A DNA stretch of 64,000 nucleotides from Methanolinea sp. (GTDB taxonomy: Archaea; Halobacteriota; Methanomicrobia; Methanomicrobiales; Methanospirillaceae), in assembly GCA_025453675.1 (NCBI GenBank), contig JALOPW010000017.1, positions 1 to 64,000 of the forward strand, given 5' to 3'. The position numbers and the translations under genes were made by a program. The first letter of the stretch is position 1. The number at the start of each line of letters is the position of its first letter. Shown piece after piece: positions 1-64,000 of the stretch. The notes below the pieces were generated by a model, which was not told the DNA's origin, did not search any database, and worked only from the letters and a program-made list of their open reading frames with translations.

Positions 1-1146
1 TATTCTGTCTCTCTCACTGCATCGAAATATGAACCGAATTGTACGAGTTCCGATACTCAAGTACTTACAATCATTGTAACACCTCCTTCACCAGAATGCA
101 TTCCTGTTAATGCAACCTTTTATGGAACTCCGACTTCCGGGCTGCTTCCTCTCAATGTCCAATTCACCGACACGTCAACCGGTTCGCCTACAAACTGGTC
201 ATGGATTTTTGGAGACGGGGCCACATCAAATCTGCAAAACCCCAATCATACATACAATTCTGTTGGAAATTTTACTGTATCACTCACTGTATCTAAAAAT
301 GAGCCGAACTGCAGTTCTCTCCATAAATTGACCGTCCCTGGCTACATCCAGGTTAGTTGTCCCCAGGTTATTGCTGCGTTTACCGGCGAACCCCGGGCAG
401 GGGAAATCCCTTTAACCGTAAAATTTTCAGATACATCAACTGGAAATCCCACTTCGTGGCTCTGGTCATTTGGAGACGGCGGAACATCAAATATCCAGAA
501 CCCTGAACATCAATATACATCAATCGGTCCTTTTACCGTGACTTTAAATGCCAGTAACAATTGTGGGAATAGTAATGTAATTAGCTATCTTAATTTTATA
601 TCTCCATCTCTATCGGGGACTGGAGATGTGATAAATCTCACCAAGATGTGCGGTGCCAGAGGATATCTGAAGGGAGGGACGTACTATCAATTTGGTGATA
701 GTTCTGTTGAAAGAATCACTATTAACAAAAATACCTATACTGATTTAAATAAGAAAGTTGTGAAACTTGAGATAAATGGTGATCTGACTTCAGGTCATCT
801 CTATATGGATCATCCTAGCTGTAACGATTTTTCATTTAATGTAAAAATGTATGTAGATGGGATTTTAAGGGATACAGGCCTTGTTACGGCGATAACCGCC
901 CAAGCAAATAAGAATAGTGATGAATCGACCTTAACATATGTCCTCGATCCATCCTGTATAGCATATACTCACCTAATCATCAATAGTAAGGACATTATTA
1001 ACCAGAATAACAATAGCGCGAGAATGGAAATTTCAAATATGAAGATTATTCACGATAATAATGATCCATATGTGAACAAATTCATTATTAATCTTGATGG
1101 AAATCATAATCAGATCAATACACAGGGAGATATTGTAGTGTATTAA
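1..1146 (+). CDS. PKD-domain surface protein (5' end outside window)
   Basis: Frame 1 is open from base 1 to the stop at 1146, so the track's start at 328 is only an internal Met and the gene begins upstream of the window. About 381 codons are visible. Two PKD domains are clear: one around residues 35-110 with the signature WIFGDGATS and one around 120-200 with WLWSFGDGGTS. About 180 residues follow with no family I recognise. PKD domains are extracellular beta-sandwich modules common in methanogen surface proteins. The C-terminal part loosely resembles the C-terminal domain of the next two PKD genes (FSFNVKMYVDG against FRFDQVRMFVNG). The gene is visibly AT-richer than its neighbours. The missing N-terminus hides any signal peptide. 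Confidence 0.85.
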   Translation, partial: YSVSLTASKYEPNCTSSDTQVLTIIVTPPSPECIPVNATFYGTPTSGLLPLNVQFTDTSTGSPTNWSWIFGDGATSNLQNPNHTYNSVGNFTVSLTVSKNEPNCSSLHKLTVPGYIQVSCPQVIAAFTGEPRAGEIPLTVKFSDTSTGNPTSWLWSFGDGGTSNIQNPEHQYTSIGPFTVTLNASNNCGNSNVISYLNFISPSLSGTGDVINLTKMCGARGYLKGGTYYQFGDSSVERITINKNTYTDLNKKVVKLEINGDLTSGHLYMDHPSCNDFSFNVKMYVDGILRDTGLVTAITAQANKNSDESTLTYVLDPSCIAYTHLIINSKDIINQNNNSARMEISNMKIIHDNNDPYVNKFIINLDGNHNQINTQGDIVVY

Positions 1147-1205
1147 GCAAATCCATTTTTCATAAAAGGGAAAAGAATACAGATTTGAAATATTCTGGTT
1201 GGGTT

Positions 1206-2423
1206 ATGGATAAACCAAGAATAACTTTTAAAAAAGCGATAATTGGATTAATTTTGCTAACCGGTGTAATTATTTCAATTTTCCTCGCCATCTCCCTCCT
1301 CACCACCCCAACCCCCCGCACCACCACCCAGTTCAACCTCACCATAACAGAGAGTCAAATCATTATCACCCACACGGGTGGAGAATCCCTCCAATGCGAC
1401 CACCTGGCCATCCTCATGAACAGCGAGCCGGTTCCATTCTCTGATGGCAGCATTGACTGCCCCTGGTCCATTGGGGAGACCCTGACAATCCCACTCACTT
1501 CAACAGACACCATCCAGACAATCAGGATTCTTTATGATTCGGGCAAAGGCCCCTCTGAATTGCTCTATACCGAGATACCAGCACAATTACCAGAGCCAGG
1601 GACAACCAGTATTCCGACACCGGTCACGACAACAATCCCTCTGACTCCAACCCCCACCTCAACCCCAGGCCTCCCTCTCGCCTCCTTCAACGCGACCCCG
1701 AAATCCGGCCCGGTCCCTCTCCCGGTCCAATTCACCGACACCTCCACCGGAGTCCCGGAGGAGTGGCTCTGGTCCTTCGGGGATGGCATGAGCTCCACCC
1801 TGAAAGACCCCCGCCATACCTACATGCGGGAAGGCAGCTACCAGGTGGGCCTCACGGTGAAAAACGCATTCGGCGGGCATACCCGGATCAGTCAGGGCTA
1901 CATCACAGTCACCCCGGCAGGAGAGCGGGATATTTTCCTGGAGGCACAACGCGGTGCGGCGGTCTCCCCCGGTGGATTCATCGAGTTCACGGTCACAAAA
2001 CCGGGTACCAGGATCAAAATCGGTGGGGGAACAATCGACCTTCCTGCCGGTGCACGGGTCCGTCTGACCGTGGATGACGGAGGTAAGGGGAAGGTGTCCA
2101 TACGGGACGGATCGATCGTTCTCTTCGCGTTCGATATGGTCACACTCTCCACCGATGGGATCGAACGAACCAGGGGAGCGGTGCAGGACATCTCGGTGCC
2201 GGGGTACGACGGCCTGCTCTCCAGCATCAACCTCGAAGTTGCGGGGGGATCGGGAGATATTCGCATCCTGGAGGAAGGGTTGCCCGTCTCTATCAACGCA
2301 ACGGAGTCCCACCTCGTCCTGACCTCCCTTCGTCCAGGTGCGTCTGGTATGATGACGCTGGACTGCTACCAGCCGGATTCCACGTCCTTCCAGGGTGCGG
2401 TCACCTCGTATTCTATCGTGTAA
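1206..2423 (+). CDS. Pilin-like PKD-domain surface protein
   Basis: A predicted surface protein of about 405 residues. I prefer the ATG at 1206 (MDKPRITFKK) to 1185 because it puts a short basic segment directly before the single hydrophobic helix (AIIGLILLTGVIISIFLAI), as in archaeal type IV pilin-like precursors. After the helix come a pilin-N-like region with THTGGESL, a Thr/Pro-rich linker, one PKD domain (WLWSFGDGMSS) and a C-terminal domain of about 170 residues shared with the next gene (SPGGFIEF, VPGYDGLLSS). It lies 59 bases after the preceding PKD gene. The role is probably cell-surface or pilus-associated. The ligand is unknown. Confidence 0.85.
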   Translation: MDKPRITFKKAIIGLILLTGVIISIFLAISLLTTPTPRTTTQFNLTITESQIIITHTGGESLQCDHLAILMNSEPVPFSDGSIDCPWSIGETLTIPLTSTDTIQTIRILYDSGKGPSELLYTEIPAQLPEPGTTSIPTPVTTTIPLTPTPTSTPGLPLASFNATPKSGPVPLPVQFTDTSTGVPEEWLWSFGDGMSSTLKDPRHTYMREGSYQVGLTVKNAFGGHTRISQGYITVTPAGERDIFLEAQRGAAVSPGGFIEFTVTKPGTRIKIGGGTIDLPAGARVRLTVDDGGKGKVSIRDGSIVLFAFDMVTLSTDGIERTRGAVQDISVPGYDGLLSSINLEVAGGSGDIRILEEGLPVSINATESHLVLTSLRPGASGMMTLDCYQPDSTSFQGAVTSYSIV

Positions 2424-2638
2424 GGTTCTCTCCATTTTTCCACACGCCCCCCCTCATCTTCTTCACTCTGCAGCCCCGCAAGACACGTCCTTTCACTCAT
2501 TCACGCCGAAAATATGCCGAAATGGGGGATAGATTGATATAGGGTCAGGAGAGATGAAATTTAAATACCTGATCTGAAGGGCCATTGAGCCAATCGGCTC
2601 TTTTAGTGAAGGGGAGAGAATTTTTCGAGTGGAGCAGA

Positions 2639-4171
2639 ATGGATCGGGAATCGGCAATCTCTAAAAATATCATAATGGCACTGATCGCAGCGGTGGTGAT
2701 CATCATGGCGGTCATGGTGGTGGTGATGATCTTCTTCCCACCCCAGCCTGATATCGTGCCCCAGTTCAATGCCAACATCGAACGGTCAGGGAACATCGTC
2801 TACCTCTACCATGACGGAGGAGACCCACTCCAGAAGGGAAGGACCGTTTTGAGGGTCAACGGCCAGGACATCCCGGATTCCTCCATTGCCTTCCTCCATG
2901 CCCAGGACTGGCCATGGACTCCTGGGAAGACGATGCGCATCCAGTATGACGGGCCAGGGACCCCTGACCTTGTCCAGGTGATCTACTCCGGCGGAGCAGG
3001 CGAGATGCTGGTGTTCTCCGACCAGGCAGCCCCGGCACAGGCCACCCCCATCCCGGTCTCCACCGTTGGGGTCCCGGTGGTGACAGCCACCACCGGTGTG
3101 CCCGCCACTCCGGTGGGAACCGCAGCAGTGACCGCACCTGCCTCACCCGCGGTGACCGATGTAACTCCGTCTGCCCCGCAGCCTCCCCAGGCCGTCTTCA
3201 CTGCCGACCCCCGCGCCGGCCAGCTCCCGCTGGCAGTCCAGTTCACTGATACGAGCATTGGAACCCCCACCTCGTGGCTCTGGAATTTCGGAGACGGGGA
3301 ATCGTCTGACCAGAGGAACCCGCAACACACCTACAAGAACCCGGGGTTGTATTCTGTGTCCCTGACTGTGCGAAACCAGTACGGGACTGGTCAGAAGACA
3401 GAGGCTGGCTTCATCTCAGCCGGGACTCTCCCGACAGCCCAGTTTGCCGCAATACCCGCGCAGGGGACACTCCCGCTGGTGGTCCACTTCAATGATCTCT
3501 CGTCAGGGATGCCCTCTGCATATGCATGGGACTTCGGAGACGGGGGAACTTCCACTGAGAAGAACCCCCTCCATACCTACACCAGAGAAGGCGCCTATGA
3601 CGTGACCCTGACCGTCGGGAACCAGTATGGATACAATACCCGCATCCAGAGCGGAGCGGTCCAGGTGACGGCCCCCCAGAGGGTGGACGTCTACCTTACA
3701 GGAAGCCGGATGGGGACCCTCTCCCCCGGGTACCTGCAGTTCCTTGTCACCGGGGAGGGAGGCTGGATCAAGATCGCCGGGTCCAGGTATTCCTTCACAG
3801 CCGGCGACTCCGTGCAACTCTTTGTCGATGACAGCCAGAGCGGTATGATCGACGTGAACGCACTCGGGATAGCCGGGTTCCGTTTCGACCAGGTGCGCAT
3901 GTTTGTGAATGGCAACCTGGTCCGGAGCGGTATCTCCTCTGATATCTGGGTGCCATCCTATGCGGGTCTCCTCTCCACTCTCTCCGCGACCATCCCGCCG
4001 GGGGACTCCAATACAGTCCTCTTCATCAACAATGGCAGGATCATCCCCGGTCCTGCACAGCAGGTCACTCTCTCAGGTCTCGGGGAGAACAGTCTCGGAC
4101 AAATGAGCCTGATCATCAAGCCCGGGTCCCTCGAATACCGCGGCGGCGCTGAATCCTACGCGGTCACCTGA
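2639..4171 (+). CDS. Pilin-like surface protein with two PKD domains
   Basis: About 510 residues from the ATG at 2639 (MDRESAISKN). The track start at 2585 adds 18 residues that do not look like a signal segment. Order: a hydrophobic helix (IIMALIAAVVIIMAVMVVVMI), a pilin-N-like region with YHDGGDPL, a Thr/Ala/Pro-rich linker, PKD 1 (WLWNFGDGESS), PKD 2 (AWDFGDGGTS), then a C-terminal domain matching the preceding gene (LSPGYLQFLV, VPSYAGLLST, ending GAESYAVT). It is probably a paralogue of the preceding gene with one PKD unit gained or lost. It ends before an oligo-T/oligo-A tract that may terminate transcription. Confidence 0.87.
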   Translation: MDRESAISKNIIMALIAAVVIIMAVMVVVMIFFPPQPDIVPQFNANIERSGNIVYLYHDGGDPLQKGRTVLRVNGQDIPDSSIAFLHAQDWPWTPGKTMRIQYDGPGTPDLVQVIYSGGAGEMLVFSDQAAPAQATPIPVSTVGVPVVTATTGVPATPVGTAAVTAPASPAVTDVTPSAPQPPQAVFTADPRAGQLPLAVQFTDTSIGTPTSWLWNFGDGESSDQRNPQHTYKNPGLYSVSLTVRNQYGTGQKTEAGFISAGTLPTAQFAAIPAQGTLPLVVHFNDLSSGMPSAYAWDFGDGGTSTEKNPLHTYTREGAYDVTLTVGNQYGYNTRIQSGAVQVTAPQRVDVYLTGSRMGTLSPGYLQFLVTGEGGWIKIAGSRYSFTAGDSVQLFVDDSQSGMIDVNALGIAGFRFDQVRMFVNGNLVRSGISSDIWVPSYAGLLSTLSATIPPGDSNTVLFINNGRIIPGPAQQVTLSGLGENSLGQMSLIIKPGSLEYRGGAESYAVT

Positions 4172-4203
4172 TACCCTGCGGAATAGAGGAGATCATCCCC
4201 CCC

Positions 4204-4220
4204 TTTTTTTTAAAAAAAAA
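4204..4220. terminator. Bidirectional oligo-T/oligo-A tract
   Basis: Eight T residues followed directly by nine A residues lie between the convergent PKD gene (+) and TPR gene (-). Archaeal RNA polymerase stops at oligo-T in the non-template strand, so this tract offers a stop signal to both genes. No hairpin is needed or obvious. Confidence 0.5.
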
Positions 4221-4384
4221 TGTGAAAATGCCCCATACCATTTCATTCCCATTCCATGTTCGAAAGGTCCATCTGAATCTTCATTGGAAAATCATCCCCT
4301 GCATTTTTGATGCCACATGACTGAAGATGGCGAAGATGCAGTCTTTTTCACTGCCTACCCCCAAATGTAACGATTCCCCCTCTT

Positions 4385-7300
4385 TTAAAGATCCCGGAGC
4401 CGCTGGGATACAAAGTCGGTCAGTTCTTTTGACTCCTGTCGTGCGTATCTCAGGAATCCTTCATAGGCTGACCGTGCCTCGGCAATGCGGGAGAGTTTCT
4501 CGCATGCCAGGGCCTTGTTCAGGTAGGCACGGGCATATCCGCGTTGAATGGAGAGGGCCCGGTCGAATTCGCGGATGGCCTCCTCGCTCTGGTTGCGGTT
4601 GTAATAGATGTTGCCCATGTTGTAATAGGCCTCTGCAAGGTCTGGTTTCAACTCCACTGCCCGGTTAAAATCGGCAATGGCTTCTTCATTGAGACCTTTC
4701 TTCCCGAATTCTATTCCCCTGTTATAATAGGCGGTGGGATTTTCGGGATTAATCTCGATGGCACGGGTGAAATCAGCAATAGCTTCGTTGTACATACCAC
4801 GGCCGGCATATGCATTTCCACGGTTGTTCCAGGCTTTCTCATTCCGGGGGGCGAACTCGATGGTAGCGGTATAATCGGCAATCGCCTCTTCCAGTCGCTC
4901 CACTCTCTGGTAGGCAACCCCCCTGTTGTAATAGGCCTCGGCAAGGTCCGGCTTGATCTGGATGGCAAGGGAAAAGTCCTCCATCGCCTGGTCGATCAGC
5001 CCCTTCTTTCCGTATTCTATTCCCCGGTTGTAATAGGCAGTGGGATTCTGGGGATTTATCCCGATGGCACGGGTGAAATCAGCAATGGCCTCGTCGTTCT
5101 GGCCTTTTCCGGCATACGCATTCCCGCGGTTATTGTAGGCTTTCTCGTTCTCGGGCTGCAATTCCAGCGCCCCCTGGTAATCACGTATGGCCTCGTCGAG
5201 CATCCCTTTCTTGTGAAATGCTACTCCCCTGTTGTAGTAGGCCTCCCCGAGATCAGGCCGCAATACAATGGCTTCACCGAGGTCGGCAATGGCCTCATCA
5301 AGCATCCCGTGCTCCCCGTATTCTATCCCCCGGTTATAATAGGCGGTAGCATTGCGGGGGTTCAGCTCGATGGCACGGGTGAAATCCGCAATGGCTTCTT
5401 CGAAGAGGCCTTTTCCGGCATACGCATTCCCCCGGTTATTATAGGCCTTCTCATTCTCGGGATTGAGATTGATGGTGCGGGAAAAATCCGTGATAGCTTC
5501 GTCTATCCTCCCCAGACGATCATACAGGAGACCCCTGGCGAGATACGTGCTCTCCTCCCCGGGAGATATCTCGATCGCCCGCGTGAGATCGGAGACTGCC
5601 TCTTCGTACCTTCCTTCCTGGCCGTACTCGGCAGCCCTGGCGATATACACTTCCCAGGCCTTTGCATTCAGGCGAAGAGCATTGGATAAATCATCAATCG
5701 CCTTTCCGGTCTTTCCGCAGCGGCTAAACTCCTGCCCACGGCGGAGATACGCCTCGTAATACCGGGGATCTATCTCGAGGACCCGGGAGAAATCAGCGAC
5801 TGCCTCTGCTGACTGCTCCATGGCGGAATATTCCATCCCCCGCTGCAGGAGCACCTGCAGGTTCACCGGGCTGATCAAAAGGGCCTTTGTATAGTCCTGG
5901 ATCGCCTCCTGTCGCTTTCCTGCCTGCTGAAATACGCGTGCCCGCTGCACGTAGGCCTCGGCATAGTCAGGGTCTATCTCAATGGCACGGGTAAAGTCCG
6001 CGATTGCCTCATCCACCCTCTGGCTCCTTGAGTACTCGGCACCCCTGTGCAGGTATGCCTCCTTATAGGCGGGGTTATGAGAGATGACTGAAGAGTAATC
6101 GGCAAGTGCCGGTTCCGAAAAACCCTTTCTTGCATACTCAGCACCCCGGTAGAACAGCGCCTCGATACATGCCGGGCGGATCTCCAGGGCACGGGTATAG
6201 TCCCTGATTGCGATGTCAGAGAGTCCGATGCGGGAGAATTCCTTTCCCCTGCAGCAGAGGGCATCCGGATACCCGGGGTTGATCTCCAGGGCTTTGGTAT
6301 ACTCCGATATTGCCTTGTCCGACATCCCGGATTTCTGATACTCGTTCCCCCGCTTGAAGCAGGCCTCGGCATACTGGGGATTGATCTTCAAAGCCCTGGT
6401 ATAGTCATCGATAGCCTCCTCGATCCTGCCGAGGTGATCGTACTCATTCCCCCTGTTGTAATAGGCCTCGATATACCCCGGATCTATATCTATTGCCCTG
6501 GTGAAGTCCTCGATAGCCTTCTCGGAAGATCCCAGCCGTGAGTGTTCCATCCCCCTCCGGTTGTAGAGTTCCGGGTCATCGGGAACATGGTTGATCTCGA
6601 GTGAGAGTTCCAGTATGGCGAGTTCCTGGGCGGCATCCGTTCCCTCTTCGTGAAGGGGGGCATCACTGTCCAGGTTCTCCTCTGCCGGTTCTTCATTCCC
6701 GGGCTTGACGGACGGTTCTCCAACGGGAGTTGATTCGCGCACGTTTCCCGCCTGTATTTCAGGGGAGGCCTGGTTGAAGATCTCAATGGCACGTGAGAAC
6801 TCGGCGATCGCCTCGTCATAGCGCCCCATTCGATTGAAGAGCACCCCCCGGTTGTTATATGCCTCCACAAACCGGGGGTTTATCCCGATGGCCTTGGCAT
6901 AATGCTCAAGCGATGCATCAAAAAGTCCAAGCTTGCTGTACTCCACGCCCAGGTTATTGTATGCCTCTGCATGCTGGGGATTCTTCTCCAGGCATGCGAG
7001 ATAATCAGCGATAGCAGGTTCAGTCTGCTCCATCTTCCCGAGTGCAATACCACGGTTATAGAGGATATCGGCATTTCCAGGGTCGATCTCCAGCGCCCGG
7101 GTATAGTCCGCCACAGCGTCCTGCAGGTGACCCACACGGGAGAACTCGATGCCCCTGTTGAAGAGTGCCTCGATGAAATGGGTGTCGATATCAAAGGCAC
7201 GGGTATAATCCGCGATCGCCTGCTCGTGCATCCCCTTCCTCCCAAAGATAACCCCCCTGTTGTTGTAGGCCGCCACATAACCAGGATCAAGTTCCAGTGC

Positions 7301-7690
7301 TTTTGAAAAGTCCGCCAGGGCCTGTTCATCCTCCCCCAGCCGTGCATACTCGAGGCCACGGTTGTAATAGGCCTCAGTAAAATCAGGATCGGTCTCCAGC
7401 GCGATGGAAAACTCCCGAATTGCCTGTTCCGGCTGATTGAGAAGAGAATATGCGACACCCCTGTTGTAATAGGCCTCGGTGAAGTGGGGGTTGAGCCTGA
7501 TGGCAGAGTGGTAGTCCTCTATTGCCCCCGTGTAATCGCGCTTCCCGGCCCGGGCCACCCCGCGGTTATGATATGCTTCCGTATCTGCCGGGTTGATCTC
7601 AATGGAACGGGAATAATCGGCAATAGCCTCGTCAAACATCCCTTTTTTATGAAAGGCTACCCCCCGGTTGTAATATATCTGTCCGTCCAT
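4385..7690 (-). CDS. Giant TPR-repeat protein (~30 TPRs)
   Basis: An 1101-residue protein built almost wholly of 34-residue tetratricopeptide repeats of the form AYYNRGxxxxxxGxxxEAIxDYxxAIEINP. I count nine repeats at residues 1-308, an acidic linker of about 60 residues rich in Glu, Pro and Asn, then 21 more repeats to the C-terminus. There is no signal peptide or membrane helix, so it is probably a cytoplasmic superhelical scaffold for protein-protein contacts. The last nine full repeats form a threefold duplication of a three-TPR unit. It is transcribed alone, convergent with the PKD genes. The partners are unknown. Confidence 0.93.
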   Translation of the reverse strand: MDGQIYYNRGVAFHKKGMFDEAIADYSRSIEINPADTEAYHNRGVARAGKRDYTGAIEDYHSAIRLNPHFTEAYYNRGVAYSLLNQPEQAIREFSIALETDPDFTEAYYNRGLEYARLGEDEQALADFSKALELDPGYVAAYNNRGVIFGRKGMHEQAIADYTRAFDIDTHFIEALFNRGIEFSRVGHLQDAVADYTRALEIDPGNADILYNRGIALGKMEQTEPAIADYLACLEKNPQHAEAYNNLGVEYSKLGLFDASLEHYAKAIGINPRFVEAYNNRGVLFNRMGRYDEAIAEFSRAIEIFNQASPEIQAGNVRESTPVGEPSVKPGNEEPAEENLDSDAPLHEEGTDAAQELAILELSLEINHVPDDPELYNRRGMEHSRLGSSEKAIEDFTRAIDIDPGYIEAYYNRGNEYDHLGRIEEAIDDYTRALKINPQYAEACFKRGNEYQKSGMSDKAISEYTKALEINPGYPDALCCRGKEFSRIGLSDIAIRDYTRALEIRPACIEALFYRGAEYARKGFSEPALADYSSVISHNPAYKEAYLHRGAEYSRSQRVDEAIADFTRAIEIDPDYAEAYVQRARVFQQAGKRQEAIQDYTKALLISPVNLQVLLQRGMEYSAMEQSAEAVADFSRVLEIDPRYYEAYLRRGQEFSRCGKTGKAIDDLSNALRLNAKAWEVYIARAAEYGQEGRYEEAVSDLTRAIEISPGEESTYLARGLLYDRLGRIDEAITDFSRTINLNPENEKAYNNRGNAYAGKGLFEEAIADFTRAIELNPRNATAYYNRGIEYGEHGMLDEAIADLGEAIVLRPDLGEAYYNRGVAFHKKGMLDEAIRDYQGALELQPENEKAYNNRGNAYAGKGQNDEAIADFTRAIGINPQNPTAYYNRGIEYGKKGLIDQAMEDFSLAIQIKPDLAEAYYNRGVAYQRVERLEEAIADYTATIEFAPRNEKAWNNRGNAYAGRGMYNEAIADFTRAIEINPENPTAYYNRGIEFGKKGLNEEAIADFNRAVELKPDLAEAYYNMGNIYYNRNQSEEAIREFDRALSIQRGYARAYLNKALACEKLSRIAEARSAYEGFLRYARQESKELTDFVSQRLRDL
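4531..5450 (-). repeat. Threefold 306-bp tandem unit inside the TPR gene
   Basis: TPRs 21-23, 24-26 and 27-29 repeat the same order of three distinct TPR types: EKAYNNRGNAYAGKG, then TAYYNRGIEYG, then EAYYNRGVAF or EAYYNRGVAY (EAYYNMGNIYY in the last copy). The period is 102 residues (306 bp), above the basic 34-residue period. Segmental duplication of a three-repeat block explains this. Coordinates are approximate. Confidence 0.75.
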
Positions 7691-8018
7691 CAGATCCCCC
7701 GTTTACCAGCTGCATGCGGGAACATGCGTACTATACCCCTGATACTCCATGTGTGCCTGGAATAATTAATTATATTGCTTCTTCTCCCGGATCGGGGAAT
7801 ATTTGGGGGCAGGGGGATGACAGGGAAAGGCGAAAACAGGCGACATGCCATGGATACTCATGTTTCGAAATGGTTATAGAGATAAAGCCCACACATCACT
7901 CTGCAACCTGTCCCATCCGGTTCCAGAACCAATCCATCCTTTCACCACGGGTCGGCACTCTTCCTTCGGCGGCAGGAATGGGAGTGCATTCGGGATACGT
8001 ATCCAGAGGAGAAATATC
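7691..8018. other. Intergenic gap with divergent promoters
   Basis: About 330 bases lie between the divergent TPR gene and the secreted protein. An AT-rich stretch (AATTAATTATATTG) near 7765-7778 could hold the TATA box of the TPR gene. Short ORFs here run into the next gene's upstream frame and look spurious. Nothing else was recognised. Confidence 0.4.
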
Positions 8019-8930
8019 ATGCCAGGATTCAGAATACTCATCCTTCTGCTGCTCCTCACTTGTTGTGCGGGTATCACTCTCCCCACCATGGCAGCAGAGA
8101 CGACACAGAAGACCATACTTTACCAGACTGACTTTTCCCAGAGCCCGGGATGGACCACCAACAGCCCCACGCGGTATTACTGGGACCCCGCCCTGCAGAT
8201 GTACCATTTCAAGGCTGAAGGAGGGACGAACGGCTATTCCTTCATCCCTGTGCGGTATGATGGGCAGTCTTTTACCCTGGAGTATGATGTGATTATCCTC
8301 ACTTCAGAGAAGAATAGTGCATTCCGCTTCGGATTGATCAGTTCCGAGATGGACTTCAGCAGAGGCACCAATGTCCTCTCCTCCTTTGAGAATGGAAAGT
8401 ACGGGAGACTGATGTCACTGCGGGTTATCGACCAGAACAACCAGCTCCGGGAAGCTACCAGTTACTACACCTCCTACTGCGGGGAGCTTCCCGGCTGCAA
8501 GACGATTGAGTTCCAGGAGAATGTCACCTACCATGTGACCGTCCGGTACAACAAGGAGATCCAGAACGCGGATATCAGGGTGACAGAGAAGGAGAGCGGT
8601 ACCCTTGTGTGGGGCTACTTTGTATCAGTCGGGCGGGACCTCTTCTTCATGGACCGCCTGGCCGTCACCACCAAGGGCGATTATGCATTCGGGCCATTCA
8701 CCGAGGGGTACATCGATAACGTGGAAGTCGTTGCCTATTCACTGGTTGAAGTCACGCCCACCACGGTTGAACCGACCGTAACCACGCCGGTGGTGACTGT
8801 GCCCCCGACAACTATTCCCACCACGCCGGCACCCACTCCCACTTCCACCCCCTTCGCACCTCATCTCTCCCTCGCAGCGCTTGGTATTGCAGCCCTCTTC
8901 ATTGTTGTCCGCACCATGAGAGGGGACTGA
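8019..8930 (+). CDS. Secreted, C-terminally anchored surface protein
   Basis: I place the start at ATG 8019 (MPGFRILILLLLLTCC) rather than 7845. A strong Shine-Dalgarno AGAGGAG sits just upstream, and the new start opens directly onto a signal peptide. The mature part, roughly residues 25-240, is a beta-rich domain without a name I can give (LYQTDFSQSPGW near its start), perhaps lectin/concanavalin-like. A Thr/Pro linker (VPPTTIPTTPAPTPT) and a terminal hydrophobic helix ending in RTMRGD follow, which is a classic archaeal surface anchor. Total 303 residues. The function is unknown. Confidence 0.8.
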   Translation: MPGFRILILLLLLTCCAGITLPTMAAETTQKTILYQTDFSQSPGWTTNSPTRYYWDPALQMYHFKAEGGTNGYSFIPVRYDGQSFTLEYDVIILTSEKNSAFRFGLISSEMDFSRGTNVLSSFENGKYGRLMSLRVIDQNNQLREATSYYTSYCGELPGCKTIEFQENVTYHVTVRYNKEIQNADIRVTEKESGTLVWGYFVSVGRDLFFMDRLAVTTKGDYAFGPFTEGYIDNVEVVAYSLVEVTPTTVEPTVTTPVVTVPPTTIPTTPAPTPTSTPFAPHLSLAALGIAALFIVVRTMRGD

Positions 8931-8970
8931 ACCGATCGCCAGTCCCCTTCTTCTTTTATGGCTTTTTAGA

Positions 8971-9260
8971 TATCTGGTATGGGTAGGATTGATGAACCGG
9001 ATATCCATTGTGGGGGCTGTTTGCCCCACACCCCCACATGCGATGCCGGGCCGCCGCCCCCGAAATTGCCGCGAAGGTTCCACCAATCGATGCCTGGGGC
9101 AGCACTTCGGCTGCCAATGGTGCCTTTGAGAATGTGGGAATGATTTGAGAACCATAACACGGATCATGGGGACTGCGGCTGTTGGAGTGACTGAATTGGT
9201 ATGTAGATTTTTGCCTCCTAATAACCTCAATTCAGTCTCCCCATACAAAACAGCGAGGAG
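8971..9260 (+). repeat. ~290-bp dispersed intergenic repeat, copy A
   Basis: This block recurs in inverted orientation at 22508-22787. It holds a GC-rich core with the hairpin GGCAGC-acttcg-GCTGCC, and a flank with GACTGAAT...ATTCAGTC arms in copy B. The core is nearly identical between copies and the flanks have diverged. The ORFs predicted here exist only because the DNA is shared. It is probably a non-autonomous mobile element remnant. Confidence 0.75.
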
Positions 9261-9315
9261 GAGTAAAAATACGTCACATGGTACCGGATAACCGCGAGAA
9301 GAGAATACAAGAGAA

Positions 9316-9400
9316 TGCGAGGGATGGGATTTGAACCCAAGAACTCCTTCGAGACTAGCCCCTCAAGCTAGCGCCTTTGACCTGGCTCGGCAACCCTCGC
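9316..9400 (-). tRNA. tRNA-Leu (anticodon GAG)
   Basis: The reverse complement folds as a class II tRNA. The acceptor stem is GCGAGGG/CCCTCGC with discriminator A at 9316. The D arm is GCC...GGC. The anticodon stem is CTAGC/GCTAG around the loop TTGAGGG, giving anticodon GAG for leucine CUC/CUU codons. A long variable arm and a T loop TTCAAAT follow. The outermost T-stem pair appears to be a T-T mismatch. There is no intron, and CCA is not encoded. The long variable arm fits Leu. Confidence 0.93.
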
Positions 9401-9566
9401 TCCGTGCCATACTACATGGATGCCTCTCCGAAATAAGGTTATCCATATTCAGGGAAATGGAGAGTCCGATTCCCCGTCCTACCTGCCAGGGGATGATCTT
9501 CACCACACAACAGTGCAGGGAATTGACCAGGGATGTATATTAATAATCAGACCATAGATCTTCACT

Positions 9567-10079
9567 ATGTGGTCGGAGATCATAGGGGAATTTGCCGATT
9601 CCCCTTCCCAGACCAGGGTGGTGAGATTCCTCCTTGAGAACGGTTTCGGGGTCAATGCAGAGGGAAGGATCACCTGCAACAATATCGAGATCCCTGCGAC
9701 GCAGGTGGCCAAGGCGCTTGACACAGACCGGAGAGTGGTGGACACCACCGCGCAGCGCATCCTCTCCCTCCCCCTGCACCGCAATATCTTCACCCATATG
9801 AGGGCCACACCTGACCTCTCCCGGGTGGCCAGGCACCTGGACCTCTCGGTGATGACCATACTCCCTAAGGACGCCAGTGAAAAGGGCATAGTCAGCGCTG
9901 CAGTCCGGATCATCGCAGAAGAGGGACTTTCCATACGCCAGATTTTTGTCACGGATCCCCTCCTCTCCGAGGAACCGAGACTGGTGGTCATTATCGAGGG
10001 AGATTTTTCCCCTTCGGTGATAGAAGGGATCCGCCGGCTCCCACAGGTACGCCAGATCACATTCCAGGGGAGTTCCTGA
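9567..10079 (+). CDS. HTH plus ACT-domain amino-acid-responsive protein
   Basis: A 170-residue protein resembling the archaeal ACT-domain regulator family (COG1707-type). Residues 1-70 form an HTH-like region (SPSQTRVVRFLLENGF, ATQVAKALDTDRRVV). Residues 95-170 look like an ACT fold (ILPKDASEKGIVSAAVRIIA, then RLVVIIEGDFS). ACT domains bind amino acids and adjust regulator or enzyme activity, so a role in amino-acid metabolism is likely but the ligand is unknown. The 3' end overlaps the convergent HD gene by 23 bases. Confidence 0.8.
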   Translation: MWSEIIGEFADSPSQTRVVRFLLENGFGVNAEGRITCNNIEIPATQVAKALDTDRRVVDTTAQRILSLPLHRNIFTHMRATPDLSRVARHLDLSVMTILPKDASEKGIVSAAVRIIAEEGLSIRQIFVTDPLLSEEPRLVVIIEGDFSPSVIEGIRRLPQVRQITFQGSS

Positions 10080-10563
10080 AGAGCTCCATCTCCAGCCAGA
10101 GATGGAAAAGCCGCCGTTTCAGCCTTCGGGGGAGGTTGTGAGAGCGCATCATCCTCTCCTCGATCCGGATGCGACGGGTTCCTGCCACCAGGTTATCTGC
10201 ATTTGCCACCACCCGCTCCTCAAGTGACCGGGGTATACAGTCTATTGGAAGGAGACGGAGTAGGGTGCATTCATCCGCGGTAAGCCCGGCACCCAGGTGA
10301 CACTCCACCACCCTGGCCACCCGTTCAGGTATCCCCCTCCGGCGGCAGAACTCCGCTCCTGCCTGGGCATGGATCAGGCCGTGGGTACTCCCTCTCCCGA
10401 TGTCATGAAGGAGCGCCCCTGCATCCAGGACCTCCCCCTCCATGAGATCTTCCTGCCAGTACTCCTCCGCCAGGTCTCGGACTGCACGGCAGTGTGCTAT
10501 CACCCTCGTGCTGCAGCCGGCCTCCCGCAGCATCGTCTCCCACCGCTGTCGCGGTTCAGGCAT
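10057..10563 (-). CDS. HD-domain hydrolase (TIGR00295-like)
   Basis: A 168-residue HD-superfamily protein. The metal-binding residues are visible in order: H in [10 protein letters not shown], the HD pair in [10 protein letters not shown] in IHAQAG, H in VECHLG, and D in NADNLVAG. The length matches the small archaeal HD family. Members are presumed metal-dependent phosphohydrolases with undefined substrate. The start overlaps the 3' end of tfe by 8 bases, so it is the last gene of the wHTH-trm56-ATP-grasp-tfe operon. It overlaps the ACT gene tail to tail. Confidence 0.85.
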
Positions 10564-11068
10564 GCCCGAGGGACTCTTTCATACTCCTGATTCGTTTCTT
10601 CAATGCCCGCAGGAGGATCTCGTTGTCAAAGTGCTCCAGTCCCAGGTCGCAGGAAGGGCACTGGAACTGGCAGTCCATGGCCTGGCTGAACGTGAACATG
10701 AACCCGCAAGATTTGCAGATATAAAAGTCGTTCTCCTCCTCGTACCTCTCCCGGGCCTCGAGCTTCTCAAGTATGATCTCCATGTCGTCGGCGATCACAT
10801 CATACACCCTGTCGATCCGCAGGTGCCAGAGATACGTGAGCCATCCGGTCTCGTTATTCTTGATCCTGCGGTACTCGGCGAGCCTCTTTTCATAGAGTGT
10901 GTAGAGCGTGTGCCTGACCGAGTTGAGGTTGATACCGGTCTGGGCGGCCAGTTCCTCGTCCGAGTACTCTCCCTCCCGGGGGAAGCTCTCAAGGAGAGAG
11001 ATGCCCTCCTCTCCTATCAGGCGGGCGAGATATGCACGTATTGGGGTATTTGCGAGTATCTCTTCCAT
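10556..11068 (-). CDS. tfe: Transcription factor E, alpha subunit
   Basis: TFE is the archaeal homologue of TFIIE-alpha. It joins the RNA polymerase pre-initiation complex and aids promoter melting. The 170 residues contain an N-terminal extended winged helix (about 1-90, with [20 protein letters not shown]), a coiled linker rich in Glu and Arg ([14 protein letters not shown]), and a C-terminal zinc ribbon with two Cys pairs (CKSCG and CPSCD). Length and order match the family. It sits 7 bases after the ATP-grasp stop-to-start gap region and overlaps the HD gene. Confidence 0.96.
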
Positions 11069-11075
11069 AGGACCT

Positions 11076-12152
11076 TCAACCCATATATTGTCGGACCCTC
11101 TTCATATGTGTATCCAGCACGTTCATAGCCTCGTCCTCGCTCTCACCCCATCCATACACGCTGACCATTGCCTGACCCTCCTCGAAGAAAGAACCCGGCC
11201 ATGGGATATCTGCCACAGCGGGGGAGAGGGATGACAGGTCTTCCCTCACCACCGTATCACGATCCGCAAAGAGTATTCTGCGTATCGCGTACCTGGAAGC
11301 CTGGAGCCGGCCTTTCGGGAGTGCTCCATGGCAGGCCCGGTCATGAAGGGAGAAGAGGTTCGTGCCGGTTGCAGCCTCCACGGTATCAAGGGTGGCCTGG
11401 AACCTTGGGTTCACTTCAATGGCCCAGGGCTCCTTTCCAAGGACAAAGTCGATCCCCAGGGTTCCCCGGCAGCCCGATGCTCCGGCAATCCTCTCTGCCA
11501 TCCCTCTCATCATCTCGCCGCCGGGGTGATCAAGGGGAGTGACTGACCCACAGAACCCGAAATGCGCACCCTCTTCTCCACGGAGGATCTGCCGGTTCGA
11601 GGCGATTGCCCGGGCACCACCCGACCCGTCGGCTACGCAACAGACTGATGCAGCCATGCCGGTTACCACCTCCTGGGTGAGGCACGGGGGATGGTCAAAG
11701 GTCTCGAGCCAGCGCTCAAGTTCCGCATCATTCCGGATCACCATGTTACGCCACCCACCAGAACCTGTCCGGGGTTTGATCATCGCCGGATAGCATCCGG
11801 GCCCCAGGATCTTCGGGGCAGGTATACCAAGGGATTCAAAAAATTCCTGGGTGAGGAGCTTATCCATGAAACGCATGGCCCGGTCAGGAGATGTCCCCAG
11901 TACCGGGGTGCGCCCGGAGAAAAGTTCTGCACCGGAGGTCGGGACCAGCCAGTCCACGTGGTGACGGCTGCACATCTCCTGAATAGCACCGGGAAGATCC
12001 GCGAGGTCCTCGAACCGTTCGCGGTCGCGAGTGTACCAGGAGAGATCCTGGTCGCAGAAGTGGTCCACTGCATACACTTCGTACCCTGCAAGGTGAGCAG
12101 ACCGGGCCACGTGACGGGTGGCAAATCCGCAGACGAGGACCGGGACGTTCAT
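11076..12152 (-). CDS. ATP-grasp ligase of unknown substrate
   Basis: A 358-residue ATP-grasp protein of the archaeal COG2232-like group related to biotin carboxylase. An N-terminal Rossmann-like pre-ATP-grasp region ([19 protein letters not shown]) is followed by the ATP-grasp core, with the nucleotide-binding lysine in [13 protein letters not shown]. Metal-ligand residues lie in [19 protein letters not shown]. Such enzymes join a carboxylate to an amine or thiol through an acylphosphate. The substrate is unknown here. The start overlaps the trm56 stop by 4 bases, showing translational coupling. Context with tfe and trm56 does not reveal a pathway. Confidence 0.85.
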
Positions 12153-12673
12153 CGCTCCTCGGTGACTTTTCCATCCGGAGAGGGGATGACCCGGATACTT
12201 GCGCCGGGGAATTCGAGGTCAAGCTCCCGGCCCTGGAAGAGGCGGTCCAGGAAGACGGCGAGGCTCCCTATCTCTGAGTGAGGCTGCCCTGTCACGGAAA
12301 TGTTGTAATCGGCCAGGCCATAGACCTCGCCCGGGACCTTCTCTGCCCCCACCACCACCAGGAGGCGGTCTATTCCCTGCAACTCGGCCTCATGACGTTT
12401 CAGGCCCTCTCCATACATGGTCAGGTGCACTACAGACCCCCCTGCGCCCTTCCAATCCTTTATACACCGTTTCCAGGAGACCTGGTCCTGCACCATGAAA
12501 TCCCCCCCCCACCTGGAGACCACGTCACGGACACTCGATACCACCCCTGAATCGCGAGCAGCAAGGTACATCCCCCGGGCACCGAGCGCACGGGCTGTGA
12601 GACCGACGTGGGTGGTCACCCGCTGGTCCCTTTCGGGCCGGTGGCCGATGCGGAGGACAAAGACTTCAGTCAT
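12149..12673 (-). CDS. trm56: tRNA (cytidine-56-2'-O)-methyltransferase
   Basis: Trm56 methylates the 2'-OH of C56 in the T loop of archaeal tRNAs using S-adenosylmethionine. The 174-residue protein carries the family N-terminus [15 protein letters not shown] and the SPOUT knot segments ([20 protein letters not shown] and the following [19 protein letters not shown]). Length matches the family. It overlaps the upstream winged-helix gene by 8 bases and the downstream ATP-grasp gene by 4 bases, so all three are co-translated. Confidence 0.95.
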
Positions 12674-13103
12674 CCTTCTGCTCCCTCTCGTATTTCGGGC
12701 GAATCACCCCTCCAACGATTGAGAATGGGCACCGCGGGTCAAACCGGGCCTGGCACCGCAACAGCATCTCATTGATGGAGAGTACACGAATCCCTTCGGG
12801 TCTGCGCTCCAGGAGCATGGCCCTCTCCAGCCTCACTACCGACTCGCGCAGCTCCTGCGGAGTGCAGCGCAGGAGTGCGACGAGTGCCTGCTCGTCCCTC
12901 TCCGGGCTCCCGGCCAGCATATGATAGACTTGCCAGTCCAGCTCTTCTTCTTTCATATCCTGATGCTGCGTAAGGTATAGTGCAAAGAGGAGATAATGCT
13001 CGTGCCTGATGTGAGTGTCGTGTCCCCCCCCGGTATGCCCGTAATTCAGGAACGACAGCCCGATATTCCAGGGGGACAGAGTTGGAAAATGATTCCATTC
13101 CAC
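12666..13103 (-). CDS. Winged-helix protein, conserved archaeal, unknown
   Basis: A 145-residue protein that probably folds as a winged helix in its middle ([34 protein letters not shown]). It ends in a Cys-containing tail ([19 protein letters not shown]). I recognise no named family. It heads the operon with trm56, ATP-grasp, tfe and HD genes, which suggests a housekeeping information-processing role rather than a local repressor. The first 25-30 residues are low-similarity in look, so the true start may be internal. The ATG at 13103 is the longest choice. Confidence 0.7.
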
Positions 13104-13139
13104 TAGTTATAAGCCAGTGCCCGGCCTCTCTCTTCACGT

Positions 13140-13550
13140 ATGACAGACCAGGAGAAGGTCCCCACCTACAGGGAGCTCGCAGAGATCGCAGAGCATCTCC
13201 TTGAGCGGACCGAAGAGGACGAGACCCTCCTTGCCAGAGAACTCGACACCCTGGATCCCGGCATCCGCCGTGAGCTCCTTGTGTCAGACTTCCTGAATGC
13301 CTACCAGTCCTATTACTATTACTTCCGGAATGCCCCCGGTGACCTGGAGAGAGAGCGGCTGATCCTCCAGCCGGCGTCTGCGCTGGTGCAGGGAGTGATG
13401 ATCGCAGAGATCGAACTCCTGGAGATCATCTTCCGGGTCGAAGATGACCAGGCGGTGATGAGTGTCAGCGACGGTGACCATATACTGGTCAATTACCGGG
13501 GCAGGGACGCATACCGCAGGGCGCTCCGTTTCATCGACGAGGCACTTTAA
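13140..13550 (+). CDS. Conserved hypothetical protein
   Basis: A 136-residue soluble, acidic, mostly helical protein (TYRELAEIAEHLLERTEEDETLLAREL) with a Tyr-rich patch (NAYQSYYYYFRNAP). A beta-rich end reads VEDDQAVMSVSDGDHILVNY. No family is recognised. It starts 36 bases from the divergent wHTH gene and ends 11 bases before the convergent UPF0280 gene. Codon usage resembles its neighbours, so I regard it as real. Confidence 0.75.
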   Translation: MTDQEKVPTYRELAEIAEHLLERTEEDETLLARELDTLDPGIRRELLVSDFLNAYQSYYYYFRNAPGDLERERLILQPASALVQGVMIAEIELLEIIFRVEDDQAVMSVSDGDHILVNYRGRDAYRRALRFIDEAL

Positions 13551-13561
13551 ACATATGGTCT

Positions 13562-14272
13562 TCACCAGGGACCTCCTGTCACCAGGTCGCGGTCCACCCT
13601 CGCCTTCACGAGGGGCGGCAGGCGCCCGAACGCGCTGGTCCACTCCCCCTCCACCACAAAGACCCCTTCCACCTCCCCCCATGGCACCCGGTCGATGATA
13701 CCGGTATCGTCCCGGGAGATACAGTTGCAGATAGCGGTAGCCCATGCATCCGCTAGGGCGGGATCCGGGGAGAACACGGTGACAGCGTCGGCAGTGCCGA
13801 ATGAGAGCGAGGGTCCGACAGTGGCGGACGAGGTGCATATGCCCCGAGGCTCCTCCTGTGGGGGCACCTCGAACGCAAGGAGATCGCTATGAGGTGACAA
13901 TCCGGCATGGATCCCCACCCGCAGCATGCGATCCGAGCAAATGACGATATCCCCTCCATTGTCGATCACGGCCAGGGATGCGCCCCTGCGGGTCATGGAT
14001 TCCACCCCTGCCCAGGCGATGGCCCCGGCCACCGCGGCCATGGGTCCGACCCCTGCTGACTGACCCGCTGCAGCCATCCTGTTCACGATGGAGCTGCCTG
14101 AAATGACAGGGTATGGTTCGAGAGTGGTGCAAAAGAAGGGGTCGATTGCCAGGTGGTGCTCGAGTTCCTGCCTGGCCTGCATCATCCCCTCCCTGGCAGC
14201 CTGGATGTGGTCTTCCTCCTCTGCCAGGATGGTAGCGATAGTCTCACGGAAATGGAACCGCCGCCTGATCAT
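13562..14272 (-). CDS. UPF0280 family protein (ApbE-like fold)
   Basis: A 236-residue member of the UPF0280 / COG2122 family, which is distantly related to the flavin transferase ApbE and common in methanogens. Family features visible are SSIVNRMAAAGQSAGVGPMAAVAGAIA, the ASLAVIDNGGDIVI segment (ApbE-like Gly-Gly-Asp), and CTSSATVGPSLSFG with DAVTVFSP near the end. No flavinylation substrate is coded nearby. The exact reaction is not established. It is convergent with the hypothetical gene at 13140. Confidence 0.88.
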   Translation of the reverse strand: MIRRRFHFRETIATILAEEEDHIQAAREGMMQARQELEHHLAIDPFFCTTLEPYPVISGSSIVNRMAAAGQSAGVGPMAAVAGAIAWAGVESMTRRGASLAVIDNGGDIVICSDRMLRVGIHAGLSPHSDLLAFEVPPQEEPRGICTSSATVGPSLSFGTADAVTVFSPDPALADAWATAICNCISRDDTGIIDRVPWGEVEGVFVVEGEWTSAFGRLPPLVKARVDRDLVTGGPW

Positions 14273-14355
14273 GAGGAAGAGTAGCGGCGGGAATGGTGAA
14301 AAATGGCATGGTCATCCATTCCTCCCGCCTCATCAGCTTTTTATAGCCGCATATC

Positions 14356-15678
14356 ATGCGATCTTCTGAAGCAATGGTACATCAGAGACCTCCGGGTCAC
14401 CGCAGACGAACAGGAGGCTGCCACCCCACGCCGACCTTTCTGGTGACCGTGCAGGTGAGCAGCCGGCGGGTACGGGAGTGCCTTGCAAGGCTTGCCGATA
14501 CGTTCAGCCTGACCACTCGCGAGCGCCATGAACCACATATCACACTGTGCGGACCATTCACCCTGGCTCCCGGAAACGACCCTGTCTCCCTCATCGACAA
14601 TCACCATGCGTTCCTGGGGAAATTTCCGTCTCTCATGGCCGAACTGGGGGATCTCCTCATGCTCAGGGGGAGGAGAGGCTGGGCAGTGGTCTTCCAGGCT
14701 CACCTTGACGAGCACCTGGCGCGGCTCGCGACGCACATCCGGGAGATCCTGGCCCCTCAGTTCCGTGCCTGCTCCTGGATAGACCGTCTGCCGGGGCAAC
14801 GCATCTTTCATGTCAGTATCGGATTCGGTTTGCGCCATGAAAGGGCCCGGAAACTCCTCGAATCTCTGGGGGATATCCCACCCCGTACTGCAGGCCATCA
14901 CGGCATATGCCGACTGGCTGATACCTGTGCTGAATCCTATCGCCTCGTAGTGATCAGGAGAGGGACCCTTTGGAAAGCGTATGACTTTCCCAGGAAAACG
15001 TGGCTTACCCGGGGGGAGGTCTTCAGGAAGCAGGAATGGGAAAAGACCCTGGCAGCATTCCGGAAGCAGGAGGGGTTCCAGCTTGATGAGCCGGGCTTCA
15101 TGGCGGGAGATGCCACCTTCGTCATCTCCGACCTCCACCTGGGACATGCCAATGTCATCATCTACACCTCGCGGCCGTTCTCTGATGTAAAGACCATGGA
15201 CAATGTGCTCATCCGCAACTGGAATTTCCGGGTGAAACCCACAGATACCGTCTATTTTTTAGGAGACCTGCGGCACGGGCAGCACGCAAAGACAGCATCT
15301 CACTACCTCTCGCTGCTGCAGGGTTCCCTCTATCGCGTGTCCGGGAGCCATGACGAGGGGATCGAGGGATCGGCCAGGAGCATGGAGACATCCTGCAGGG
15401 ACCAGCGCTTCCTGATGGTGCATGATCCAGAGGATGCACCACCGGATTACACGGGTTTTGTAATCCACGGTCAGCTGCAGAACAATCAGGTGCGGGAGTT
15501 CCCGTTTCTGGACATGCCAGGAAGGCGGGTGAACGTGAGTGCGGAGATGGTGGGGTACGTGCCGCTCTGCCTCGATGAACTGATGGATATTATCGAGTCG
15601 GCACCCCCAGGTGCCCGGTTCCCCACGCTGGCTGATGCAAGGAGAGCTCTTTGCCGGAAGGAGGGCCAGCATACCTGA
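14356..15678 (+). CDS. 2H phosphoesterase-metallophosphoesterase fusion
   Basis: A 440-residue two-domain protein. Residues about 25-200 are a 2H phosphoesterase (2'-5' RNA ligase-like) domain with both catalytic His motifs, PHITL and FHVSIG. Residues about 250-430 are a calcineurin-like metallophosphoesterase: VISDLHLGHANVI and FLGDLRHGQ are in place. The usual GNHD reads GSHD, and the usual HGH-x-H reads HGQLQNN, so two late metal-site motifs are altered. The fusion suggests processing of RNA ends or cyclic phosphates, but the second site may be weakened. The first 25 residues are basic and may not be translated. Confidence 0.82.
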   Translation: MRSSEAMVHQRPPGHRRRTGGCHPTPTFLVTVQVSSRRVRECLARLADTFSLTTRERHEPHITLCGPFTLAPGNDPVSLIDNHHAFLGKFPSLMAELGDLLMLRGRRGWAVVFQAHLDEHLARLATHIREILAPQFRACSWIDRLPGQRIFHVSIGFGLRHERARKLLESLGDIPPRTAGHHGICRLADTCAESYRLVVIRRGTLWKAYDFPRKTWLTRGEVFRKQEWEKTLAAFRKQEGFQLDEPGFMAGDATFVISDLHLGHANVIIYTSRPFSDVKTMDNVLIRNWNFRVKPTDTVYFLGDLRHGQHAKTASHYLSLLQGSLYRVSGSHDEGIEGSARSMETSCRDQRFLMVHDPEDAPPDYTGFVIHGQLQNNQVREFPFLDMPGRRVNVSAEMVGYVPLCLDELMDIIESAPPGARFPTLADARRALCRKEGQHT

Positions 15679-15713
15679 CCCTGATTGCGAACCGTGGAAA
15701 GGGGGGGTCACCC

Positions 15714-16115
15714 CTAGCCTTCAATCCTTCGTGAAAGGGCCCGGTGAGGGCATATCTCGATGCATCGACCGCAGAGGACACACCGTTTTGCATCCATGCG
15801 CAGCCGGGACTCTTCGTCAAAGGAGAATACTTCCTGGGGGCATATGCTGATGCAGGCCCCGCAATCCACGCATTCACTCTCGTCGAGGCTGATCTCCTCT
15901 TCAAGGATACGAACTGAAGCCCCGAGGTCTGCCAGTTTATCCTTGACAATCCTGCAGGACTCGTCAGGAATATCGATGAGCGCCTCTCCTTCAGAAGAGT
16001 CGATAAGGGCACGTTCAACATTCACCAGCACCCCGGTATCGCGCACCACCTGGGCAATGATGGGTTTTTTCCCTTCTTTTCTCGAGAACGTGACCAGGAG
16101 CTTCATTTCAGCCAC
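15714..16115 (-). CDS. NIL-domain double [4Fe-4S] ferredoxin
   Basis: A 133-residue protein. Residues 1-75 form a NIL domain (ACT-like, LLVTFSRKEGKKPIIAQVV). The rest is a two-cluster ferredoxin with CVDCGACISICP and CVLCGRCIEICP. It corresponds to the MA1822-type protein of Methanosarcina, which genetic work links with DUF39 proteins in making homocysteine from aspartate semialdehyde, probably as the electron donor for sulfide transfer. It overlaps the upstream sulfurtransferase gene by 13 bases, which supports a stoichiometric partner. Confidence 0.92.
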   Translation of the reverse strand: MAEMKLLVTFSRKEGKKPIIAQVVRDTGVLVNVERALIDSSEGEALIDIPDESCRIVKDKLADLGASVRILEEEISLDESECVDCGACISICPQEVFSFDEESRLRMDAKRCVLCGRCIEICPHRALSRRIEG

Positions 16116-17611
16116 CTCCCGCCGAAGAGCTTGCCGAGGTCCATGGCCGTGAGCATCCCCACCACCCGGTACTCCCTGTCCACGACCGGGAGAGCACTGA
16201 TATTATGCTTCTCGAGCTTCTGCACCGCGATATCCACCGGTTCATCCGCAGTGGTGGTGACCACCTTGCGTCGCATGATGTCCTTCACGTGGGTACCTTT
16301 GCCCGGGTTCACTACGGCCTTTGAGATGTCGTAGGTGGTGACGATCCCCACCAGCACCCCGTTTCCGTTGATCACCGGGAGGTGGTTGGTCTCCCCTTTC
16401 AGAAGCTTCCTGGCGGCATCCCTTATGGGTTCATCCTCAGAGATAGTGATCACCCTGCGGTCCATGATCTCGAGCACCCTCGGGCCCTGTACGGTCTCCC
16501 TCATGGGACCTGCTCTCTTGGTGGGATCGATCCGCCTGGTAGGGAGGCAGACGGCCATCTTCCCCCCCTCAATCCACTCCTTCAGTTCAGATGCCACCTT
16601 CCGTGCCCTGCGGAGGCTGGAGAGGGAGGAGGTACGCACCTCCTCCCCCTTAATCTCGAGGTGCCCTGACTTGAGCATTGCATAATTCACCCTTTCAATG
16701 GCCGGCCGGTCCCGTGCCGGTACCCCGTAATCGATGATATCCACCCAGATGTCCTCGTCCCTGACCGCGGTGCTCCTCACCGTCTCCAGGTCGAGCACGG
16801 GGATGGGGATGCCCAAGCCCACATAGAGCGTCACCCCGTACCCGGTCATCGTGGCTGCCCGTATATACTCGGTGTTCATCTCCTTCATGTCGCCGGTGAC
16901 CATAAGGGTGCCAAAACCTGCCCCCGGGGAGGCCTGGGTCCCCTCACCAATGACCATCCCTTCCGCACCGCCGATGAAGCAGGGGACACCAGACCCAATA
17001 AGCCTGAACCTGGGATCGTTCGAGATGGGATTGAGGAGTCCTGAACCTGAATAACTCACATTCCCGCAGGAGGGGAGGAGCATTCCCATGTAGGTGTGCA
17101 GCACCCGGTCAGTGGAATTACTGGCTGCGTTGTACCGCTGGTAGCCATTCCTTGGGTTGCACATAATGGCCTGGTTGAGGTTCTCCAGAAGGAGCTCTGT
17201 GGTGAGAGTCCTCCGGGGGTAACAGTCTGTCCCCCGCGATATTGCCCGGAGCTCAACCGCTTTTCCCGCGATGAGATCCTCCATCACGTGGGCCCCACCG
17301 TACTGGTCCTCCCTCGTGGTGGATTGCTGGGTGGCCCCGATATACGCGTCCACCGCGGCAAGTCCCGCGTATGCCTCTACGTCGTTTAACCAGACCCGCT
17401 CCATCCGTATAGGGGGATCCGCATGCCCGAAGTTGAAGAAACCGCCCGAGGAGCACATGGCCCCGAATGTCCCGGTGGTCACCACGTCCACTTCGGCGAG
17501 CGCCCCCTCTTCACCGAGTTCGGCGACGAGGGCAGGCATCTCCTCGGCGGTGACCACCCGGGCATTCCCATCGCGAATCCGCTCGTTGATCTGATGGAGG
17601 GTCTTCTGCAT
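16103..17611 (-). CDS. L-aspartate semialdehyde sulfurtransferase (DUF39 + CBS)
   Basis: A 502-residue MA1821-type enzyme of homocysteine biosynthesis in methanogens that lack the O-acylhomoserine route. Residues about 1-360 are the HcyS/DUF39 domain with the conserved cysteine in MCSSGGFFNFGHADPP, which is thought to carry the transferred sulfur. Residues about 375-500 hold two CBS domains (VITISEDEPIRDAARKLL and VVTTTADEPVDIAVQKLE), which probably sense an adenosyl ligand. The NIL-ferredoxin partner follows with overlap. A TATA-like TTTAAATATT lies 20-30 bases upstream of the ATG. Confidence 0.93.
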   Translation of the reverse strand: MQKTLHQINERIRDGNARVVTAEEMPALVAELGEEGALAEVDVVTTGTFGAMCSSGGFFNFGHADPPIRMERVWLNDVEAYAGLAAVDAYIGATQQSTTREDQYGGAHVMEDLIAGKAVELRAISRGTDCYPRRTLTTELLLENLNQAIMCNPRNGYQRYNAASNSTDRVLHTYMGMLLPSCGNVSYSGSGLLNPISNDPRFRLIGSGVPCFIGGAEGMVIGEGTQASPGAGFGTLMVTGDMKEMNTEYIRAATMTGYGVTLYVGLGIPIPVLDLETVRSTAVRDEDIWVDIIDYGVPARDRPAIERVNYAMLKSGHLEIKGEEVRTSSLSSLRRARKVASELKEWIEGGKMAVCLPTRRIDPTKRAGPMRETVQGPRVLEIMDRRVITISEDEPIRDAARKLLKGETNHLPVINGNGVLVGIVTTYDISKAVVNPGKGTHVKDIMRRKVVTTTADEPVDIAVQKLEKHNISALPVVDREYRVVGMLTAMDLGKLFGGRWLK

Positions 17612-17630
17612 ACTACAATATTCTATAAAG

Positions 17631-17640
17631 AATATTTAAA
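17631..17640 (-). promoter_or_regulatory. TATA box for the sulfurtransferase operon
   Basis: Read on the minus strand this is TTTAAATATT, 20-30 bases upstream of the ATG at 17611. That spacing fits a leaderless or very short leader archaeal transcript. Confidence 0.5.
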
Positions 17641-17660
17641 GATGTTTCGTATTACTCAAG

Positions 17661-17670
17661 GTAATATATG
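17661..17670 (+). promoter_or_regulatory. TATA-like element for the NIF3-like gene
   Basis: GTAATATATG lies 32-41 bases upstream of the ATG at 17702 in the short AT-rich gap shared by two divergent genes. Confidence 0.4.
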
Positions 17671-17701
17671 ATTAATAAGGCAGGCCACTGATATAACTGG
17701 C

Positions 17702-18430
17702 ATGGAGATCGGGGAGTTCATTCGTATCATGGAGGGGCTGGCACCTCCGGAACTCGCGGAAGAGTGGGATTCCGAAAAGATTGGCCTCGTAGTCGAGGGA
17801 AACGAACACCTGGAACATATCTGCTGTGCGCTGGACGCCACCCGGGCAACGGTCAGGGAGGCGGTCTCACAACGGGCTGAAATGCTGGTGGTTCACCACA
17901 CGCCCTTATGGACACCGGTCACCGCGTTCCGGGGCCCCCTGGCCACCCTGCTCCGGGAGGTGCTCGTCACAAAGATGAACATCTACGTGCTGCATACCAA
18001 CTTCGACCATGCCCCTGGAGGAGTGAACGATATCCTTGCCGGAATCCTGGGGCTGAAAGAGCCCAAATCCCTCTCCCTGGGGGTGGTGGGGGAATGCACA
18101 ATCGGTCTCCAGGAGATTGCAGACAGGCTGAGCAGCCCACTATGGGTATGGGGGAGGCCCACGCTCCCGGGGACACTTGCGGTGGTGGGAGGATCCGGAT
18201 TCTCTCCCGAACTCATCGAAGAAGCGGCAGATGCGGGAGCCGCCTCTTTCCTCTCCTCCGAAGTGAGACATTCGGTCGCCCGGAACTCCCCTCTCCCCCT
18301 GGTGGAGGCGACGCACTATGCCCTGGAAGCCCCTGCCATGAGGATGCTTGCGCAGAGGATGGGCTGGACGTATATTGAAGATCTCCCGCTGCTGCAGACA
18401 TGGACGCCAAGGAATTCTGGAAGCGACTGA
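17702..18430 (+). CDS. NIF3-like dinuclear metal-site protein (DUF34)
   Basis: A 242-residue protein of the NIF3/DUF34 family, whose members bind two metal ions. Ligand motifs seen are VVHHTPLW (the HH pair), LHTNFDHAPGGVND (H, D) and, near the end, VEATHYALEAP (H, E). A family role in metal or cofactor homeostasis, possibly as a GTP cyclohydrolase-like hydrolase, has been proposed but is unsettled. The length matches the short archaeal form without the inserted PII-like domain. It overlaps the next gene by 31 bases. Confidence 0.9.
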   Translation: MEIGEFIRIMEGLAPPELAEEWDSEKIGLVVEGNEHLEHICCALDATRATVREAVSQRAEMLVVHHTPLWTPVTAFRGPLATLLREVLVTKMNIYVLHTNFDHAPGGVNDILAGILGLKEPKSLSLGVVGECTIGLQEIADRLSSPLWVWGRPTLPGTLAVVGGSGFSPELIEEAADAGAASFLSSEVRHSVARNSPLPLVEATHYALEAPAMRMLAQRMGWTYIEDLPLLQTWTPRNSGSD

Positions 18431-18729
18431 AGGAGGAGGGGTGCCTCTCCCCCGGCCTCTTGGATGAATTCATCCAAATCTACGGAGATCGGGGACAAAA
18501 AGCCCTCCAGGCCCTGGAGAAAAGGATGGTCAGGAGGTACCTGGATTTTGTGGTAGTGGTTGGCGCTTCTCATGAATACGTCGTGGAGGAGGACTTCTGC
18601 ACCTGCCAGGACTTCATGTATCGTGGGAAATGCTGCTGGCACCTCCTCGCAGCCCGCCTGGCCAGCGTGTGCGGCGGTTACGAGACCTGTGATCGGTGGT
18701 ACCAGGATTCATGGACCGGGGACAGGTAA
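18400..18729 (+). CDS. SWIM zinc-finger protein
   Basis: A 109-residue protein. The C-terminal half has the SWIM signature C-x-C-xn-C-x-H in FCTCQDFMYRGKCCWHLLAA. The N-terminal half is helical and highly charged (WKRLKEEGCL, LQALEKRMVRRYLDFVV). SWIM domains bind zinc and mediate DNA or protein contacts. In archaea they occur as short stand-alone proteins of unknown function. It starts inside the end of the NIF3-like gene and lies just upstream of alaS, so the three may be co-transcribed. Confidence 0.85.
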   Translation: MDAKEFWKRLKEEGCLSPGLLDEFIQIYGDRGQKALQALEKRMVRRYLDFVVVVGASHEYVVEEDFCTCQDFMYRGKCCWHLLAARLASVCGGYETCDRWYQDSWTGDR

Positions 18730-18785
18730 GGGAATCCAACAATTTTTATCGTTAAAAACCGAATAAATTGAGAACACGTGGTTTT

Positions 18786-21536
18786 ATGCTCGAAGAAGAA
18801 TACCATCTCGAATATTTTAAGACCCATGGGCTGACCCGGAAGATCTGCACCAAGTGCGGGGCGGCATTCTGGACCAGAAATCCAGGGACCGAGATCTGCG
18901 GTGATGCCCCCTGTGAGACCTATAACTTCATAGGGGCCCCGGTCTTCAGGCGTCATACCGTGGACGAGATGAGGGAGGCATACCTCTCCTTCTTCGAGAA
19001 AAACGGCCATACAAGGATCAATCGCTACCCGGTCGCGGCACGGTGGAGGGACGATATCTACCTGACTATCGCTTCTATTGCCGATTTCCAGCCATGGGTG
19101 ACCGGCGGCGTGGTGCCTCCCCCTGCAAACCCGCTCACCATATCCCAGCCCTGTATCAGGTTGAACGACCTGGATTCCGTGGGGCGATCCGGGCGGCATC
19201 TCACCCTTTTCGAAATGATGGCCCACCATGCCTTCAATTCGGAGGTGGAGGAGATCTACTGGAAAGAGCGCACGCTTGAGCTCTGTGAGCAGTTCATCTC
19301 GTCCATCGGGGGGGATCTCTCCCGGGTGACCTACAAGGAGCATCCCTGGATTGGGGGCGGAAACGCAGGCCCGAGCCTGGAAGTGCTGATCGGGGGGCTG
19401 GAAGTGGCCACCCTGGTTTTTATGAACCTGGGCCGGAAGAAGACCGCAAAGCCGGGGATCGATCTCGCGGGGGAGATGTACTACCCCATGCCCAACTGGA
19501 TTGTGGACACAGGGTATGGCCTGGAACGGTTTGTATGGGCATCAAGGGGTTCCCCGACCATTTACGACGCCGTATTTCCCGAAATGGTCAGCCGTGTGAT
19601 GGAGGCTGCAGGGCTTGCGCATGCCCTCGAGGACAAGGAGTACACCAAGATCCTCTCCCTGAATGCCAGGTTTGCCGGGGTGATGGACATATCAGGGACC
19701 AACCTTTACCAGTTGCGTAAGAAGGTCGCGACTGCCATTGATGTGCCAATCGAGCGGCTTGACCGTATGATCGCCCCGATTGAGAAGGTGTATGCCATTG
19801 TCGACCATACACGGTGCCTCGCCTACATGCTCGGCGACTGCATCGTGCCCTCAAACGTGAGGGAAGGGTACCTGGTGCGGCTGGTGCTGCGAAGAACCCT
19901 GCGGATGATGAATGACCTCGGGATCAAAGAGCCTCTGGGCGACCTTATCGAGCAGCAGATGAGGATCGTGGGGACGGGTTCCTTCGAACAGGACATGGTC
20001 ATTGTGCGCGAAATCGTAGAGCGGGAGGTCGAAAAGAGCAATGCCACGATGGAGCGGGGCACCAAGATCGTGCAGCGGATCGCCCGCACCTACAAGAACA
20101 AGCGGGAGAGAGTCCCCTTAAAAGAGGTCATCACCCTCTACGATTCGCATGGCATACCCCCCGAGATCATCAAAGACGTGGCCGTGGCAGAAGGGGCCGT
20201 TGTGGATCTGCCCGATAACTTTTACTCCCTGATCGCGGACATGCACTCCGAATCCGGGGCTGAAGAGGAGGAGGACCCGTTCGCCCGGTACCGTGAGCGC
20301 ATAATTGCCCTGCCTGCAACCCGGAAACTCTTCTATGAACAGCCCTGTGACATGGAGTTCGATGCCATGGTCATCGATTTCTTCGATGGCTTTGCGGTGA
20401 TGGACCAGACACTCTTTTACCCTGAGGGGGGAGGCCAGCCCCCGGACAGCGGGATGCTGATGACAGCAGAGAACATGGTCCGGGTGGACGATGTCAGGAA
20501 GGTGGGCGACGTGATTGTGCATCACGTGGCAGGGGGAACCCTGCGGCGGGGAGACCGGGTGAAGGGGATCGTCGACGAGGAACGCCGCTGGTCCCTGATG
20601 CGCCACCATACTGCCACCCACCTCCTGCTCCACGCGGCAAAGGAGGTCCTTGGTGCGCACATCCACCAGGCGGGAGCCCAGAAGGGGCTGGAGAGCTCAA
20701 GGATCGATATCCGGCATTACAAGCATATCACTCCCGAGGAGCTGAAAAAGATCGAGATAGCCGCCAACCGCATGGTCATGGCAGACCAGATGGTGGACGT
20801 AAAGCACCTTGACCGCACCCGGGCCGAGCAGCTCTACGGGTTTGCACTCTACCAGGGGGGCGTTCCTCCGGGAAAGGAGATCCGCATCGTGCAGGTGGCG
20901 GGGGACGTGGAGGCATGTGCAGGCACACACTGCCGGAGTACCGGGGATATCGGGTTCATCAAAGTCATCAGGGTGGAGCATATCCAGGACGGTATTGAGC
21001 GCCTGGAGTTTGCTGCAGGGATGGCCGCAGTGGAATTTGTGCACCGCATGGAAGGGCTGGTGGACCAGTCCGCAGAGATACTCTCTGTTCAGCATGAGAA
21101 CCTCCCGGCGACCGTCAGCCGGTTCTTCTCGGAGTGGAAGGGCCAGAAGAAGGAGATCGAGCGCCTTCGCCAGAAACTGGTGGAGCTGGAGATGAAAAAC
21201 CTGGCCCCTGAGATGATCAATGGCGTTCCTCTCCTCGTGCGAAAGATCGATCTCTCCAGCAAGGAACTTGCAGCGATTGGGGGGGAGATCTCGGCAAGGG
21301 GCGGTGTGGCCCTCCTGGCCAGCGGTTCAGACCGTGCCAGTGTCCTCCTGATGTCGGGCACAGAGACGGTGAATGCAGGCGAGATTATCGGGCAGGTCTG
21401 CTCGCTCCTGGGCGGGAAGGGTGGAGGCTCAAGGTCCATGGCCCAGGGTGGGGGGACAGAGGTGCAGCAGCTCGACCTGGCAATGAAGGTGGGCAGGGAA
21501 CGGATCCTGGAGGCTCTCCAGGGGCGTAACTTATAA
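18786..21536 (+). CDS. alaS: Alanyl-tRNA synthetase (archaeal type)
   Basis: Charges tRNA-Ala. I choose ATG 18786 (MLEEEYHLEY) over the TTG at 18768. The 916-residue protein has the archaeal N-terminal zinc site (CTKCGAAFWT, CGDAPC), the class II catalytic core, the editing domain with the metal ligands HHTATHLLLH and CAGTHCRSTGDIG, a coiled-coil region (EWKGQKKEIERLRQKLVELE), and a C-terminal C-Ala-like domain with LGGKGGGSRSMAQGGG. Every expected block is present in order. The downstream membrane wHTH gene starts 2 bases after the stop. Confidence 0.97.
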   Translation: MLEEEYHLEYFKTHGLTRKICTKCGAAFWTRNPGTEICGDAPCETYNFIGAPVFRRHTVDEMREAYLSFFEKNGHTRINRYPVAARWRDDIYLTIASIADFQPWVTGGVVPPPANPLTISQPCIRLNDLDSVGRSGRHLTLFEMMAHHAFNSEVEEIYWKERTLELCEQFISSIGGDLSRVTYKEHPWIGGGNAGPSLEVLIGGLEVATLVFMNLGRKKTAKPGIDLAGEMYYPMPNWIVDTGYGLERFVWASRGSPTIYDAVFPEMVSRVMEAAGLAHALEDKEYTKILSLNARFAGVMDISGTNLYQLRKKVATAIDVPIERLDRMIAPIEKVYAIVDHTRCLAYMLGDCIVPSNVREGYLVRLVLRRTLRMMNDLGIKEPLGDLIEQQMRIVGTGSFEQDMVIVREIVEREVEKSNATMERGTKIVQRIARTYKNKRERVPLKEVITLYDSHGIPPEIIKDVAVAEGAVVDLPDNFYSLIADMHSESGAEEEEDPFARYRERIIALPATRKLFYEQPCDMEFDAMVIDFFDGFAVMDQTLFYPEGGGQPPDSGMLMTAENMVRVDDVRKVGDVIVHHVAGGTLRRGDRVKGIVDEERRWSLMRHHTATHLLLHAAKEVLGAHIHQAGAQKGLESSRIDIRHYKHITPEELKKIEIAANRMVMADQMVDVKHLDRTRAEQLYGFALYQGGVPPGKEIRIVQVAGDVEACAGTHCRSTGDIGFIKVIRVEHIQDGIERLEFAAGMAAVEFVHRMEGLVDQSAEILSVQHENLPATVSRFFSEWKGQKKEIERLRQKLVELEMKNLAPEMINGVPLLVRKIDLSSKELAAIGGEISARGGVALLASGSDRASVLLMSGTETVNAGEIIGQVCSLLGGKGGGSRSMAQGGGTEVQQLDLAMKVGRERILEALQGRNL

Positions 21537-21537
21537 T

Positions 21538-22179
21538 ATGGACCCTCTTCAGGAAGATACCACGGATTCTCAAGGTCCTTCGTCCCCTGCAGGGGAGGTG
21601 GTGGTCCTCCAGCCGGGCGACGAGCGTGCCCAGAAGATCGGGAAAGCAATTGCCAGCCAGTCGGCAAACGATATCCTGCATGCACTCCAGGATGGCCCGA
21701 AGACTGCAGGGGACCTGGCATCATCCCTGGCCATGCCGATGGGAACGGTAAAATATCACCTCGAGAACCTCCTTGATGCCGGCCTCCTGGAGGTGCGGGA
21801 GACTCGCTACAGCGTGAAAGGCAGGGAGATCAAGGTCTATGGACTCAAGGACCAGCTCCTCATAGTGGCCCCGCGGGTACAGAATATCAGGTCAATCCTG
21901 CTCAAGTATGCCACCCTTTTTGGGATTGTCATCCTCGCCTCCCTGGCAGGGTATGCCATGCTGCCCATTGCCACCGCACCTCCGGGAATGGGGGGTAGCG
22001 GCGATACCGCGTTCCAGGCAGAGAAGACGGCCGGGATCATGGCAGAACCGGCCATGAGGGCCGATAGCGCGGCACAGGTACTGTCTCTCGACCCGGTCCT
22101 CGCATTCTTCCTTGGTGGCTGCCTGGTCATCCTCATCCTTCTCCTCTATGAAGTGGCAGTGTGGAGGAGGTTGAAGTGA
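21538..22179 (+). CDS. Membrane-bound winged-helix regulator
   Basis: A 213-residue protein. Residues about 30-105 form an ArsR-like winged helix (ANDILHALQDGPKTAGDLAS, MGTVKYHLENLLDAGLL, then the wing TRYSVKGREIKVYGL). Two hydrophobic helices follow at about 122-142 (LFGIVILASLAGYAMLPIA) and 185-205 (FFLGGCLVILILLLYEVAV). The roughly 40 residues between them are small and polar. This layout suggests a membrane-tethered transcription factor that senses an envelope signal. Its gene follows alaS after one base, so it is probably co-transcribed, but the target is unknown. Confidence 0.85.
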   Translation: MDPLQEDTTDSQGPSSPAGEVVVLQPGDERAQKIGKAIASQSANDILHALQDGPKTAGDLASSLAMPMGTVKYHLENLLDAGLLEVRETRYSVKGREIKVYGLKDQLLIVAPRVQNIRSILLKYATLFGIVILASLAGYAMLPIATAPPGMGGSGDTAFQAEKTAGIMAEPAMRADSAAQVLSLDPVLAFFLGGCLVILILLLYEVAVWRRLK

Positions 22180-22370
22180 TGGCTGATTCCTCCTTCTCTC
22201 ACCGGGTTTCAGCCCTGCCGGCTACCGTTCATCCTGTGAACAGACCCGTGCCCAATTCATCGCTCCAACTCGTCCAAATCTGATTGGGACTAGATGAAAT
22301 GAAAGAAGGAGGCCCGCAAAGACAGGGACGACCTTCCCAAAAGAGGTCTTCAGGCAGGCCATTTCTGAAT

Positions 22371-22440
22371 AAAACGCACACGAGAACGTCAGGTCACATG
22401 CCCCCCGTGATGAAAACCGCGAATGCGGTTTTCATACCAA
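22371..22440 (+). repeat. Palindromic repeat element, type P1
   Basis: The order is AAAACGCACA, then GGTCACATGCCCCCCGTG, then an 11-bp hairpin with arms ATGAAAACCGC and GCGGTTTTCAT around a GAAT loop, then ACCAA. The same modules recur at 26224, 28875, 51107 and 63110. Confidence 0.8.
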
Positions 22441-22507
22441 ACCGGACAGGTCCCCATTGATGGGCAGAATCGAAAATGAGATCTGCTGTGCATTGGTTGG
22501 AAAAAAG

Positions 22508-22787
22508 CCTCCTCGCTGTTTTGTGTGGGGGGACTGAATCGAGGTTGTTATCTGCATACCAATTCAGTCGCTCCAACCGCCGCCGCGTTTCGTGTGGAGT
22601 CCAAGGTTTCAGGATAACCCTCCCATCAAGGAAAATCCATTGGCAGCCGAAGTGCTGCCCCAGGCATCGATTGGTGGAACCTTCGCGGCAATTTCGGGGG
22701 CGGCGGCCCAGCATCGCATGTGGGGGTGTGGGATCAAACAGCCCCCACAATGTATATCCGGTGCATCAATCCTACCCACACCAGATA
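22508..22787 (-). repeat. ~290-bp dispersed intergenic repeat, copy B
   Basis: Inverted counterpart of 8971-9260, sharing the GC-rich core and the hairpin GGCAGC/GCTGCC. In this copy the arms GACTGAAT/ATTCAGTC are clean. Confidence 0.75.
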
Positions 22788-22824
22788 GCGAAGAGCCGAA
22801 AAAAGGAGAGATATTTGATCTTTT

Positions 22825-23622
22825 TCATCTCCTCCGGGTCCTCCATGCCAGCAGACCCGCTCCGAGCAGGCCTGCACAGCACCCTGCCAGAGGGACGGAC
22901 ACCCTGGTTGGTGGTAACGTATCAGGAGTTGCCGCGGTCACCTCAGGGGTTACGGTGGAAGTCCCTGTCGCCGGAGTGTCCACCATGAACTTGACAGTGG
23001 CCATGAAACCTTTCAGATCATAGAAGTCCACGTAATAGTTGCCCCGCTCACCGACCGGGATGGTCTTTGAGAAATATCCCTCATCCCTCCCGATCCGGGT
23101 GGTGGTACGCACATCCTGCGGAGGCAATACCGCTCCCTGGGGCCCGCTGACCTTCATGGTAATGGTGGTCACTCCGGCTTTCGGGATATATCCCTCGATC
23201 CGGAGTGCCTCCCCCAGTACCTGGTCAGTGGAAACCGTGAGGATTATCTCCCCTGATCGGTCTGTGATCCGGAATACCCGCAGTGTGACTGAGTCGGATC
23301 CAATTTTTGATCCTGGATCGGTGGGGAACCTGGCTTCCACCTTGTAATCCCCTGATTCCAACCCAGATGTGGGAAACGAAGCCTGGAATGATTTTGACTC
23401 ATCCACAATAATGATCTTCCTTGCCACCTCTTCAGGGGTAGACGGCTGCAAACGGTAGATCACGAGGTCAAACTGCGTTCCTGCCGGGAACGTCGTATTC
23501 CCCGTCACTTCGAGGGGTGCCCCTGCCCTGATCTCAGGAGGGGCATAAATGTTGAGGATATACGCCTGGGCACTTCCTGCCAGGAAGAGGAGGCAGAGCA
23601 GAAAAATAACCGCTGTTCTCAT
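22825..23622 (-). CDS. Secreted, C-terminally anchored protein
   Basis: A 265-residue predicted surface protein. A signal peptide (MRTAVIFLLCLLFLAGSAQA) is followed by two or three beta-sandwich segments that look Ig-like (LEVTGNTTFPAGTQFDLVIY, LRIEGYIPKAGVTTITMKV). A Thr/Pro linker (STVTPEVTAATPDTLPPT) and a terminal helix (LAGCCAGLLGAGLLAW) followed by RTRRR complete it. It resembles methanogen surface proteins that carry repeated adhesive domains. I cannot name the family with certainty. The promoter region shares a 278-bp gap with the divergent coiled-coil cluster. Confidence 0.8.
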   Translation of the reverse strand: MRTAVIFLLCLLFLAGSAQAYILNIYAPPEIRAGAPLEVTGNTTFPAGTQFDLVIYRLQPSTPEEVARKIIIVDESKSFQASFPTSGLESGDYKVEARFPTDPGSKIGSDSVTLRVFRITDRSGEIILTVSTDQVLGEALRIEGYIPKAGVTTITMKVSGPQGAVLPPQDVRTTTRIGRDEGYFSKTIPVGERGNYYVDFYDLKGFMATVKFMVDTPATGTSTVTPEVTAATPDTLPPTRVSVPLAGCCAGLLGAGLLAWRTRRR

Positions 23623-23736
23623 GTCATGCTCTCAGCGGTCAGGAAATAATTAGTTTCTGCTCAAAGGCGGGAGCCAGCCCCTCATCGCCTGGAAATGCCT
23701 GTGGATCTTCTGGGAGGATGGTTCAGGATTTCCCAA

Positions 23737-23773
23737 TGAAACACACATGATACCTTCTGGTCTCATGTGCGTT
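23737..23773. repeat. Short inverted-repeat element ending in oligo-T
   Basis: Arms GAAACACACATGA and TCATGTGCGTTT surround a short loop, followed by a run of T. These are the outer ends of the P1 element without its inner hairpin. Confidence 0.65.
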
Positions 23774-23900
23774 TTTTTTTGATCTTTCTCTCCAGATAAA
23801 CCAGATTATGGAGTTTTTTCTTCATTTATTTGATTATTCCATCATTTTCAGTCTGATTTCAGAATAAAATATATAAATTGTCAGCACATGTTTCTCACAT

Positions 23901-24428
23901 ATGGCTTCTGTGAAACTGAAGATTCAGGAACGTGCTTTTCCCAGCAGGGGACGTGCCAGGATGCACGAATCATATCTCAGGCAGCTGGACATCAAGGAAG
24001 GAGACGAGGTGGAGATCTACCGGGACGAAGCTGCAAAGCCCGCTGTGGTCGCCGTCTTTGCTGATACCCTGGTCGAGGAAGGGCATATACGGCTCAGCCC
24101 GGAGGATATCGCCATGATCGGTGCTGCCCCGGGAACGAGCGTGACCGTGAAGAAGAGACCTCCCCTGACTGACCGGGTGAGGAAGGGTGCGGAAGATACC
24201 GCTGGGAAGGTCAGGGAGGGTGCTACCCAGGCCGCCGGGAAGGTCCGGAAAGAAGCTCCAGAGGCCGCTGAGAAGGCCAAGGAAGGAGCTACTCAGGCTA
24301 CGGAGAAGGTCAGGGAGGGTGCTACCCTGGCTGCCGGGAAGGTCAAGGAAGGAGCGGCCGCGGCAAAAGAATCCATCGAGAAGGGCACCGATACGGTGAA
24401 GAAGAAATTGCAGGACAAAGACCTGTGA
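23901..24428 (+). CDS. Beta-barrel domain with LEA-like helical tail
   Basis: A 175-residue protein. Residues 1-85 look like a small double-psi or swapped-hairpin barrel (MHESYLRQLDIKEGDEVEIY, HIRLSPEDIAMIGAAPGTSV), as in AbrB or Cdc48-N folds. Residues 90-175 are a Lys/Glu/Ala amphipathic helix made of 11-residue-type repeats (KVREGATQAAGKVRKEAPEA), like group 3 LEA proteins or apolipoproteins. It is the first gene of a tight cluster with four small coiled-coil proteins and a zinc-finger protein. It may coat a surface or DNA. The function is unknown. Confidence 0.82.
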   Translation: MASVKLKIQERAFPSRGRARMHESYLRQLDIKEGDEVEIYRDEAAKPAVVAVFADTLVEEGHIRLSPEDIAMIGAAPGTSVTVKKRPPLTDRVRKGAEDTAGKVREGATQAAGKVRKEAPEAAEKAKEGATQATEKVREGATLAAGKVKEGAAAAKESIEKGTDTVKKKLQDKDL

Positions 24429-24444
24429 ACATGGGAGGCGAACA

Positions 24445-24828
24445 ATGGCAGATATATGGGTGACCATCAATAATTCGCTCCCGGTCATCCTTCTCTTTAT
24501 AGGGCTGATTATCGTCTACTTCATCATACGTGAAGTCAGGCTCATGTATACCAAGACAAAAATGGCACAGCTGGATCTCGAGAAGGAGAAGCTGCAGTTG
24601 ATCAAGGCGGATATGGAGCAAAAAGGGCATCCCTTCTTCCGCGTTCCTCCCGCGAAACTGGAGGAGCTGAAGAATCTTGACGAGGAGAACACAATGCTGG
24701 ATACCGATATCTTTGCGCAGCAAAGCGCGGTGGAGAAGCGGATCCAGAGGCTGGAGAGCAAAGTCAAGCTGACCAAGCTCGATCACATGGTTGAGAAGAT
24801 AAAAAAAGAGGAGGAACGGCTTGGGTGA
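24445..24828 (+). CDS. Membrane-anchored coiled-coil protein
   Basis: 127 residues. One N-terminal helix (LPVILLFIGLIIVYFII) is followed by a charged coiled coil to the end (KMAQLDLEKEKLQLIKADME, AVEKRIQRLESKVKLTKLDH). The start ATG 24445 has the Shine-Dalgarno GGGAGG. The spacing is 16 bases from the preceding gene and 6 bases to the next. It is not similar to a named family by eye. With the other cluster members it could tether a coiled-coil assembly to the membrane. Confidence 0.8.
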   Translation: MADIWVTINNSLPVILLFIGLIIVYFIIREVRLMYTKTKMAQLDLEKEKLQLIKADMEQKGHPFFRVPPAKLEELKNLDEENTMLDTDIFAQQSAVEKRIQRLESKVKLTKLDHMVEKIKKEEERLG

Positions 24829-24834
24829 TCTCAC

Positions 24835-25143
24835 ATGACCGTGTATAAAACACCAGGAATGACGGGAGAGAAGCATTCCTTCATCGATACGCTGAAGGAG
24901 GCTCCGGGGTACATCGACCAGAGGCTCCCGACGATGGACAAGGATCTTGACCAGTATTTTGATCAGAACCTGCCGGCCGTCATCGAGGAGTGGGGCCTCA
25001 TCAGCAGTGTGCATCTCCAGGAGCTGGAGAGGAGACTTTCCCGGGTACACCAGCAGATCGACTACCTGGAGAAGGGACGCACCACCCTCCAGGCAAGGGC
25101 CGGTGCACTGGAGAAGGAGATCAGGAAACTGGAGGGCTTATGA
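24835..25143 (+). CDS. IEEW-motif coiled-coil protein 1
   Basis: 102 residues, soluble. The core motif DQYFDQNLPAVIEEWGLISS is followed by a coiled coil (LQELERRLSRVHQQIDYLEK). The motif recurs in the next two genes as YLDRR...IEEW. The stop overlaps the start of the next gene. No family is recognised. Phasin-like granule proteins have a comparable short-motif-plus-coil shape, but that comparison is only an inference. Confidence 0.78.
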   Translation: MTVYKTPGMTGEKHSFIDTLKEAPGYIDQRLPTMDKDLDQYFDQNLPAVIEEWGLISSVHLQELERRLSRVHQQIDYLEKGRTTLQARAGALEKEIRKLEGL

Positions 25144-25361
25144 TGCGATTTGATTATATGGGAGGGTATCTGGACCGCCGGATGAAGCATCTCATCGAGG
25201 AATGGAATCTTGCCACCAGGAACGATCTCGGTGACCTCTATTCCAGGCTCCATGCCATCGAGGACGAGGCCAGGACCTGTGCCGGGTTCGAGGCCACTGC
25301 ATCAGCCAAACTCACCGAGCTCGAGAAGAGGCTTGAGCACCTGAAGGGGATGAGAAGATGA
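25140..25361 (+). CDS. IEEW-motif coiled-coil protein 2
   Basis: About 73 residues. The ORF track hides it in 24990-25361, but the real start is ATG 25140 (or 25143), overlapping the preceding stop in the form TTATGATG. The motif YLDRRMKHLIEEWNLATR is followed by a coil (LGDLYSRLHAIEDEA, LTELEKRLEHLKGM). It overlaps the next start by 4 bases, so the genes are translationally coupled. Confidence 0.78.
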   Translation: MMRFDYMGGYLDRRMKHLIEEWNLATRNDLGDLYSRLHAIEDEARTCAGFEATASAKLTELEKRLEHLKGMRR

Positions 25362-25696
25362 CAATTATCGAGGCACTCCTTGTACTCCTGCTGATACTCC
25401 TGGTTGGCTTCATTATTTACTACTATTTCCGGGGATCATCCGGGAAGATTGAGGTCTCCCGTCCGATGGAGAGCAGGCTCGATGAGTACCTGGACCGCCG
25501 TTTTGATGCCATGATCGAGGAGTGGTCTCTTGTCCGCCGACCGCAAGCCCAGAAGTTCAGGGATGAGAAACTCGCAGACATCGCGCAGGACGAGAAGAGA
25601 ATGACAGAATTAAAAGAGTTCGAGAGACAGTTCGGGGAACACCTGGCAGGCATGGAGGAGAGGCTTGAGACTCTGGAAAAGCAGAACATCAGGTAG
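25358..25696 (+). CDS. Membrane-anchored IEEW-motif coiled-coil protein 3
   Basis: 112 residues. A strongly hydrophobic N-terminal helix (IIEALLVLLLILLVGFIIYYYF) is followed by YLDRRFDAMIEEWSLVRR and a coiled coil (MTELKEFERQFGEHLAGMEE). It combines the membrane anchor seen in the 24445 gene with the motif seen in the two preceding genes, so it is probably the membrane partner of a hetero-oligomeric coiled-coil complex. It overlaps the preceding gene by 4 bases. Confidence 0.8.
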   Translation: MTIIEALLVLLLILLVGFIIYYYFRGSSGKIEVSRPMESRLDEYLDRRFDAMIEEWSLVRRPQAQKFRDEKLADIAQDEKRMTELKEFERQFGEHLAGMEERLETLEKQNIR

Positions 25697-25727
25697 CGAA
25701 CGAAACAGGGGAGGAAAGGAGGATCTG

Positions 25728-25976
25728 GTGTCCCGATTGAGAAATGATATCCCCCGGGTCAGAAATCAGGGGGACCCTCCCGAAAAGGATCCGGCACGCT
25801 TCTCAGGGTATCACTGCGACCTCTGTAACAGTCCCTTTGCCTACACGGAACTCAAACAATGTACCCTGTGTGGCAGATGGGCATGCTCCTCGTGCTGGAC
25901 AGAGAAATACTATGTATGCAATTCCTGCAACGGGATAATCACATTGCACACCATGCAGGAAAAAAGTCACAATTAA
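25728..25976 (+). CDS. Small zinc-ribbon protein
   Basis: 82 residues from a GTG at 25728, which has an excellent Shine-Dalgarno (AAGGAGG) directly upstream. The track start at 25665 overlaps the preceding gene and is less likely. Three or four CxxC pairs are visible: YHCDLCNS, QCTLCGRWACSSCW and YVCNSCNG. This is a B-box/FYVE-like two-zinc arrangement. It is the last gene of the coiled-coil cluster and may be its protein-contact or regulatory member. Confidence 0.75.
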   Translation: MSRLRNDIPRVRNQGDPPEKDPARFSGYHCDLCNSPFAYTELKQCTLCGRWACSSCWTEKYYVCNSCNGIITLHTMQEKSHN

Positions 25977-26485
25977 CCTTTTTTCTCATCCGCAAAAATA
26001 AGACGACAATCTTATGGTATATGGAACTCCCAAACAGTCATTCAAACCGCGATACCCGGACGCGACCTGGTAAAAGTTTCGAGCCGACCCCGATTGGGGG
26101 GTTGGAACCCCCTTGATACAGGGATAAGGGGTGGAGGCAGCCCCCACATTTTTCTAATGAAAATGGCTTCGCCATTTTCATGATTTATGTCCGAAATCCT
26201 GAAAGGAGTTCATAGTGTGTTGGTATGAAAACCGCATTCGCGGTTTTCGGTTTTCATCACGGGGGGCATGTGACCCGACAGTCTCATGTGCGTTTCAGTA
26301 TACTCATCATTCTCATCCATGACAGGGCAGCGAATGGCACCTTTCTGATTTTTTCGTCTCCTCCCTGGTTCATGAGGTACTCAACACTGCAGGGATCAGT
26401 TCGCAAAGAGGCTGACCGGAACCAACCGTTTCACCAGTTCTGGTCGCACGATACATTCATACAGTGCGGGTGCGGAAAGTTCACT
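25977..26485. other. 509-bp intergenic gap with hairpins and repeats
   Basis: The gap contains a GC-rich hairpin GGGGGTT/AACCCCC at 26097-26112, then a composite palindromic element (26157-26297). The long upstream extension of the next ORF reads through this repeat and is not coding. Confidence 0.5.
26157..26297 (-). repeat. Composite palindromic element (P2 + spacer + P1)
   Basis: In order: a P2 hairpin (arms ATGAAAATGGC/GCCATTTTCAT, loop TTC), a 46-base module identical to 62938-62983 (it includes TCCTGAAAGGAGTTCATAG), a P1 hairpin with a short duplicated arm, then the inverted CATGTGACC and TCATGTGCGTTTC end. This is the fullest copy of the family. Confidence 0.8.
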
Positions 26486-27055
26486 ATGACTGAAACTGTG
26501 GTTGTAGTCACACCCTGTGACAGGGGCTGGGGTGCGCTGGTCATCCTGGGACTCATCTCCATTCTCTTTGGAATCCTCCTGATGCTCTTTCCTGATCTCA
26601 CTGCCATCGCCGTGGTGACATTGATCGGGGTGCTCGTCGTCATTTTTGGAGTCATCATGCTCCTTTCGTCTCTCTTCCTGCCTGCTGGAGCACCGAAATC
26701 GGCCCTCCTTCTGTTCGGAGGGTTGGTCGGCATCCTGATCGGGGTGGGAATCGTCGTCTATCCTATAATCGCAGGTGCAATCCTGACCGAGATAATCGGC
26801 GCTGCCATCTTCATCATAGGGATGATGCAGATGCTCTTTGGCCTGGTCTTCGAAGGGGACAAACGAAGGTCCCTCTACTTTATTGCCGGACTCCTGTCTG
26901 TGATATTCGCCCTCCTGATTATCTTCTATCCCCTGACTGGAGGGCTCATCCTCTTCGGATACCTGGTGGCCATTTATTTCTTCATCCTGGGTCTCTTCAT
27001 GGCCATCGCCGGGTATCTCAGCCATTGCATCTGCACACAATATGCAAATTCCTAA
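26486..27055 (+). CDS. HdeD/DUF308-type membrane protein
   Basis: 189 residues from ATG 26486 (MTETVVVVTPCDRGWGALV). The extra 87 residues of the track ORF are repeat DNA. Six hydrophobic helices in three pairs match the HdeD/DUF308 pattern (GWGALVILGLISILFGILLM, ITEIIGAAIFIIGMMQ-like, GLLSVIFALLIIFYP). HdeD-type proteins are linked with acid stress in enterobacteria, but in archaea the role is unknown. It is convergent with the export-family gene at 27101. Confidence 0.85.
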   Translation: MTETVVVVTPCDRGWGALVILGLISILFGILLMLFPDLTAIAVVTLIGVLVVIFGVIMLLSSLFLPAGAPKSALLLFGGLVGILIGVGIVVYPIIAGAILTEIIGAAIFIIGMMQMLFGLVFEGDKRRSLYFIAGLLSVIFALLIIFYPLTGGLILFGYLVAIYFFILGLFMAIAGYLSHCICTQYANS

Positions 27056-27100
27056 TCCCATTTTTCATTTCAGGTCCGGGGAGAACGATTGGATAATTTT

Positions 27101-27727
27101 TTAAGTCCTCTTTTGACGGGTGAATTTGCCGAGCACTACAATGACAATGACGCACATTGCCCCCGCTGCAACCAGGAGGAGAATATCCTGGAGACTATGG
27201 ATGCTCTGTGCGACAAAGAGAACGAAGGTCGCAGCGATGACAAAACCGATCGTGGTGAACACCACGGTGAGCCACCTGTTCCATCCCAGGATCCAGGCAA
27301 TAATGGGCGTGCCATAGAGCCCGATTCCGGGTATCCACGCAATCAAAATACACGAGACTGCCCCGTACTTCTGAATTACCGGGTATTTCTCCATCTTCTT
27401 CCCCACATTCCCGATCCACCGGGATACGCGGTCTGAAGTGAGTGCCAGGCTCTCGCACACTTCAAGGATGCCCAGTGTTACACCGATAGAGAAAGAGGCC
27501 ATAATGGCCAGGGTGACGGTCCGGGTGAGGCCCAGGGGTCCGCCCAGTGGTGGAGCCGCCGCCTGGAGGATAAACGTGGAGGCGAGAAAACTCAAAATAT
27601 TCCCCGTGGGTATGTCCTGCATCACGCCAATCAGAACAGGCACCACGACCACAAACAGGAAAAAATAGAGGAGCGCTTTTGAGATCTCCTTCATTATCTG
27701 GAGCAGAGATCGGAACCTGGCGCGCAT
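27101..27727 (-). CDS. Small-multidrug-export-family membrane protein
   Basis: 208 residues from ATG 27727. A GTG at 27733 is also possible. It has about five or six membrane helices and the conserved loop IQKYGAVSCILIAWIPGIGLYGTPI, typical of the Sm_multidrug_ex family (PF06695). The family name is historical and transport is not established. A second distant member lies at 49366. Confidence 0.8.
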   Translation of the reverse strand: MRARFRSLLQIMKEISKALLYFFLFVVVVPVLIGVMQDIPTGNILSFLASTFILQAAAPPLGGPLGLTRTVTLAIMASFSIGVTLGILEVCESLALTSDRVSRWIGNVGKKMEKYPVIQKYGAVSCILIAWIPGIGLYGTPIIAWILGWNRWLTVVFTTIGFVIAATFVLFVAQSIHSLQDILLLVAAGAMCVIVIVVLGKFTRQKRT

Positions 27728-27889
27728 ATTCACACATTGCAGGGAGGATTGTTATCTCTTTTGATGCAACTGCCCGGATCACTGCTCCGCCCAGTGTAAT
27801 CCGGGGAGACTTCAGGTAGGGGTATAAAAGGGGTGAGAAGAGTCCTCAACGACCAGAGCGGTAGCTCTCTCCTTCTTTTCATGTTGTAG

Positions 27890-28885
27890 CTATTCATCCT
27901 TCCCTGGACCCCTCATCTTCTCTCGTAATCGCCATCCCCCTGAACCAAGGGCAATCCCAAGCAGGAAGACCAGGGTTCCGAAGACCTCCATCAGCAGTGC
28001 AAGCATCGCGTCAGGTATCAGCAGTATCGAGACTGCCAGCAGGAATGAGAAGCATCCTGTCCCCAACCGGCGGTAAAAACCCTCGGGCACTGCGCTCTTT
28101 CCCCTGGCCACACGCGAAAACGACATATAGGCACTTCCGAATGCCCAGAATGCAAGGATCAACAGCAACAACTGGACAAAATCGTCCAGTGGCAGATAGA
28201 ATGTCACGATTCCGAGAAAGAACACAGACACTCCGAGAAAGAGGCTCCCCGCAGACACAAGACTCTTCTGATGCAGGCTGATCCCTTTTCGGGCAATGAA
28301 CACCCCGAGGACCACTATCCCCAGGGGAAGCAGGAGGTGCATCATCCCCCCGAATGTGAGGAGAGGATTAGTGATGATCCAGGCTCCAAGGAGAGCCAGG
28401 GCGAACCCTACAAGAATCAGTATCTGCCAGGTCCGCTTCTGTTCTCTCAAAATAATCCCGGTTTTACTGCCGGGACTGCTCCTGGTACTGGCGACGAGAG
28501 TGACAAAGGTGTCTGCAATCATCAGTAACAGTGGTGCATCGTCCGCAAGGTGCAGAAAGGGATGAACTTTGGGGTCATACCGGTCAAGGTGGACCTTCCA
28601 TTCGGTGGAAGTCTCGTGCACATGGTAGTTCCCTTTCCGGTAACTCGCAAGAGTTCCCGGGGTCGGAATGTTTATCAGAGACCTTTCCCATCCCGGGTCA
28701 GGAGGTTCAGTGACCAGATCTTTGGGAATGGCTACCTCCCACACTCCATGATGCAATGGATCCAAAAAATCATCGAGTCTGGTCACGTTCGTCACTCTAT
28801 GATGAGTATTTTGGTGAAATCCTGCATCAAGGTTGTGTATCGCTTCGCGCCATACACTCCACCCTGTTTTCAACGAAACGCACAT
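27890..28885 (-). CDS. Membrane protein with soluble N-terminal domain
   Basis: 331 residues in the longest form. Residues 1-140 are soluble and charged (YHVHETSTEWKVHLDRYDPK). The rest contains about six hydrophobic helices in a DUF308-like paired layout (WQILILVGFALALLGAWII, GIVVLGVFIARKGISL). The start codon and first codons (MCVS) come from the end of a palindromic repeat, so the true start may be an internal GTG. The N-terminal domain does look coding. No family is named. Confidence 0.68.
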   Translation of the reverse strand: MCVSLKTGWSVWREAIHNLDAGFHQNTHHRVTNVTRLDDFLDPLHHGVWEVAIPKDLVTEPPDPGWERSLINIPTPGTLASYRKGNYHVHETSTEWKVHLDRYDPKVHPFLHLADDAPLLLMIADTFVTLVASTRSSPGSKTGIILREQKRTWQILILVGFALALLGAWIITNPLLTFGGMMHLLLPLGIVVLGVFIARKGISLHQKSLVSAGSLFLGVSVFFLGIVTFYLPLDDFVQLLLLILAFWAFGSAYMSFSRVARGKSAVPEGFYRRLGTGCFSFLLAVSILLIPDAMLALLMEVFGTLVFLLGIALGSGGWRLREKMRGPGKDE

Positions 28886-28981
28886 GATACCTTTCGGTCA
28901 CATGCCCCCCTGATGAAAACCGCGAATGCGGTTTTCATACCAAAATGCCTCCGGCATTTTCATGCGTCGGGCCTGTTGCGA
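28875..28981 (+). repeat. Composite palindromic element (P1 + P2)
   Basis: GAAACGCACATGATACC, GGTCACATGCCCCCC, the P1 hairpin (ATGAAAACCGC, GAAT, GCGGTTTTCAT), then a P2 hairpin AAAATGCC/GGCATTTT and the tail GCGTCGGGCCTGTTGCGA. The tail recurs inverted at 62261-62282. Confidence 0.78.
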
Positions 28982-29159
28982 AATGTATCATTCTCGTTTT
29001 TCTTGAAGGGGTGGGGGTTCTGCCACCGGGTATGCTCTCAATGAGATGCAGGGGATGCGCTCTCCCACCCTCACGCAACATTCAGATGCTGGCTATTCGT
29101 CACCTCTCAAGAGAATCAGGAAGCGATAGATTAATAGAACAGACCTCAAGTATTCCTGC

Positions 29160-29669
29160 ATGAAAACGGCCATCAGCGGCCCCCTTGCCGGTGCACTCAT
29201 CCTGATGCTCTGCGTTTCCGGATGTAGTACCCTCTTCCCATCCTCCCAGCCATCCACACCAGGGCAGCAGCTGCCCACGGTATCGGCACCCGGGTTGGAG
29301 AACAGGTTGGAGGGGGTGACCTGGTACCTGGTTGTATTCCATACCGCCTCCGGGCGATCGGTGGGGGTCGTGCCCGGCACAGAGATAACTGTATATTTTG
29401 ATACGAACGGAAAGATCACCGGTCATACCAGCTGCAACCATTTCACTGCGACATATTCCGCGACGGTGAATGGGCTGACCTTCAGAGATCCGATAACGAC
29501 AGAGAAATACTGCGGATCGCCGGCCAGCATCATGAGCCAGGAGGCAACCTTCCTCGCTGTACTGCCGCAGGCCTCCAGCTACCGGGTCGAAGGCGATCTC
29601 CTCACCATTATGGAGAGCAGGGGGAACCCCATACTGACATTCATCCGCATAAAACCCGCTCATTTTTGA
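29160..29669 (+). CDS. META-domain lipoprotein
   Basis: 169 residues. A lipoprotein signal peptide with lipobox CVSGC precedes a low-complexity spacer and one META (HslJ-like) domain at about 45-165 (VTWYLVVFHTASG, ITGHTSCNHFTATYSATVNG, YRVEGDLLTIMESRG). META domains occur in exported proteins of unknown function. HslJ in E. coli is heat-inducible and linked to novobiocin resistance. A two-domain relative lies at 60887. Confidence 0.85.
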   Translation: MKTAISGPLAGALILMLCVSGCSTLFPSSQPSTPGQQLPTVSAPGLENRLEGVTWYLVVFHTASGRSVGVVPGTEITVYFDTNGKITGHTSCNHFTATYSATVNGLTFRDPITTEKYCGSPASIMSQEATFLAVLPQASSYRVEGDLLTIMESRGNPILTFIRIKPAHF

Positions 29670-30087
29670 CATTTCTCTTACCTGATCTTGGATACACCCC
29701 CGTCTCTATTTTCAGGGGGGTATGGGAATGTTCTTCGCGATCACACCATCCATGGTGCAACGTGACTGGAGAGAGAGATCACCTTTTCGTTCGGCTGGAA
29801 CTGTCATTCTAAAACCTCCTGGACATATGCGGAAGGGCGGATGCATGGATGACCAGGAGGAACTTGTCTTACCCATGCAGAATGGAAAATGAGACAGATG
29901 GTTTGGAGAATTCCTCATGAGATGGCCACCCCAAGCATCGACGGTGATTCATCATATCTCAATTCATGGGAGCGGGAAATTCATCCTGCAGTTCCTGCAT
30001 GTACATAGTCGGAAGTTCGTTCGTTTTTTGTCCTGCGGCAACCAGAACCAGGAATAAAGGGATCACTCTCCCTTCATCGGATCGGTC
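29670..30087. other. 418-bp intergenic gap
   Basis: It lies between the convergent META lipoprotein gene and hisH. The small ORFs here (29712-29918) have no credible protein features. I see no repeat or RNA in it. Confidence 0.35.
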
Positions 30088-30696
30088 TCATATCATCCCA
30101 ATGAAATTCGCAAGAAGCCGCAGGCCTGCAGGGCCGCTCTTCTCAGGGTGGAACTGCACTCCGAAGACGTGGTCCCGGTTCCAGATGACAGATGGGAAAG
30201 GGCAGATGTACCCGGTCTCCGCCAGGGTATGCGAGGGGTCGGTGTCTGCATAGTAGGAGTGGACAAAATACATGTACTCACCTGATGATATCCCCTCGAA
30301 GAGGGGGTTTTCAGGTATGAAGAGGGAGAGCGAGTTCCAGCCCATGTGTGGGATTTTGTACCCTGTTTTCCGGGGAAACTTCCGGACCGTTCCCGGCACC
30401 AGGCCCAAACCCCTGTGCAGACCGTGTTCCTCGCTCCATTCCATCAGCATCTGCATCCCCAGGCAGATACCGAGAACAGGAACCGAATGTGAGAGATCGA
30501 CCAGCACTTTCTGCAGTTCGCCGAGTTGCTGCATACCGTCCCGGAATGCCCCTACTCCGGGGAGCACGATCCCCTCTGCAGAGGAGATCTCCTGCATATC
30601 TGTGGAGATGACCGAAACCCCCCCCGATTTCTCGATACCTCTTCGCACAGACCGGAGGTTCCCAAGACCGTAATCAACAATTATTATCTTCTTCAC
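30088..30696 (-). CDS. hisH: Imidazole glycerol phosphate synthase, glutaminase subunit
   Basis: 202 residues. HisH hydrolyses glutamine and passes ammonia to HisF in histidine synthesis. The class I glutaminase triad is visible: the nucleophile Cys in LGICLGMQ, and His and Glu in FGVQFHPEKSG. The oxyanion region reads PGVGAFRDGM. Length matches the family. hisF is not in the window. The start lies inside the end of the upstream PAPS-reductase-like gene (23-base overlap). Confidence 0.96.
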   Translation of the reverse strand: MKKIIIVDYGLGNLRSVRRGIEKSGGVSVISTDMQEISSAEGIVLPGVGAFRDGMQQLGELQKVLVDLSHSVPVLGICLGMQMLMEWSEEHGLHRGLGLVPGTVRKFPRKTGYKIPHMGWNSLSLFIPENPLFEGISSGEYMYFVHSYYADTDPSHTLAETGYICPFPSVIWNRDHVFGVQFHPEKSGPAGLRLLANFIGMI

Positions 30697-32083
30697 TCGA
30701 AACCCCCTTCAACCTCCAGCGAGCCTCCCCGACCCATGTATCGGGGAGTCCTTCCTCCTTCTGCCATCCCTCCAGTCTGCAATTCCAGCCCTGCCAGAGG
30801 TCCGGGTGGGTCTTTTCAATATGACGAAGGACTGCGACATCGCTTGACGGGCACATGAAACACCCGATCCTGTCGAGTCCTGCCTTATACAGCGGGTTGT
30901 ATGGGGCCTGTTCACGGAAGAGGTACAGCCAGACCTGCAGCGCCGTCCAGTGGTGGATGGGTGCAGCCGAGAGCTGACTGCGGAGATGGGGATTCCTCCA
31001 GACCCTTTTACTCACCATACGCCTGAACGATTCATACTTCCTCTGCCCTATGAAAGAGAGGCATTCGCCCCAATACTCCCTGATCACCTTCTCAACAGGT
31101 TGCAGCTTGGCCGTCCGGCAGCACCAGCGAAAATCAACTGCGGGTGGCCCCCTGGTCACAAATGCTTTCCAGAATGCCTCTCCCCCATAAGCCCGTATGA
31201 CTGGCATTTCGAAGGTGCGGGAGACCTCCTCGACATTCTGGTATGTCTCGGGAAATTCAAGGCCGGTATCTGCAAAGAGCAGGGGAACCACTCCGAGGGC
31301 TTTTTTGACCAGGATAAGGGTGGCAAGGCTGTCCTTGCCCCCCGAATATGACACATTCACCGGGAGAGGATTCCGGGCAGCAACATCCCTGATAAACGAG
31401 AGCGCCTCCGCCTCGCGATCTTCCAGGGCTCCGGCACTTGCCCTCACCGCATCGTCCCATGTCGCTTCCCCTCTGGTGCAGATCGAGTGAACATTCCTCC
31501 GGGTCCGGACAATGGCCCCCCGCTCCATGGACACCGCGCTTGATGCATCGACCTTCGCCCTGCCGACGGCAACAACGACTCTCTCCTCGTCGAGCACAAA
31601 GACCTCGTCACCCCTCGAGATGGAAGGCTCGATCTCCAGGAGGCCAGGTGCAAGGACGCTGGCTCCCTCATGCTGAATTGAAGGGACCGCGCCATTGTCA
31701 ACCACTACGTATTTTCGGCGGGGCTTGAGGAAGACGGACGCTTCCGGGCGGGGAATAGGTTCCCACCTGGACTCCGCCGGGAGGTACTTCAACGATCCCA
31801 CCACACCACCTCCCACGATGATCTCGTCCATCCGATCCTGGTCCGGGACTTTATTCAACAATGCCAGGTGCCCGGGAGGGATGAGTGGCTCGCCAAAGTG
31901 TTCGGAATATACGCGGTTCACCTGGGCTACGTCGGCAGGAAAGGCAGGTCTCGCATCCCCCGGAGGGGTGACCTGCACCTCACGGGTCCGGGTACTGCAG
32001 TGGGAGCAGACCCTGGCAAGGACAGGGGCATGGCAGGAGTCACACCACCAGAGAATATCCCTGCGTGGGAAGGAAGGGCGCAT
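30674..32083 (-). CDS. PAPS-reductase-like PP-loop protein with zinc ribbon and PUA
   Basis: 469 residues. The order is an N-terminal zinc ribbon (WWCDSCHAPVLARVCSHC), a spacer, a PUA-like region at about 140-210 (EIEPSISRGDEVFVLDEERV), then the PP-loop domain of the PAPS reductase fold (VSYSGGKDSLATLIL) and a C-terminal Cys region (DRIGCFMCPSSD). The known family adenylates or reduces sulfur compounds. With PUA and zinc ribbon this archaeal form might act on RNA or on sulfur transfer. The reaction is not known. It precedes and overlaps hisH. Confidence 0.85.
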   Translation of the reverse strand: MRPSFPRRDILWWCDSCHAPVLARVCSHCSTRTREVQVTPPGDARPAFPADVAQVNRVYSEHFGEPLIPPGHLALLNKVPDQDRMDEIIVGGGVVGSLKYLPAESRWEPIPRPEASVFLKPRRKYVVVDNGAVPSIQHEGASVLAPGLLEIEPSISRGDEVFVLDEERVVVAVGRAKVDASSAVSMERGAIVRTRRNVHSICTRGEATWDDAVRASAGALEDREAEALSFIRDVAARNPLPVNVSYSGGKDSLATLILVKKALGVVPLLFADTGLEFPETYQNVEEVSRTFEMPVIRAYGGEAFWKAFVTRGPPAVDFRWCCRTAKLQPVEKVIREYWGECLSFIGQRKYESFRRMVSKRVWRNPHLRSQLSAAPIHHWTALQVWLYLFREQAPYNPLYKAGLDRIGCFMCPSSDVAVLRHIEKTHPDLWQGWNCRLEGWQKEEGLPDTWVGEARWRLKGVSSEEDNNC

Positions 32084-32411
32084 TCACGGTACACTTTGCA
32101 GATATATCCATAAATATTCACAGGTAGCTGCCTTCCCCTTCCACCATTCCGCCCTTGGGAGAAAGAGCATAGAAAAAGCCTTAAATTCGTTTTTTATTCC
32201 ATCCAATCATTTAAAGTGGTTTTGGGAATCGGTACAAACAGCATTGTTTATCTCCCATGATTTACATAATCGATCATGATAGATTACTCCCTGTGGAGGT
32301 GTTCCCGGGAGACTTCGCCCCGGAAACCCTATCCTGATCCAGGCATTCTGTGATATCCATGATCATCGTTGCATGCAAAAAAAATTCGGGCAATGAGTCC
32401 GGGAGGGCAGG
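32084..32411. promoter_or_regulatory. 328-bp promoter region of the mbh operon
   Basis: An AT-rich gap between the divergent PAPS-reductase-like gene and mbhA. It contains ATTTAAAG near 32210 and an imperfect palindrome around AATCGATCATGAT (32267-32280). A Shine-Dalgarno GGGAGGG sits just before the mbhA ATG. No repeat element of the P family is present. Confidence 0.4.
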
Positions 32412-32939
32412 ATGATACCTTTCGTTCTCACGTTCCTCCTGGCACTTTTCATCTATCTCCTGCTCACCGCTGGCAGCGGAGGCCTGGGGTTCTGGTCCCC
32501 CTCCGAGCTGGTGGCAGGGGTGGCGCTCTCCCTCCTCACCGCCGCGGTCGCCAGGAACCTCCTGTGCCGGTCCCGCGACCTCCGTATGGCCAACCCCATC
32601 CGGCTCCTTCTCATCCCGGTGTATATCCTGGGGCCTTTTCTCCTGGAGGTGACCAAGGCCAACCTGGACGTGGCATACCGGGTGATCACCGGAAAAATCC
32701 GCCCGGGTATCATCAGGGTGCAGTCAGGCTTAAAGACCGATCTCGGTATCTTCATGCTTGCGAACTCCATCACCCTGACCCCCGGCACCATCACGGTAGA
32801 TATCGACGAGAAGAGCCATGATCTCTATATCCACAACATCAATGTCCCCCGGGGATGGGAGAGCAGGCCACAGGTACAGGATAAGGAGCTCTTCTCCATG
32901 GCGAACCTGCCCGCATGGATACGGAGGATTGCAGAATGA
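32412..32939 (+). CDS. mbhA: Mbh hydrogenase subunit A (MnhE-like)
   Basis: 175 residues, two or three N-terminal helices (FVLTFLLALFIYLLLTAG) and a soluble end with the MnhE signature LANSITLTPGTITVDI. It is the first of 14 overlapping genes whose order matches Pyrococcus mbhA-N. As MnhE homologue it belongs to the Mrp antiporter-like half of the complex, which moves Na+ or H+ across the membrane. A strong Shine-Dalgarno precedes the ATG. Confidence 0.9.
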   Translation: MIPFVLTFLLALFIYLLLTAGSGGLGFWSPSELVAGVALSLLTAAVARNLLCRSRDLRMANPIRLLLIPVYILGPFLLEVTKANLDVAYRVITGKIRPGIIRVQSGLKTDLGIFMLANSITLTPGTITVDIDEKSHDLYIHNINVPRGWESRPQVQDKELFSMANLPAWIRRIAE

Positions 32940-33193
32940 TCGAGCCGTGGTATCCCGCGGTGCTCATCCTGGTCATCCTGGTTTGCCTGGCCCTGGTCCG
33001 GTTGTTCCTTGGACCCACTGCTGCTGACCGGGCGGTCGCGCTGGACACGGTCAGCACGCTCTCGGTGGCGGCGCTCATCCTCCTCGGGGTGGCCTACCAG
33101 CAGATTATCTTCATCGATGTGGCTATTGTGTATGCCCTGCTCTCTTTCGTGAGCACGCTCTATATTGCCAAATACCTGGGAGGTGAACTGTGA
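32936..33193 (+). CDS. mbhB: Mbh hydrogenase subunit B (MnhF-like)
   Basis: 85 residues from ATG 32936, overlapping mbhA by 4 bases. Three helices with the MnhF loop FLGPTAADRAVALDTV. It is an antiporter-module subunit. Confidence 0.9.
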   Translation: MIEPWYPAVLILVILVCLALVRLFLGPTAADRAVALDTVSTLSVAALILLGVAYQQIIFIDVAIVYALLSFVSTLYIAKYLGGEL

Positions 33194-33546
33194 TCGCCGA
33201 TATCCTGGTCCTGGCATGCCTGTCAGTCGGGTTATTCTTCAATACCCTGGGGATCGTGGGGCTGCTGCGGTTCCCTGACGTGTATACCAGGATGCATGCC
33301 ACCACGAAGATGACCACCTTCGGCTCTGTATTCACCGCACTCTCGGTGATCATCTACGGGGCTGCCCAGTTCCTGGGAACCGGGGATGGCCAGTACATCA
33401 CCCTCTCTCTCCACACGCTTATCGCCGCGATAGCCCTGGCGTTCACGAATGCAGTGGGGTCCCACGCCATCGCCCGTGGTGCACACAAAGCAGGAATCAA
33501 GCCCGTCCCCGCGGTCGTCGACCGGCTCGAGGAGTACACACCATGA
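33190..33546 (+). CDS. mbhC: Mbh hydrogenase subunit C (MnhG-like)
   Basis: 118 residues, three helices. The MnhG signature GLLRFPDVYTRMHATTK is complete. It overlaps both neighbours by 4 bases. It is part of the Mrp-like module. Confidence 0.92.
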   Translation: MIADILVLACLSVGLFFNTLGIVGLLRFPDVYTRMHATTKMTTFGSVFTALSVIIYGAAQFLGTGDGQYITLSLHTLIAAIALAFTNAVGSHAIARGAHKAGIKPVPAVVDRLEEYTP

Positions 33547-33797
33547 TCGACCTGATCATCCATGCCCTGGTAATTGCCGGGCTGATCATCTCTGCCCTGA
33601 TGGTCTTTTTCTTCCGTGACCTCCTGGCAGCCGCACTGGCGGCGGGTTTCTTCAGTTTCCTCATCTCGCTTGAGTTCTATATCCTGCAGGCCCCTGACGT
33701 AGCCATCTCCCAGGCGGCCATCGGAGCCGGGCTCACCACGGCCATCTTCGTCATCGCCATCCGGGCTACCACCCGTTACGAGGAGGGGAACCCATGA
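33543..33797 (+). CDS. mbhD: Mbh hydrogenase subunit D (DUF4040-like)
   Basis: 84 residues, nearly all hydrophobic, with the [20 protein letters not shown] motif of the MrpA C-terminal / DUF4040 segment. It corresponds to Pyrococcus MbhD. Four-base overlaps with mbhC and mbhE. Confidence 0.88.
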
Positions 33798-34078
33798 AAA
33801 AGGCCCTGACCCTTGGTATATTCCTGGTCCTGGCAGCCGGGCTCTGCACCATCCCGGTCTTCCTCACCTTCGGCCAGCCGGCTGCGACAGATATGGACCG
33901 TTATTTCGTGGAGCACGGGCAGTCGCAGGCTGCTGCAAACAACATCGTGACCTCCATCGTGTTTGATTACAGGGGATTCGACACCCTGGGGGAATCGGTG
34001 GTCCTTTTCACCGCCGTCATCGGGGTGGGCCTGTTGTTCCGGTCCATGAAAGGGGGTGAAGAGCATGAGGATGAGTAA
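33794..34078 (+). CDS. mbhE: Mbh hydrogenase subunit E
   Basis: 94 residues with two helices. The motif [20 protein letters not shown] matches the MrpA/MbhE segment. It overlaps mbhD by 4 bases and mbhF by about 14. Confidence 0.87.
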
Positions 34079-34532
34079 GATAGTGCGGACAGGTGCCAAC
34101 CTGCTCTATCCATTCATCATCATCTTCGGCCTCTATGTGATCATGCACGGCCACCTCACCCCCGGGGGCGGGTTCCAGGGGGGTGCGGTGGTGGCAACCG
34201 CGGCCGCCCTGGTAATTGTTGCCTACTCCTACCAGGAGGTAACGGGCATCATCCGGAACGTGGCGATGAAAGCAAGGGAATCCGTGGGACTGCTGCTCTT
34301 TATTGGGGCAGGGATCGCAGCCCTGGCGGTGGGAACCCCGTTCTTTTACAATTTCCTGGCAAACAGCGGCCTCCTTTTCGGGATGCCAGTTCCATTCGGC
34401 CCGAATCCCGGTGATCTGAATACTGCAGGGGTCATCCCCATCATGAACGTGGCGGTCGGGATCGAGGTATGGGGAGGCCTCGCCATCATCCTCCTCTACA
34501 TGCTTTCCAGTGTCGCAAAGGAGGGATCCTGA
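34065..34532 (+). CDS. mbhF: Mbh hydrogenase subunit F (MnhB-like)
   Basis: 155 residues from ATG 34065, chosen because GGGGGTGA lies at good spacing. Four helices with the MnhB signature [17 protein letters not shown]. It is an antiporter-module subunit. Confidence 0.9.
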
Positions 34533-34534
34533 CC

Positions 34535-34879
34535 ATGTTCTGGAACCTGCCCTACGTTGCGGTGGTGGTATTGACCATCATCGCACTCGCCACTATCGTC
34601 CTCAAGAAGAACCTGATCAAGGTCTTCCTCGGGATTATCATCCTCGAGTCGGCGGTGAACCTCTTCCTGATCTCGCTTGGATACCGCGAGGGTGGGATCG
34701 CCCCCATTTACACGAACGCGCCTGCGGCAGCAATGGTCCTCCCCACTCCACAGGCCCTGACCCTCACCTCCATCGTGATAGGGGTGGCCACGAGCGCCCT
34801 TCTCCTCTCGTTTGCCATCATCATCTGGAAGAAGTACGGGAGTATTAACCTCGACAGGATCCGGAGGCTGAAGGAATGA
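34535..34879 (+). CDS. mbhG: Mbh hydrogenase subunit G (MnhC/NuoK-like)
   Basis: 114 residues from ATG 34535; the track's start at 34469 is inside mbhF. Three helices in MnhC/NuoK style, with the conserved Glu in FLGIIILESAVNLFLI. Two bases separate it from mbhF, and it overlaps mbhH by 4. Confidence 0.9.
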   Translation: MFWNLPYVAVVVLTIIALATIVLKKNLIKVFLGIIILESAVNLFLISLGYREGGIAPIYTNAPAAAMVLPTPQALTLTSIVIGVATSALLLSFAIIIWKKYGSINLDRIRRLKE

Positions 34880-36450
34880 TCCCGGCATTCATAGTCGAGA
34901 ACTCCCCTGCCCTGATGGTCATCGTGCCACTCGTTGCAGCCTTCATCACCCCGTTCATCGGCCGTATCTCCCACGCACTGCGCTCGCTGTGGGTGGGAGG
35001 GGCGATGGCTGTCACCTCGGCCATAACCCTTATCCTGGCACTTGATGTCTATGCCACGGGGACCAGGCTCTATGTCTTCGGGGCCTCCGCCGCCTCAATG
35101 GCTCTCCCGCCCGATTCGGGCGGCATCCCCATCCGGATCATATTCGCTGTCGACCCCATGAGTGCCCTGATGCTGGTGATCACCGCGATCTCGGGATTTG
35201 CCATCATCCTCTACTCCCTGGCGAGCGAGCGGTCGTATTCGGGGCTCGAGAGTTACTACACCCTCTATCTCCTGATGATTACCGGGATCCTCGGGATGGT
35301 CTCTACCGGCGACGTCTTTAACTTCTTCGTATTCCTTGAGATCCTCTCCCTGGCCTCTGCCGGCCTGATCGCCTACCGCATCGACGGCGGGGTGGCAGTG
35401 GAGGCGGCCCTCAAGTACTTCGTGCTGAGCACGATCGGTGCGCTCGCGATCCTGGTCGCCATCGGGATCTACTACGGTGAATACAACGCCCTGAACATGG
35501 CCATGATCGCGGCGAGGATGCAGTTCTCCCTGCTCGACCAGGTGGCACTGGTGCTGATCATCGCCGCCCTCGCCATGAAGTGCGGGGCTGTACCCATGCA
35601 CTTCTGGACTCCGGATGCCTACTCAATGGCCCCCTCCTCCATCACCGCCCTCCTGGTGGTGGCGAGTCAGGCCAGCCTTTATGGACTGTTCAGGACCGTC
35701 TTTACTCTTTACAACCTTTCCCTGAACGCGGTGACAGTGGGATGGCTGATTATCATCCTCGGAGTCCTCTCCATGGTGGTGGGGGTAACGATGGCCATCC
35801 CCCAGAAGAACGTGAAACGGCTGATGGCCTACCACGCCGTCTCCCAGACAGGGTACATGCTCCTTGGGGTGGGGGTCGGGCTGGCCGTGCTCGGGAACCA
35901 GTCCCTCCTGGATGCCTTCGGGTACATGGCCATGGAGGGAGGCCTCTTCCACATCATCAACCATGCAATGTACAAGGGGCTGTTATTCCTTACCGCAGGG
36001 GCTATATTCCTCCGGATCGGGACCTATAACCTGAACAGGATGGGAGGCCTCGGCCACTCCATGAAGTGGACCATGGTCTTCTTCGTCATCGGGGCCCTTG
36101 CCATTGCCGGGATACCACCCTTCAACGGGTTCGCATCGAAACTGATGATCTACGAGTCCGTGTTCATCTTCAACCCGGTGCTGGCGGTAATCGCGATGGT
36201 GGTGAGCATCCTCACCCTGGCGTCCTTCGTGAAGGTTTTCCATTCCATATTCATGGGACCGAGACTCCCCGAGTATGCAGAGGTGAAAGAAGCCCCCCTA
36301 CCCATGCTCTTCGGGATGGGCATCCTGGCCGTTGTGGTGATACTCTTCGGCCTCTTCCCCACCATTGTGGTGGAGAGCCTTATCACTCCCGCAGCCCACG
36401 CCCTGGTGAACCAGGGTGCTTATATTAGCGCGATCCTGGGAGGTGCCTGA
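34876..36450 (+). CDS. mbhH: Mbh hydrogenase subunit H (MnhD/NuoL-N-like)
   Basis: 524 residues, about 14 helices. It is the large proton/sodium-translocating channel subunit. Key charged residues of this family are seen in FFVFLEILSLASAGLIAY (Glu in helix 5), LAMKCGAVPMHFWTPDAYS (Lys and His) and IPQKNVKRLMAYHAVSQTGY (Lys). Length matches MbhH. It overlaps mbhG by 4 bases. Confidence 0.95.
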   Translation: MIPAFIVENSPALMVIVPLVAAFITPFIGRISHALRSLWVGGAMAVTSAITLILALDVYATGTRLYVFGASAASMALPPDSGGIPIRIIFAVDPMSALMLVITAISGFAIILYSLASERSYSGLESYYTLYLLMITGILGMVSTGDVFNFFVFLEILSLASAGLIAYRIDGGVAVEAALKYFVLSTIGALAILVAIGIYYGEYNALNMAMIAARMQFSLLDQVALVLIIAALAMKCGAVPMHFWTPDAYSMAPSSITALLVVASQASLYGLFRTVFTLYNLSLNAVTVGWLIIILGVLSMVVGVTMAIPQKNVKRLMAYHAVSQTGYMLLGVGVGLAVLGNQSLLDAFGYMAMEGGLFHIINHAMYKGLLFLTAGAIFLRIGTYNLNRMGGLGHSMKWTMVFFVIGALAIAGIPPFNGFASKLMIYESVFIFNPVLAVIAMVVSILTLASFVKVFHSIFMGPRLPEYAEVKEAPLPMLFGMGILAVVVILFGLFPTIVVESLITPAAHALVNQGAYISAILGGA

Positions 36451-36454
36451 GTCC

Positions 36455-36802
36455 ATGGAACTGACTTCCACTCTCCTTACGGGGACCGGTTCCTGGAATC
36501 CCCTGGCCTGGATCCTTGGCCTGGTGGTGGCTGCTGTCATCGCCTGGCTCATCTACTCCCTGGGGGAGAAGGGGTATAAAGCCGGCACCGCACAGGCAGA
36601 ACCCTTTATATCTGGGAACCCCGAGCCCGAAAAGGGCCTGGTCCATGTCCGGGCCGGGAACCTCTACTGGGGCTACCTGGAAGCCCTCAAAGGGTATTAC
36701 AACCGCCTGGTGCCCCTGCATACCGGGGACCTCCATGACTATATCCTCTGGTACCTGGGGGTAACCGCTCTCTTCCTGGTCCTGGTGGTGATCTCCGCAT
36801 GA
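36455..36802 (+). CDS. mbhI: Mbh hydrogenase subunit I
   Basis: 115 residues from ATG 36455. One N-terminal helix (LAWILGLVVAAVIAWLIYSL) and one C-terminal helix (YILWYLGVTALFLVLVVI) flank a soluble middle. By position it is MbhI, which links the antiporter and hydrogenase halves. Family conservation is low, so the call rests mainly on synteny. Confidence 0.82.
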   Translation: MELTSTLLTGTGSWNPLAWILGLVVAAVIAWLIYSLGEKGYKAGTAQAEPFISGNPEPEKGLVHVRAGNLYWGYLEALKGYYNRLVPLHTGDLHDYILWYLGVTALFLVLVVISA

Positions 36803-37233
36803 AACTGAATGCCTCATTCAATCGCTCCCTCTGGGTCTACCACTTCAACTCCGGGTCCTGCAACGGTTGCGAGATTGAGATAGTGGCCGCTATAACCCCG
36901 CGTTACGACCCCGAACGGTTCGGGATCAAGCTGGTGGGAAGCCCCCGGCATGCCGACGTGATGCTGGTCACTGGGCCGGTGGTCCACAAAATGAAGGACA
37001 GGCTTCTCCGGGTGTATGCACAGATGGCGGACCCGAAACTCGTGATGTGTATTGGTACCTGCGGGATCTCAGGGGGAGTTTTTTATGACTCCTACAACCT
37101 GGAAGGCCCGGTTGACGAGGTCATCCCGGTTGATGTCTATATCCCGGGATGCCCGCCCCGGCCAGAGGCGATCATCCACGGGGTTGTGAAAGCGCTGCAG
37201 AAACTTGAGCGAATCCAGGGAGGAGAACAATGA
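36799..37233 (+). CDS. mbhJ: Mbh hydrogenase small subunit (NuoB-like)
   Basis: 144 residues. It holds the proximal [4Fe-4S] cluster. The ligands are CNGCE, the Cys in IGTCGISGG, and IPGCPPRP. The 4-base overlaps with mbhI and mbhK keep the operon continuous. Confidence 0.95.
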   Translation: MKLNASFNRSLWVYHFNSGSCNGCEIEIVAAITPRYDPERFGIKLVGSPRHADVMLVTGPVVHKMKDRLLRVYAQMADPKLVMCIGTCGISGGVFYDSYNLEGPVDEVIPVDVYIPGCPPRPEAIIHGVVKALQKLERIQGGEQ

Positions 37234-37877
37234 CCGAAGGAATACTGACCCCCGGGCAGGTGGTGGAGCATTTCACCGGCAGGTTCGGCACTGGGATCCA
37301 CCATACACGGATAGACGAAAGGCGGGAGGGGAAGAAGAAGATTCCCAATTACAATATCTGGATCGACCTGGAGAAGGACCTCCTGAAACCGGCCATCGGG
37401 GCCCTGATGGAATTGCACTTCCCCCACCTCGCGGTGATCTCGGGCAGTGATATGGGAGAATCCCTCCGTCTCCTCTATCACTTCTCTATCTATTACGGGA
37501 GGGTGAAGGGGGAGTATACGGTGACATTCGCCGTGATGCTGCCGAAGGCCGATCTTTCCATTCCCACCATCTCGGACCTGATACCGGGCGCGGTCTTCTC
37601 CGAGCGGGAGAAGCAGGAGTTCCTGGGAGTAAAGGTCATCGGTATCCCTGATGACCGCCGCCTCTTCCTCCCCGAGGACTTTCCCGATGGGATATATCCC
37701 TGGAGGAAGGACGGGACGGGGATTCCGGATTCCATGGTCAAGGATCTGTGGGCCTCGAAGAGACCGGTGGACCGCCCCGCACCCCCGCTTCCGGAAGTGC
37801 CGGCATGCAGACCTGACGAAGGGGAGAAATCGGGAGCACCGGCTGGCACAGAGACCGGGAAGGAGGGATCATCATGA
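37230..37877 (+). CDS. mbhK: Mbh hydrogenase subunit K (NuoC-like)
   Basis: 215 residues. The NuoC/30-kDa core is visible in YGRVKGEYTVTFAVMLPK and the end LGVKVIGIPDDRRLFLPEDF. The charged tail of about 50 residues rich in Pro and Glu is extra. It assembles with MbhL. Overlaps the next gene by 4 bases. Confidence 0.92.
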   Translation: MTEGILTPGQVVEHFTGRFGTGIHHTRIDERREGKKKIPNYNIWIDLEKDLLKPAIGALMELHFPHLAVISGSDMGESLRLLYHFSIYYGRVKGEYTVTFAVMLPKADLSIPTISDLIPGAVFSEREKQEFLGVKVIGIPDDRRLFLPEDFPDGIYPWRKDGTGIPDSMVKDLWASKRPVDRPAPPLPEVPACRPDEGEKSGAPAGTETGKEGSS

Positions 37878-39103
37878 GCGATGAGTCGAAGAAGGCACCC
37901 TACATAGTGCCTATCGGGCCCAACCACCCGGCGCTGAAGGAGCCGGTGATGTTCACCTTCGAGATGGAGGGAGAGATGGTCAGGGACGTAGACTTTGCCC
38001 CGGGCCAGACCCACCGGGGGATAGAATGGATGGGCATGCGCCGGAACCCGGTCCAGATCGTCCACCTCACAGACCGAATCTGCGGCATCTGCGGGGTCTC
38101 CCACACCCTCGCATTTGCCAGGGCCGTCGAGCAGGTAACCGGGATCGAGGTGCCTGAGCGGGCCGATTATATCCGTGCCATCATCGCCGAGTTCGAGCGC
38201 ATCCAGTCCCACCTCCTGTGGGCAGGTGTTGCCGCCCACGAGCTCGGCTTTGACTCCCTCCTTCACCTCACCTGGAGGGTGCGTGAGCAGTCCATGGACG
38301 TGATCGAGAACCTGACCGGCAACCGGGTCAACTACGGGATCGTGCAGGTCGGGGGTGTGCGCCGGGATATCGTCCCTGAACAGCACCGGATCATCGAAGA
38401 ATGCCTCTCCACCTACGAAGGACTGCTCGGGAAACTGCTGAACCTCTTTCTGGACGACAAGACCATCACCATGAGGTGCCGGGACTGCGGGGTACTCTCG
38501 AGGAAGGAGGCACTTGATCTCTGCACGGTGGGGCCCACCGCAAGGGCCTCTGGAGTGAACGTGGATCTTCGGCAGGACTATCCCTATGCCGCATACGGAG
38601 ACCTGGAGGTGAAGGCCATCCTACCCGACCAGCACCTGGGAGAGACCCACGGTGATGTTTATGACCGCATCGTGGTCCGGTTGCTCGAGGTGGGCCAGTC
38701 CTGCCAGATCATCCGGCAGTGCCTCTCAGAGATGCCTGCAGGACCCTTTACCGCGGAGGAGAAACTTGCGAAACTTCTGGCCATCTGCAAAAAGGCAACA
38801 GGGGAAGCCATCGGGAGAGTAGAGGCACCACGGGGAGAGTGCTTCCACTATGTCCGCATGGATGGGAAGGAGGCCCCCAGTACCTGGAAGGTGAAGGCCT
38901 CCTCCTACAGCAACCTTATGTCCTGGATTCCCATGCTCAGGGGGGAGCAGATCGCCGATATCCCCATCATCGTGGCCTCCATCGATCCCTGCCTCTCCTG
39001 CACCGACCGGGTGGCAGTGGTCCGGGACGGATCATCGCGTATCCTCACGAAGGAGAACCTGCACCGCCTCTCTGTGGAGAAAACCAGGAGGCTCCAGTCA
39101 TGA
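37874..39103 (+). CDS. mbhL: Mbh hydrogenase catalytic large subunit
   Basis: 409 residues. It binds the [NiFe] centre. Both Cys pairs are intact: RICGICGVSHTLAF near residue 60 and DPCLSCTDR near residue 378. That marks a true hydrogenase rather than the Cys-less Mbs/Mbx relatives. About 30 residues follow the second motif and could be removed by the nearby maturation protease. NuoD-like core otherwise. The reaction is H2 evolution or uptake with ferredoxin. Confidence 0.96.
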   Translation: MSDESKKAPYIVPIGPNHPALKEPVMFTFEMEGEMVRDVDFAPGQTHRGIEWMGMRRNPVQIVHLTDRICGICGVSHTLAFARAVEQVTGIEVPERADYIRAIIAEFERIQSHLLWAGVAAHELGFDSLLHLTWRVREQSMDVIENLTGNRVNYGIVQVGGVRRDIVPEQHRIIEECLSTYEGLLGKLLNLFLDDKTITMRCRDCGVLSRKEALDLCTVGPTARASGVNVDLRQDYPYAAYGDLEVKAILPDQHLGETHGDVYDRIVVRLLEVGQSCQIIRQCLSEMPAGPFTAEEKLAKLLAICKKATGEAIGRVEAPRGECFHYVRMDGKEAPSTWKVKASSYSNLMSWIPMLRGEQIADIPIIVASIDPCLSCTDRVAVVRDGSSRILTKENLHRLSVEKTRRLQS

Positions 39104-40119
39104 CCCTGCTCGGAATCGCCACCATGGGGATGTGGTGCATCCTCCTCTCCCTCTTTGCACTGGCGGGAGGGCTCTTCCTCCTCGGTGTTGACCGGAAACT
39201 CGCCGCCCACATGCAGGCCAGGATTGGGCCTCCAATCCGCCAGCCGTTCATCGACGTGGCAAAACTCCTGCAAAAGGAGAACATCGTTCCTGCGAACGCC
39301 ATCCCCTGCCTCTTTCACCTGGCCCCGGTGATCGCGCTGGTATCGAGCATCGTGGTCCTCTTCTACCTCCCGGTGGGAAGCATCCTCCCGGTGCTCGGGG
39401 TCTACGGCGACCTGGTGCTGGTGATGTATCTCCTTGCTGTGCCGGCACTGGCCATGGTCGCAGGAGGTTTCGCATCAGGGTCACCGTATGCCACAGTGGG
39501 GGCCCAGAGGGAGATGGTGACCATGATCGCATACGAGTTCCCGCTGGCGATCGTGGTGATCGGGGTAGCCTGGCGCCTTGGGGCGGCCGGCCTCCCCTTG
39601 CCCTTTACTCTCGGGACCATCGCAGCAAACCCCATCTGGACCCTGGTGGGACCGGTCGGGTTCATCGGGGCACTCCTTCTCCTCCTGGTACTTGCGGTCG
39701 TCACCCCCGCAGAGCTCTCCCGCATACCCTTCGACACCCAGGAGGCAGAGACCGAGCTTGCCGGCGGGCTGCTGGTGGAGTATTCGGGGAGGAACCTCGC
39801 CATGTTCTACCTCGCACAGGGGGTAAAGACCCTGGTCTTTGCCGCCGTAATCATCGCAATCTTCTTTCCCTGGAACCTCTCCGGGCTCCTGGCCATGCCC
39901 CCCTGGCTTGCATGGCCCGCAGACCTCCTCTTCTTCCTGGTAAAATCCATCCTTGTCCTGTTCTTCGCGGTGACACTGGTCCGGGTGGGGATGGCCCGCT
40001 TCCGGATAAACCAGGTGGTCTCCCTCTACTGGGTCTACCTCTCGGTGATCGGGTTCCTGGGATTGATTCTTCTGATGGCCGATGCATCGCTCGTCACGCT
40101 CGGGGTGGTGGGAGCATGA
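39100..40119 (+). CDS. mbhM: Mbh hydrogenase membrane subunit M (NuoH-like)
   Basis: 339 residues from ATG 39100; the track's 38719 start is a shadow of mbhL. About eight helices with NuoH motifs: MQARIGPPIRQPFIDVAKLL, and a Glu-rich loop IPFDTQEAETELAGG. It anchors the peripheral arm and starts the ion path. Four-base overlaps on both sides. Confidence 0.95.
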   Translation: MTLLGIATMGMWCILLSLFALAGGLFLLGVDRKLAAHMQARIGPPIRQPFIDVAKLLQKENIVPANAIPCLFHLAPVIALVSSIVVLFYLPVGSILPVLGVYGDLVLVMYLLAVPALAMVAGGFASGSPYATVGAQREMVTMIAYEFPLAIVVIGVAWRLGAAGLPLPFTLGTIAANPIWTLVGPVGFIGALLLLLVLAVVTPAELSRIPFDTQEAETELAGGLLVEYSGRNLAMFYLAQGVKTLVFAAVIIAIFFPWNLSGLLAMPPWLAWPADLLFFLVKSILVLFFAVTLVRVGMARFRINQVVSLYWVYLSVIGFLGLILLMADASLVTLGVVGA

Positions 40120-40520
40120 AATTCCTCCCCCTGTTCCCCGAACTTATCCGCCAGCTCTTCCGCGAGCCTGCGACCAACCGGTTCCCGGCCAAGTACCTCC
40201 CCCCCTCGGTGACAGGGTTCTTAAAGGACGTGGGGGCGGGAAAGGCTACACTCATCCCACCGGTGCCGACCCCGCCACGGTTCAGGGGCAAGATTACCTA
40301 CAAGAGCGACTGCTGCATCGGGTGCGGGCTGTGCGTGAAGGTCTGCCCCTCCCATGCCATCGAGCTCATCCCTGATACCAAGCAGATACGGGTCTGGGTC
40401 GGCCAGTGCATCTTCTGCTCACAGTGCACCAGCATCTGCCCCAAGGGTGGCCTCTCCATGACGGACGAATTCCTCCTGGCCGACGAAGACCGGTACTCCG
40501 AGAACCTGATCGTGGAATGA
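40116..40520 (+). CDS. mbhN: Mbh hydrogenase ferredoxin subunit N (NuoI-like)
   Basis: 134 residues from ATG 40116. Two [4Fe-4S] clusters: CIGCGLCVKVCPSH and CIFCSQCTSICPKG. It takes electrons from ferredoxin to MbhJ. Last gene of the operon, followed by a hairpin and a T run. Confidence 0.94.
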   Translation: MKFLPLFPELIRQLFREPATNRFPAKYLPPSVTGFLKDVGAGKATLIPPVPTPPRFRGKITYKSDCCIGCGLCVKVCPSHAIELIPDTKQIRVWVGQCIFCSQCTSICPKGGLSMTDEFLLADEDRYSENLIVE

Positions 40521-40539
40521 AGAGTTCTTCCATTTTTTT
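40519..40539 (+). terminator. Terminator after mbhN
   Basis: The short palindrome GAAGA-GT-TCTTC is followed by CA and seven T residues just after the mbhN stop. Oligo-T alone is enough for archaeal termination. Confidence 0.6.
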
Positions 40540-41052
40540 CTGTGATGGTTCAGCCCTGACCTGCGGACGGGAGACATATCTTGATTGGGTCATTGAACCG
40601 CTGCCGTGAAACTGCGGGATCCAGCCCATGCATAATTCCACCCATCATCCCCCTTTATCAGCGGATTCTTTTTATTCCGTGTCAGGGCTTGGTACCCCGG
40701 GGTGTTTCCTCTCCTTGGTGAGATTTCCTCGAGCATTCCCTCACTCCAGACAATTGACCGCACTTCCGACACTGATATTCCGTCTCATGGCTCTGCCCTG
40801 CCATTGTGGCGCCACCCCACTACAAGAGACCCCGCACTGAAAAGCAGGTCGGGGGGCCGTGAGCCCCCTTGACGAAGATGGAGGGGATTCATCCCGGAAA
40901 GTGCGTATCGAGCGGTATTCCAAAAGAGGGAGGGAAATTTTTGTCCCTCCGGGATGAGGTACACCAAGATCTCAAATGACCGGATCGCAGACCCAGGTTG
41001 TGAGGGGCTGCACCCGTGATTGCAGCGGGAATGTGTGAATGATGAAAGATCT
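40521..41052. other. 532-bp intergenic gap with GC-rich hairpins
   Basis: It lies between convergent mbhN and the protease gene. It holds hairpins GGGGGC-cgtga-GCCCCC (40852-40868) and GGAGGGA-aatttttg-TCCCTCC (40929-40950). It could encode a small RNA. Short ORFs have no protein features. Confidence 0.4.
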
Positions 41053-41502
41053 CTATTCCCCACCCATCTCCGGAATCCGTTGCACCTCGCCTTTCTCCAG
41101 CAGTGCAACCAGCCGATCTGCACCTTCCCTCACCGCAGGACTCAAACCTTCTCCCATCTCCACCACTTCGGGCTGGATCCCGATGAGCAGGATCTCCCCC
41201 GCTGCATCCGCGAGGAAGTCGATGAAAATGTCCAGGGGCAACTGGTGTGTCCCAAGGCCTGCATCCCGGATCTTCTCCTTTGGGATAAGGGAGAACTCCC
41301 CGGGAGCCATCCCCATATCGGCAGCATCCACCATGATGAGGATATCAGGGTGCTCCTCCCTCACCAGGCCCGAGAAGTTTTCGGGAGCGGTTCCACAGTC
41401 GACCACCCTCCAACCTGACACACGAAACCGTGAGACCACGTAATTACCCGCCCCGTCGTCCCTTCGAAGGGAGTTACCGATGCCGAGGAGGAGGTTTGTC
41501 AT
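41053..41502 (-). CDS. [NiFe]-hydrogenase maturation protease (HycI-like)
   Basis: 149 residues. HyaD/HycI-type endopeptidases cut the C-terminal tail of the large subunit after nickel insertion. Family motifs are LLLGIGNSLRRDDGAGNYVV (with the metal-binding Asp), VDAADMGMAPGE (second ligand) and GTHQLPLD (His). Located convergent with mbhA-N, so MbhL is its most likely substrate. Another hydrogenase elsewhere could be the target. Confidence 0.92.
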   Translation of the reverse strand: MTNLLLGIGNSLRRDDGAGNYVVSRFRVSGWRVVDCGTAPENFSGLVREEHPDILIMVDAADMGMAPGEFSLIPKEKIRDAGLGTHQLPLDIFIDFLADAAGEILLIGIQPEVVEMGEGLSPAVREGADRLVALLEKGEVQRIPEMGGE

Positions 41503-41586
41503 ACGATCATATCTGTGAGGTGACCATGATTATGTCTCTCGCACTTCAAGATCCAATAGATCGAAACTCTTCAAAGAACGGAAAAA

Positions 41587-42255
41587 TCATACCTCCCGGT
41601 CTCCTCGCTCCTGTACACCAGGCAGCTCTTTCTCTTGCCCTGTTATTTGCCTCCTGATCTCCTGGTGACGCTCCCTCATGGCATTCTGTGCGGCCTCCAT
41701 GCGTCCGATGGCCGACAGGAGATCCTGTTTCCTGGGGTCCTCCTCGCCGGTGGTGCGATAGACGTTCCAGAGCAGCAGCAGGAGCCTCTGGTGCACCTCG
41801 ATGTCACGGGAGAGTCGCCGGTACTCATCCAGAAGTGCGTCATCCACTCCGGACTGCCTGGCCTTCTCCACCTCGTCACCTATCTCTGTCTCCTTTTTGA
41901 AATATTGGCGGATGACTTTACAGAGGTCCCTCCGTGTGATTGGCTTCTGTATGTAGTCTTCAAAGAGCGCACTGTGTACCTGGACCTCCGCAGGGTCGAG
42001 GCTCTTTGCGGTGATCATCATCACCGGTATATCGGCAGTCCCCGCATCCCCCTTGATCCGCCCAAGCGTCTCCCACCCGTCCATAGGTTCCATCAGGATG
42101 TCCAGCAGGATAAGGTCAGGGTGCTCTCGCTCAAGCAATGCTATGGCCTCCTCCCCCGAGTGCGCTTCCATTGCAATCAATCCCTCGTGCCTGATCATCC
42201 TGGCCAGGATATCGGTGATTGCAGGATTGTCATCCACAATCAGGATGCGGTACAT
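41587..42255 (-). CDS. Receiver-domain protein with helical tail
   Basis: 222 residues. Residues 1-120 form a receiver domain: acidic pocket VDDN, phospho-acceptor Asp in LILLDILMEPMDG, Thr/Ser in MMITAKS, Lys in YIQKPITRRDL. Residues 130-222 form a coiled helical tail (DEYRRLSRDIEVHQRLLLLLW) with no DNA-binding motif. It probably works by protein contact. Its start codon overlaps the preceding roadblock gene's stop. Confidence 0.9.
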   Translation of the reverse strand: MYRILIVDDNPAITDILARMIRHEGLIAMEAHSGEEAIALLEREHPDLILLDILMEPMDGWETLGRIKGDAGTADIPVMMITAKSLDPAEVQVHSALFEDYIQKPITRRDLCKVIRQYFKKETEIGDEVEKARQSGVDDALLDEYRRLSRDIEVHQRLLLLLWNVYRTTGEEDPRKQDLLSAIGRMEAAQNAMRERHQEIRRQITGQEKELPGVQERGDREV

Positions 42256-43115
42256 CAGGAATCCCTCTTCCCTGTGTCGGCCGCCGCCGGAATCTCTTTT
42301 AAGATCTTCCTTATCTGGCCCAGATTGACCTCCGGCCCTGTGAGAATGCAGAGATATTCATTGAAATACGGGGCGATGATCACCTTCCCGGCAGGTATCT
42401 GGAGGGTCAGTTGGACGAATGAACCGGTGTGCATGACCAGACTGATAGCCTTTGCCGCCTGGAGCATATCGTCTGCCAGGACTACCAGCAAATCAAGATT
42501 CACGTTTCCGATAGAGAGGACCGAGGTGCCCCTCCCGAAGATGGAGACTGCCTGTACTCCCGGGAGACGGAGCAGACGCCCCAGGAGCAGATGAGCGAGG
42601 TTCTCGGTATCCAGGCCGCTCGGGAGGATAACCCCCTTCTCCGCCACCGGCTGTGCGGGCTTTTGAATGGCGGGTTCCTTGACGGTGATTGAGGTATCGA
42701 CAGCCATATCTGCCGCAGGTGCATCCGCAGGTTCTCCTTCTGTCTCTCCATTCTGTTCTGCCAGGACACGCCCGGGCCTTCCTTCGGAGAGGGCATCCAC
42801 CTCCGGATATCCAGCACCAGAGACCTTCACCAGATGGATGGCCTCCTCCATCTCTTCGCTCGTATACCTGTGAATGACCAGGTTCACCACCAGAACGCTG
42901 GTCAGGTGCAGGTATGCTGATTTTCCTCTGAGCACTGCGTCCTCCTGCTGAAAATAGCAGCCCACAGGGCGGCCTTTCTGGACCACCACATACCCTTCTC
43001 CCCCTCCCACCCGTACCCTGATCAGCCCCTGGAACCGGGCCGCGTGGGAGAGCATCCACTTGAAAGGGACCTGCATCTCTCCAATAATCACGCCGTGGGG
43101 CAACGAGTCACTCAT
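42255..43115 (-). CDS. Two-part protein with C-terminal roadblock/LC7-like domain
   Basis: 286 residues. The N-terminal 110 residues (MQVPFKWMLSHAARFQGLIR, YVVVQKGRPVGCYFQ) resemble the DUF2226/PATAN-like sensing domains of archaea. A Glu/Pro/Ala linker follows. The last 110 residues look like a roadblock/LC7 domain (LPGVQAVSIFGRGTSVLSIG, MHTGSFVQLTLQIPAGKVII). Roadblock proteins regulate small GTPases by dimerisation. It overlaps both neighbours by a base or four. No GTPase gene is in the window. Confidence 0.8.
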   Translation of the reverse strand: MSDSLPHGVIIGEMQVPFKWMLSHAARFQGLIRVRVGGGEGYVVVQKGRPVGCYFQQEDAVLRGKSAYLHLTSVLVVNLVIHRYTSEEMEEAIHLVKVSGAGYPEVDALSEGRPGRVLAEQNGETEGEPADAPAADMAVDTSITVKEPAIQKPAQPVAEKGVILPSGLDTENLAHLLLGRLLRLPGVQAVSIFGRGTSVLSIGNVNLDLLVVLADDMLQAAKAISLVMHTGSFVQLTLQIPAGKVIIAPYFNEYLCILTGPEVNLGQIRKILKEIPAAADTGKRDS

Positions 43116-43468
43116 AGCAGGGAACAGATGTGTTCCTGGTTCTTCTTCAGTTCATAGCTGATCTGGCCGATGTTTGCCGAGGGATGCGTTATCAGGAGCA
43201 GAAAATAGTATTTCTTCAAGGGAAACAGGAGAAGGGCCATATCACGGAACTCAACAAAGACCATCGAGATCTGCTCGTGGCCGAGCCTTGTAGCCATGGT
43301 TTTCGATTCTGCCATCACGAACGAGACAACCGCTGCCAGTTGATTCCCGTCGATCGACGCAGCACCTATCTCTTCTGATACCCTGCCCTCCGGATCGATG
43401 ACAAGGGCCATGTTCACTCCCTCAAGGGAGAAGAGCCGTTGGAGTTCCTTCTTCAGCATCCTGTCCAT
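43112..43468 (-). CDS. Roadblock/LC7 domain protein
   Basis: 118 residues, one roadblock/LC7 domain: LEGVNMALVIDPEGRVSEEI, the helix LAAVVSFVMAESKTMATRLG, then MVFVEFRDMALLLFPLKKYY. This is the MglB-like fold that in bacteria acts as a GTPase-activating protein for MglA. It overlaps the next gene's start by 4 bases. It follows the orphan HAMP gene by 38 bases. Confidence 0.87.
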   Translation of the reverse strand: MDRMLKKELQRLFSLEGVNMALVIDPEGRVSEEIGAASIDGNQLAAVVSFVMAESKTMATRLGHEQISMVFVEFRDMALLLFPLKKYYFLLLITHPSANIGQISYELKKNQEHICSLL

Positions 43469-43506
43469 CCCTCCATTTATCTGGCCTCTGCTCCGGCTTT
43501 ATGGCA

Positions 43507-43929
43507 TTAAGGCTCTTCTTTTGCCAGGGTATCCAGAATACGGTAAGTGTTGATCATCCTGTTGAATGCCCTGAAAAGTTCGCCAATCTCGTCGCTCGAG
43601 ATCACTTCCAGCTCCTTATCCGGCAGGTCTCCCCTGCTGATGCGGGATGCAATGGCCGAGAGCTCGACGATGGGCCGGGTGACCTGGCGGGCCAGGTAGT
43701 AACTCCACATCAGCACCACCAGCACTGTGATCAGGGTAAGGAGAAGCACACTGGGGAGGGTGCCGATAATTGACACGATACTCTCTGTACCACCGATGGA
43801 AATGATCCCCAGGAGGATGACGGGGAGTATCGCGACGAAGATCATGTAGATCAGAATTTTATAAAAGATAGGGATCTGGACAGTACTTCGGCGTCGTGTG
43901 CCTTCCCCTCTTCCGGAAGACTCTGCCAT
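43507..43929 (-). CDS. Orphan HAMP-domain membrane protein
   Basis: 140 residues from ATG 43929. The longer TTG start at 43977 is rejected because a TATA box lies right where it would begin. Two helices (ILIYMIFVAILPVILLGIIS, LLLTLITVLVVLMWSYYLA) enclose a very short loop and lead into a HAMP domain (RPIVELSAIASRISRGDLPD, EIGELFRAFNRMINTY). It ends there without kinase or methyl-accepting domain. It heads the roadblock/receiver operon and is presumably its membrane input. Confidence 0.85.
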   Translation of the reverse strand: MAESSGRGEGTRRRSTVQIPIFYKILIYMIFVAILPVILLGIISIGGTESIVSIIGTLPSVLLLTLITVLVVLMWSYYLARQVTRPIVELSAIASRISRGDLPDKELEVISSDEIGELFRAFNRMINTYRILDTLAKEEP

Positions 43930-43951
43930 ACATGAGTAATCAACCTGTACT

Positions 43952-43961
43952 CCCTTTATAG
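43952..43961 (-). promoter_or_regulatory. TATA box of the HAMP-roadblock operon
   Basis: CTATAAAGGG on the minus strand lies 23-32 bases upstream of ATG 43929, giving a leaderless transcript and supporting this start. Confidence 0.55.
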
Positions 43962-44136
43962 CTTTTTCTTTCACCAAAATTCAAGTCAATCCGGTAAAAA
44001 AATCTCACCCGGATCCATCACCATCCCTGGGGGGTATCACCTGGCATAAGGTAACCATATCCAGAAACCTATCAGGGGAAGAGGTTCTTTTAGACCTCTC
44101 TCCCGTTTCCTCACTCGCAAGAGGGGGGGGTTGCGA

Positions 44137-44703
44137 TCAGAACCCGAGCATTGCCAGCAATAAAAGGATTACGATTATCAGGAACGCAACGACGACGACG
44201 ACCATCCCCGGTCTGACATTTACCATCTCGGGAATAGTCTCTGCCGAAAACATCCCGCGGTTGAGGACAGATCGATCGAGGCGAGGGTAAATCCGTGCGA
44301 AGATTCCGGCTCCGAGCGCAATACCAATCATTCCAATCGCCGCATCAAGTGCTCCCGATCCGACCGCACCGGCGGCCGTGCCGGGGCAGTACCCGAGTAT
44401 CGCAAACCCGGCCCCGAAAATTAACCCCCCGATCACTGTCGCGCCGACCGATCCTGCCTTGACATGAAGCCTGACAAGCCCCGCAGCCTTCATGGCATAG
44501 ACCCCGATCATGCCGACGAGGATGGCAGAGAGCATCACTTTTACCACCGTAAAGTCGGTGAGGAGCAGCTGGCCGATGATTACCGCGTACTCGGTGACTC
44601 CGCCTTTCTGGAGGAGGAAGCCAAAGGCAATTCCAGTGAGGAGCCCAAGGACGATCTGGGCCCCCCTGCTCGACCTGAGTTGTTCAAATGCCATTGTGTT
44701 CAT
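44137..44703 (-). CDS. YeeE/YedE-family sulfur transporter half 2
   Basis: 188 residues with about five helices. The conserved Cys motif is LGYCPGTAAGAVG, of the YeeE/YedE (DUF395) family, whose studied members take up thiosulfate. It is the downstream partner of the 44707 gene: together they equal one full-length YeeE. It is co-transcribed with the sulfur cluster. Confidence 0.88.
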   Translation of the reverse strand: MNTMAFEQLRSSRGAQIVLGLLTGIAFGFLLQKGGVTEYAVIIGQLLLTDFTVVKVMLSAILVGMIGVYAMKAAGLVRLHVKAGSVGATVIGGLIFGAGFAILGYCPGTAAGAVGSGALDAAIGMIGIALGAGIFARIYPRLDRSVLNRGMFSAETIPEMVNVRPGMVVVVVAFLIIVILLLLAMLGF

Positions 44704-44706
44704 CCC

Positions 44707-45231
44707 TCATGAAAACGCGAACCCAAACATCATGCCTGCAACCAGTATTCCTCCCGCAAAGAAGCAGATCGCCGCAACCCAGCTGGCAACCGAGAGTTGC
44801 AATGCCCCTGATATGCCATGACCGGACGTGCAGCCACCCGCCCAGCGGGCCCCAATACCCATCAGGATGCCTCCAATAAGCGCCACGGCGATCCGGACGG
44901 CAGGGTCAGGCCCAAACGTATCCGCAAAAAGCGTGGGCACGACCAGTATCGTGAAGGTATTCGAGAGATACGCAGAGAGAAACGCCCCGATTACCACTCC
45001 AATGATGATTATCCACTGCCAGTCAATCGTCGGCGTGAATTTCCGGTAATAAGGCATTTTCGCGGCATTGTGTCTGGATATCGCTGACTCCACCATCCCG
45101 GCAGTCTTTGCATACGCAGTCGATGCACCGAGCGGCCGGTCGGAAAAGAGGAACGTCGTCCAGATGAGGACTCCGATCCCTGCCCCGACAATATAAGGCG
45201 ACCAGGTCGCCATCAGCAACCATTCGAACAT
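44707..45231 (-). CDS. YeeE/YedE-family sulfur transporter half 1
   Basis: 174 residues with four or five helices. Conserved Cys in RWAGGCTSGHGISG. It precedes its other half by only 3 bases. The order MBL-rhodanese, half 1, half 2 is typical of clusters for sulfur uptake and trafficking. Confidence 0.9.
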   Translation of the reverse strand: MFEWLLMATWSPYIVGAGIGVLIWTTFLFSDRPLGASTAYAKTAGMVESAISRHNAAKMPYYRKFTPTIDWQWIIIIGVVIGAFLSAYLSNTFTILVVPTLFADTFGPDPAVRIAVALIGGILMGIGARWAGGCTSGHGISGALQLSVASWVAAICFFAGGILVAGMMFGFAFS

Positions 45232-45282
45232 GCTGGACCCTTGATCTCAATGAAATGTGTTGCCCTCAAATAATCCCTCGCA

Positions 45283-46662
45283 TCAGGGTACAAAGCCTGC
45301 CCGTTGGCACGCGGTGTAGCCGCCGCCGAGATTGGAGACGTTCTGAAAACCATGCATCTTCAGAATGCTTGCCGAGATGCTCGCCCGCTGGCCCCCTTTG
45401 CACATCACGATAGTGTGCACGGCAGGGTCAAGCTCGGTATACCTTATCCTGAGGTCATGCCAGGGGATATGGACCGACCGTTTGGCATGACTCTCCTGCC
45501 ACTCTTCCTTTGACCGGACATCGACCAGGATCGCCCCGCCCCCGCTGATCAGCGCATTCGCTTCCTGAGGGGTGATGACCGGGACACGGCCAATGGGAAG
45601 CCCTGCAGATCCCCAGAGGAGCATTCCTCCCTCGAGGAATCCTGCAACGCGGTCGAATCCGACGCGGCGGAGCTGGAGCGCCGCCTCTTCAGCCTGCCTC
45701 CTCTCCTCGACAACAAGGAGGATATCCCGATTTGGCGGGAGGATCCAGCCTGCCTGTGTGGCAAAGTTCCCGGAGAGATCGATATGCCATGCTCCCGGGA
45801 TATGTACGCCCGAGAATGCCGGATAACTCCTTGAGTCAAGGAGTATGGCATCACTCCCCTGAATCCGGCTGAAGAAGGAGTTCGGATCGAGAGAGGCAGG
45901 TTGCGGAAGGGTTCGCATCAGTGCAGGGCCTGCCCGGTTGATCTCGGAACAGCGGGCGAAGTGGTCAGGGGCTGCAGGCATATCCGAAGTGAGGGCGCTG
46001 ATAAACTCCCTGCAGTTACCGATATTGAGGGCATAGTTATACTTCTTCTCGTACCCGATGGTGCTCGTCCTCTTTGCAGCCATCGCCCGTCCGCAGAGGG
46101 ATCCCATGCCGTGGGCGGGATAGACCTCGCACTCGTCCGGGAGGGTGATGATCTTGGTATGCAGGTTGTCATAGAGGGAGGCTGCGAGCGCTTCCGCTCT
46201 CCCAGGAAAGAGGTCAGGACGGCCGACATCGCCGACAAAGAGGGTGTCGCCTGAGAAGAGGGCGACCGGCGAATCACCGCGGGCGGTATCGGTGGCAATG
46301 TAGCAGATATGCTCGGGGGTATGGCCGGCCGTCTCGATCACACGAAAGCGGATGTCTTCAAGCGTTATCGCGTCCCCTTCGACCAGCCCTTTATGTGGGA
46401 ATGCGCAGTTTCCGGACCTTGGCGCATAAATCTCTGCTCGCGTCACTTCGGCCAGGTCGAGGTGGCCTGATATGAAATCCGCATGCAAATGCGTCTCCAG
46501 GATGTGGGTGATCCGAAGTCCCATATCCCGTGCGGCATCGATATACCGCCCGACATCCCGGGCCGGATCGATGACCGCACAGGTCCTGTTTCCTGCAACG
46601 ATGTAAGAACTGTGAGCAATTCCGGGGACGAAAAACTGGTGGATTCTCATTTTCGCACTCAT
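45283..46662 (-). CDS. MBL-fold persulfide-dioxygenase-like rhodanese fusion
   Basis: 459 residues. Residues 1-210 are a metallo-beta-lactamase domain (THLHADFISGH, then GHTPEHICY, FSGDTLFVGDVGR, YPAHGMGS). Two rhodanese domains follow. The first lacks a catalytic Cys (VVEERRQAEE). The second has CKGGQRAS. Members oxidise or move persulfide sulfur. ATG 46650 (MRIHQFFVPG) is also possible. It starts 4 bases after the SLC13 stop. Confidence 0.92.
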   Translation of the reverse strand: MSAKMRIHQFFVPGIAHSSYIVAGNRTCAVIDPARDVGRYIDAARDMGLRITHILETHLHADFISGHLDLAEVTRAEIYAPRSGNCAFPHKGLVEGDAITLEDIRFRVIETAGHTPEHICYIATDTARGDSPVALFSGDTLFVGDVGRPDLFPGRAEALAASLYDNLHTKIITLPDECEVYPAHGMGSLCGRAMAAKRTSTIGYEKKYNYALNIGNCREFISALTSDMPAAPDHFARCSEINRAGPALMRTLPQPASLDPNSFFSRIQGSDAILLDSRSYPAFSGVHIPGAWHIDLSGNFATQAGWILPPNRDILLVVEERRQAEEAALQLRRVGFDRVAGFLEGGMLLWGSAGLPIGRVPVITPQEANALISGGGAILVDVRSKEEWQESHAKRSVHIPWHDLRIRYTELDPAVHTIVMCKGGQRASISASILKMHGFQNVSNLGGGYTACQRAGFVP

Positions 46663-46666
46663 CGGT

Positions 46667-48448
46667 CTATGCGACGAGGAGGTAGATGAGGGTTACGGCA
46701 ATCCCTGTGAAGATCACTGTCATGATGCTCCCCGCTTTTAAGTAGTCCTTCGTGGAATAGCCACCCGGACCCATCAGGAGGGCATTGACCTGGTGGGTCG
46801 GGAGAATGAAAGAATTCTGGGCGCAGACCGCGACAAGGAGGGCAAGAGCACGGGGGTCTATCCCGGCAGCGGCACCACTGATCATCACCAGAGGGACGAG
46901 GAGTATCGTTGCCGCGACATTTGAGATGATGAGAGAGAGGACGGTTGCGAGGATTGCTATCGCACACATGAACACGATCGGGTGTGCTCCCGGGAGCGCT
47001 TCGGTAAGGAATCCGGCAAGCATTGCGGCTGCCCCGCTCTTCTCCATCGCGATCCCGAGCGGGATGAGGCCGCCTATGAGGATGATCGTCTTCCAATCGA
47101 CTGCCCGGTACGCCTCGTCCAGAGTGAGGACACCAGAGAGGACCATCCCTGCCACACCTGTGAGGAGAGCCATCGAGAGCGGGACGCCTGTCATTCCGAG
47201 AATGAGGGATGCAGAAAAGATCAGCACCGCCAGGCGCCCCTTCCTGAACCGCACCTGGACCCCTTCGGGAGGCGTGATCAAAAGAAGATCCCGGTGCTGC
47301 CCGGCAAGGAGCCGCAGGCTGTCCCATGACCCATAGGCAACGATGATGTCACCCGCCGCAAGCGGGATGTTGGAGAAGTCTGCACGGGTCTCGGTCTCTC
47401 CCCGCTGGTGAACGATCGGCTCGAGAGAGAACGTCTTCCGGAACATGATCTCCTGCGGGGTCTTCCCGATGATCGAGGCGTTCGGCCGGACAACCAGCTC
47501 GGCAAATCCAAACCCCTCGCTATTCAGGATCTCCCAAAAATTGCCCTTTTTATTGGAGGGAACACAGCCGGACTCGCGAATAAACTGTAGAAACCCTTCT
47601 TCTGGCCCGAGAAATGCAAGCTCCTGGCCTGCTTCGAACCGGGTCCATCGCGAGGGGGCGACGGAGATATCGCCGTTTTGTTTGACAGCAAGGAGATCGA
47701 GGCCGTAGCGGTTCTTTGAAAACGCCTCCTCGCGTGTCTTTCCGGAAATCGACGAAGTAGGGGTGATGCTGCAGGTCCTGATGGGATGATCGATACCCCA
47801 GACCTCGGCAACTGTCGGGCCGGAATGCGTCTCCTCTTTCTCAGGGAGAATCCGACTTCCCGCGAAGGCGAATAGCGCAACCCCGGCGACGAGGAGGGGA
47901 AAGCCGACAGGGGTGACAGCAAAGAGGGAGAACGGCTCTGCACCTCCCTGGCGGAGGAGATCGTTCAACACGATCAGGGGGCCGGACCCGATCATGGTGA
48001 GGGTCCCCCCAAGAATGGCAGCAAACCCCATTGGCATCATCAGGCGCGAGACGGGGATGCGTGTCTGCTTCGCAATCCTCCTCGTCGCAGGAAGAAAAAG
48101 GGCGGCTGCCCCGACATTATGCATAACCGATGAGAGGAGACCGACCGTCATCGAGATGGTGGCAGTGATCCGCCTTTCTCCCGTCCCGGCATACCTGACG
48201 ATGGCATTGGCGAGTCGCGAGGTGACGCCGGTCCTCTCGATCCCGTACCCGAGGATCAGCACCGATGCCATCGCGACGACGGCGTTTGAGGCAAATCCCG
48301 AGACTGCCTCAACCGGGGTGATGAGGCCAAGCCAGGCGAGGGAGAGGCTTGCGAGGATGGCGACCAGATCGATACGTATCCGGTCGCTCACCAGGAGGAT
48401 GATGGTGACCGCAAGAACGATTCCGACGAGGAGGACACTGGTGTCCAT
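46667..48448 (-). CDS. SLC13-type permease with two RCK_C domains
   Basis: 593 residues from ATG 48448 (MDTSVLLVGIVL). The longer track start lacks support. Twelve or so helices are split by two RCK_C (TrkA-C) domains in the middle (SISGKTREEAFSKNRYGLDL, SIIGKTPQEIMFRKTFSLEP). Such DASS-family carriers are often sulfate or thiosulfate permeases, and the sulfur-gene neighbours support that. The substrate is not proven. The last helices read SFILPTHQVNALLMGPGGYS. Confidence 0.9.
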   Translation of the reverse strand: MDTSVLLVGIVLAVTIILLVSDRIRIDLVAILASLSLAWLGLITPVEAVSGFASNAVVAMASVLILGYGIERTGVTSRLANAIVRYAGTGERRITATISMTVGLLSSVMHNVGAAALFLPATRRIAKQTRIPVSRLMMPMGFAAILGGTLTMIGSGPLIVLNDLLRQGGAEPFSLFAVTPVGFPLLVAGVALFAFAGSRILPEKEETHSGPTVAEVWGIDHPIRTCSITPTSSISGKTREEAFSKNRYGLDLLAVKQNGDISVAPSRWTRFEAGQELAFLGPEEGFLQFIRESGCVPSNKKGNFWEILNSEGFGFAELVVRPNASIIGKTPQEIMFRKTFSLEPIVHQRGETETRADFSNIPLAAGDIIVAYGSWDSLRLLAGQHRDLLLITPPEGVQVRFRKGRLAVLIFSASLILGMTGVPLSMALLTGVAGMVLSGVLTLDEAYRAVDWKTIILIGGLIPLGIAMEKSGAAAMLAGFLTEALPGAHPIVFMCAIAILATVLSLIISNVAATILLVPLVMISGAAAGIDPRALALLVAVCAQNSFILPTHQVNALLMGPGGYSTKDYLKAGSIMTVIFTGIAVTLIYLLVA

Positions 48449-48551
48449 GGCAATAATTAAGCAAATGTAACTGAAGAGAAAAAAAAGATTGCCAAAAGAG
48501 CGGGTGATCCCGGTCTCCGGCACATTTGGGAAGCTGCCTGGCTGAAGAGGG

Positions 48552-49232
48552 TTATCCCACGGTTTTGTTCCACTCCCGCGCTGAGCAGGGATCGTCGGTC
48601 GCAACCCCATCTACCCCAATCTCCCTCGCCATTTCCCACTCCCCGGCAGTGTTCGGGGTCCAGGGGACGACCCTGATCCCCCGTGCATGTGCCGCTCCAA
48701 CCAGTTCCGGGACAAGGAGATCAAAGCGGGGTAGGAGCGCATGCTGTTTCTTGCGAGCCGCATTCTCTGCCGCCCCGGGAACCTGGCGGGAGTAGATGAA
48801 CCCGATTACTGCACCTGGCAGGATTTCAGACACTATCTCCAGGGATCCGCTGTGGAAGGAGACCACCCAGAGGGGTGACGGCGCCTCCCGATCCAGGACT
48901 GCACAGACCTCCATCTCGCTCCCCGGTTCCTTTATCTCCACGAAGAGTCCGCATTCTCCTTTCACCAGTTCGCAGACCTCCTGAAGTGATGGGACATGCT
49001 CACCCTCACCCGCATCAAGTGTCGAAAGTTCATCAAAGGTCATCTCCCCCACCCGCCCTTTTCCATCCGTGGTGCGATCTACTGTTGGATCATGCATGAC
49101 TACCGGCACCCTGTCCAGGGAGAGCCTGACATCCACTTCCACATACTCTGCACACTTCATCCCAATCCGGATGGCTTTTTGTGTATTCTCGGGGGCATGG
49201 GCCCTGGCCCCACGGTGGCCGACGATGAACAT
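48552..49232 (-). CDS. Glycerophosphodiester phosphodiesterase
   Basis: 226 residues of the GDPD TIM barrel. Catalytic motifs: IVGHRGARAHAPENT, EVDVRLSLDRVPVVMHDPTV and LFVEIKEPG. It hydrolyses glycerophosphodiesters such as those of lipid head groups. It stands 103 bases upstream of the SLC13 gene on the same strand. No signal peptide, so cytoplasmic. Confidence 0.94.
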   Translation of the reverse strand: MFIVGHRGARAHAPENTQKAIRIGMKCAEYVEVDVRLSLDRVPVVMHDPTVDRTTDGKGRVGEMTFDELSTLDAGEGEHVPSLQEVCELVKGECGLFVEIKEPGSEMEVCAVLDREAPSPLWVVSFHSGSLEIVSEILPGAVIGFIYSRQVPGAAENAARKKQHALLPRFDLLVPELVGAAHARGIRVVPWTPNTAGEWEMAREIGVDGVATDDPCSAREWNKTVG

Positions 49233-49365
49233 TGATCCTTCGTGTGTACATCGAGGAGTGATAACATGCGCGGGTCGGTCGATTCCTTCACAACCCTAAT
49301 GTATTCTCCTGTCAAGATCTGCAGAAGAGAACCGGCTTTCAGAGCCATCCTGCAGTTCACGTCTC

Positions 49366-50052
49366 ATGCCCATTCCTGCCCGTATTCCGAACCTGGATAT
49401 CTGCCCCATGCTGAATGTATCCCTTCCGGAGAGGATATTCCGGATCGTGTTTCCCTTCCTCCTCGGCGGCTGTTATTTCGGCGTATGCCTCCTCTTTCTC
49501 CCCCGTGATATGGCACTTGTTCTTGGCGGCCTGATGCTTGCCTACGTCATCCCTCCGGCAGGGAAAGAGAGTGTCATCCCGATCGGTATCGCCATCGGGT
49601 TCCCCTGGTGGCTGATGACATTCTCCATCGCCCTCATTGACGTACTGGCCGGGATATTCATGGCCCTGAATTGTGACATGGCTTTAAAAATACCGGTCCT
49701 GGGAAGATGGATACAGCATTTCATGGATAAAGGAGGCGAATTCATCAATAAAAGGCCATGGCTGGAGCGCTTCTACTTTACCGGCGTGGTTCTCTTCGTG
49801 ATGTTTCCCCTGCAGGGGAGCGGGGGGGTGGGCGGGACCCTTGTGGGCAGGATGATCGGGCTCTCACCGGGGAGGACTCTCCTGGCCATTACACTCGGGG
49901 CTTTTACGGGATGTGCATTTATCGGACTTGGAGCCGAGGTGATTAAAGACCTCATCCTCATGAACCTGGAGATTGGGATCGCAGTCCTCGTCATCGTGCT
50001 GGCAACGCTGGCAACCGGTTACCTCCTTTATCGCAGGAGACTGGGAAGGTGA
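49366..50052 (+). CDS. Small-multidrug-export-family membrane protein 2
   Basis: 228 residues, about six helices. It shares the layout of PF06695 proteins: an initial pair of helices, a loop PVLGRWIQHFMDKGGEFINK and FVMFPLQGSGGVGGTLVGRM. Distant relative of the 27101 gene. Start may be 49408 (MLNVSLPERI). Transport substrate unknown. Confidence 0.8.
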   Translation: MPIPARIPNLDICPMLNVSLPERIFRIVFPFLLGGCYFGVCLLFLPRDMALVLGGLMLAYVIPPAGKESVIPIGIAIGFPWWLMTFSIALIDVLAGIFMALNCDMALKIPVLGRWIQHFMDKGGEFINKRPWLERFYFTGVVLFVMFPLQGSGGVGGTLVGRMIGLSPGRTLLAITLGAFTGCAFIGLGAEVIKDLILMNLEIGIAVLVIVLATLATGYLLYRRRLGR

Positions 50053-50236
50053 AGAGCAGGTCACCCCCCTCCCTCCCGGAGGGTTCGAAGAGTAATCGAT
50101 GGCAATTCCAACCACCTCGCCGCTGTTATTCACCCTTTGCATGCAAGAGTTGCCCAAAACAGGCAGGGGCCGATAGCCATCCACGGGGAGGAGAGGAACA
50201 GGCATCGATGACACTCATGACAGGGATGGAAAGGCC

Positions 50237-50809
50237 ATGAGCCTGATCATGGCATTTTCAGGGATCCTCGGCGCGTTCATGGCCGGTGACCAGCGCGAGA
50301 TACTCTTCCGGGGGGAAGCGTCCTCTATCGCGATACTGGAGACCGAATTCTACTGCAACCGGATCTGCACTGTCGAGCAGTTGCAGACCCGGGCCTCTGC
50401 ACTGGGGGTGAGCATCGCCATCAGGGACGATAAGTGCAAGGTCAGGCAAGAGGACGGACTCCTCATCGGAGAGGTGACAGAAACTGACGGCGCTGAGATC
50501 AGGAAGAGGCGTCTCTGCGTGTCATGCGGACAGTATGCCATCGTGGAAAAGACCGGCCCTGCATGGACCATCCTCTCCAGAGGAGAAGGGAGCCACTTCC
50601 TTGTCCTGGGTAATGAGACCACCAGGAATATCGCCTACCGGTGCATCAGGGAGCACTGGAAGACAGGTGGAGGTACGCTTGAGGATGCAGTGAAGATACT
50701 CCTCCTTGCCATGCAGGAGGCCGCGAGAACCACCGCATCTGTGAGCAGGGAATATACCCTCGTCCAGACCAGGACGAAGGTGAATGTGCTGGATAGACTG
50801 GACAGGTAG
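50237..50809 (+). CDS. Connectase-like protein (DUF2121, proteasome-related)
   Basis: 190 residues. The N-terminus MSLIMAFSGILGAFMAGD fits the DUF2121 family: after Met removal Ser would become the N-terminal nucleophile, as in proteasome beta-type Ntn hydrolases. Methanogen DUF2121 (Connectase) joins proteins at a KDPGA-like site in MtrA, a subunit of the methyltransferase of methanogenesis. MtrA is not in the window, so the role here is inferred from the family. Cysteines occur at RRLCVSCGQ. Confidence 0.85.
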   Translation: MSLIMAFSGILGAFMAGDQREILFRGEASSIAILETEFYCNRICTVEQLQTRASALGVSIAIRDDKCKVRQEDGLLIGEVTETDGAEIRKRRLCVSCGQYAIVEKTGPAWTILSRGEGSHFLVLGNETTRNIAYRCIREHWKTGGGTLEDAVKILLLAMQEAARTTASVSREYTLVQTRTKVNVLDRLDR

Positions 50810-50870
50810 CGGTAACTTCCCTCTGTCCTTCCCGATACATTCAAATTCCCACAAACTGACCTGATCCTGC

Positions 50871-51056
50871 ATGCCCAGAGCACAATCCTCTCATCACCAT
50901 ACGGTGGCCTCCTGCCGGTTCTGCGGTGCCGGGACCCAACCGGATCACGAGCCTCATTTTGCAGGTATCTGTCGCAGATGCCTCTACAAGGCAGGTATCA
51001 TCATCCTCATCATCATGGTCTCCATCAGTGCGATCGTCTGGGTCGGGATCCTGTAA
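50871..51056 (+). CDS. Small zinc-ribbon membrane protein
   Basis: 61 residues. Two CxxC pairs (CRFCGAG, CRRCLY) precede a single C-terminal helix (AGIIILIIMVSISAIVWVGIL). Such short Zn-ribbon plus helix proteins are common in archaea and unassigned. It lies 61 bases after the Connectase-like gene. Confidence 0.6.
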   Translation: MPRAQSSHHHTVASCRFCGAGTQPDHEPHFAGICRRCLYKAGIIILIIMVSISAIVWVGIL

Positions 51057-51106
51057 CCCACCCCGGATCGTACCTTTCCCCAAAAGAGACCTTAATCAGG
51101 TGAAAA

Positions 51107-51176
51107 TCAAACACACATGATATCTTCTGGTCACATGCCCCGGTGATGAAAACCGCGGATGCGGTTTTCCTACCAA
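51107..51176 (+). repeat. Palindromic repeat element, type P1
   Basis: AAACACACATGATATC, GGTCACATGCCCC, and the P1 hairpin (ATGAAAACCGC/GCGGTTTTC, with GGAT in place of the GAAT loop) before CTACCAA. Same order as 22371. Confidence 0.75.
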
Positions 51177-51200
51177 AAGTGATGAGCAAGAGGAGAGAGA

Positions 51201-51485
51201 ATGAACCCAAAAGTGAAGATTATCATCGAGGAGTTCTTTCCAAAGATCGTCGAGACCCATATACGTACCCGTTCCTCGATTGAGACCACCCAACAGAGCC
51301 TGGACCGTTACCGCACCATGGGGCTCCAGGTGATCCGGAACCTCCCTGTGGATGCGCAGGAGGAGGAGACAAATGCCCTTGACCAGGCCTACAAATCAGC
51401 CATTGCAAGGCTTGATGAATTTCACAGCAGTGAGTCATCATCTGCCGGAGCCTCACTTCCAAAAGACACCCCAGAGTCCCACTGA
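51201..51485 (+). CDS. Small conserved-looking soluble protein
   Basis: 94 residues, helical, no membrane segment (VKIIIEEFFPKIVETHIRTR, then EEETNALDQAYKSAIARLDE). The Shine-Dalgarno AGAGGAGAGAG stands right before the ATG. Family unknown. It sits just after a P1 repeat. Confidence 0.6.
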   Translation: MNPKVKIIIEEFFPKIVETHIRTRSSIETTQQSLDRYRTMGLQVIRNLPVDAQEEETNALDQAYKSAIARLDEFHSSESSSAGASLPKDTPESH

Positions 51486-51760
51486 TGTGACTCGCCCTTC
51501 CCTCAATTCTCTCACCTTCCTATTTTCTCTCTGCTGAAGAGACCATTGCAGACCAAGATGAACTGATCTCTCGTTGTATCACTCCTCATCTGGCCCCTAT
51601 GGTCACAGGAACCGGATTCTGATAGAGAGCTATCCTGTGAACACGCTCCATTCACAATCAATCTCCTGTTTACAGAACTACCACCCAGATCTCTCCCGTG
51701 GGGAGAACGAGAACTACATCGGAAATCCTATTAACTACCCCGTCCTAGCACTTAGTATGT

Positions 51761-51779
51761 CATGCTACACCATAGCATG
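51761..51779. promoter_or_regulatory. Palindrome at the livK1 start
   Basis: CATGCTA-CACCA-TAGCATG is a perfect 7-bp palindrome ending 11 bases before the ATG at 51790. It could be an operator. TAGCAT also appears in the livG/livK2 gap. Confidence 0.5.
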
Positions 51780-51789
51780 GTGAGTGTCC

Positions 51790-53115
51790 ATGAAGCGCGA
51801 GAGCATTTTTTGTATATTTCTGGCCATCTGCCTGACGTTCCTGGTGTTGAGTTCCGGCTGCACCGAGCAGCAGCCTGCTGCACAGAAAGGGGAGATAAAG
51901 ATCGGCGTTGTGGCATCCATGACCGGGCCGGCCAGCACGACAGGCAAAGACATCTGGCAGTCCGCAGAACTGGCTGCAGAGGAGATCAATGCCAGGGGCG
52001 GCGTCTACGTGAAGGATCTCGGGAGATCGATCCCCATCCACCTGGTCCAGGGAGACGATGAATCCACCCGCGAAGGAGGCCAGAAGGCGGTCTCCAAATT
52101 GATCACACAGGATAACGTTGACCTCCTGGTCGGCGGATATTCAAGCGCAGTGGTTTCTGCGCACCAGGCAATTGTGGCCGAGTACAAGGTGCCCTACATC
52201 ATCTCCGGTGGTTCGAGCACCTCTGTTTCACACCGCACTGATATCGACACCAGCTACATGTTCTTCCACAGGCCGAACACGGACGATTCGGGGGAGGCGA
52301 GCGTCATGTTCATCAACGAGGTGATCAGGCCTTCCATCAACAGCAAATTCGGATTTTCGGCAGACCGGAAGTTGAGAATGGCTGTGATATACCAGGACAG
52401 CCCGTTCGGGAAAGGGCAGCTCGATGCAGTGAAGAACCTTATAAAAACTGAAAATCTGCCAATAGAAGTAGTGGCCGAGGAACCCTTCAAGATGGGAGAG
52501 TCTGATTTCAGGACGGTCCTGACCTCGGTGAAATCCAAGAACCCGGACATCATCTATGCCGTGACCTTCTTGAACGAGCTCGTCCCCATGACCCAGCAGG
52601 CCAGGAGAGACGTTGGGCTGAACACCCTGATCCTGTCCATTGAGAACAATGACGACCCCGATTACTACAAGGGCGTGGGTTCATACGGTGACGCCCAGGT
52701 GATGGAGAGCCGGTTCTCCCCCTATGCAGTTCCGAAGGGATCCACAGAAGAGGCAACAAGGCAGTTCCTGTCCAATTTTGACAAGAAGTATGGGGGATTT
52801 GCAGGGATGATGGGAGCGGCGACCTATGAATCGGTATATGTCGCTGCAGAAGCGATTGAGAAGGCCGGGAGCCTCGAGAAGGCAAAAATAAGGGATGCCC
52901 TGGCGAACCTGGCCATGCCCCAGATGATGGAGATCATGAAGGGCGGGATCATCAGTTTCTCACCTGATTTCCATGAGAGCAAGTTTGACCTCTATGTGGT
53001 ACAGCTTGCAATCGACCCGGCCTCCGGTGAACCAAGGCCCACAATTGTCTGGCCGGAGAACCTGAAAGCCAAAGAATTTATGCTGCCGGACTGGTACACT
53101 CCTGGATCTACCTAA
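51790..53115 (+). CDS. livK: ABC transporter substrate-binding lipoprotein 1
   Basis: 441 residues from ATG 51790 (a GTG 51784 is also possible). Lipobox LSSGC at residue 24. The mature part is a LivK/periplasmic-binding type I fold (IKIGVVASMTGPASTTGKD, GGQKAVSKLITQDNVDLLVG, IIYAVTFLNELVPMTQQARR). It delivers branched-chain amino acids or other small amides to LivHM. livH follows after 37 bases containing a T run. A second, close paralogue is at 56722. The ligand is not known. Confidence 0.93.
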   Translation: MKRESIFCIFLAICLTFLVLSSGCTEQQPAAQKGEIKIGVVASMTGPASTTGKDIWQSAELAAEEINARGGVYVKDLGRSIPIHLVQGDDESTREGGQKAVSKLITQDNVDLLVGGYSSAVVSAHQAIVAEYKVPYIISGGSSTSVSHRTDIDTSYMFFHRPNTDDSGEASVMFINEVIRPSINSKFGFSADRKLRMAVIYQDSPFGKGQLDAVKNLIKTENLPIEVVAEEPFKMGESDFRTVLTSVKSKNPDIIYAVTFLNELVPMTQQARRDVGLNTLILSIENNDDPDYYKGVGSYGDAQVMESRFSPYAVPKGSTEEATRQFLSNFDKKYGGFAGMMGAATYESVYVAAEAIEKAGSLEKAKIRDALANLAMPQMMEIMKGGIISFSPDFHESKFDLYVVQLAIDPASGEPRPTIVWPENLKAKEFMLPDWYTPGST

Positions 53116-53152
53116 ATATTTTTTACCAGGGGTAAGGGAGAGAGATCGCTCA

Positions 53153-54034
53153 ATGGACGGCAGCATCGGGATACTCAGCCAGGTGGCGTTCTGGGGCCTT
53201 TATTCGGGGTGCATCTACATCCTGCTGGCCACTGGTCTCAACCTGATCTTCGGGGTGATGAAGATCGTCAATTTTGCCCATGGCGAGTTCCTGATGCTCG
53301 GGACCTACGTCACCTTCTTCCTCTTCGTGATCAGCGGGTTCAATCCCTATGTCCTTCTCATCTGCTCCATCCCCGTGCTCATCGTGGTAGGAATTATCGT
53401 CGAGCGGTTATGCTTCCGGCCGATCCTTGGAACGGGGAAACTGAACGAGATATTCATCAGCCTCGGGCTGATCTACATCTTCCAGAACATGGTGGCCATG
53501 ATATGGACTGACGAGTGGAGGTCTATAAAGAGCCCTTTTTCCGATATTACCATCAGTCTCGGTCCGCTCCAGTTGCCCCTCGATTACCTGATCATCATCA
53601 CGGTCACTATCCTGATACTCGTTGCCTTCTACCTCTTCCTGCAGAAGACTGCGCTCGGGCGGGCTATCAGGGCTGCCAGCCAGAACAGGAAAGGAGCGAT
53701 GCTGATGGGGATCAACGTGGAGAAGATGGATATGCTCACCTTCGGGATCGGTGCCGGCCTGGCCGGCGCGGCAGGCACCCTGTGGGCGGTGAGCGGGCAG
53801 GTCTTCAACCCCTACATGGGCTCCATACCTGCCATCAAGGGATTTGCCATCATTATCCTGGGAGGACTCGGGAGCATTCCCGGGGCCATCGTGGGGGGCC
53901 TTGCGATCGGCATGGTTGAAAATTTCACCGCCTATACCCTTGGCGGATCCTGGAAGGATGCGGTATCCTTCATCCTCCTGATCGTGGTCCTGGTGATCAG
54001 GCCTACCGGGCTCTTCGGGGAGGCTGAGGAATGA
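53153..54034 (+). CDS. livH: ABC transporter permease, LivH type
   Basis: 293 residues, eight or nine helices. Family motifs: GLNLIFGVMKIVNFAHGEFL and LGRAIRAASQNRKGAMLMG, GGLGSIPGAIVGGLAIG. One of two permeases of the branched-chain-amino-acid type importer. The Shine-Dalgarno GGGAGAGAG stands before ATG. Overlaps livM by 4 bases. Confidence 0.95.
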   Translation: MDGSIGILSQVAFWGLYSGCIYILLATGLNLIFGVMKIVNFAHGEFLMLGTYVTFFLFVISGFNPYVLLICSIPVLIVVGIIVERLCFRPILGTGKLNEIFISLGLIYIFQNMVAMIWTDEWRSIKSPFSDITISLGPLQLPLDYLIIITVTILILVAFYLFLQKTALGRAIRAASQNRKGAMLMGINVEKMDMLTFGIGAGLAGAAGTLWAVSGQVFNPYMGSIPAIKGFAIIILGGLGSIPGAIVGGLAIGMVENFTAYTLGGSWKDAVSFILLIVVLVIRPTGLFGEAEE

Positions 54035-54996
54035 AGATATCCAATGCCCGCGATCCCCGCACCCTCCTCACTGCAGCCTTCCTGGTGCTGGCCTTTCTCA
54101 TCCCCCTCTTCATCGGTTCGAACCTCTATTACCTGACCATCCTCATCCTGATGCTGATCTTTATCATATACGCCTCTGCCTGGAACTTTCTCACCTTCTC
54201 GGGGCAGGGCTCCCTGGGGCATGCGGCATTCTTCGGCCTCGGGGGATATGCGGCATCCCTTCTGGCCCTGCGGCTCGGTCTTCCTCCGCTCGTCACCCTG
54301 GTCTTCGGTGGGGCATTTGCTGCGGTGATCGGCATCCTCATCGGGCTCACCTGCGTGCGCCTGCGGGAATGGTTCCTGGCGATGGTGACATTCGGGTTTG
54401 CGGTGATCATCCAGACACTGGTGGTGAGCCAGCTCGCCCCGGTGACCGGGGGTTGGGATGGATACCCTGTCCCCAAGCTGGTTCCCACTTCTATCCCAGG
54501 ATACCTGATGATAGAGTATTACCTGATCCTGATAATCGCAATCGCCGTCATTCTCATCTTCCACTACCTGCTCAAGTCAAGGATTGGCCTTGCACTGGCG
54601 GCAATTCGGGAGAATGAGTTAGAGGCCAGGGCTGCAGGGATCAACCCGGTGCCATTCAAGCTGTTCGCATTCGGGGTCAGTGCGTTCGTCACCGGGATTG
54701 CAGGAAGCCTCGAGATCTTCCACTTCGGGTACATCACCCCCGAGATATTCGGTATCGACCTCTCGTTCTGGCCAATCATCTATTCCATCACCGGGGGTCT
54801 CGGCACCCTTGCCGGCCCCATCGTCGGCACGATCGTGGTCACGCTGCTCTGGGACGGGTTGAATGCCGTAGGGCTTACCTATGCCCGTTTCATCATCATC
54901 GGAGTCCTCCTGGTGCTGATCATCATCTTTCTTCCACGGGGACTCGTCTCCATTCCTGAAGAGATCCAGAAGCGAATCAGGCGAAAAAAGTCCTGA
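54031..54996 (+). CDS. livM: ABC transporter permease, LivM type
   Basis: 321 residues, about ten helices. Motifs: WNFLTFSGQGSLGHAAFFGLG and LAAIRENELEARAAGINP, the coupling segment. Pairs with LivH. It is followed by a gap with a partial palindromic element. Confidence 0.95.
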   Translation: MKISNARDPRTLLTAAFLVLAFLIPLFIGSNLYYLTILILMLIFIIYASAWNFLTFSGQGSLGHAAFFGLGGYAASLLALRLGLPPLVTLVFGGAFAAVIGILIGLTCVRLREWFLAMVTFGFAVIIQTLVVSQLAPVTGGWDGYPVPKLVPTSIPGYLMIEYYLILIIAIAVILIFHYLLKSRIGLALAAIRENELEARAAGINPVPFKLFAFGVSAFVTGIAGSLEIFHFGYITPEIFGIDLSFWPIIYSITGGLGTLAGPIVGTIVVTLLWDGLNAVGLTYARFIIIGVLLVLIIIFLPRGLVSIPEEIQKRIRRKKS

Positions 54997-55030
54997 CTGT
55001 ATCCACGGGGGTACGAGAGCGATGGGTTTC

Positions 55031-55068
55031 CCAATGAAACGGACATGAGACTGTCGGGTCACATGCCT
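55031..55068 (+). repeat. Partial palindromic element (no inner hairpin)
   Basis: CCCAATGAAACGGACATGAGAC then GGGTCACATGCC, matching the left half of P1 elements. The rest is missing. Confidence 0.6.
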
Positions 55069-55203
55069 TTAGAGAGATGCAACTACTCTCCCTGTTCATG
55101 GCAGATTCAACGGGATGGAGGGAGGAAACCCTGGCATGACGACCCGCCAAGGAGGGGTTGAAATGCCAGGTGAAGGAGAGGTGGAAAACGACCCTGCTGA
55201 CCT

Positions 55204-55896
55204 TCACAGCCCCAGGTATGCCTCCCGGATCTGGTCGTCATGGAGGAGCTCGGATGCAGGTCCAGTCCGGGTAATTCTCCCGCTCTCGAGCACGTATGCC
55301 CTGTGCGAGATCTCAAGCGCCCTGCGCACGTTCTGCTCCACCAGCAGGATGGTGAGACCTTCCTGGTTGAGGCGCTGTACGGTCCCGAGGACCGTGTGCA
55401 CCAGTTTCGGGGAGAGCCCGAGTGACGGCTCATCAAGGACGATCATCTCGGGATCCGCCACCAGGCAGCGGGCGATGGCGAGCATCTGCTGCTCTCCCCC
55501 GCTCAGCGTTCCGGCATTCTGGTCTTCCCTCTCCCGAAGGATTGGGAAGAGTTCGAGGACATGTTCGAGCGTGCTCGCATCATCCCGGACATATCCCCCC
55601 AGTTCCAGGTTCTCTCTCACCGTCATCCTCGGGAAGAGCTCACGTTTCTCAGGCACCAGGGCGAGTCGGCGGCGGACAATCTCATAGGTGGGCAGTCCCA
55701 GGATATTTTCCCCTCTCAGTTCAATCCGCCCGGTTGGGGAGGTGTTGAGACCGAATACGGTGGAGACCAGGGTGCTTTTCCCGGCGCCGTTTGAGCCTAT
55801 AAGCGTGACTATCTCTCCCCTGGAGACATGCAGCGAGACATCCCACAATACCTGGAGGTGGGAATAGGATACATTCAGGTTCTCTATGCTGATCAC
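55204..55896 (-). CDS. livF: ABC transporter ATP-binding protein, LivF type
   Basis: 230 residues. Walker A GSNGAGKST, signature LSGGEQQML, Walker B MIVLDEPSLGLSP. LivF hydrolyses ATP for the importer with LivG. The reading order on the minus strand is livG then livF, with a 15-base gap, facing away from livK2. Confidence 0.95.
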   Translation of the reverse strand: MISIENLNVSYSHLQVLWDVSLHVSRGEIVTLIGSNGAGKSTLVSTVFGLNTSPTGRIELRGENILGLPTYEIVRRRLALVPEKRELFPRMTVRENLELGGYVRDDASTLEHVLELFPILREREDQNAGTLSGGEQQMLAIARCLVADPEMIVLDEPSLGLSPKLVHTVLGTVQRLNQEGLTILLVEQNVRRALEISHRAYVLESGRITRTGPASELLHDDQIREAYLGL

Positions 55897-55911
55897 GGAT
55901 TTCTACCCCGG

Positions 55912-56640
55912 TTAAAAGTGATAGCGCTCGCCGAGATATGAATCTATAACCTGCTCGTTGACTGCTATCTCTTCCGGAGTTCCCTCGGCGATCTTCTCGC
56001 CATGGTCGAGCACCACGATCCGGTCAGAGACTCCCATTATGATGCGCATTACATGCTCGATCATCAGGATGGTCAGACCGTCGCTCCTTATCTCCTGGAT
56101 GAGACGCATCGCCTCCTTCCCCTCGCTCGGTGTGAGACCGGTGGTGAGCTCGTCGAGGAGGAGGAGTTTTGGATGGGATGCAAGCGCCCTGGCGAGCTGG
56201 GACCTGCGCAGTTCGATGGTATTGAGGCTGCTGATGGGGCTGTCAAGCTTTCCTTCCGGGAACCCGACCCTGCAGAGGCATTCTTCTGCCTCGGAGTGCG
56301 CCTCCTTCACCGAGGGTCGGCGACCGTTCCCGTAAAGGGCGCTTATCATGACCCCTTCCCTGGCGGTCAGCCCGGGGAATGAGCGGGGGTGCTGGAAGGT
56401 CTTGGAGATTCCCTTCTTGCAGACGGCATCCAGGGAGAGACGGGTTATATCCTCATCTCTGAATATGATCCCCCCTGCATCGGGGCGGTAGATGCCAGAG
56501 ATCAGGTTCAGGAGAGTGGTCTTCCCTGCCCCGTTCGGGCCGACAAGGCCCAGGATCTCCCCTTTATAGAGCGAGAGATCCACCCTGTTCACCGCCGTGA
56601 GACCGCCGAAGGATTTTGTCACTCCATGGACCCTGAGCAT
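55912..56640 (-). CDS. livG: ABC transporter ATP-binding protein, LivG type
   Basis: 243 residues from ATG 56640 (MLRVHGVTKSFGGL). The longer track start at 56682 reads through the inverted repeat of the divergent promoter. Walker A LVGPNGAGKTT, signature variant LNTIELRRSQLARAL, Walker B LLLLDELTTGLTP. Divergent signatures of this type occur in LivG. Confidence 0.93.
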   Translation of the reverse strand: MLRVHGVTKSFGGLTAVNRVDLSLYKGEILGLVGPNGAGKTTLLNLISGIYRPDAGGIIFRDEDITRLSLDAVCKKGISKTFQHPRSFPGLTAREGVMISALYGNGRRPSVKEAHSEAEECLCRVGFPEGKLDSPISSLNTIELRRSQLARALASHPKLLLLDELTTGLTPSEGKEAMRLIQEIRSDGLTILMIEHVMRIIMGVSDRIVVLDHGEKIAEGTPEEIAVNEQVIDSYLGERYHF

Positions 56641-56651
56641 ACCATGCACCC

Positions 56652-56681
56652 TGCTAACAAATAGCATGATATATGTTAGCA
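56652..56681. promoter_or_regulatory. Inverted repeat between livG and livK2
   Basis: TGCTAACA at 56652-56659 and TGTTAGCA at 56674-56681, centre spacing 22 bases, two helical turns. It overlaps the AT-rich divergent promoter (ACATATTAAACATAT). It is a likely operator for a dimeric regulator. Confidence 0.6.
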
Positions 56682-56721
56682 TAGAACATATTAAACATAT
56701 CTTTCGGGGTGAAATGAAGAG

Positions 56722-58041
56722 ATGAGATCATACTATCTTGTAGCGGCACTCCTCCTGGCGCTGGTGCTCTGTGCAGCCTGTACAGAACAGCAGCCGGTAT
56801 CACAGGAGACATTGAAGATCGGGGTGGTGGCCTCCATGACCGGCCCGGCCAGCACCACCGGAAAGGACATCTGGCAGTCTGCGGTCCTCGCGGCCGATGA
56901 GATAAACGCAAAAGGCGGGGTGGAGGTAAAAGACCTCAATGCCAGGATTCCCATCACCCTCGTCCTGGGAGATGATGAATCCACGAGGGAAGGAGGGCAA
57001 AAAGCTGTCTCGAGGCTGATCACCCAGGACAAGGTGGATATCATGGTCGGTGGCTTCTCAAGTGCGGTGGTCTCTGCACACCAGTCCATCGTATCGGAGC
57101 ATAAAATACCCTATATCATCACCGGTGCTTCCACTCCTACCATCACGCAGAGGACCGACATTGATACCGGGACCATGTACCATTACTGTCCCACAACCGA
57201 TGATTATGGTGAGCAGACCACCCTTTTTGCCGATGACGTGATAAGAAAAGCAGTGAACACGCGATTCGGGTATCCCGATACCCGCCCGTTGCGCATGGCC
57301 CTGATCGTCCAGGACAGTCCCTATGGGAAAGGGGTGCAGAAGGCGGTGAAGGATACCATTGAGAGGCGCGGCCTCAACATCGAGGTGGTGGCAGAGGAGA
57401 CCTTCAAGATGGGAGAGACCGATTTCCGGACCGTACTCACCTCTATCAAGGCCTCCACTCCGGACGTGGTCTATCCTGCTGCATTCCTGAACGAACAGAT
57501 ACCGATGGTCACCCAGGCACGCAGGGATGTGGGGTTGAACACCATATTCCTTGCCGTCGAATGCAACGATGACCCCGATTATTACTCAGGCCTTGGAAAA
57601 TACGGTGAATATTCCGTCATCGAGACCAGGTTCAGCCCCTATGCCATACCAAAAGGCCCGATAGCGGATGATATGACCGCATTCCGGCAGAACTTCCAGA
57701 AACGGTGGGGTTCCTACCCGGGGATGATGGGTGCATCCACCTACGAGGGCATCTATATCGCTGCCCAGGCAGTGGAGAACGCGGGGACCAGGGATAAGGT
57801 AAAAGTGAACCAGGCAATAGGCGCCCTCTCGATGCCCCAGATGATAGAAGCCATGCAGAATGGGGTAATCGCATTTACCGACAACTACCGGGAGGCCAAG
57901 TTCGATCTCTATATGGAGCAGCTAGTGTGGAATGAGACTGCAGGAGAACTGCGACCCAAGATCGTGTGGCCGGACCACCTGAAGGAGACCGATTTCATCC
58001 TCCCTGACTGGTATGTATCGGGATCGGGGACTTCCACCTGA
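56722..58041 (+). CDS. livK: ABC transporter substrate-binding lipoprotein 2
   Basis: 439 residues. Lipobox VLCAACTEQ at residue 20. Highly similar to the gene at 51790 (IGVVASMTGPASTTGKDIWQ is shared), with differences in ligand-pocket regions (ITGASTPTITQRTD against SGGSSTSVSHRTD). Shine-Dalgarno GGGGTGA. It may give the same permease a second ligand range. Confidence 0.93.
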   Translation: MRSYYLVAALLLALVLCAACTEQQPVSQETLKIGVVASMTGPASTTGKDIWQSAVLAADEINAKGGVEVKDLNARIPITLVLGDDESTREGGQKAVSRLITQDKVDIMVGGFSSAVVSAHQSIVSEHKIPYIITGASTPTITQRTDIDTGTMYHYCPTTDDYGEQTTLFADDVIRKAVNTRFGYPDTRPLRMALIVQDSPYGKGVQKAVKDTIERRGLNIEVVAEETFKMGETDFRTVLTSIKASTPDVVYPAAFLNEQIPMVTQARRDVGLNTIFLAVECNDDPDYYSGLGKYGEYSVIETRFSPYAIPKGPIADDMTAFRQNFQKRWGSYPGMMGASTYEGIYIAAQAVENAGTRDKVKVNQAIGALSMPQMIEAMQNGVIAFTDNYREAKFDLYMEQLVWNETAGELRPKIVWPDHLKETDFILPDWYVSGSGTST

Positions 58042-58048
58042 TCTAAGT

Positions 58049-58114
58049 ATGAAAATGCCTCAGGCATTTTCATTTTTGTATCTTTTTATATGAAAATAGC
58101 TGCGCCATTTTCAT
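58049..58114. repeat. Two adjacent P2 hairpins
   Basis: ATGAAAATGCC-tca-GGCATTTTCAT (58049-58073) and ATGAAAATAGC-tgc-GCCATTTTCAT (58090-58114). Both lie in the gap after livK2, where the first could act as a terminator. Confidence 0.75.
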
Positions 58115-58225
58115 GAATGCATATGCGTGTGCCTCGAAGGGAATCATGTAGTTTTTTTCTAAAAGACTCAAGTAGTTTTTTCCATCCATCCCATTGTACG
58201 CCGGGAAGACTCAACGCAATGCCTG

Positions 58226-59974
58226 TCAGTCCCCAGGTCTCTTTACCCTGAACAATCCCTTGGGTATACGCATCTCGAACCGGGAACCCTCTCCTTGCAC
58301 ACCTGTCTCACGGATAGTGATGCCGGTCACCGCGAGGATCCCCCGGCTCAGGAACAGCCCGAGGCCCAGGTGTCTTCCAAACCCCTGCTCGAATATCAGT
58401 TCCTTCTGGTCATTTTGTATACCCACCCCGTCATCCTCGTAGATGAGAACCCCTGACTCCCCGTCCTCCTGGAAAGAGAGCCGGATTCGAGTCACTTTCT
58501 CTCCATGCTTGAGGGAATTGTCCACCAGATTGTATACGATCTTCTCAAACAGCGGATCAGAGTATATCTCAAGGTCACCGGTATCTACCTGTACCTCAAC
58601 GGTCCCCTGGGCCATCTTCCGAACCACCCCTGCAGTGAGATCACGGATGTTGAACCAGACAGGGTTCGCAGGTGCTCCCGAGAGCTCATACTCCCGGGTG
58701 AATGCCAGCTGATCCTCGATAGTCGCGGAAGCTGAACTGATACGGTCGAGATACGGGATGGCAGGAGAGTGGGGAGGCAGGGTCTCCCTGGAGAGATCCG
58801 CAAAACCCCTGATCACCGTGACCTGGTTCAGGATATCGTGGCGGGTGATCCTGGAGAGGAGGGACAGTTTTTCATTTGCAATCCTTGCCCTCTCCACTGC
58901 AGCACGTTCTGCAATGATATGCTCTTCCAGGGCATCCAGCGTGTAGTCAATTCGTGAGGAGAGGCTGGTGAGTTCATCCTCGCCAATGAGATGGGTCCTC
59001 CCGGAGAAGTCCTGCCTGTCAGCGATCTCCTTCATCCTCCTCTCCAGGTAAGAGAGGCGGGAGAGAAAATTATGATCGATGAAATATATCACCGATAGGA
59101 CGCTGACACACCCAATCGCGGCGATGAGATAAAAAAAGAGGATCATACTCTCCCGGGCAATCTGGTAGGTGGTTCTCGGGCTGTCTACCCTGAAAACTGC
59201 TGCAGGCATTCCATATATATCCTCCATCACGGCGAACGAAGCGATGGTACTGCCATCGCCCGGGATCATCACGTGGGTGGGCATCTCCTGTGAATTCAGT
59301 GTGGCAGGGAGGACAATTCCAGGGAACGTGGCATCTCCCACCGGAGAAACCGAAAGGTTTGTGGAGGTCAGATATGCGATTTTCCTGATCTCGGTGGCAT
59401 CCAGGTAACGTCCGATGCAGAGGTGGCCCGTCATCGGCCCGGTTGAATCGCTCTGCAGTATGGGATTGATCGAGACCAGGAGCAATCCCTCAGGGAGCTG
59501 TATGATCCCCCGTATGCTGGCATTCTCTTCCCCTATTTCCGCCCCTAATGCGTCTAATTGAGACTTTGCAGGGTTTTTATGCAAGTCTTCGGGGATTTCC
59601 AGAGGCTGGAAGTCTTTAAAGTCATAGCCCTTTCCATAGAAGAGCTCCCCATCGAGATCATAATAGAGCATGAGATCCAGTTTGAGGCTTGTGAAAGTCG
59701 TATCCATCAGGTTATTCTCGATGTAATCCTCTCTCCGGTCCTTTGCAAAGAAGTAGGTCTCATCCCACTGCGCCCAGTCAAGGGCTGTCCCTTCAAGTGA
59801 GATGATCTCGTTCTCCACCGCACGTACAGGGCGAAGAACATTGTCCGAGGCTTCCCTTGACTCGATATGCTCAACTGCAGGGATCATCACCAGTTGTATG
59901 CCGCCATAGATTGCAAGGCCCATAGCAAGAATGAGAAGAACGAGGGTGTAGAGAACAATACTGCGTATCTGCAT
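58226..59974 (-). CDS. Sensor histidine kinase with CHASE4-like domain
   Basis: 583 residues from ATG 59974 (MQIRSIVLYTLVLLILAM), which opens on the first helix. An extracytoplasmic CHASE4-like domain (VENEIISLEGTALDWAQWDE) is followed by a second helix (LIAAIGCVSVLSVIYFI), a HAMP-like linker, a HisKA-like box (RITRHDILNQVTVIRGFADL) and an ATPase domain with N and G boxes (YNLVDNSLKHGEKV, EDDGVGI, GLGLFLSRGIL). The cognate regulator is not adjacent. Confidence 0.92.
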   Translation of the reverse strand: MQIRSIVLYTLVLLILAMGLAIYGGIQLVMIPAVEHIESREASDNVLRPVRAVENEIISLEGTALDWAQWDETYFFAKDRREDYIENNLMDTTFTSLKLDLMLYYDLDGELFYGKGYDFKDFQPLEIPEDLHKNPAKSQLDALGAEIGEENASIRGIIQLPEGLLLVSINPILQSDSTGPMTGHLCIGRYLDATEIRKIAYLTSTNLSVSPVGDATFPGIVLPATLNSQEMPTHVMIPGDGSTIASFAVMEDIYGMPAAVFRVDSPRTTYQIARESMILFFYLIAAIGCVSVLSVIYFIDHNFLSRLSYLERRMKEIADRQDFSGRTHLIGEDELTSLSSRIDYTLDALEEHIIAERAAVERARIANEKLSLLSRITRHDILNQVTVIRGFADLSRETLPPHSPAIPYLDRISSASATIEDQLAFTREYELSGAPANPVWFNIRDLTAGVVRKMAQGTVEVQVDTGDLEIYSDPLFEKIVYNLVDNSLKHGEKVTRIRLSFQEDGESGVLIYEDDGVGIQNDQKELIFEQGFGRHLGLGLFLSRGILAVTGITIRETGVQGEGSRFEMRIPKGLFRVKRPGD

Positions 59975-60145
59975 GTTTCCTGCCGACCCACATTGCCCTT
60001 CCGGTGATTCGGGAGAATATGAGCCAGTTTCGCCCAACTCCGGCCTCCGGAACAGGTGTCACCAGTGAGACAAGGTGTTCATACAGGTATCAACTCCGGA
60101 AGGCATCAAAATTACTATCAGCGCACCTGCTCAACTCTACATGTA

Positions 60146-60745
60146 ATGAAGCTTTCAGCTGATCACCAATTCACTCTTCTCACCTGTATAGTTCTCCTGG
60201 TATTCTCTACAGGATGTATGGTCCCGTCCATCCCCACTACAACTCCCCAGGGAACACCAGTGGCCACCCAGGCTGCGGGAACCGGCGACACGGCATTCCT
60301 TTCTCTCTACGAATCATCCCAGTCAGATATCGCCACCCGACTGGAGAGGATGAACCGCTACTTCCAGGTGGGGGCAGCAACCAGAAATGTCCCCTACCTG
60401 CCGTCAGAGCTTCGATCTTCAGCCCTCGAATTAAAGAATGCTGCTGAAGCATACCATGCATCCATGATAAGAATAGAACCCTTCGCAGAGAAGGAGAACG
60501 AGATCCGAAGGAACGAGTACCTGAAATATCTCTCGGCCATCAGGAAAATTTCAGGAAATACCGCCGATGCTGCGGGAGCGGAGATGGACCAGCAGTTCGC
60601 CCTGGCCCAGAATTATGCTGAATCTGCCCGTGATGCCCTGAAGAACACGGAAGGGATCCCAGGGTCAGCGCATGAATATCTGCTGAAGACGACCAGGGTA
60701 TCCCTTGATGATTACATCCAGAAGCTGCGGGAGAAGAGGGTGTGA
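60146..60745 (+). CDS. Predicted lipoprotein
   Basis: 199 residues from ATG 60146. Lipobox STGC at about residue 24. The rest is helical, about four helices (LYESSQSDIATRLERMNRYF, LELKNAAEAYHASMIRIEPF). Family unknown. Helical-bundle lipoproteins of this kind are common in methanogens. Divergent from the histidine kinase gene. Confidence 0.8.
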   Translation: MKLSADHQFTLLTCIVLLVFSTGCMVPSIPTTTPQGTPVATQAAGTGDTAFLSLYESSQSDIATRLERMNRYFQVGAATRNVPYLPSELRSSALELKNAAEAYHASMIRIEPFAEKENEIRRNEYLKYLSAIRKISGNTADAAGAEMDQQFALAQNYAESARDALKNTEGIPGSAHEYLLKTTRVSLDDYIQKLREKRV

Positions 60746-60886
60746 ACAATGATTTAACCGCGATTTTTCGCGTGATGACTCTTCCTGCACGGAGTACGGG
60801 GCCGGGGGAAAAGGTGAGGAGAAACGGGGTGCAGTATCCTGGCAGGGCATCTTATGGGACACCCTCAACAAAATGATTGATACGCC

Positions 60887-61759
60887 ATGAAATCTTTGCC
60901 TGCGTCAATTCTTGCCTGTTTGCTTGTCCTGGCAGTCCTTTGGTCTGGATGCGCCACCCGGTCCATTGAACCAGGCCATGAGAACACCACCGGCACCCTG
61001 ACACCTGTTTCAACACGGGTATATGAGGAGAACACATCAGATCTGTCCGGAATCACCTGGGAACTCGTCTCCTATGACAGCGGGAGACTGGCACAGGAGA
61101 GTGTGATACCGGAAAGTGTCATCACTGCCCGATTTGAACACGACGGCGTCGTGTACGGGACTTCAGGATGCAACCAGTATTTTGCACGGTATGAAGCCAC
61201 ATCCCCCCGACTCTCCATCGAGACACCCGCACATACCAGGGACGTGTGCATTACCCCCACAGGGGTGCTTTCCCAGGAGTCAGTCTACCTCGTTGACCTG
61301 GGAAAAGTGAGTTCCTACCGGGTCGAAGGTGTGATTCTCTCACTCTCTGACAGCAAGGGGAGAGCGGTGCTCATTTTCAGGAAGGGTATTATGCCCGTGG
61401 ATGCAGGGCAGATCTCCTGGAAGACCTGGTACCTGACCTCCTACCGGGATGATCAGGACGTGATGGCCACCCTGCCTGAAGAGGTGCTCGTGACTGCGAG
61501 ATTTTTTAGAGGTACCCTCTCTGGCATAGCAGGCTGCAACTCTTACAGGGCCTCTTACCAGGAGCACGGGGCTGCGATTGCTATTGGAGTCCCTGCTGCG
61601 ACCGATATGAAATGTGGGAACGAGACTGTCATGGAACAGGAACAGAGCTTTTTCAGCGGCCTGAAAGGAGTGGCCGCCTATGTGACAGGGGAAGATTCAC
61701 TCCTCCTAGTAGACAGCAGAGGGGAGGCACTCATGGAATTTTATTCCTTCAGGGAATGA
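60887..61759 (+). CDS. Double META-domain lipoprotein
   Basis: 290 residues. Lipobox LWSGC. Two META (HslJ-like) domains: ITWELVSYDSG...TSGCNQYFARYE and KTWYLTSYRDDQ...IAGCNSYRASYQ. Related to the single-domain protein at 29160. The repeat cysteines (C in SGCN and AGCN) are conserved in both halves. Function unknown. Confidence 0.88.
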   Translation: MKSLPASILACLLVLAVLWSGCATRSIEPGHENTTGTLTPVSTRVYEENTSDLSGITWELVSYDSGRLAQESVIPESVITARFEHDGVVYGTSGCNQYFARYEATSPRLSIETPAHTRDVCITPTGVLSQESVYLVDLGKVSSYRVEGVILSLSDSKGRAVLIFRKGIMPVDAGQISWKTWYLTSYRDDQDVMATLPEEVLVTARFFRGTLSGIAGCNSYRASYQEHGAAIAIGVPAATDMKCGNETVMEQEQSFFSGLKGVAAYVTGEDSLLLVDSRGEALMEFYSFRE

Positions 61760-61828
61760 GCGGCGTTCATGATCACCCGGGGTTCCGGGTAAGGGAAGAC
61801 CGATCCACAGGGGAGATCATTACAAAAA

Positions 61829-61838
61829 AATTTTAAAT
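61829..61838 (+). promoter_or_regulatory. TATA box of the Cys-tailed peptide gene
   Basis: AATTTTAAAT lies 23-32 bases upstream of ATG 61861, so the transcript is probably leaderless. Confidence 0.5.
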
Positions 61839-61860
61839 GATGACCATCTATGTAACAATC

Positions 61861-62178
61861 ATGAAAAAAATTGTTCTCTGCCTGATGGCGATTATGGTTG
61901 CAGTTGCTCTGCTTATCGCACCTTCTGCAGCGGCGATATTCTCCCCGAATAAAGTCAGCAACTTCCAGATCTCGTCGCAGAAATCACTCGCGAATGGTTT
62001 TAATCCGAACAATCCGAATTCGTTTTCATCATTCTTCTCCCCCTCGATGGTCACTGATTATGGGCCGCCGCCCTCTCCTTATCTCAACCTGCCCCCATCT
62101 ATGGGTACAAGCGTGAATATGCAGAACCTCTTCATCCCCGGTGCCTGTCCTGGCGGGTGCTGCGGGTGCTGTTGCTGA
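61861..62178 (+). CDS. Small secreted peptide with Cys-rich tail
   Basis: 105 residues from ATG 61861. A signal peptide (MKKIVLCLMAIMVAVALLIA, then PSAAA) is followed by a Ser/Asn-rich stretch (NGFNPNNPNSFSSFF) and YGPPPSP. The last ten residues (CPGGCCGCCC) contain six cysteines. The gene starts with a leaderless arrangement. The tail may bind metal or form disulfides. Its relative is on the minus strand at 62573. Confidence 0.72.
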   Translation: MKKIVLCLMAIMVAVALLIAPSAAAIFSPNKVSNFQISSQKSLANGFNPNNPNSFSSFFSPSMVTDYGPPPSPYLNLPPSMGTSVNMQNLFIPGACPGGCCGCCC

Positions 62179-62572
62179 ATATCCGAATCTCTCTTTTTCC
62201 AACCCATTCAGCCAGACGTTTACACATTAGATGATGGTATGAATGAAAACAAGGATGATGCAATCGCAACAGGCCCGACGCATGAAAATGCCGGAGGCAT
62301 TTTCTCAGCAAATCCATTTTTTCAGGTTCTTACACAGGATGTCTCATCGCCCATGTCTCCCTGGACAATACCGTCGCGAACAGAGACCCGAATACTATGT
62401 CATGGAGAAAAGATGCGATTCCTAGACATCTCAATATTTGATTCGACTCGTGCCTTCCTGACTGAATATTCGTTTGTCCCTCTTCGGGGAACCGGCGAAG
62501 ATGGATGGGTATGAGAGACCTTTGTCATGTATATCACATACTCCCCATAAAAAAATTGTTTAAATGATTCTC
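62179..62572. other. 394-bp gap between the two peptide genes
   Basis: A P2-type element at 62235-62307 occupies part of it. The ORFs at 62239-62514 read through it. Nothing else was recognised. Confidence 0.4.
62235..62307 (-). repeat. Palindromic element, P2 type with long tail
   Basis: The module GATGCAATCGCAACAGGCCC GACGC is followed by the hairpin ATGAAAATGCC/GGCATTTTC. Same modules as 28943-28981 in inverse order and 62986-63043. Confidence 0.7.
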
Positions 62573-62836
62573 TTACCCAATACAGTAAGGTGTCCAACCA
62601 AATGGCCGTTGCGGAGATGGGCCAAAGTTCATTCTTTTAATTTCAGAGGCGAGAGAAGCCATTGTAGAAGGATTCGTCGGATCTACTCCTGCAAGATTCG
62701 TTCTCGGAGCAGAGTAACTGAAGGAATTCCCAAAAGAACTGGATTTCGAGGGAGTCACAAACGCAGCAACGGTCGGTGCAACGAAAAGGGTTGCCACCAG
62801 CAGCATGGCCAATATTCCAATAACTTTCGTATTCAT
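62573..62836 (-). CDS. Small secreted peptide, relative of 61861
   Basis: 87 residues from ATG 62836 (MNTKVIGILAMLLVATLFVA, then PTVAA). The longer track ORF reads through repeat DNA. After the signal peptide: VTPSKSSSFGNSFSY, DPTNPSTMAS and NFGPSPQRPFG, paralleling the 61861 gene (SPNKVS, NPNNPNSFSS, YGPPPSP). It lacks the Cys-rich tail. The mature form would be about 60 residues. Confidence 0.68.
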   Translation of the reverse strand: MNTKVIGILAMLLVATLFVAPTVAAFVTPSKSSSFGNSFSYSAPRTNLAGVDPTNPSTMASLASEIKRMNFGPSPQRPFGWTPYCIG

Positions 62837-62860
62837 TTCAACAAATCTTGAATTTTGCCA

Positions 62861-62870
62861 CTTAAATACT
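62861..62870 (-). promoter_or_regulatory. TATA box of the 62573 peptide gene
   Basis: AGTATTTAAG on the minus strand is 25-34 bases upstream of ATG 62836, matching the leaderless layout of its relative. Confidence 0.5.
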
Positions 62871-62905
62871 TTCAGGTTTTTCCCATCGAATCTTATCAAT
62901 TTCAC

Positions 62906-63043
62906 GAATGAAAATGGCTTTGCCATTTTCACAATGTATGTCCGAAATCCTGAAAGGAGTTCATAGTGTGTTGGTATGAAAACAAGACTGATGCAATCGC
63001 AACTGGTCCGACGCATGAACATGCCAGAGGCATTTTCTGTCAG
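62906..63043 (+). repeat. Composite palindromic element (P2, 46-mer, tail)
   Basis: P2 hairpin ATGAAAATGGC-ttt-GCCATTTTC, the 46-base module shared with 26187-26232 (ATGTCC...TATGAAAAC), then the GATGCAATCGCAAC tail and a second P2 hairpin. It joins modules seen separately elsewhere. Confidence 0.78.
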
Positions 63044-63083
63044 GGAGTGGGATAAACCTGGATAGGGGCCCGGGGCATTACTC

Positions 63084-63175
63084 GAATGAAAATGCACCCT
63101 GCATTTTCATGGGAAACCGCATCCACGGTTTTCATCGGGGGGGTATGTGACCCGAAAATCTCATATGCGTTTTAT
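63084..63175 (-). repeat. Composite palindromic element (P2 + degenerate P1)
   Basis: ATGAAAATGCA-ccc-TGCATTTTCAT followed by a P1 hairpin with changed arms (AAACCGCATCCACGGTTTTCA) and the inverted end CTCATATGCGTTT. Confidence 0.72.
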
Positions 63176-63363
63176 TTAAGAGAGGAGATGCTGCCCATCA
63201 CAACCAATTTTTCATGCATACTGGTCGGGGAGTTAGAGAGAAAAAATCCAAAATCGGCTGCATATCGAATAAGACCTGAAATTCACCCGGTAAAAATACC
63301 TCGCGGGTACAACGATGAAAAAGGGTGAGGATTTTTGTTCATTGATGGTATTCCACGAAGAGT

Positions 63364-64000
63364 TCATGCAGCCAGGAAGAAGGCGCCGTAGACAATGTAA
63401 CAATAATATATTCCCACCACAATAAACACCGCCGCAACGGCCCCTCTTATCCATTTTTCCATCTTCTGCATCGTAGCCATCATCCTTGATACCCGGTTCA
63501 CTCCACGTACAAGAACGAGAGATATGATGATGACTGGAAGTGCCGTGGCTATCGCAAAGACCGCAGGGACGAAGATCGCATCCCCGGTCTTCAATGCAAT
63601 TGGGATGAGCATTCCGAAGAACAGGACCGCAGAGAATGGGCAGAGGGCAAGAGCAAAGACGATCCCCAGCAGGAATCCCCCGAGGTATCCCTTTTTGCCA
63701 AGATACATCTCGAGTTTCTGCAGCCAGCCGTGACCGCCCGGGAGCGGAATGTCGACAATCTCCAGCATCAGGATCCCCATGACAACGAGGAACGGCCCAA
63801 TCAGTCTCGCCCCATATTCCTGGAGGAAAAACGAGATGGCCTGGATATTCAGTCCCGCATAGACAATCAGGGCAGTAAGCCCGATATAGGCCACCATCCT
63901 CTGTAGAGGGTCCCGACAAGGAGCGTATGCCGACTATCCCCTATCTTCTTTGAGATGAAGGCGATTGCGGTGATGTTTGTCGCGAGGGGACAGGGAGAAA
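63364..64000 (-). pseudogene. CcdA-like membrane protein, frameshifted and cut by window edge
   Basis: The ORF 63364-63897 (177 residues) is a CcdA/DsbD-like membrane protein (LALCPFSAVLFFGMLIPIAL) but has no N-terminal third. In another frame the last 100 bases of the window read SPCPLATNITAIAFISKKIG...LYRG, which is the usual N-terminal motif of the same family. The two frames meet near 63897. So the gene has a frameshift, or the sequence has an error. The first helix lies outside the window. Members carry reducing power across the membrane or act in metal efflux. Confidence 0.72.

Follow-up and report, generated by a model that had tools for sequence, protein, structure and literature searches.

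Small GTPases are the targets of known MglB-type roadblock proteins (PMC4316618). In the MglA-MglB-MglC-RomR system of Myxococcus xanthus, the C-terminal helix of RomR binds the roadblock protein MglC and the MglB-MglC complex (PMC12719032). In the actinobacterial conservon (CvnA-D), CvnA carries a histidine kinase module, and CvnC and the GTPase CvnD are encoded in the same operon (PMC4316618, PMC13343842). The GTPGQ form of the G3 motif characterises MglA Groups 2-5 (Wuichet and Sogaard-Andersen 2014, PMC4316618); Group 4 is the methanogen group, which occurs in 56% of the surveyed methanogen genomes without conserved neighbours, and the same survey counted 328 orphan MglB proteins, none of them characterised. 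Roadblock proteins of arCOG02603 and MinD-family ATPases have been described in archaeal T4P loci (Makarova et al. 2016, PMC4858521). The REC-MetOD2 architecture of response regulators was named, and MetOD2 defined, by Galperin et al. 2018 (PMC5847659).

We analysed a window of 64,000 nucleotides, the whole stretch of DNA under study, from Methanolinea sp. (GCA_025453675.1, contig JALOPW010000017.1, positions 1 to 64,000 of the forward strand). The nearest named loci place the source genome as a Methanolinea-like member of Methanomicrobiales. The window contains a four-gene block encoding, in order, a HAMP protein, two roadblock proteins (RB1 and RB2) and a receiver (Table 1). As in the Myxococcus xanthus system, two roadblock paralogues occur together with a receiver whose C-terminal part is helical, and the cell also has an MglA-family GTPase. 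Unlike in that system, the operon begins with the gene for a HAMP membrane protein, one of the roadblocks has a PATAN-like N-domain and the receiver ends in a MetOD2 tail; the GTPase gene lies unlinked and its product is of the GTPGQ class, as against TVPGQ in Myxococcus xanthus, and the likeness is one at the domain level. With the conservon the block shares a HAMP-containing membrane protein encoded together with an MglB-type roadblock, and the best PDB sequence match of RB1 is CvnB5. Unlike the conservon, the methanogen operon has no HAMP-histidine kinase of the CvnA type, since its HAMP protein ends after HAMP, and neither a CvnC-like gene nor a CvnD-like GTPase is linked to it. A search of the open-access literature found no paper on this module. 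The parts are known; the combination of an outputless HAMP protein, a roadblock pair and a MetOD2 receiver was not found in the open literature searched.

Table 1. Positions of the operon genes in the window and of related genes elsewhere in the genomes
Feature	Position	Strand	Evidence
HAMP membrane protein, 140 aa	43507..43929	-	Pfam HAMP 4.7e-13; 17-row alignment; omega 0.07-0.20; topology from sequence
RB1, Roadblock/LC7 protein, 118 aa	43112..43468	-	Pfam Robl_LC7 5.5e-12; phmmer to CvnB5 (3leq) 0.0046; conserved 4-bp overlap
RB2, 286 aa, beta-rich N-domain + linker + roadblock	42255..43115	-	AlphaFold2 model, Foldseek, hhalign 92.5 (N-domain)
RB2 beta-rich N-domain, ~residues 1-100	42816-43115	-	
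RB2 roadblock, ~residues 170-274	42294-42608	-	AlphaFold2 model, Foldseek
Response regulator, receiver + MetOD2 tail, 222 aa	41587..42255	-	Pfam Response_reg 6e-26, MetOD2 1.5e-15
Stand-alone MglA-type GTPase, single domain, 162 aa	own genome G000:C46:1349-1837		E 7e-86 to A1
RB3 + REC-MetOD2 pair	own genome L113:4799-5793; also L180, L183-L202		adjacent genes
Pilus-type operon opened by RB1'/RB2'	own genome L004:3128-10917		RB1'/RB2' directly before T2SSE/T2SSF genes

A conserved gene block in Methanomicrobiales

Gene calls, Pfam scans and the fold of RB2 confirmed that a HAMP protein, two roadblock proteins and a receiver lie at 41587-43929 on the minus strand, as an earlier note on this DNA had read them. 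The coupling by 1-4 base overlaps that it described was found between RB1 and RB2 (4 bp) and between RB2 and the receiver (1 bp), but not between the HAMP gene and RB1, which are separated by 38 bp here and by 0-297 bp in most orthologues. An NCBIfam scan of the proteins returned generic HAMP and receiver matches only. Pairwise omega was 0.06-0.25 across all four genes, indicating purifying selection.

Among the 232 Methanomicrobiales genomes, 69 encode a module-type HAMP protein; the lineages represented are Methanolinea-, Methanoregula-, Methanoculleus-, Methanofollis- and Methanomicrobiaceae-type. A class-wide search gave the same 232 genomes as the order-wide search, and the distribution beyond the order rests on a scan of genome contigs that yielded 44 loci, titled Methanomicrobiales or unplaced Euryarchaeota. 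The order HAMP-RB1-RB2 was kept in 38 loci from several families, that of the window included, with varying flanks, and, with a single exception, the loci having both RB1 and RB2 show an overlap of exactly 4 bp between them. The conserved order, the 4-bp overlap and the low omega show that the gene block is real and beyond chance.

In the window the module adjoins a membrane-bound hydrogenase cluster (32412-41502) with subunits judged by eye to be Mrp/Mnh-like and with a HycI-type maturation protease; upstream of it (44137-46662) are two sulphur-transport genes and a gene for a metallo-beta-lactamase-rhodanese protein. Membership of the HAMP operon in the hydrogenase locus was rejected because the flanking genes change between genera: g11 has genes for CoA biosynthesis and for a clamp loader there, whereas in family f6 a prepilin peptidase gene is among the neighbours.

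The HAMP protein ends after its HAMP domain

The HAMP protein reads from its sequence as a basic N-terminus, a first transmembrane helix, a loop of ~14 residues, a second transmembrane helix, the HAMP domain (residues 79-127) and a conserved tail. No Pfam domain follows HAMP, and the tail ends in YRILDTLAKEE, with YxILDTLAKEE-type ends in the orthologues. The protein lacks both a sensor and an output domain and stops past the HAMP tail in all 17 aligned orthologues, so that the lack of an output domain first noticed in this one protein holds in every row of the alignment. A truncated or mis-assembled HAMP receptor was rejected, since the end point and conserved tail shared by all aligned orthologues show that it is no fragment.

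Larger membrane proteins of ~280-325 aa that also end in HAMP without an output domain were seen at four other loci (L163:5870-6823, L164:5675-6607, L166:6561-7535 and L177:5333-6172), the first being Cache-HAMP by Pfam. At the latter three, the next gene encodes a helical protein of 77-79 aa, with no Pfam match where scanned. A protein of 75-90 aa is likewise encoded between the HAMP and RB1 genes in family f6 and Methanofollis-type loci (L048:7651-7878, L063:9805-10044, L073:8386-8655) and is related to the small proteins after the larger HAMP proteins (hhalign 98.4); outputless HAMP proteins may have a partner of this kind in common. In another locus (L167:4811-6265), immediately after a membrane protein that ends in HAMP, the small helical domain appears as a fusion with a TPR protein. 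Genes for an anti-sigma-type HATPase and a STAS-like protein were noted near outputless HAMP genes (L041:3002-4205, L177:4466-5305), a possible link to partner switching.

Roadblock proteins and receiver

Both roadblock proteins belong to the Roadblock/LC7 (MglB-type) family, RB1 by Pfam and RB2 by model topology and Foldseek. In RB2, residues 175-258 matched Robl_LC7 with an E-value of 2.8e-4, just below the curated cut-off, and the AlphaFold2 model confirmed the fold, with the canonical roadblock topology (alpha-beta-beta-alpha-beta-beta-beta-alpha). Mean pLDDT was 78.7, with both domains mostly at ~90 and the disordered linker between them below 50. Foldseek matches in the PDB include 7yh1, 3cpt and 6izw; an Asgard roadblock (7yh1) and MP1-p14/Ragulator lead, and MglB is among them. 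The N-domain of RB2 was matched by hhalign (probability 92.5) to PATAN/DUF4388-like proteins elsewhere in these genomes, which are themselves weak to Pfam; its own Pfam matches, DUF4388 (0.19) and DUF2226 (0.031), were both below the cut-offs. In a tree, HAMP-linked RB2 proteins stood apart from unlinked RB2 proteins (support 100). RB1 is missing from Methanoculleus-type loci, which means that the module can do without an RB1/RB2 heterodimer.

The receiver is a REC-MetOD2 response regulator with its phospho-acceptor Asp. Residues D8, D9, D52, T82 and K104 are intact, and the catalytic residues are conserved over 29 sequences. The model (pLDDT 89) has helices at 108-134, 139-168 and 176-209 that make up the MetOD2 tail. 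The helical tail proposed in the earlier note was thus borne out by the model, although it belongs to an architecture that already has a name; like the methanogen regulators described by Galperin et al. 2018 (PMC5847659), the operon receiver is a plain REC-MetOD2 protein. We found no support for MetOD2 as a DNA-binding domain: the model consists of long helices, and the PDB matches listed cover mainly the receiver. The in-operon receiver gene is limited to a few Methanoregulaceae genera (that of the source genome, g2 and g5) and is therefore not part of the core; it is a lineage add-on.

Related roadblock pairs, MinD and pili

In most of 20 other loci examined across the order, a REC-MetOD2 gene comes immediately after the gene for a third roadblock protein (RB3), often beside MinD, PATAN-like and TM protein genes. 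The passages of Galperin et al. 2018 that treat MetOD2 link no roadblock proteins to it, whereas here REC-MetOD2 repeatedly follows a roadblock gene. The operon receivers form a clade separate from other REC-MetOD2 proteins (SH-aLRT 98), showing that the roadblock-receiver pairing occurs in two distinct contexts. RB3-REC-MetOD2 pairs were also found in genera without the GTPase (g4 and g13).

In the source genome, a paralogue pair, RB1'/RB2', opens a pilus-type operon that is divergent from genes for a PATAN-like protein, a TM protein and MinD. This pair, which precedes T2SSE/T2SSF genes, recalls the roadblocks described in T4P loci (Makarova et al. 2016). The HAMP-linked RB2 lies apart from the RB1'/RB2' pair in the tree (100), and within the window the module is not part of a pilus operon. 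In family f6, a type IV prepilin peptidase (A24) gene follows the HAMP module.

GTPases and kinases near the module and in trans

The earlier note proposed a synteny survey and held that its reading would fail if orthologous operons always had a GTPase or histidine kinase gene adjoining them. In the flanks of the 37 other module loci no small GTPase was found (profile E<=1e-6), nor a histidine kinase with a profile built from one seed and of limited sensitivity, and the neighbours there were unrelated housekeeping genes; partners hidden just outside the module were therefore rejected within these sampled flanks, at that kinase sensitivity, and the proposal survives the survey. The sole kinase match across all 38 module loci was the CHASE4-HAMP kinase of the window, ~15 kb from the module, and a large REC protein at one locus (L045) had no kinase domain by Pfam. 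Conversely, no GTPase was matched in the 38 module loci and no roadblock around 18 GTPase loci; the coupled MglA-MglB arrangement, with the GTPase within four genes of an MglB homologue, does not occur in them.

The source genome encodes a stand-alone MglA-type GTPase elsewhere (Table 1), whose GTPGQ motif in G3 is invariant in seven relatives. Tree placement aside, it has the traits of MglA Group 4, namely a single domain, GTPGQ in G3 and a methanogenic Euryarchaeota host. The genome also has 29 HATPase matches, and kinases are thus available for the receiver. The absence of both partners, as first described, accordingly holds for the neighbourhood but not for the genome. Stand-alone GTPGQ-type GTPases were located at L095:1349-1837, L096, L097, L104 and L110, several of them near an EF-2 or cyclophilin-like gene.

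The GTPase is present in 127 of the 232 genomes of the order; of the 69 that have a HAMP module, 63 encode it (Fisher 2e-14, shared ancestry ignored). It was present in 121/150 genomes with an RB2-family protein versus 6/82 without (3e-29, shared ancestry again ignored). Counted by genus (39 tabulated), 20 had both, 10 RB2 only, none the GTPase only and 9 neither (p 4e-4, ancestry ignored). These statistics take no account of phylogeny, and absences in incomplete genomes add noise to them. The co-occurrence was equally strong in genomes with only other RB2 paralogues, so the association does not single out the HAMP module. Three g2 genomes (96-98% complete) keep the module with no full-length MglA-type GTPase, a relaxed search giving partial matches in longer frames only, and thus leave room for a route free of the GTPase; three less complete module genomes also lacked it. 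The likely small-GTPase partner of the module is encoded in trans, and the module is in turn a good candidate for the partner that this uncharacterised GTPase lacks.

Discussion

We tentatively favour a membrane-anchored roadblock complex that would regulate an MglA-type GTPase in trans, be tuned by REC-MetOD2 and act in the end on pili or a related surface machine. The sensorless and outputless HAMP protein would be a membrane anchor and conformational switch, whose HAMP helices and conserved tail would recruit RB1 and RB2 through physical interaction. RB1 and RB2 would form roadblock dimers, which in loci with both proteins would probably be heterodimers; the PATAN-like N-domain and linker of RB2 may offer an extra docking surface. 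REC-MetOD2 would be phosphorylated, by phosphotransfer from a histidine kinase encoded elsewhere, and would dock via its helical tail to tune the complex, as RomR does on MglB/MglC. The target, possibly through a GAP or GEF activity of the roadblocks, would most likely be the stand-alone MglA-type GTPase. A pilus-type surface machine is the likely final output, a link that comes from genome context.

Less probably, HAMP dimers would pass their signal straight to roadblock dimers, with or without the receiver, whose targets are not GTPases, for example a MinD-like ATPase or a pilus ATPase. Such a route would agree with the lack of a GTPase near any module locus, with the g2 genomes that keep HAMP-RB1-RB2-REC without a full-length MglA-type GTPase, with RB3-REC-MetOD2 pairs in the GTPase-less genera g4 and g13 and beside MinD in several others, and with the position of RB1'/RB2' before a T2SSE ATPase gene; it is opposed by the presence of the GTPase in nearly all module genomes and by the action of known MglB-type roadblocks on small GTPases (PMC4316618). 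Were the HAMP switch to work on roadblock dimers directly, even without an MglA-type GTPase, the module would represent an archaeal roadblock-based transmitter class, mirrored by Cache-HAMP proteins that are outputless too and have a small helical protein encoded after them; we see this as conceivable rather than probable. We doubt still more that a separate kinase or chemoreceptor with its own HAMP domain, encoded in trans, is the partner of the HAMP protein, while the roadblocks only scaffold the receiver at the membrane. The receiver is intact and phosphorylatable by its residues, and the genome has its 29 HATPase matches, with the CHASE4-HAMP kinase ~15 kb off; however, the core module has no receiver in most lineages, making receiver scaffolding unlikely as its ancestral job, and the one-seed profile detected no linked kinase in other loci. 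That an outputless receptor remnant merely drifted next to unrelated roadblock genes with no joint function is hardly credible. The gap at the first junction and the loss of RB1 or the receiver in some lineages would suit such drift, but the conserved order across families despite changing flanks, the conserved C-terminus and the omega values strongly disfavour it.

The RB1/RB2 pairs, together with RB3 and its REC-MetOD2, provide concrete, order-wide candidate partners for the methanogen Group 4-type GTPase. The repeated link between roadblock proteins and MetOD2 receivers is a first hint at a role for MetOD2, and a HAMP protein without a transmitter is directly testable. The g2 genomes, which retain the module without the GTPase, constitute a natural experiment separating the GTPase and GTPase-free readings.
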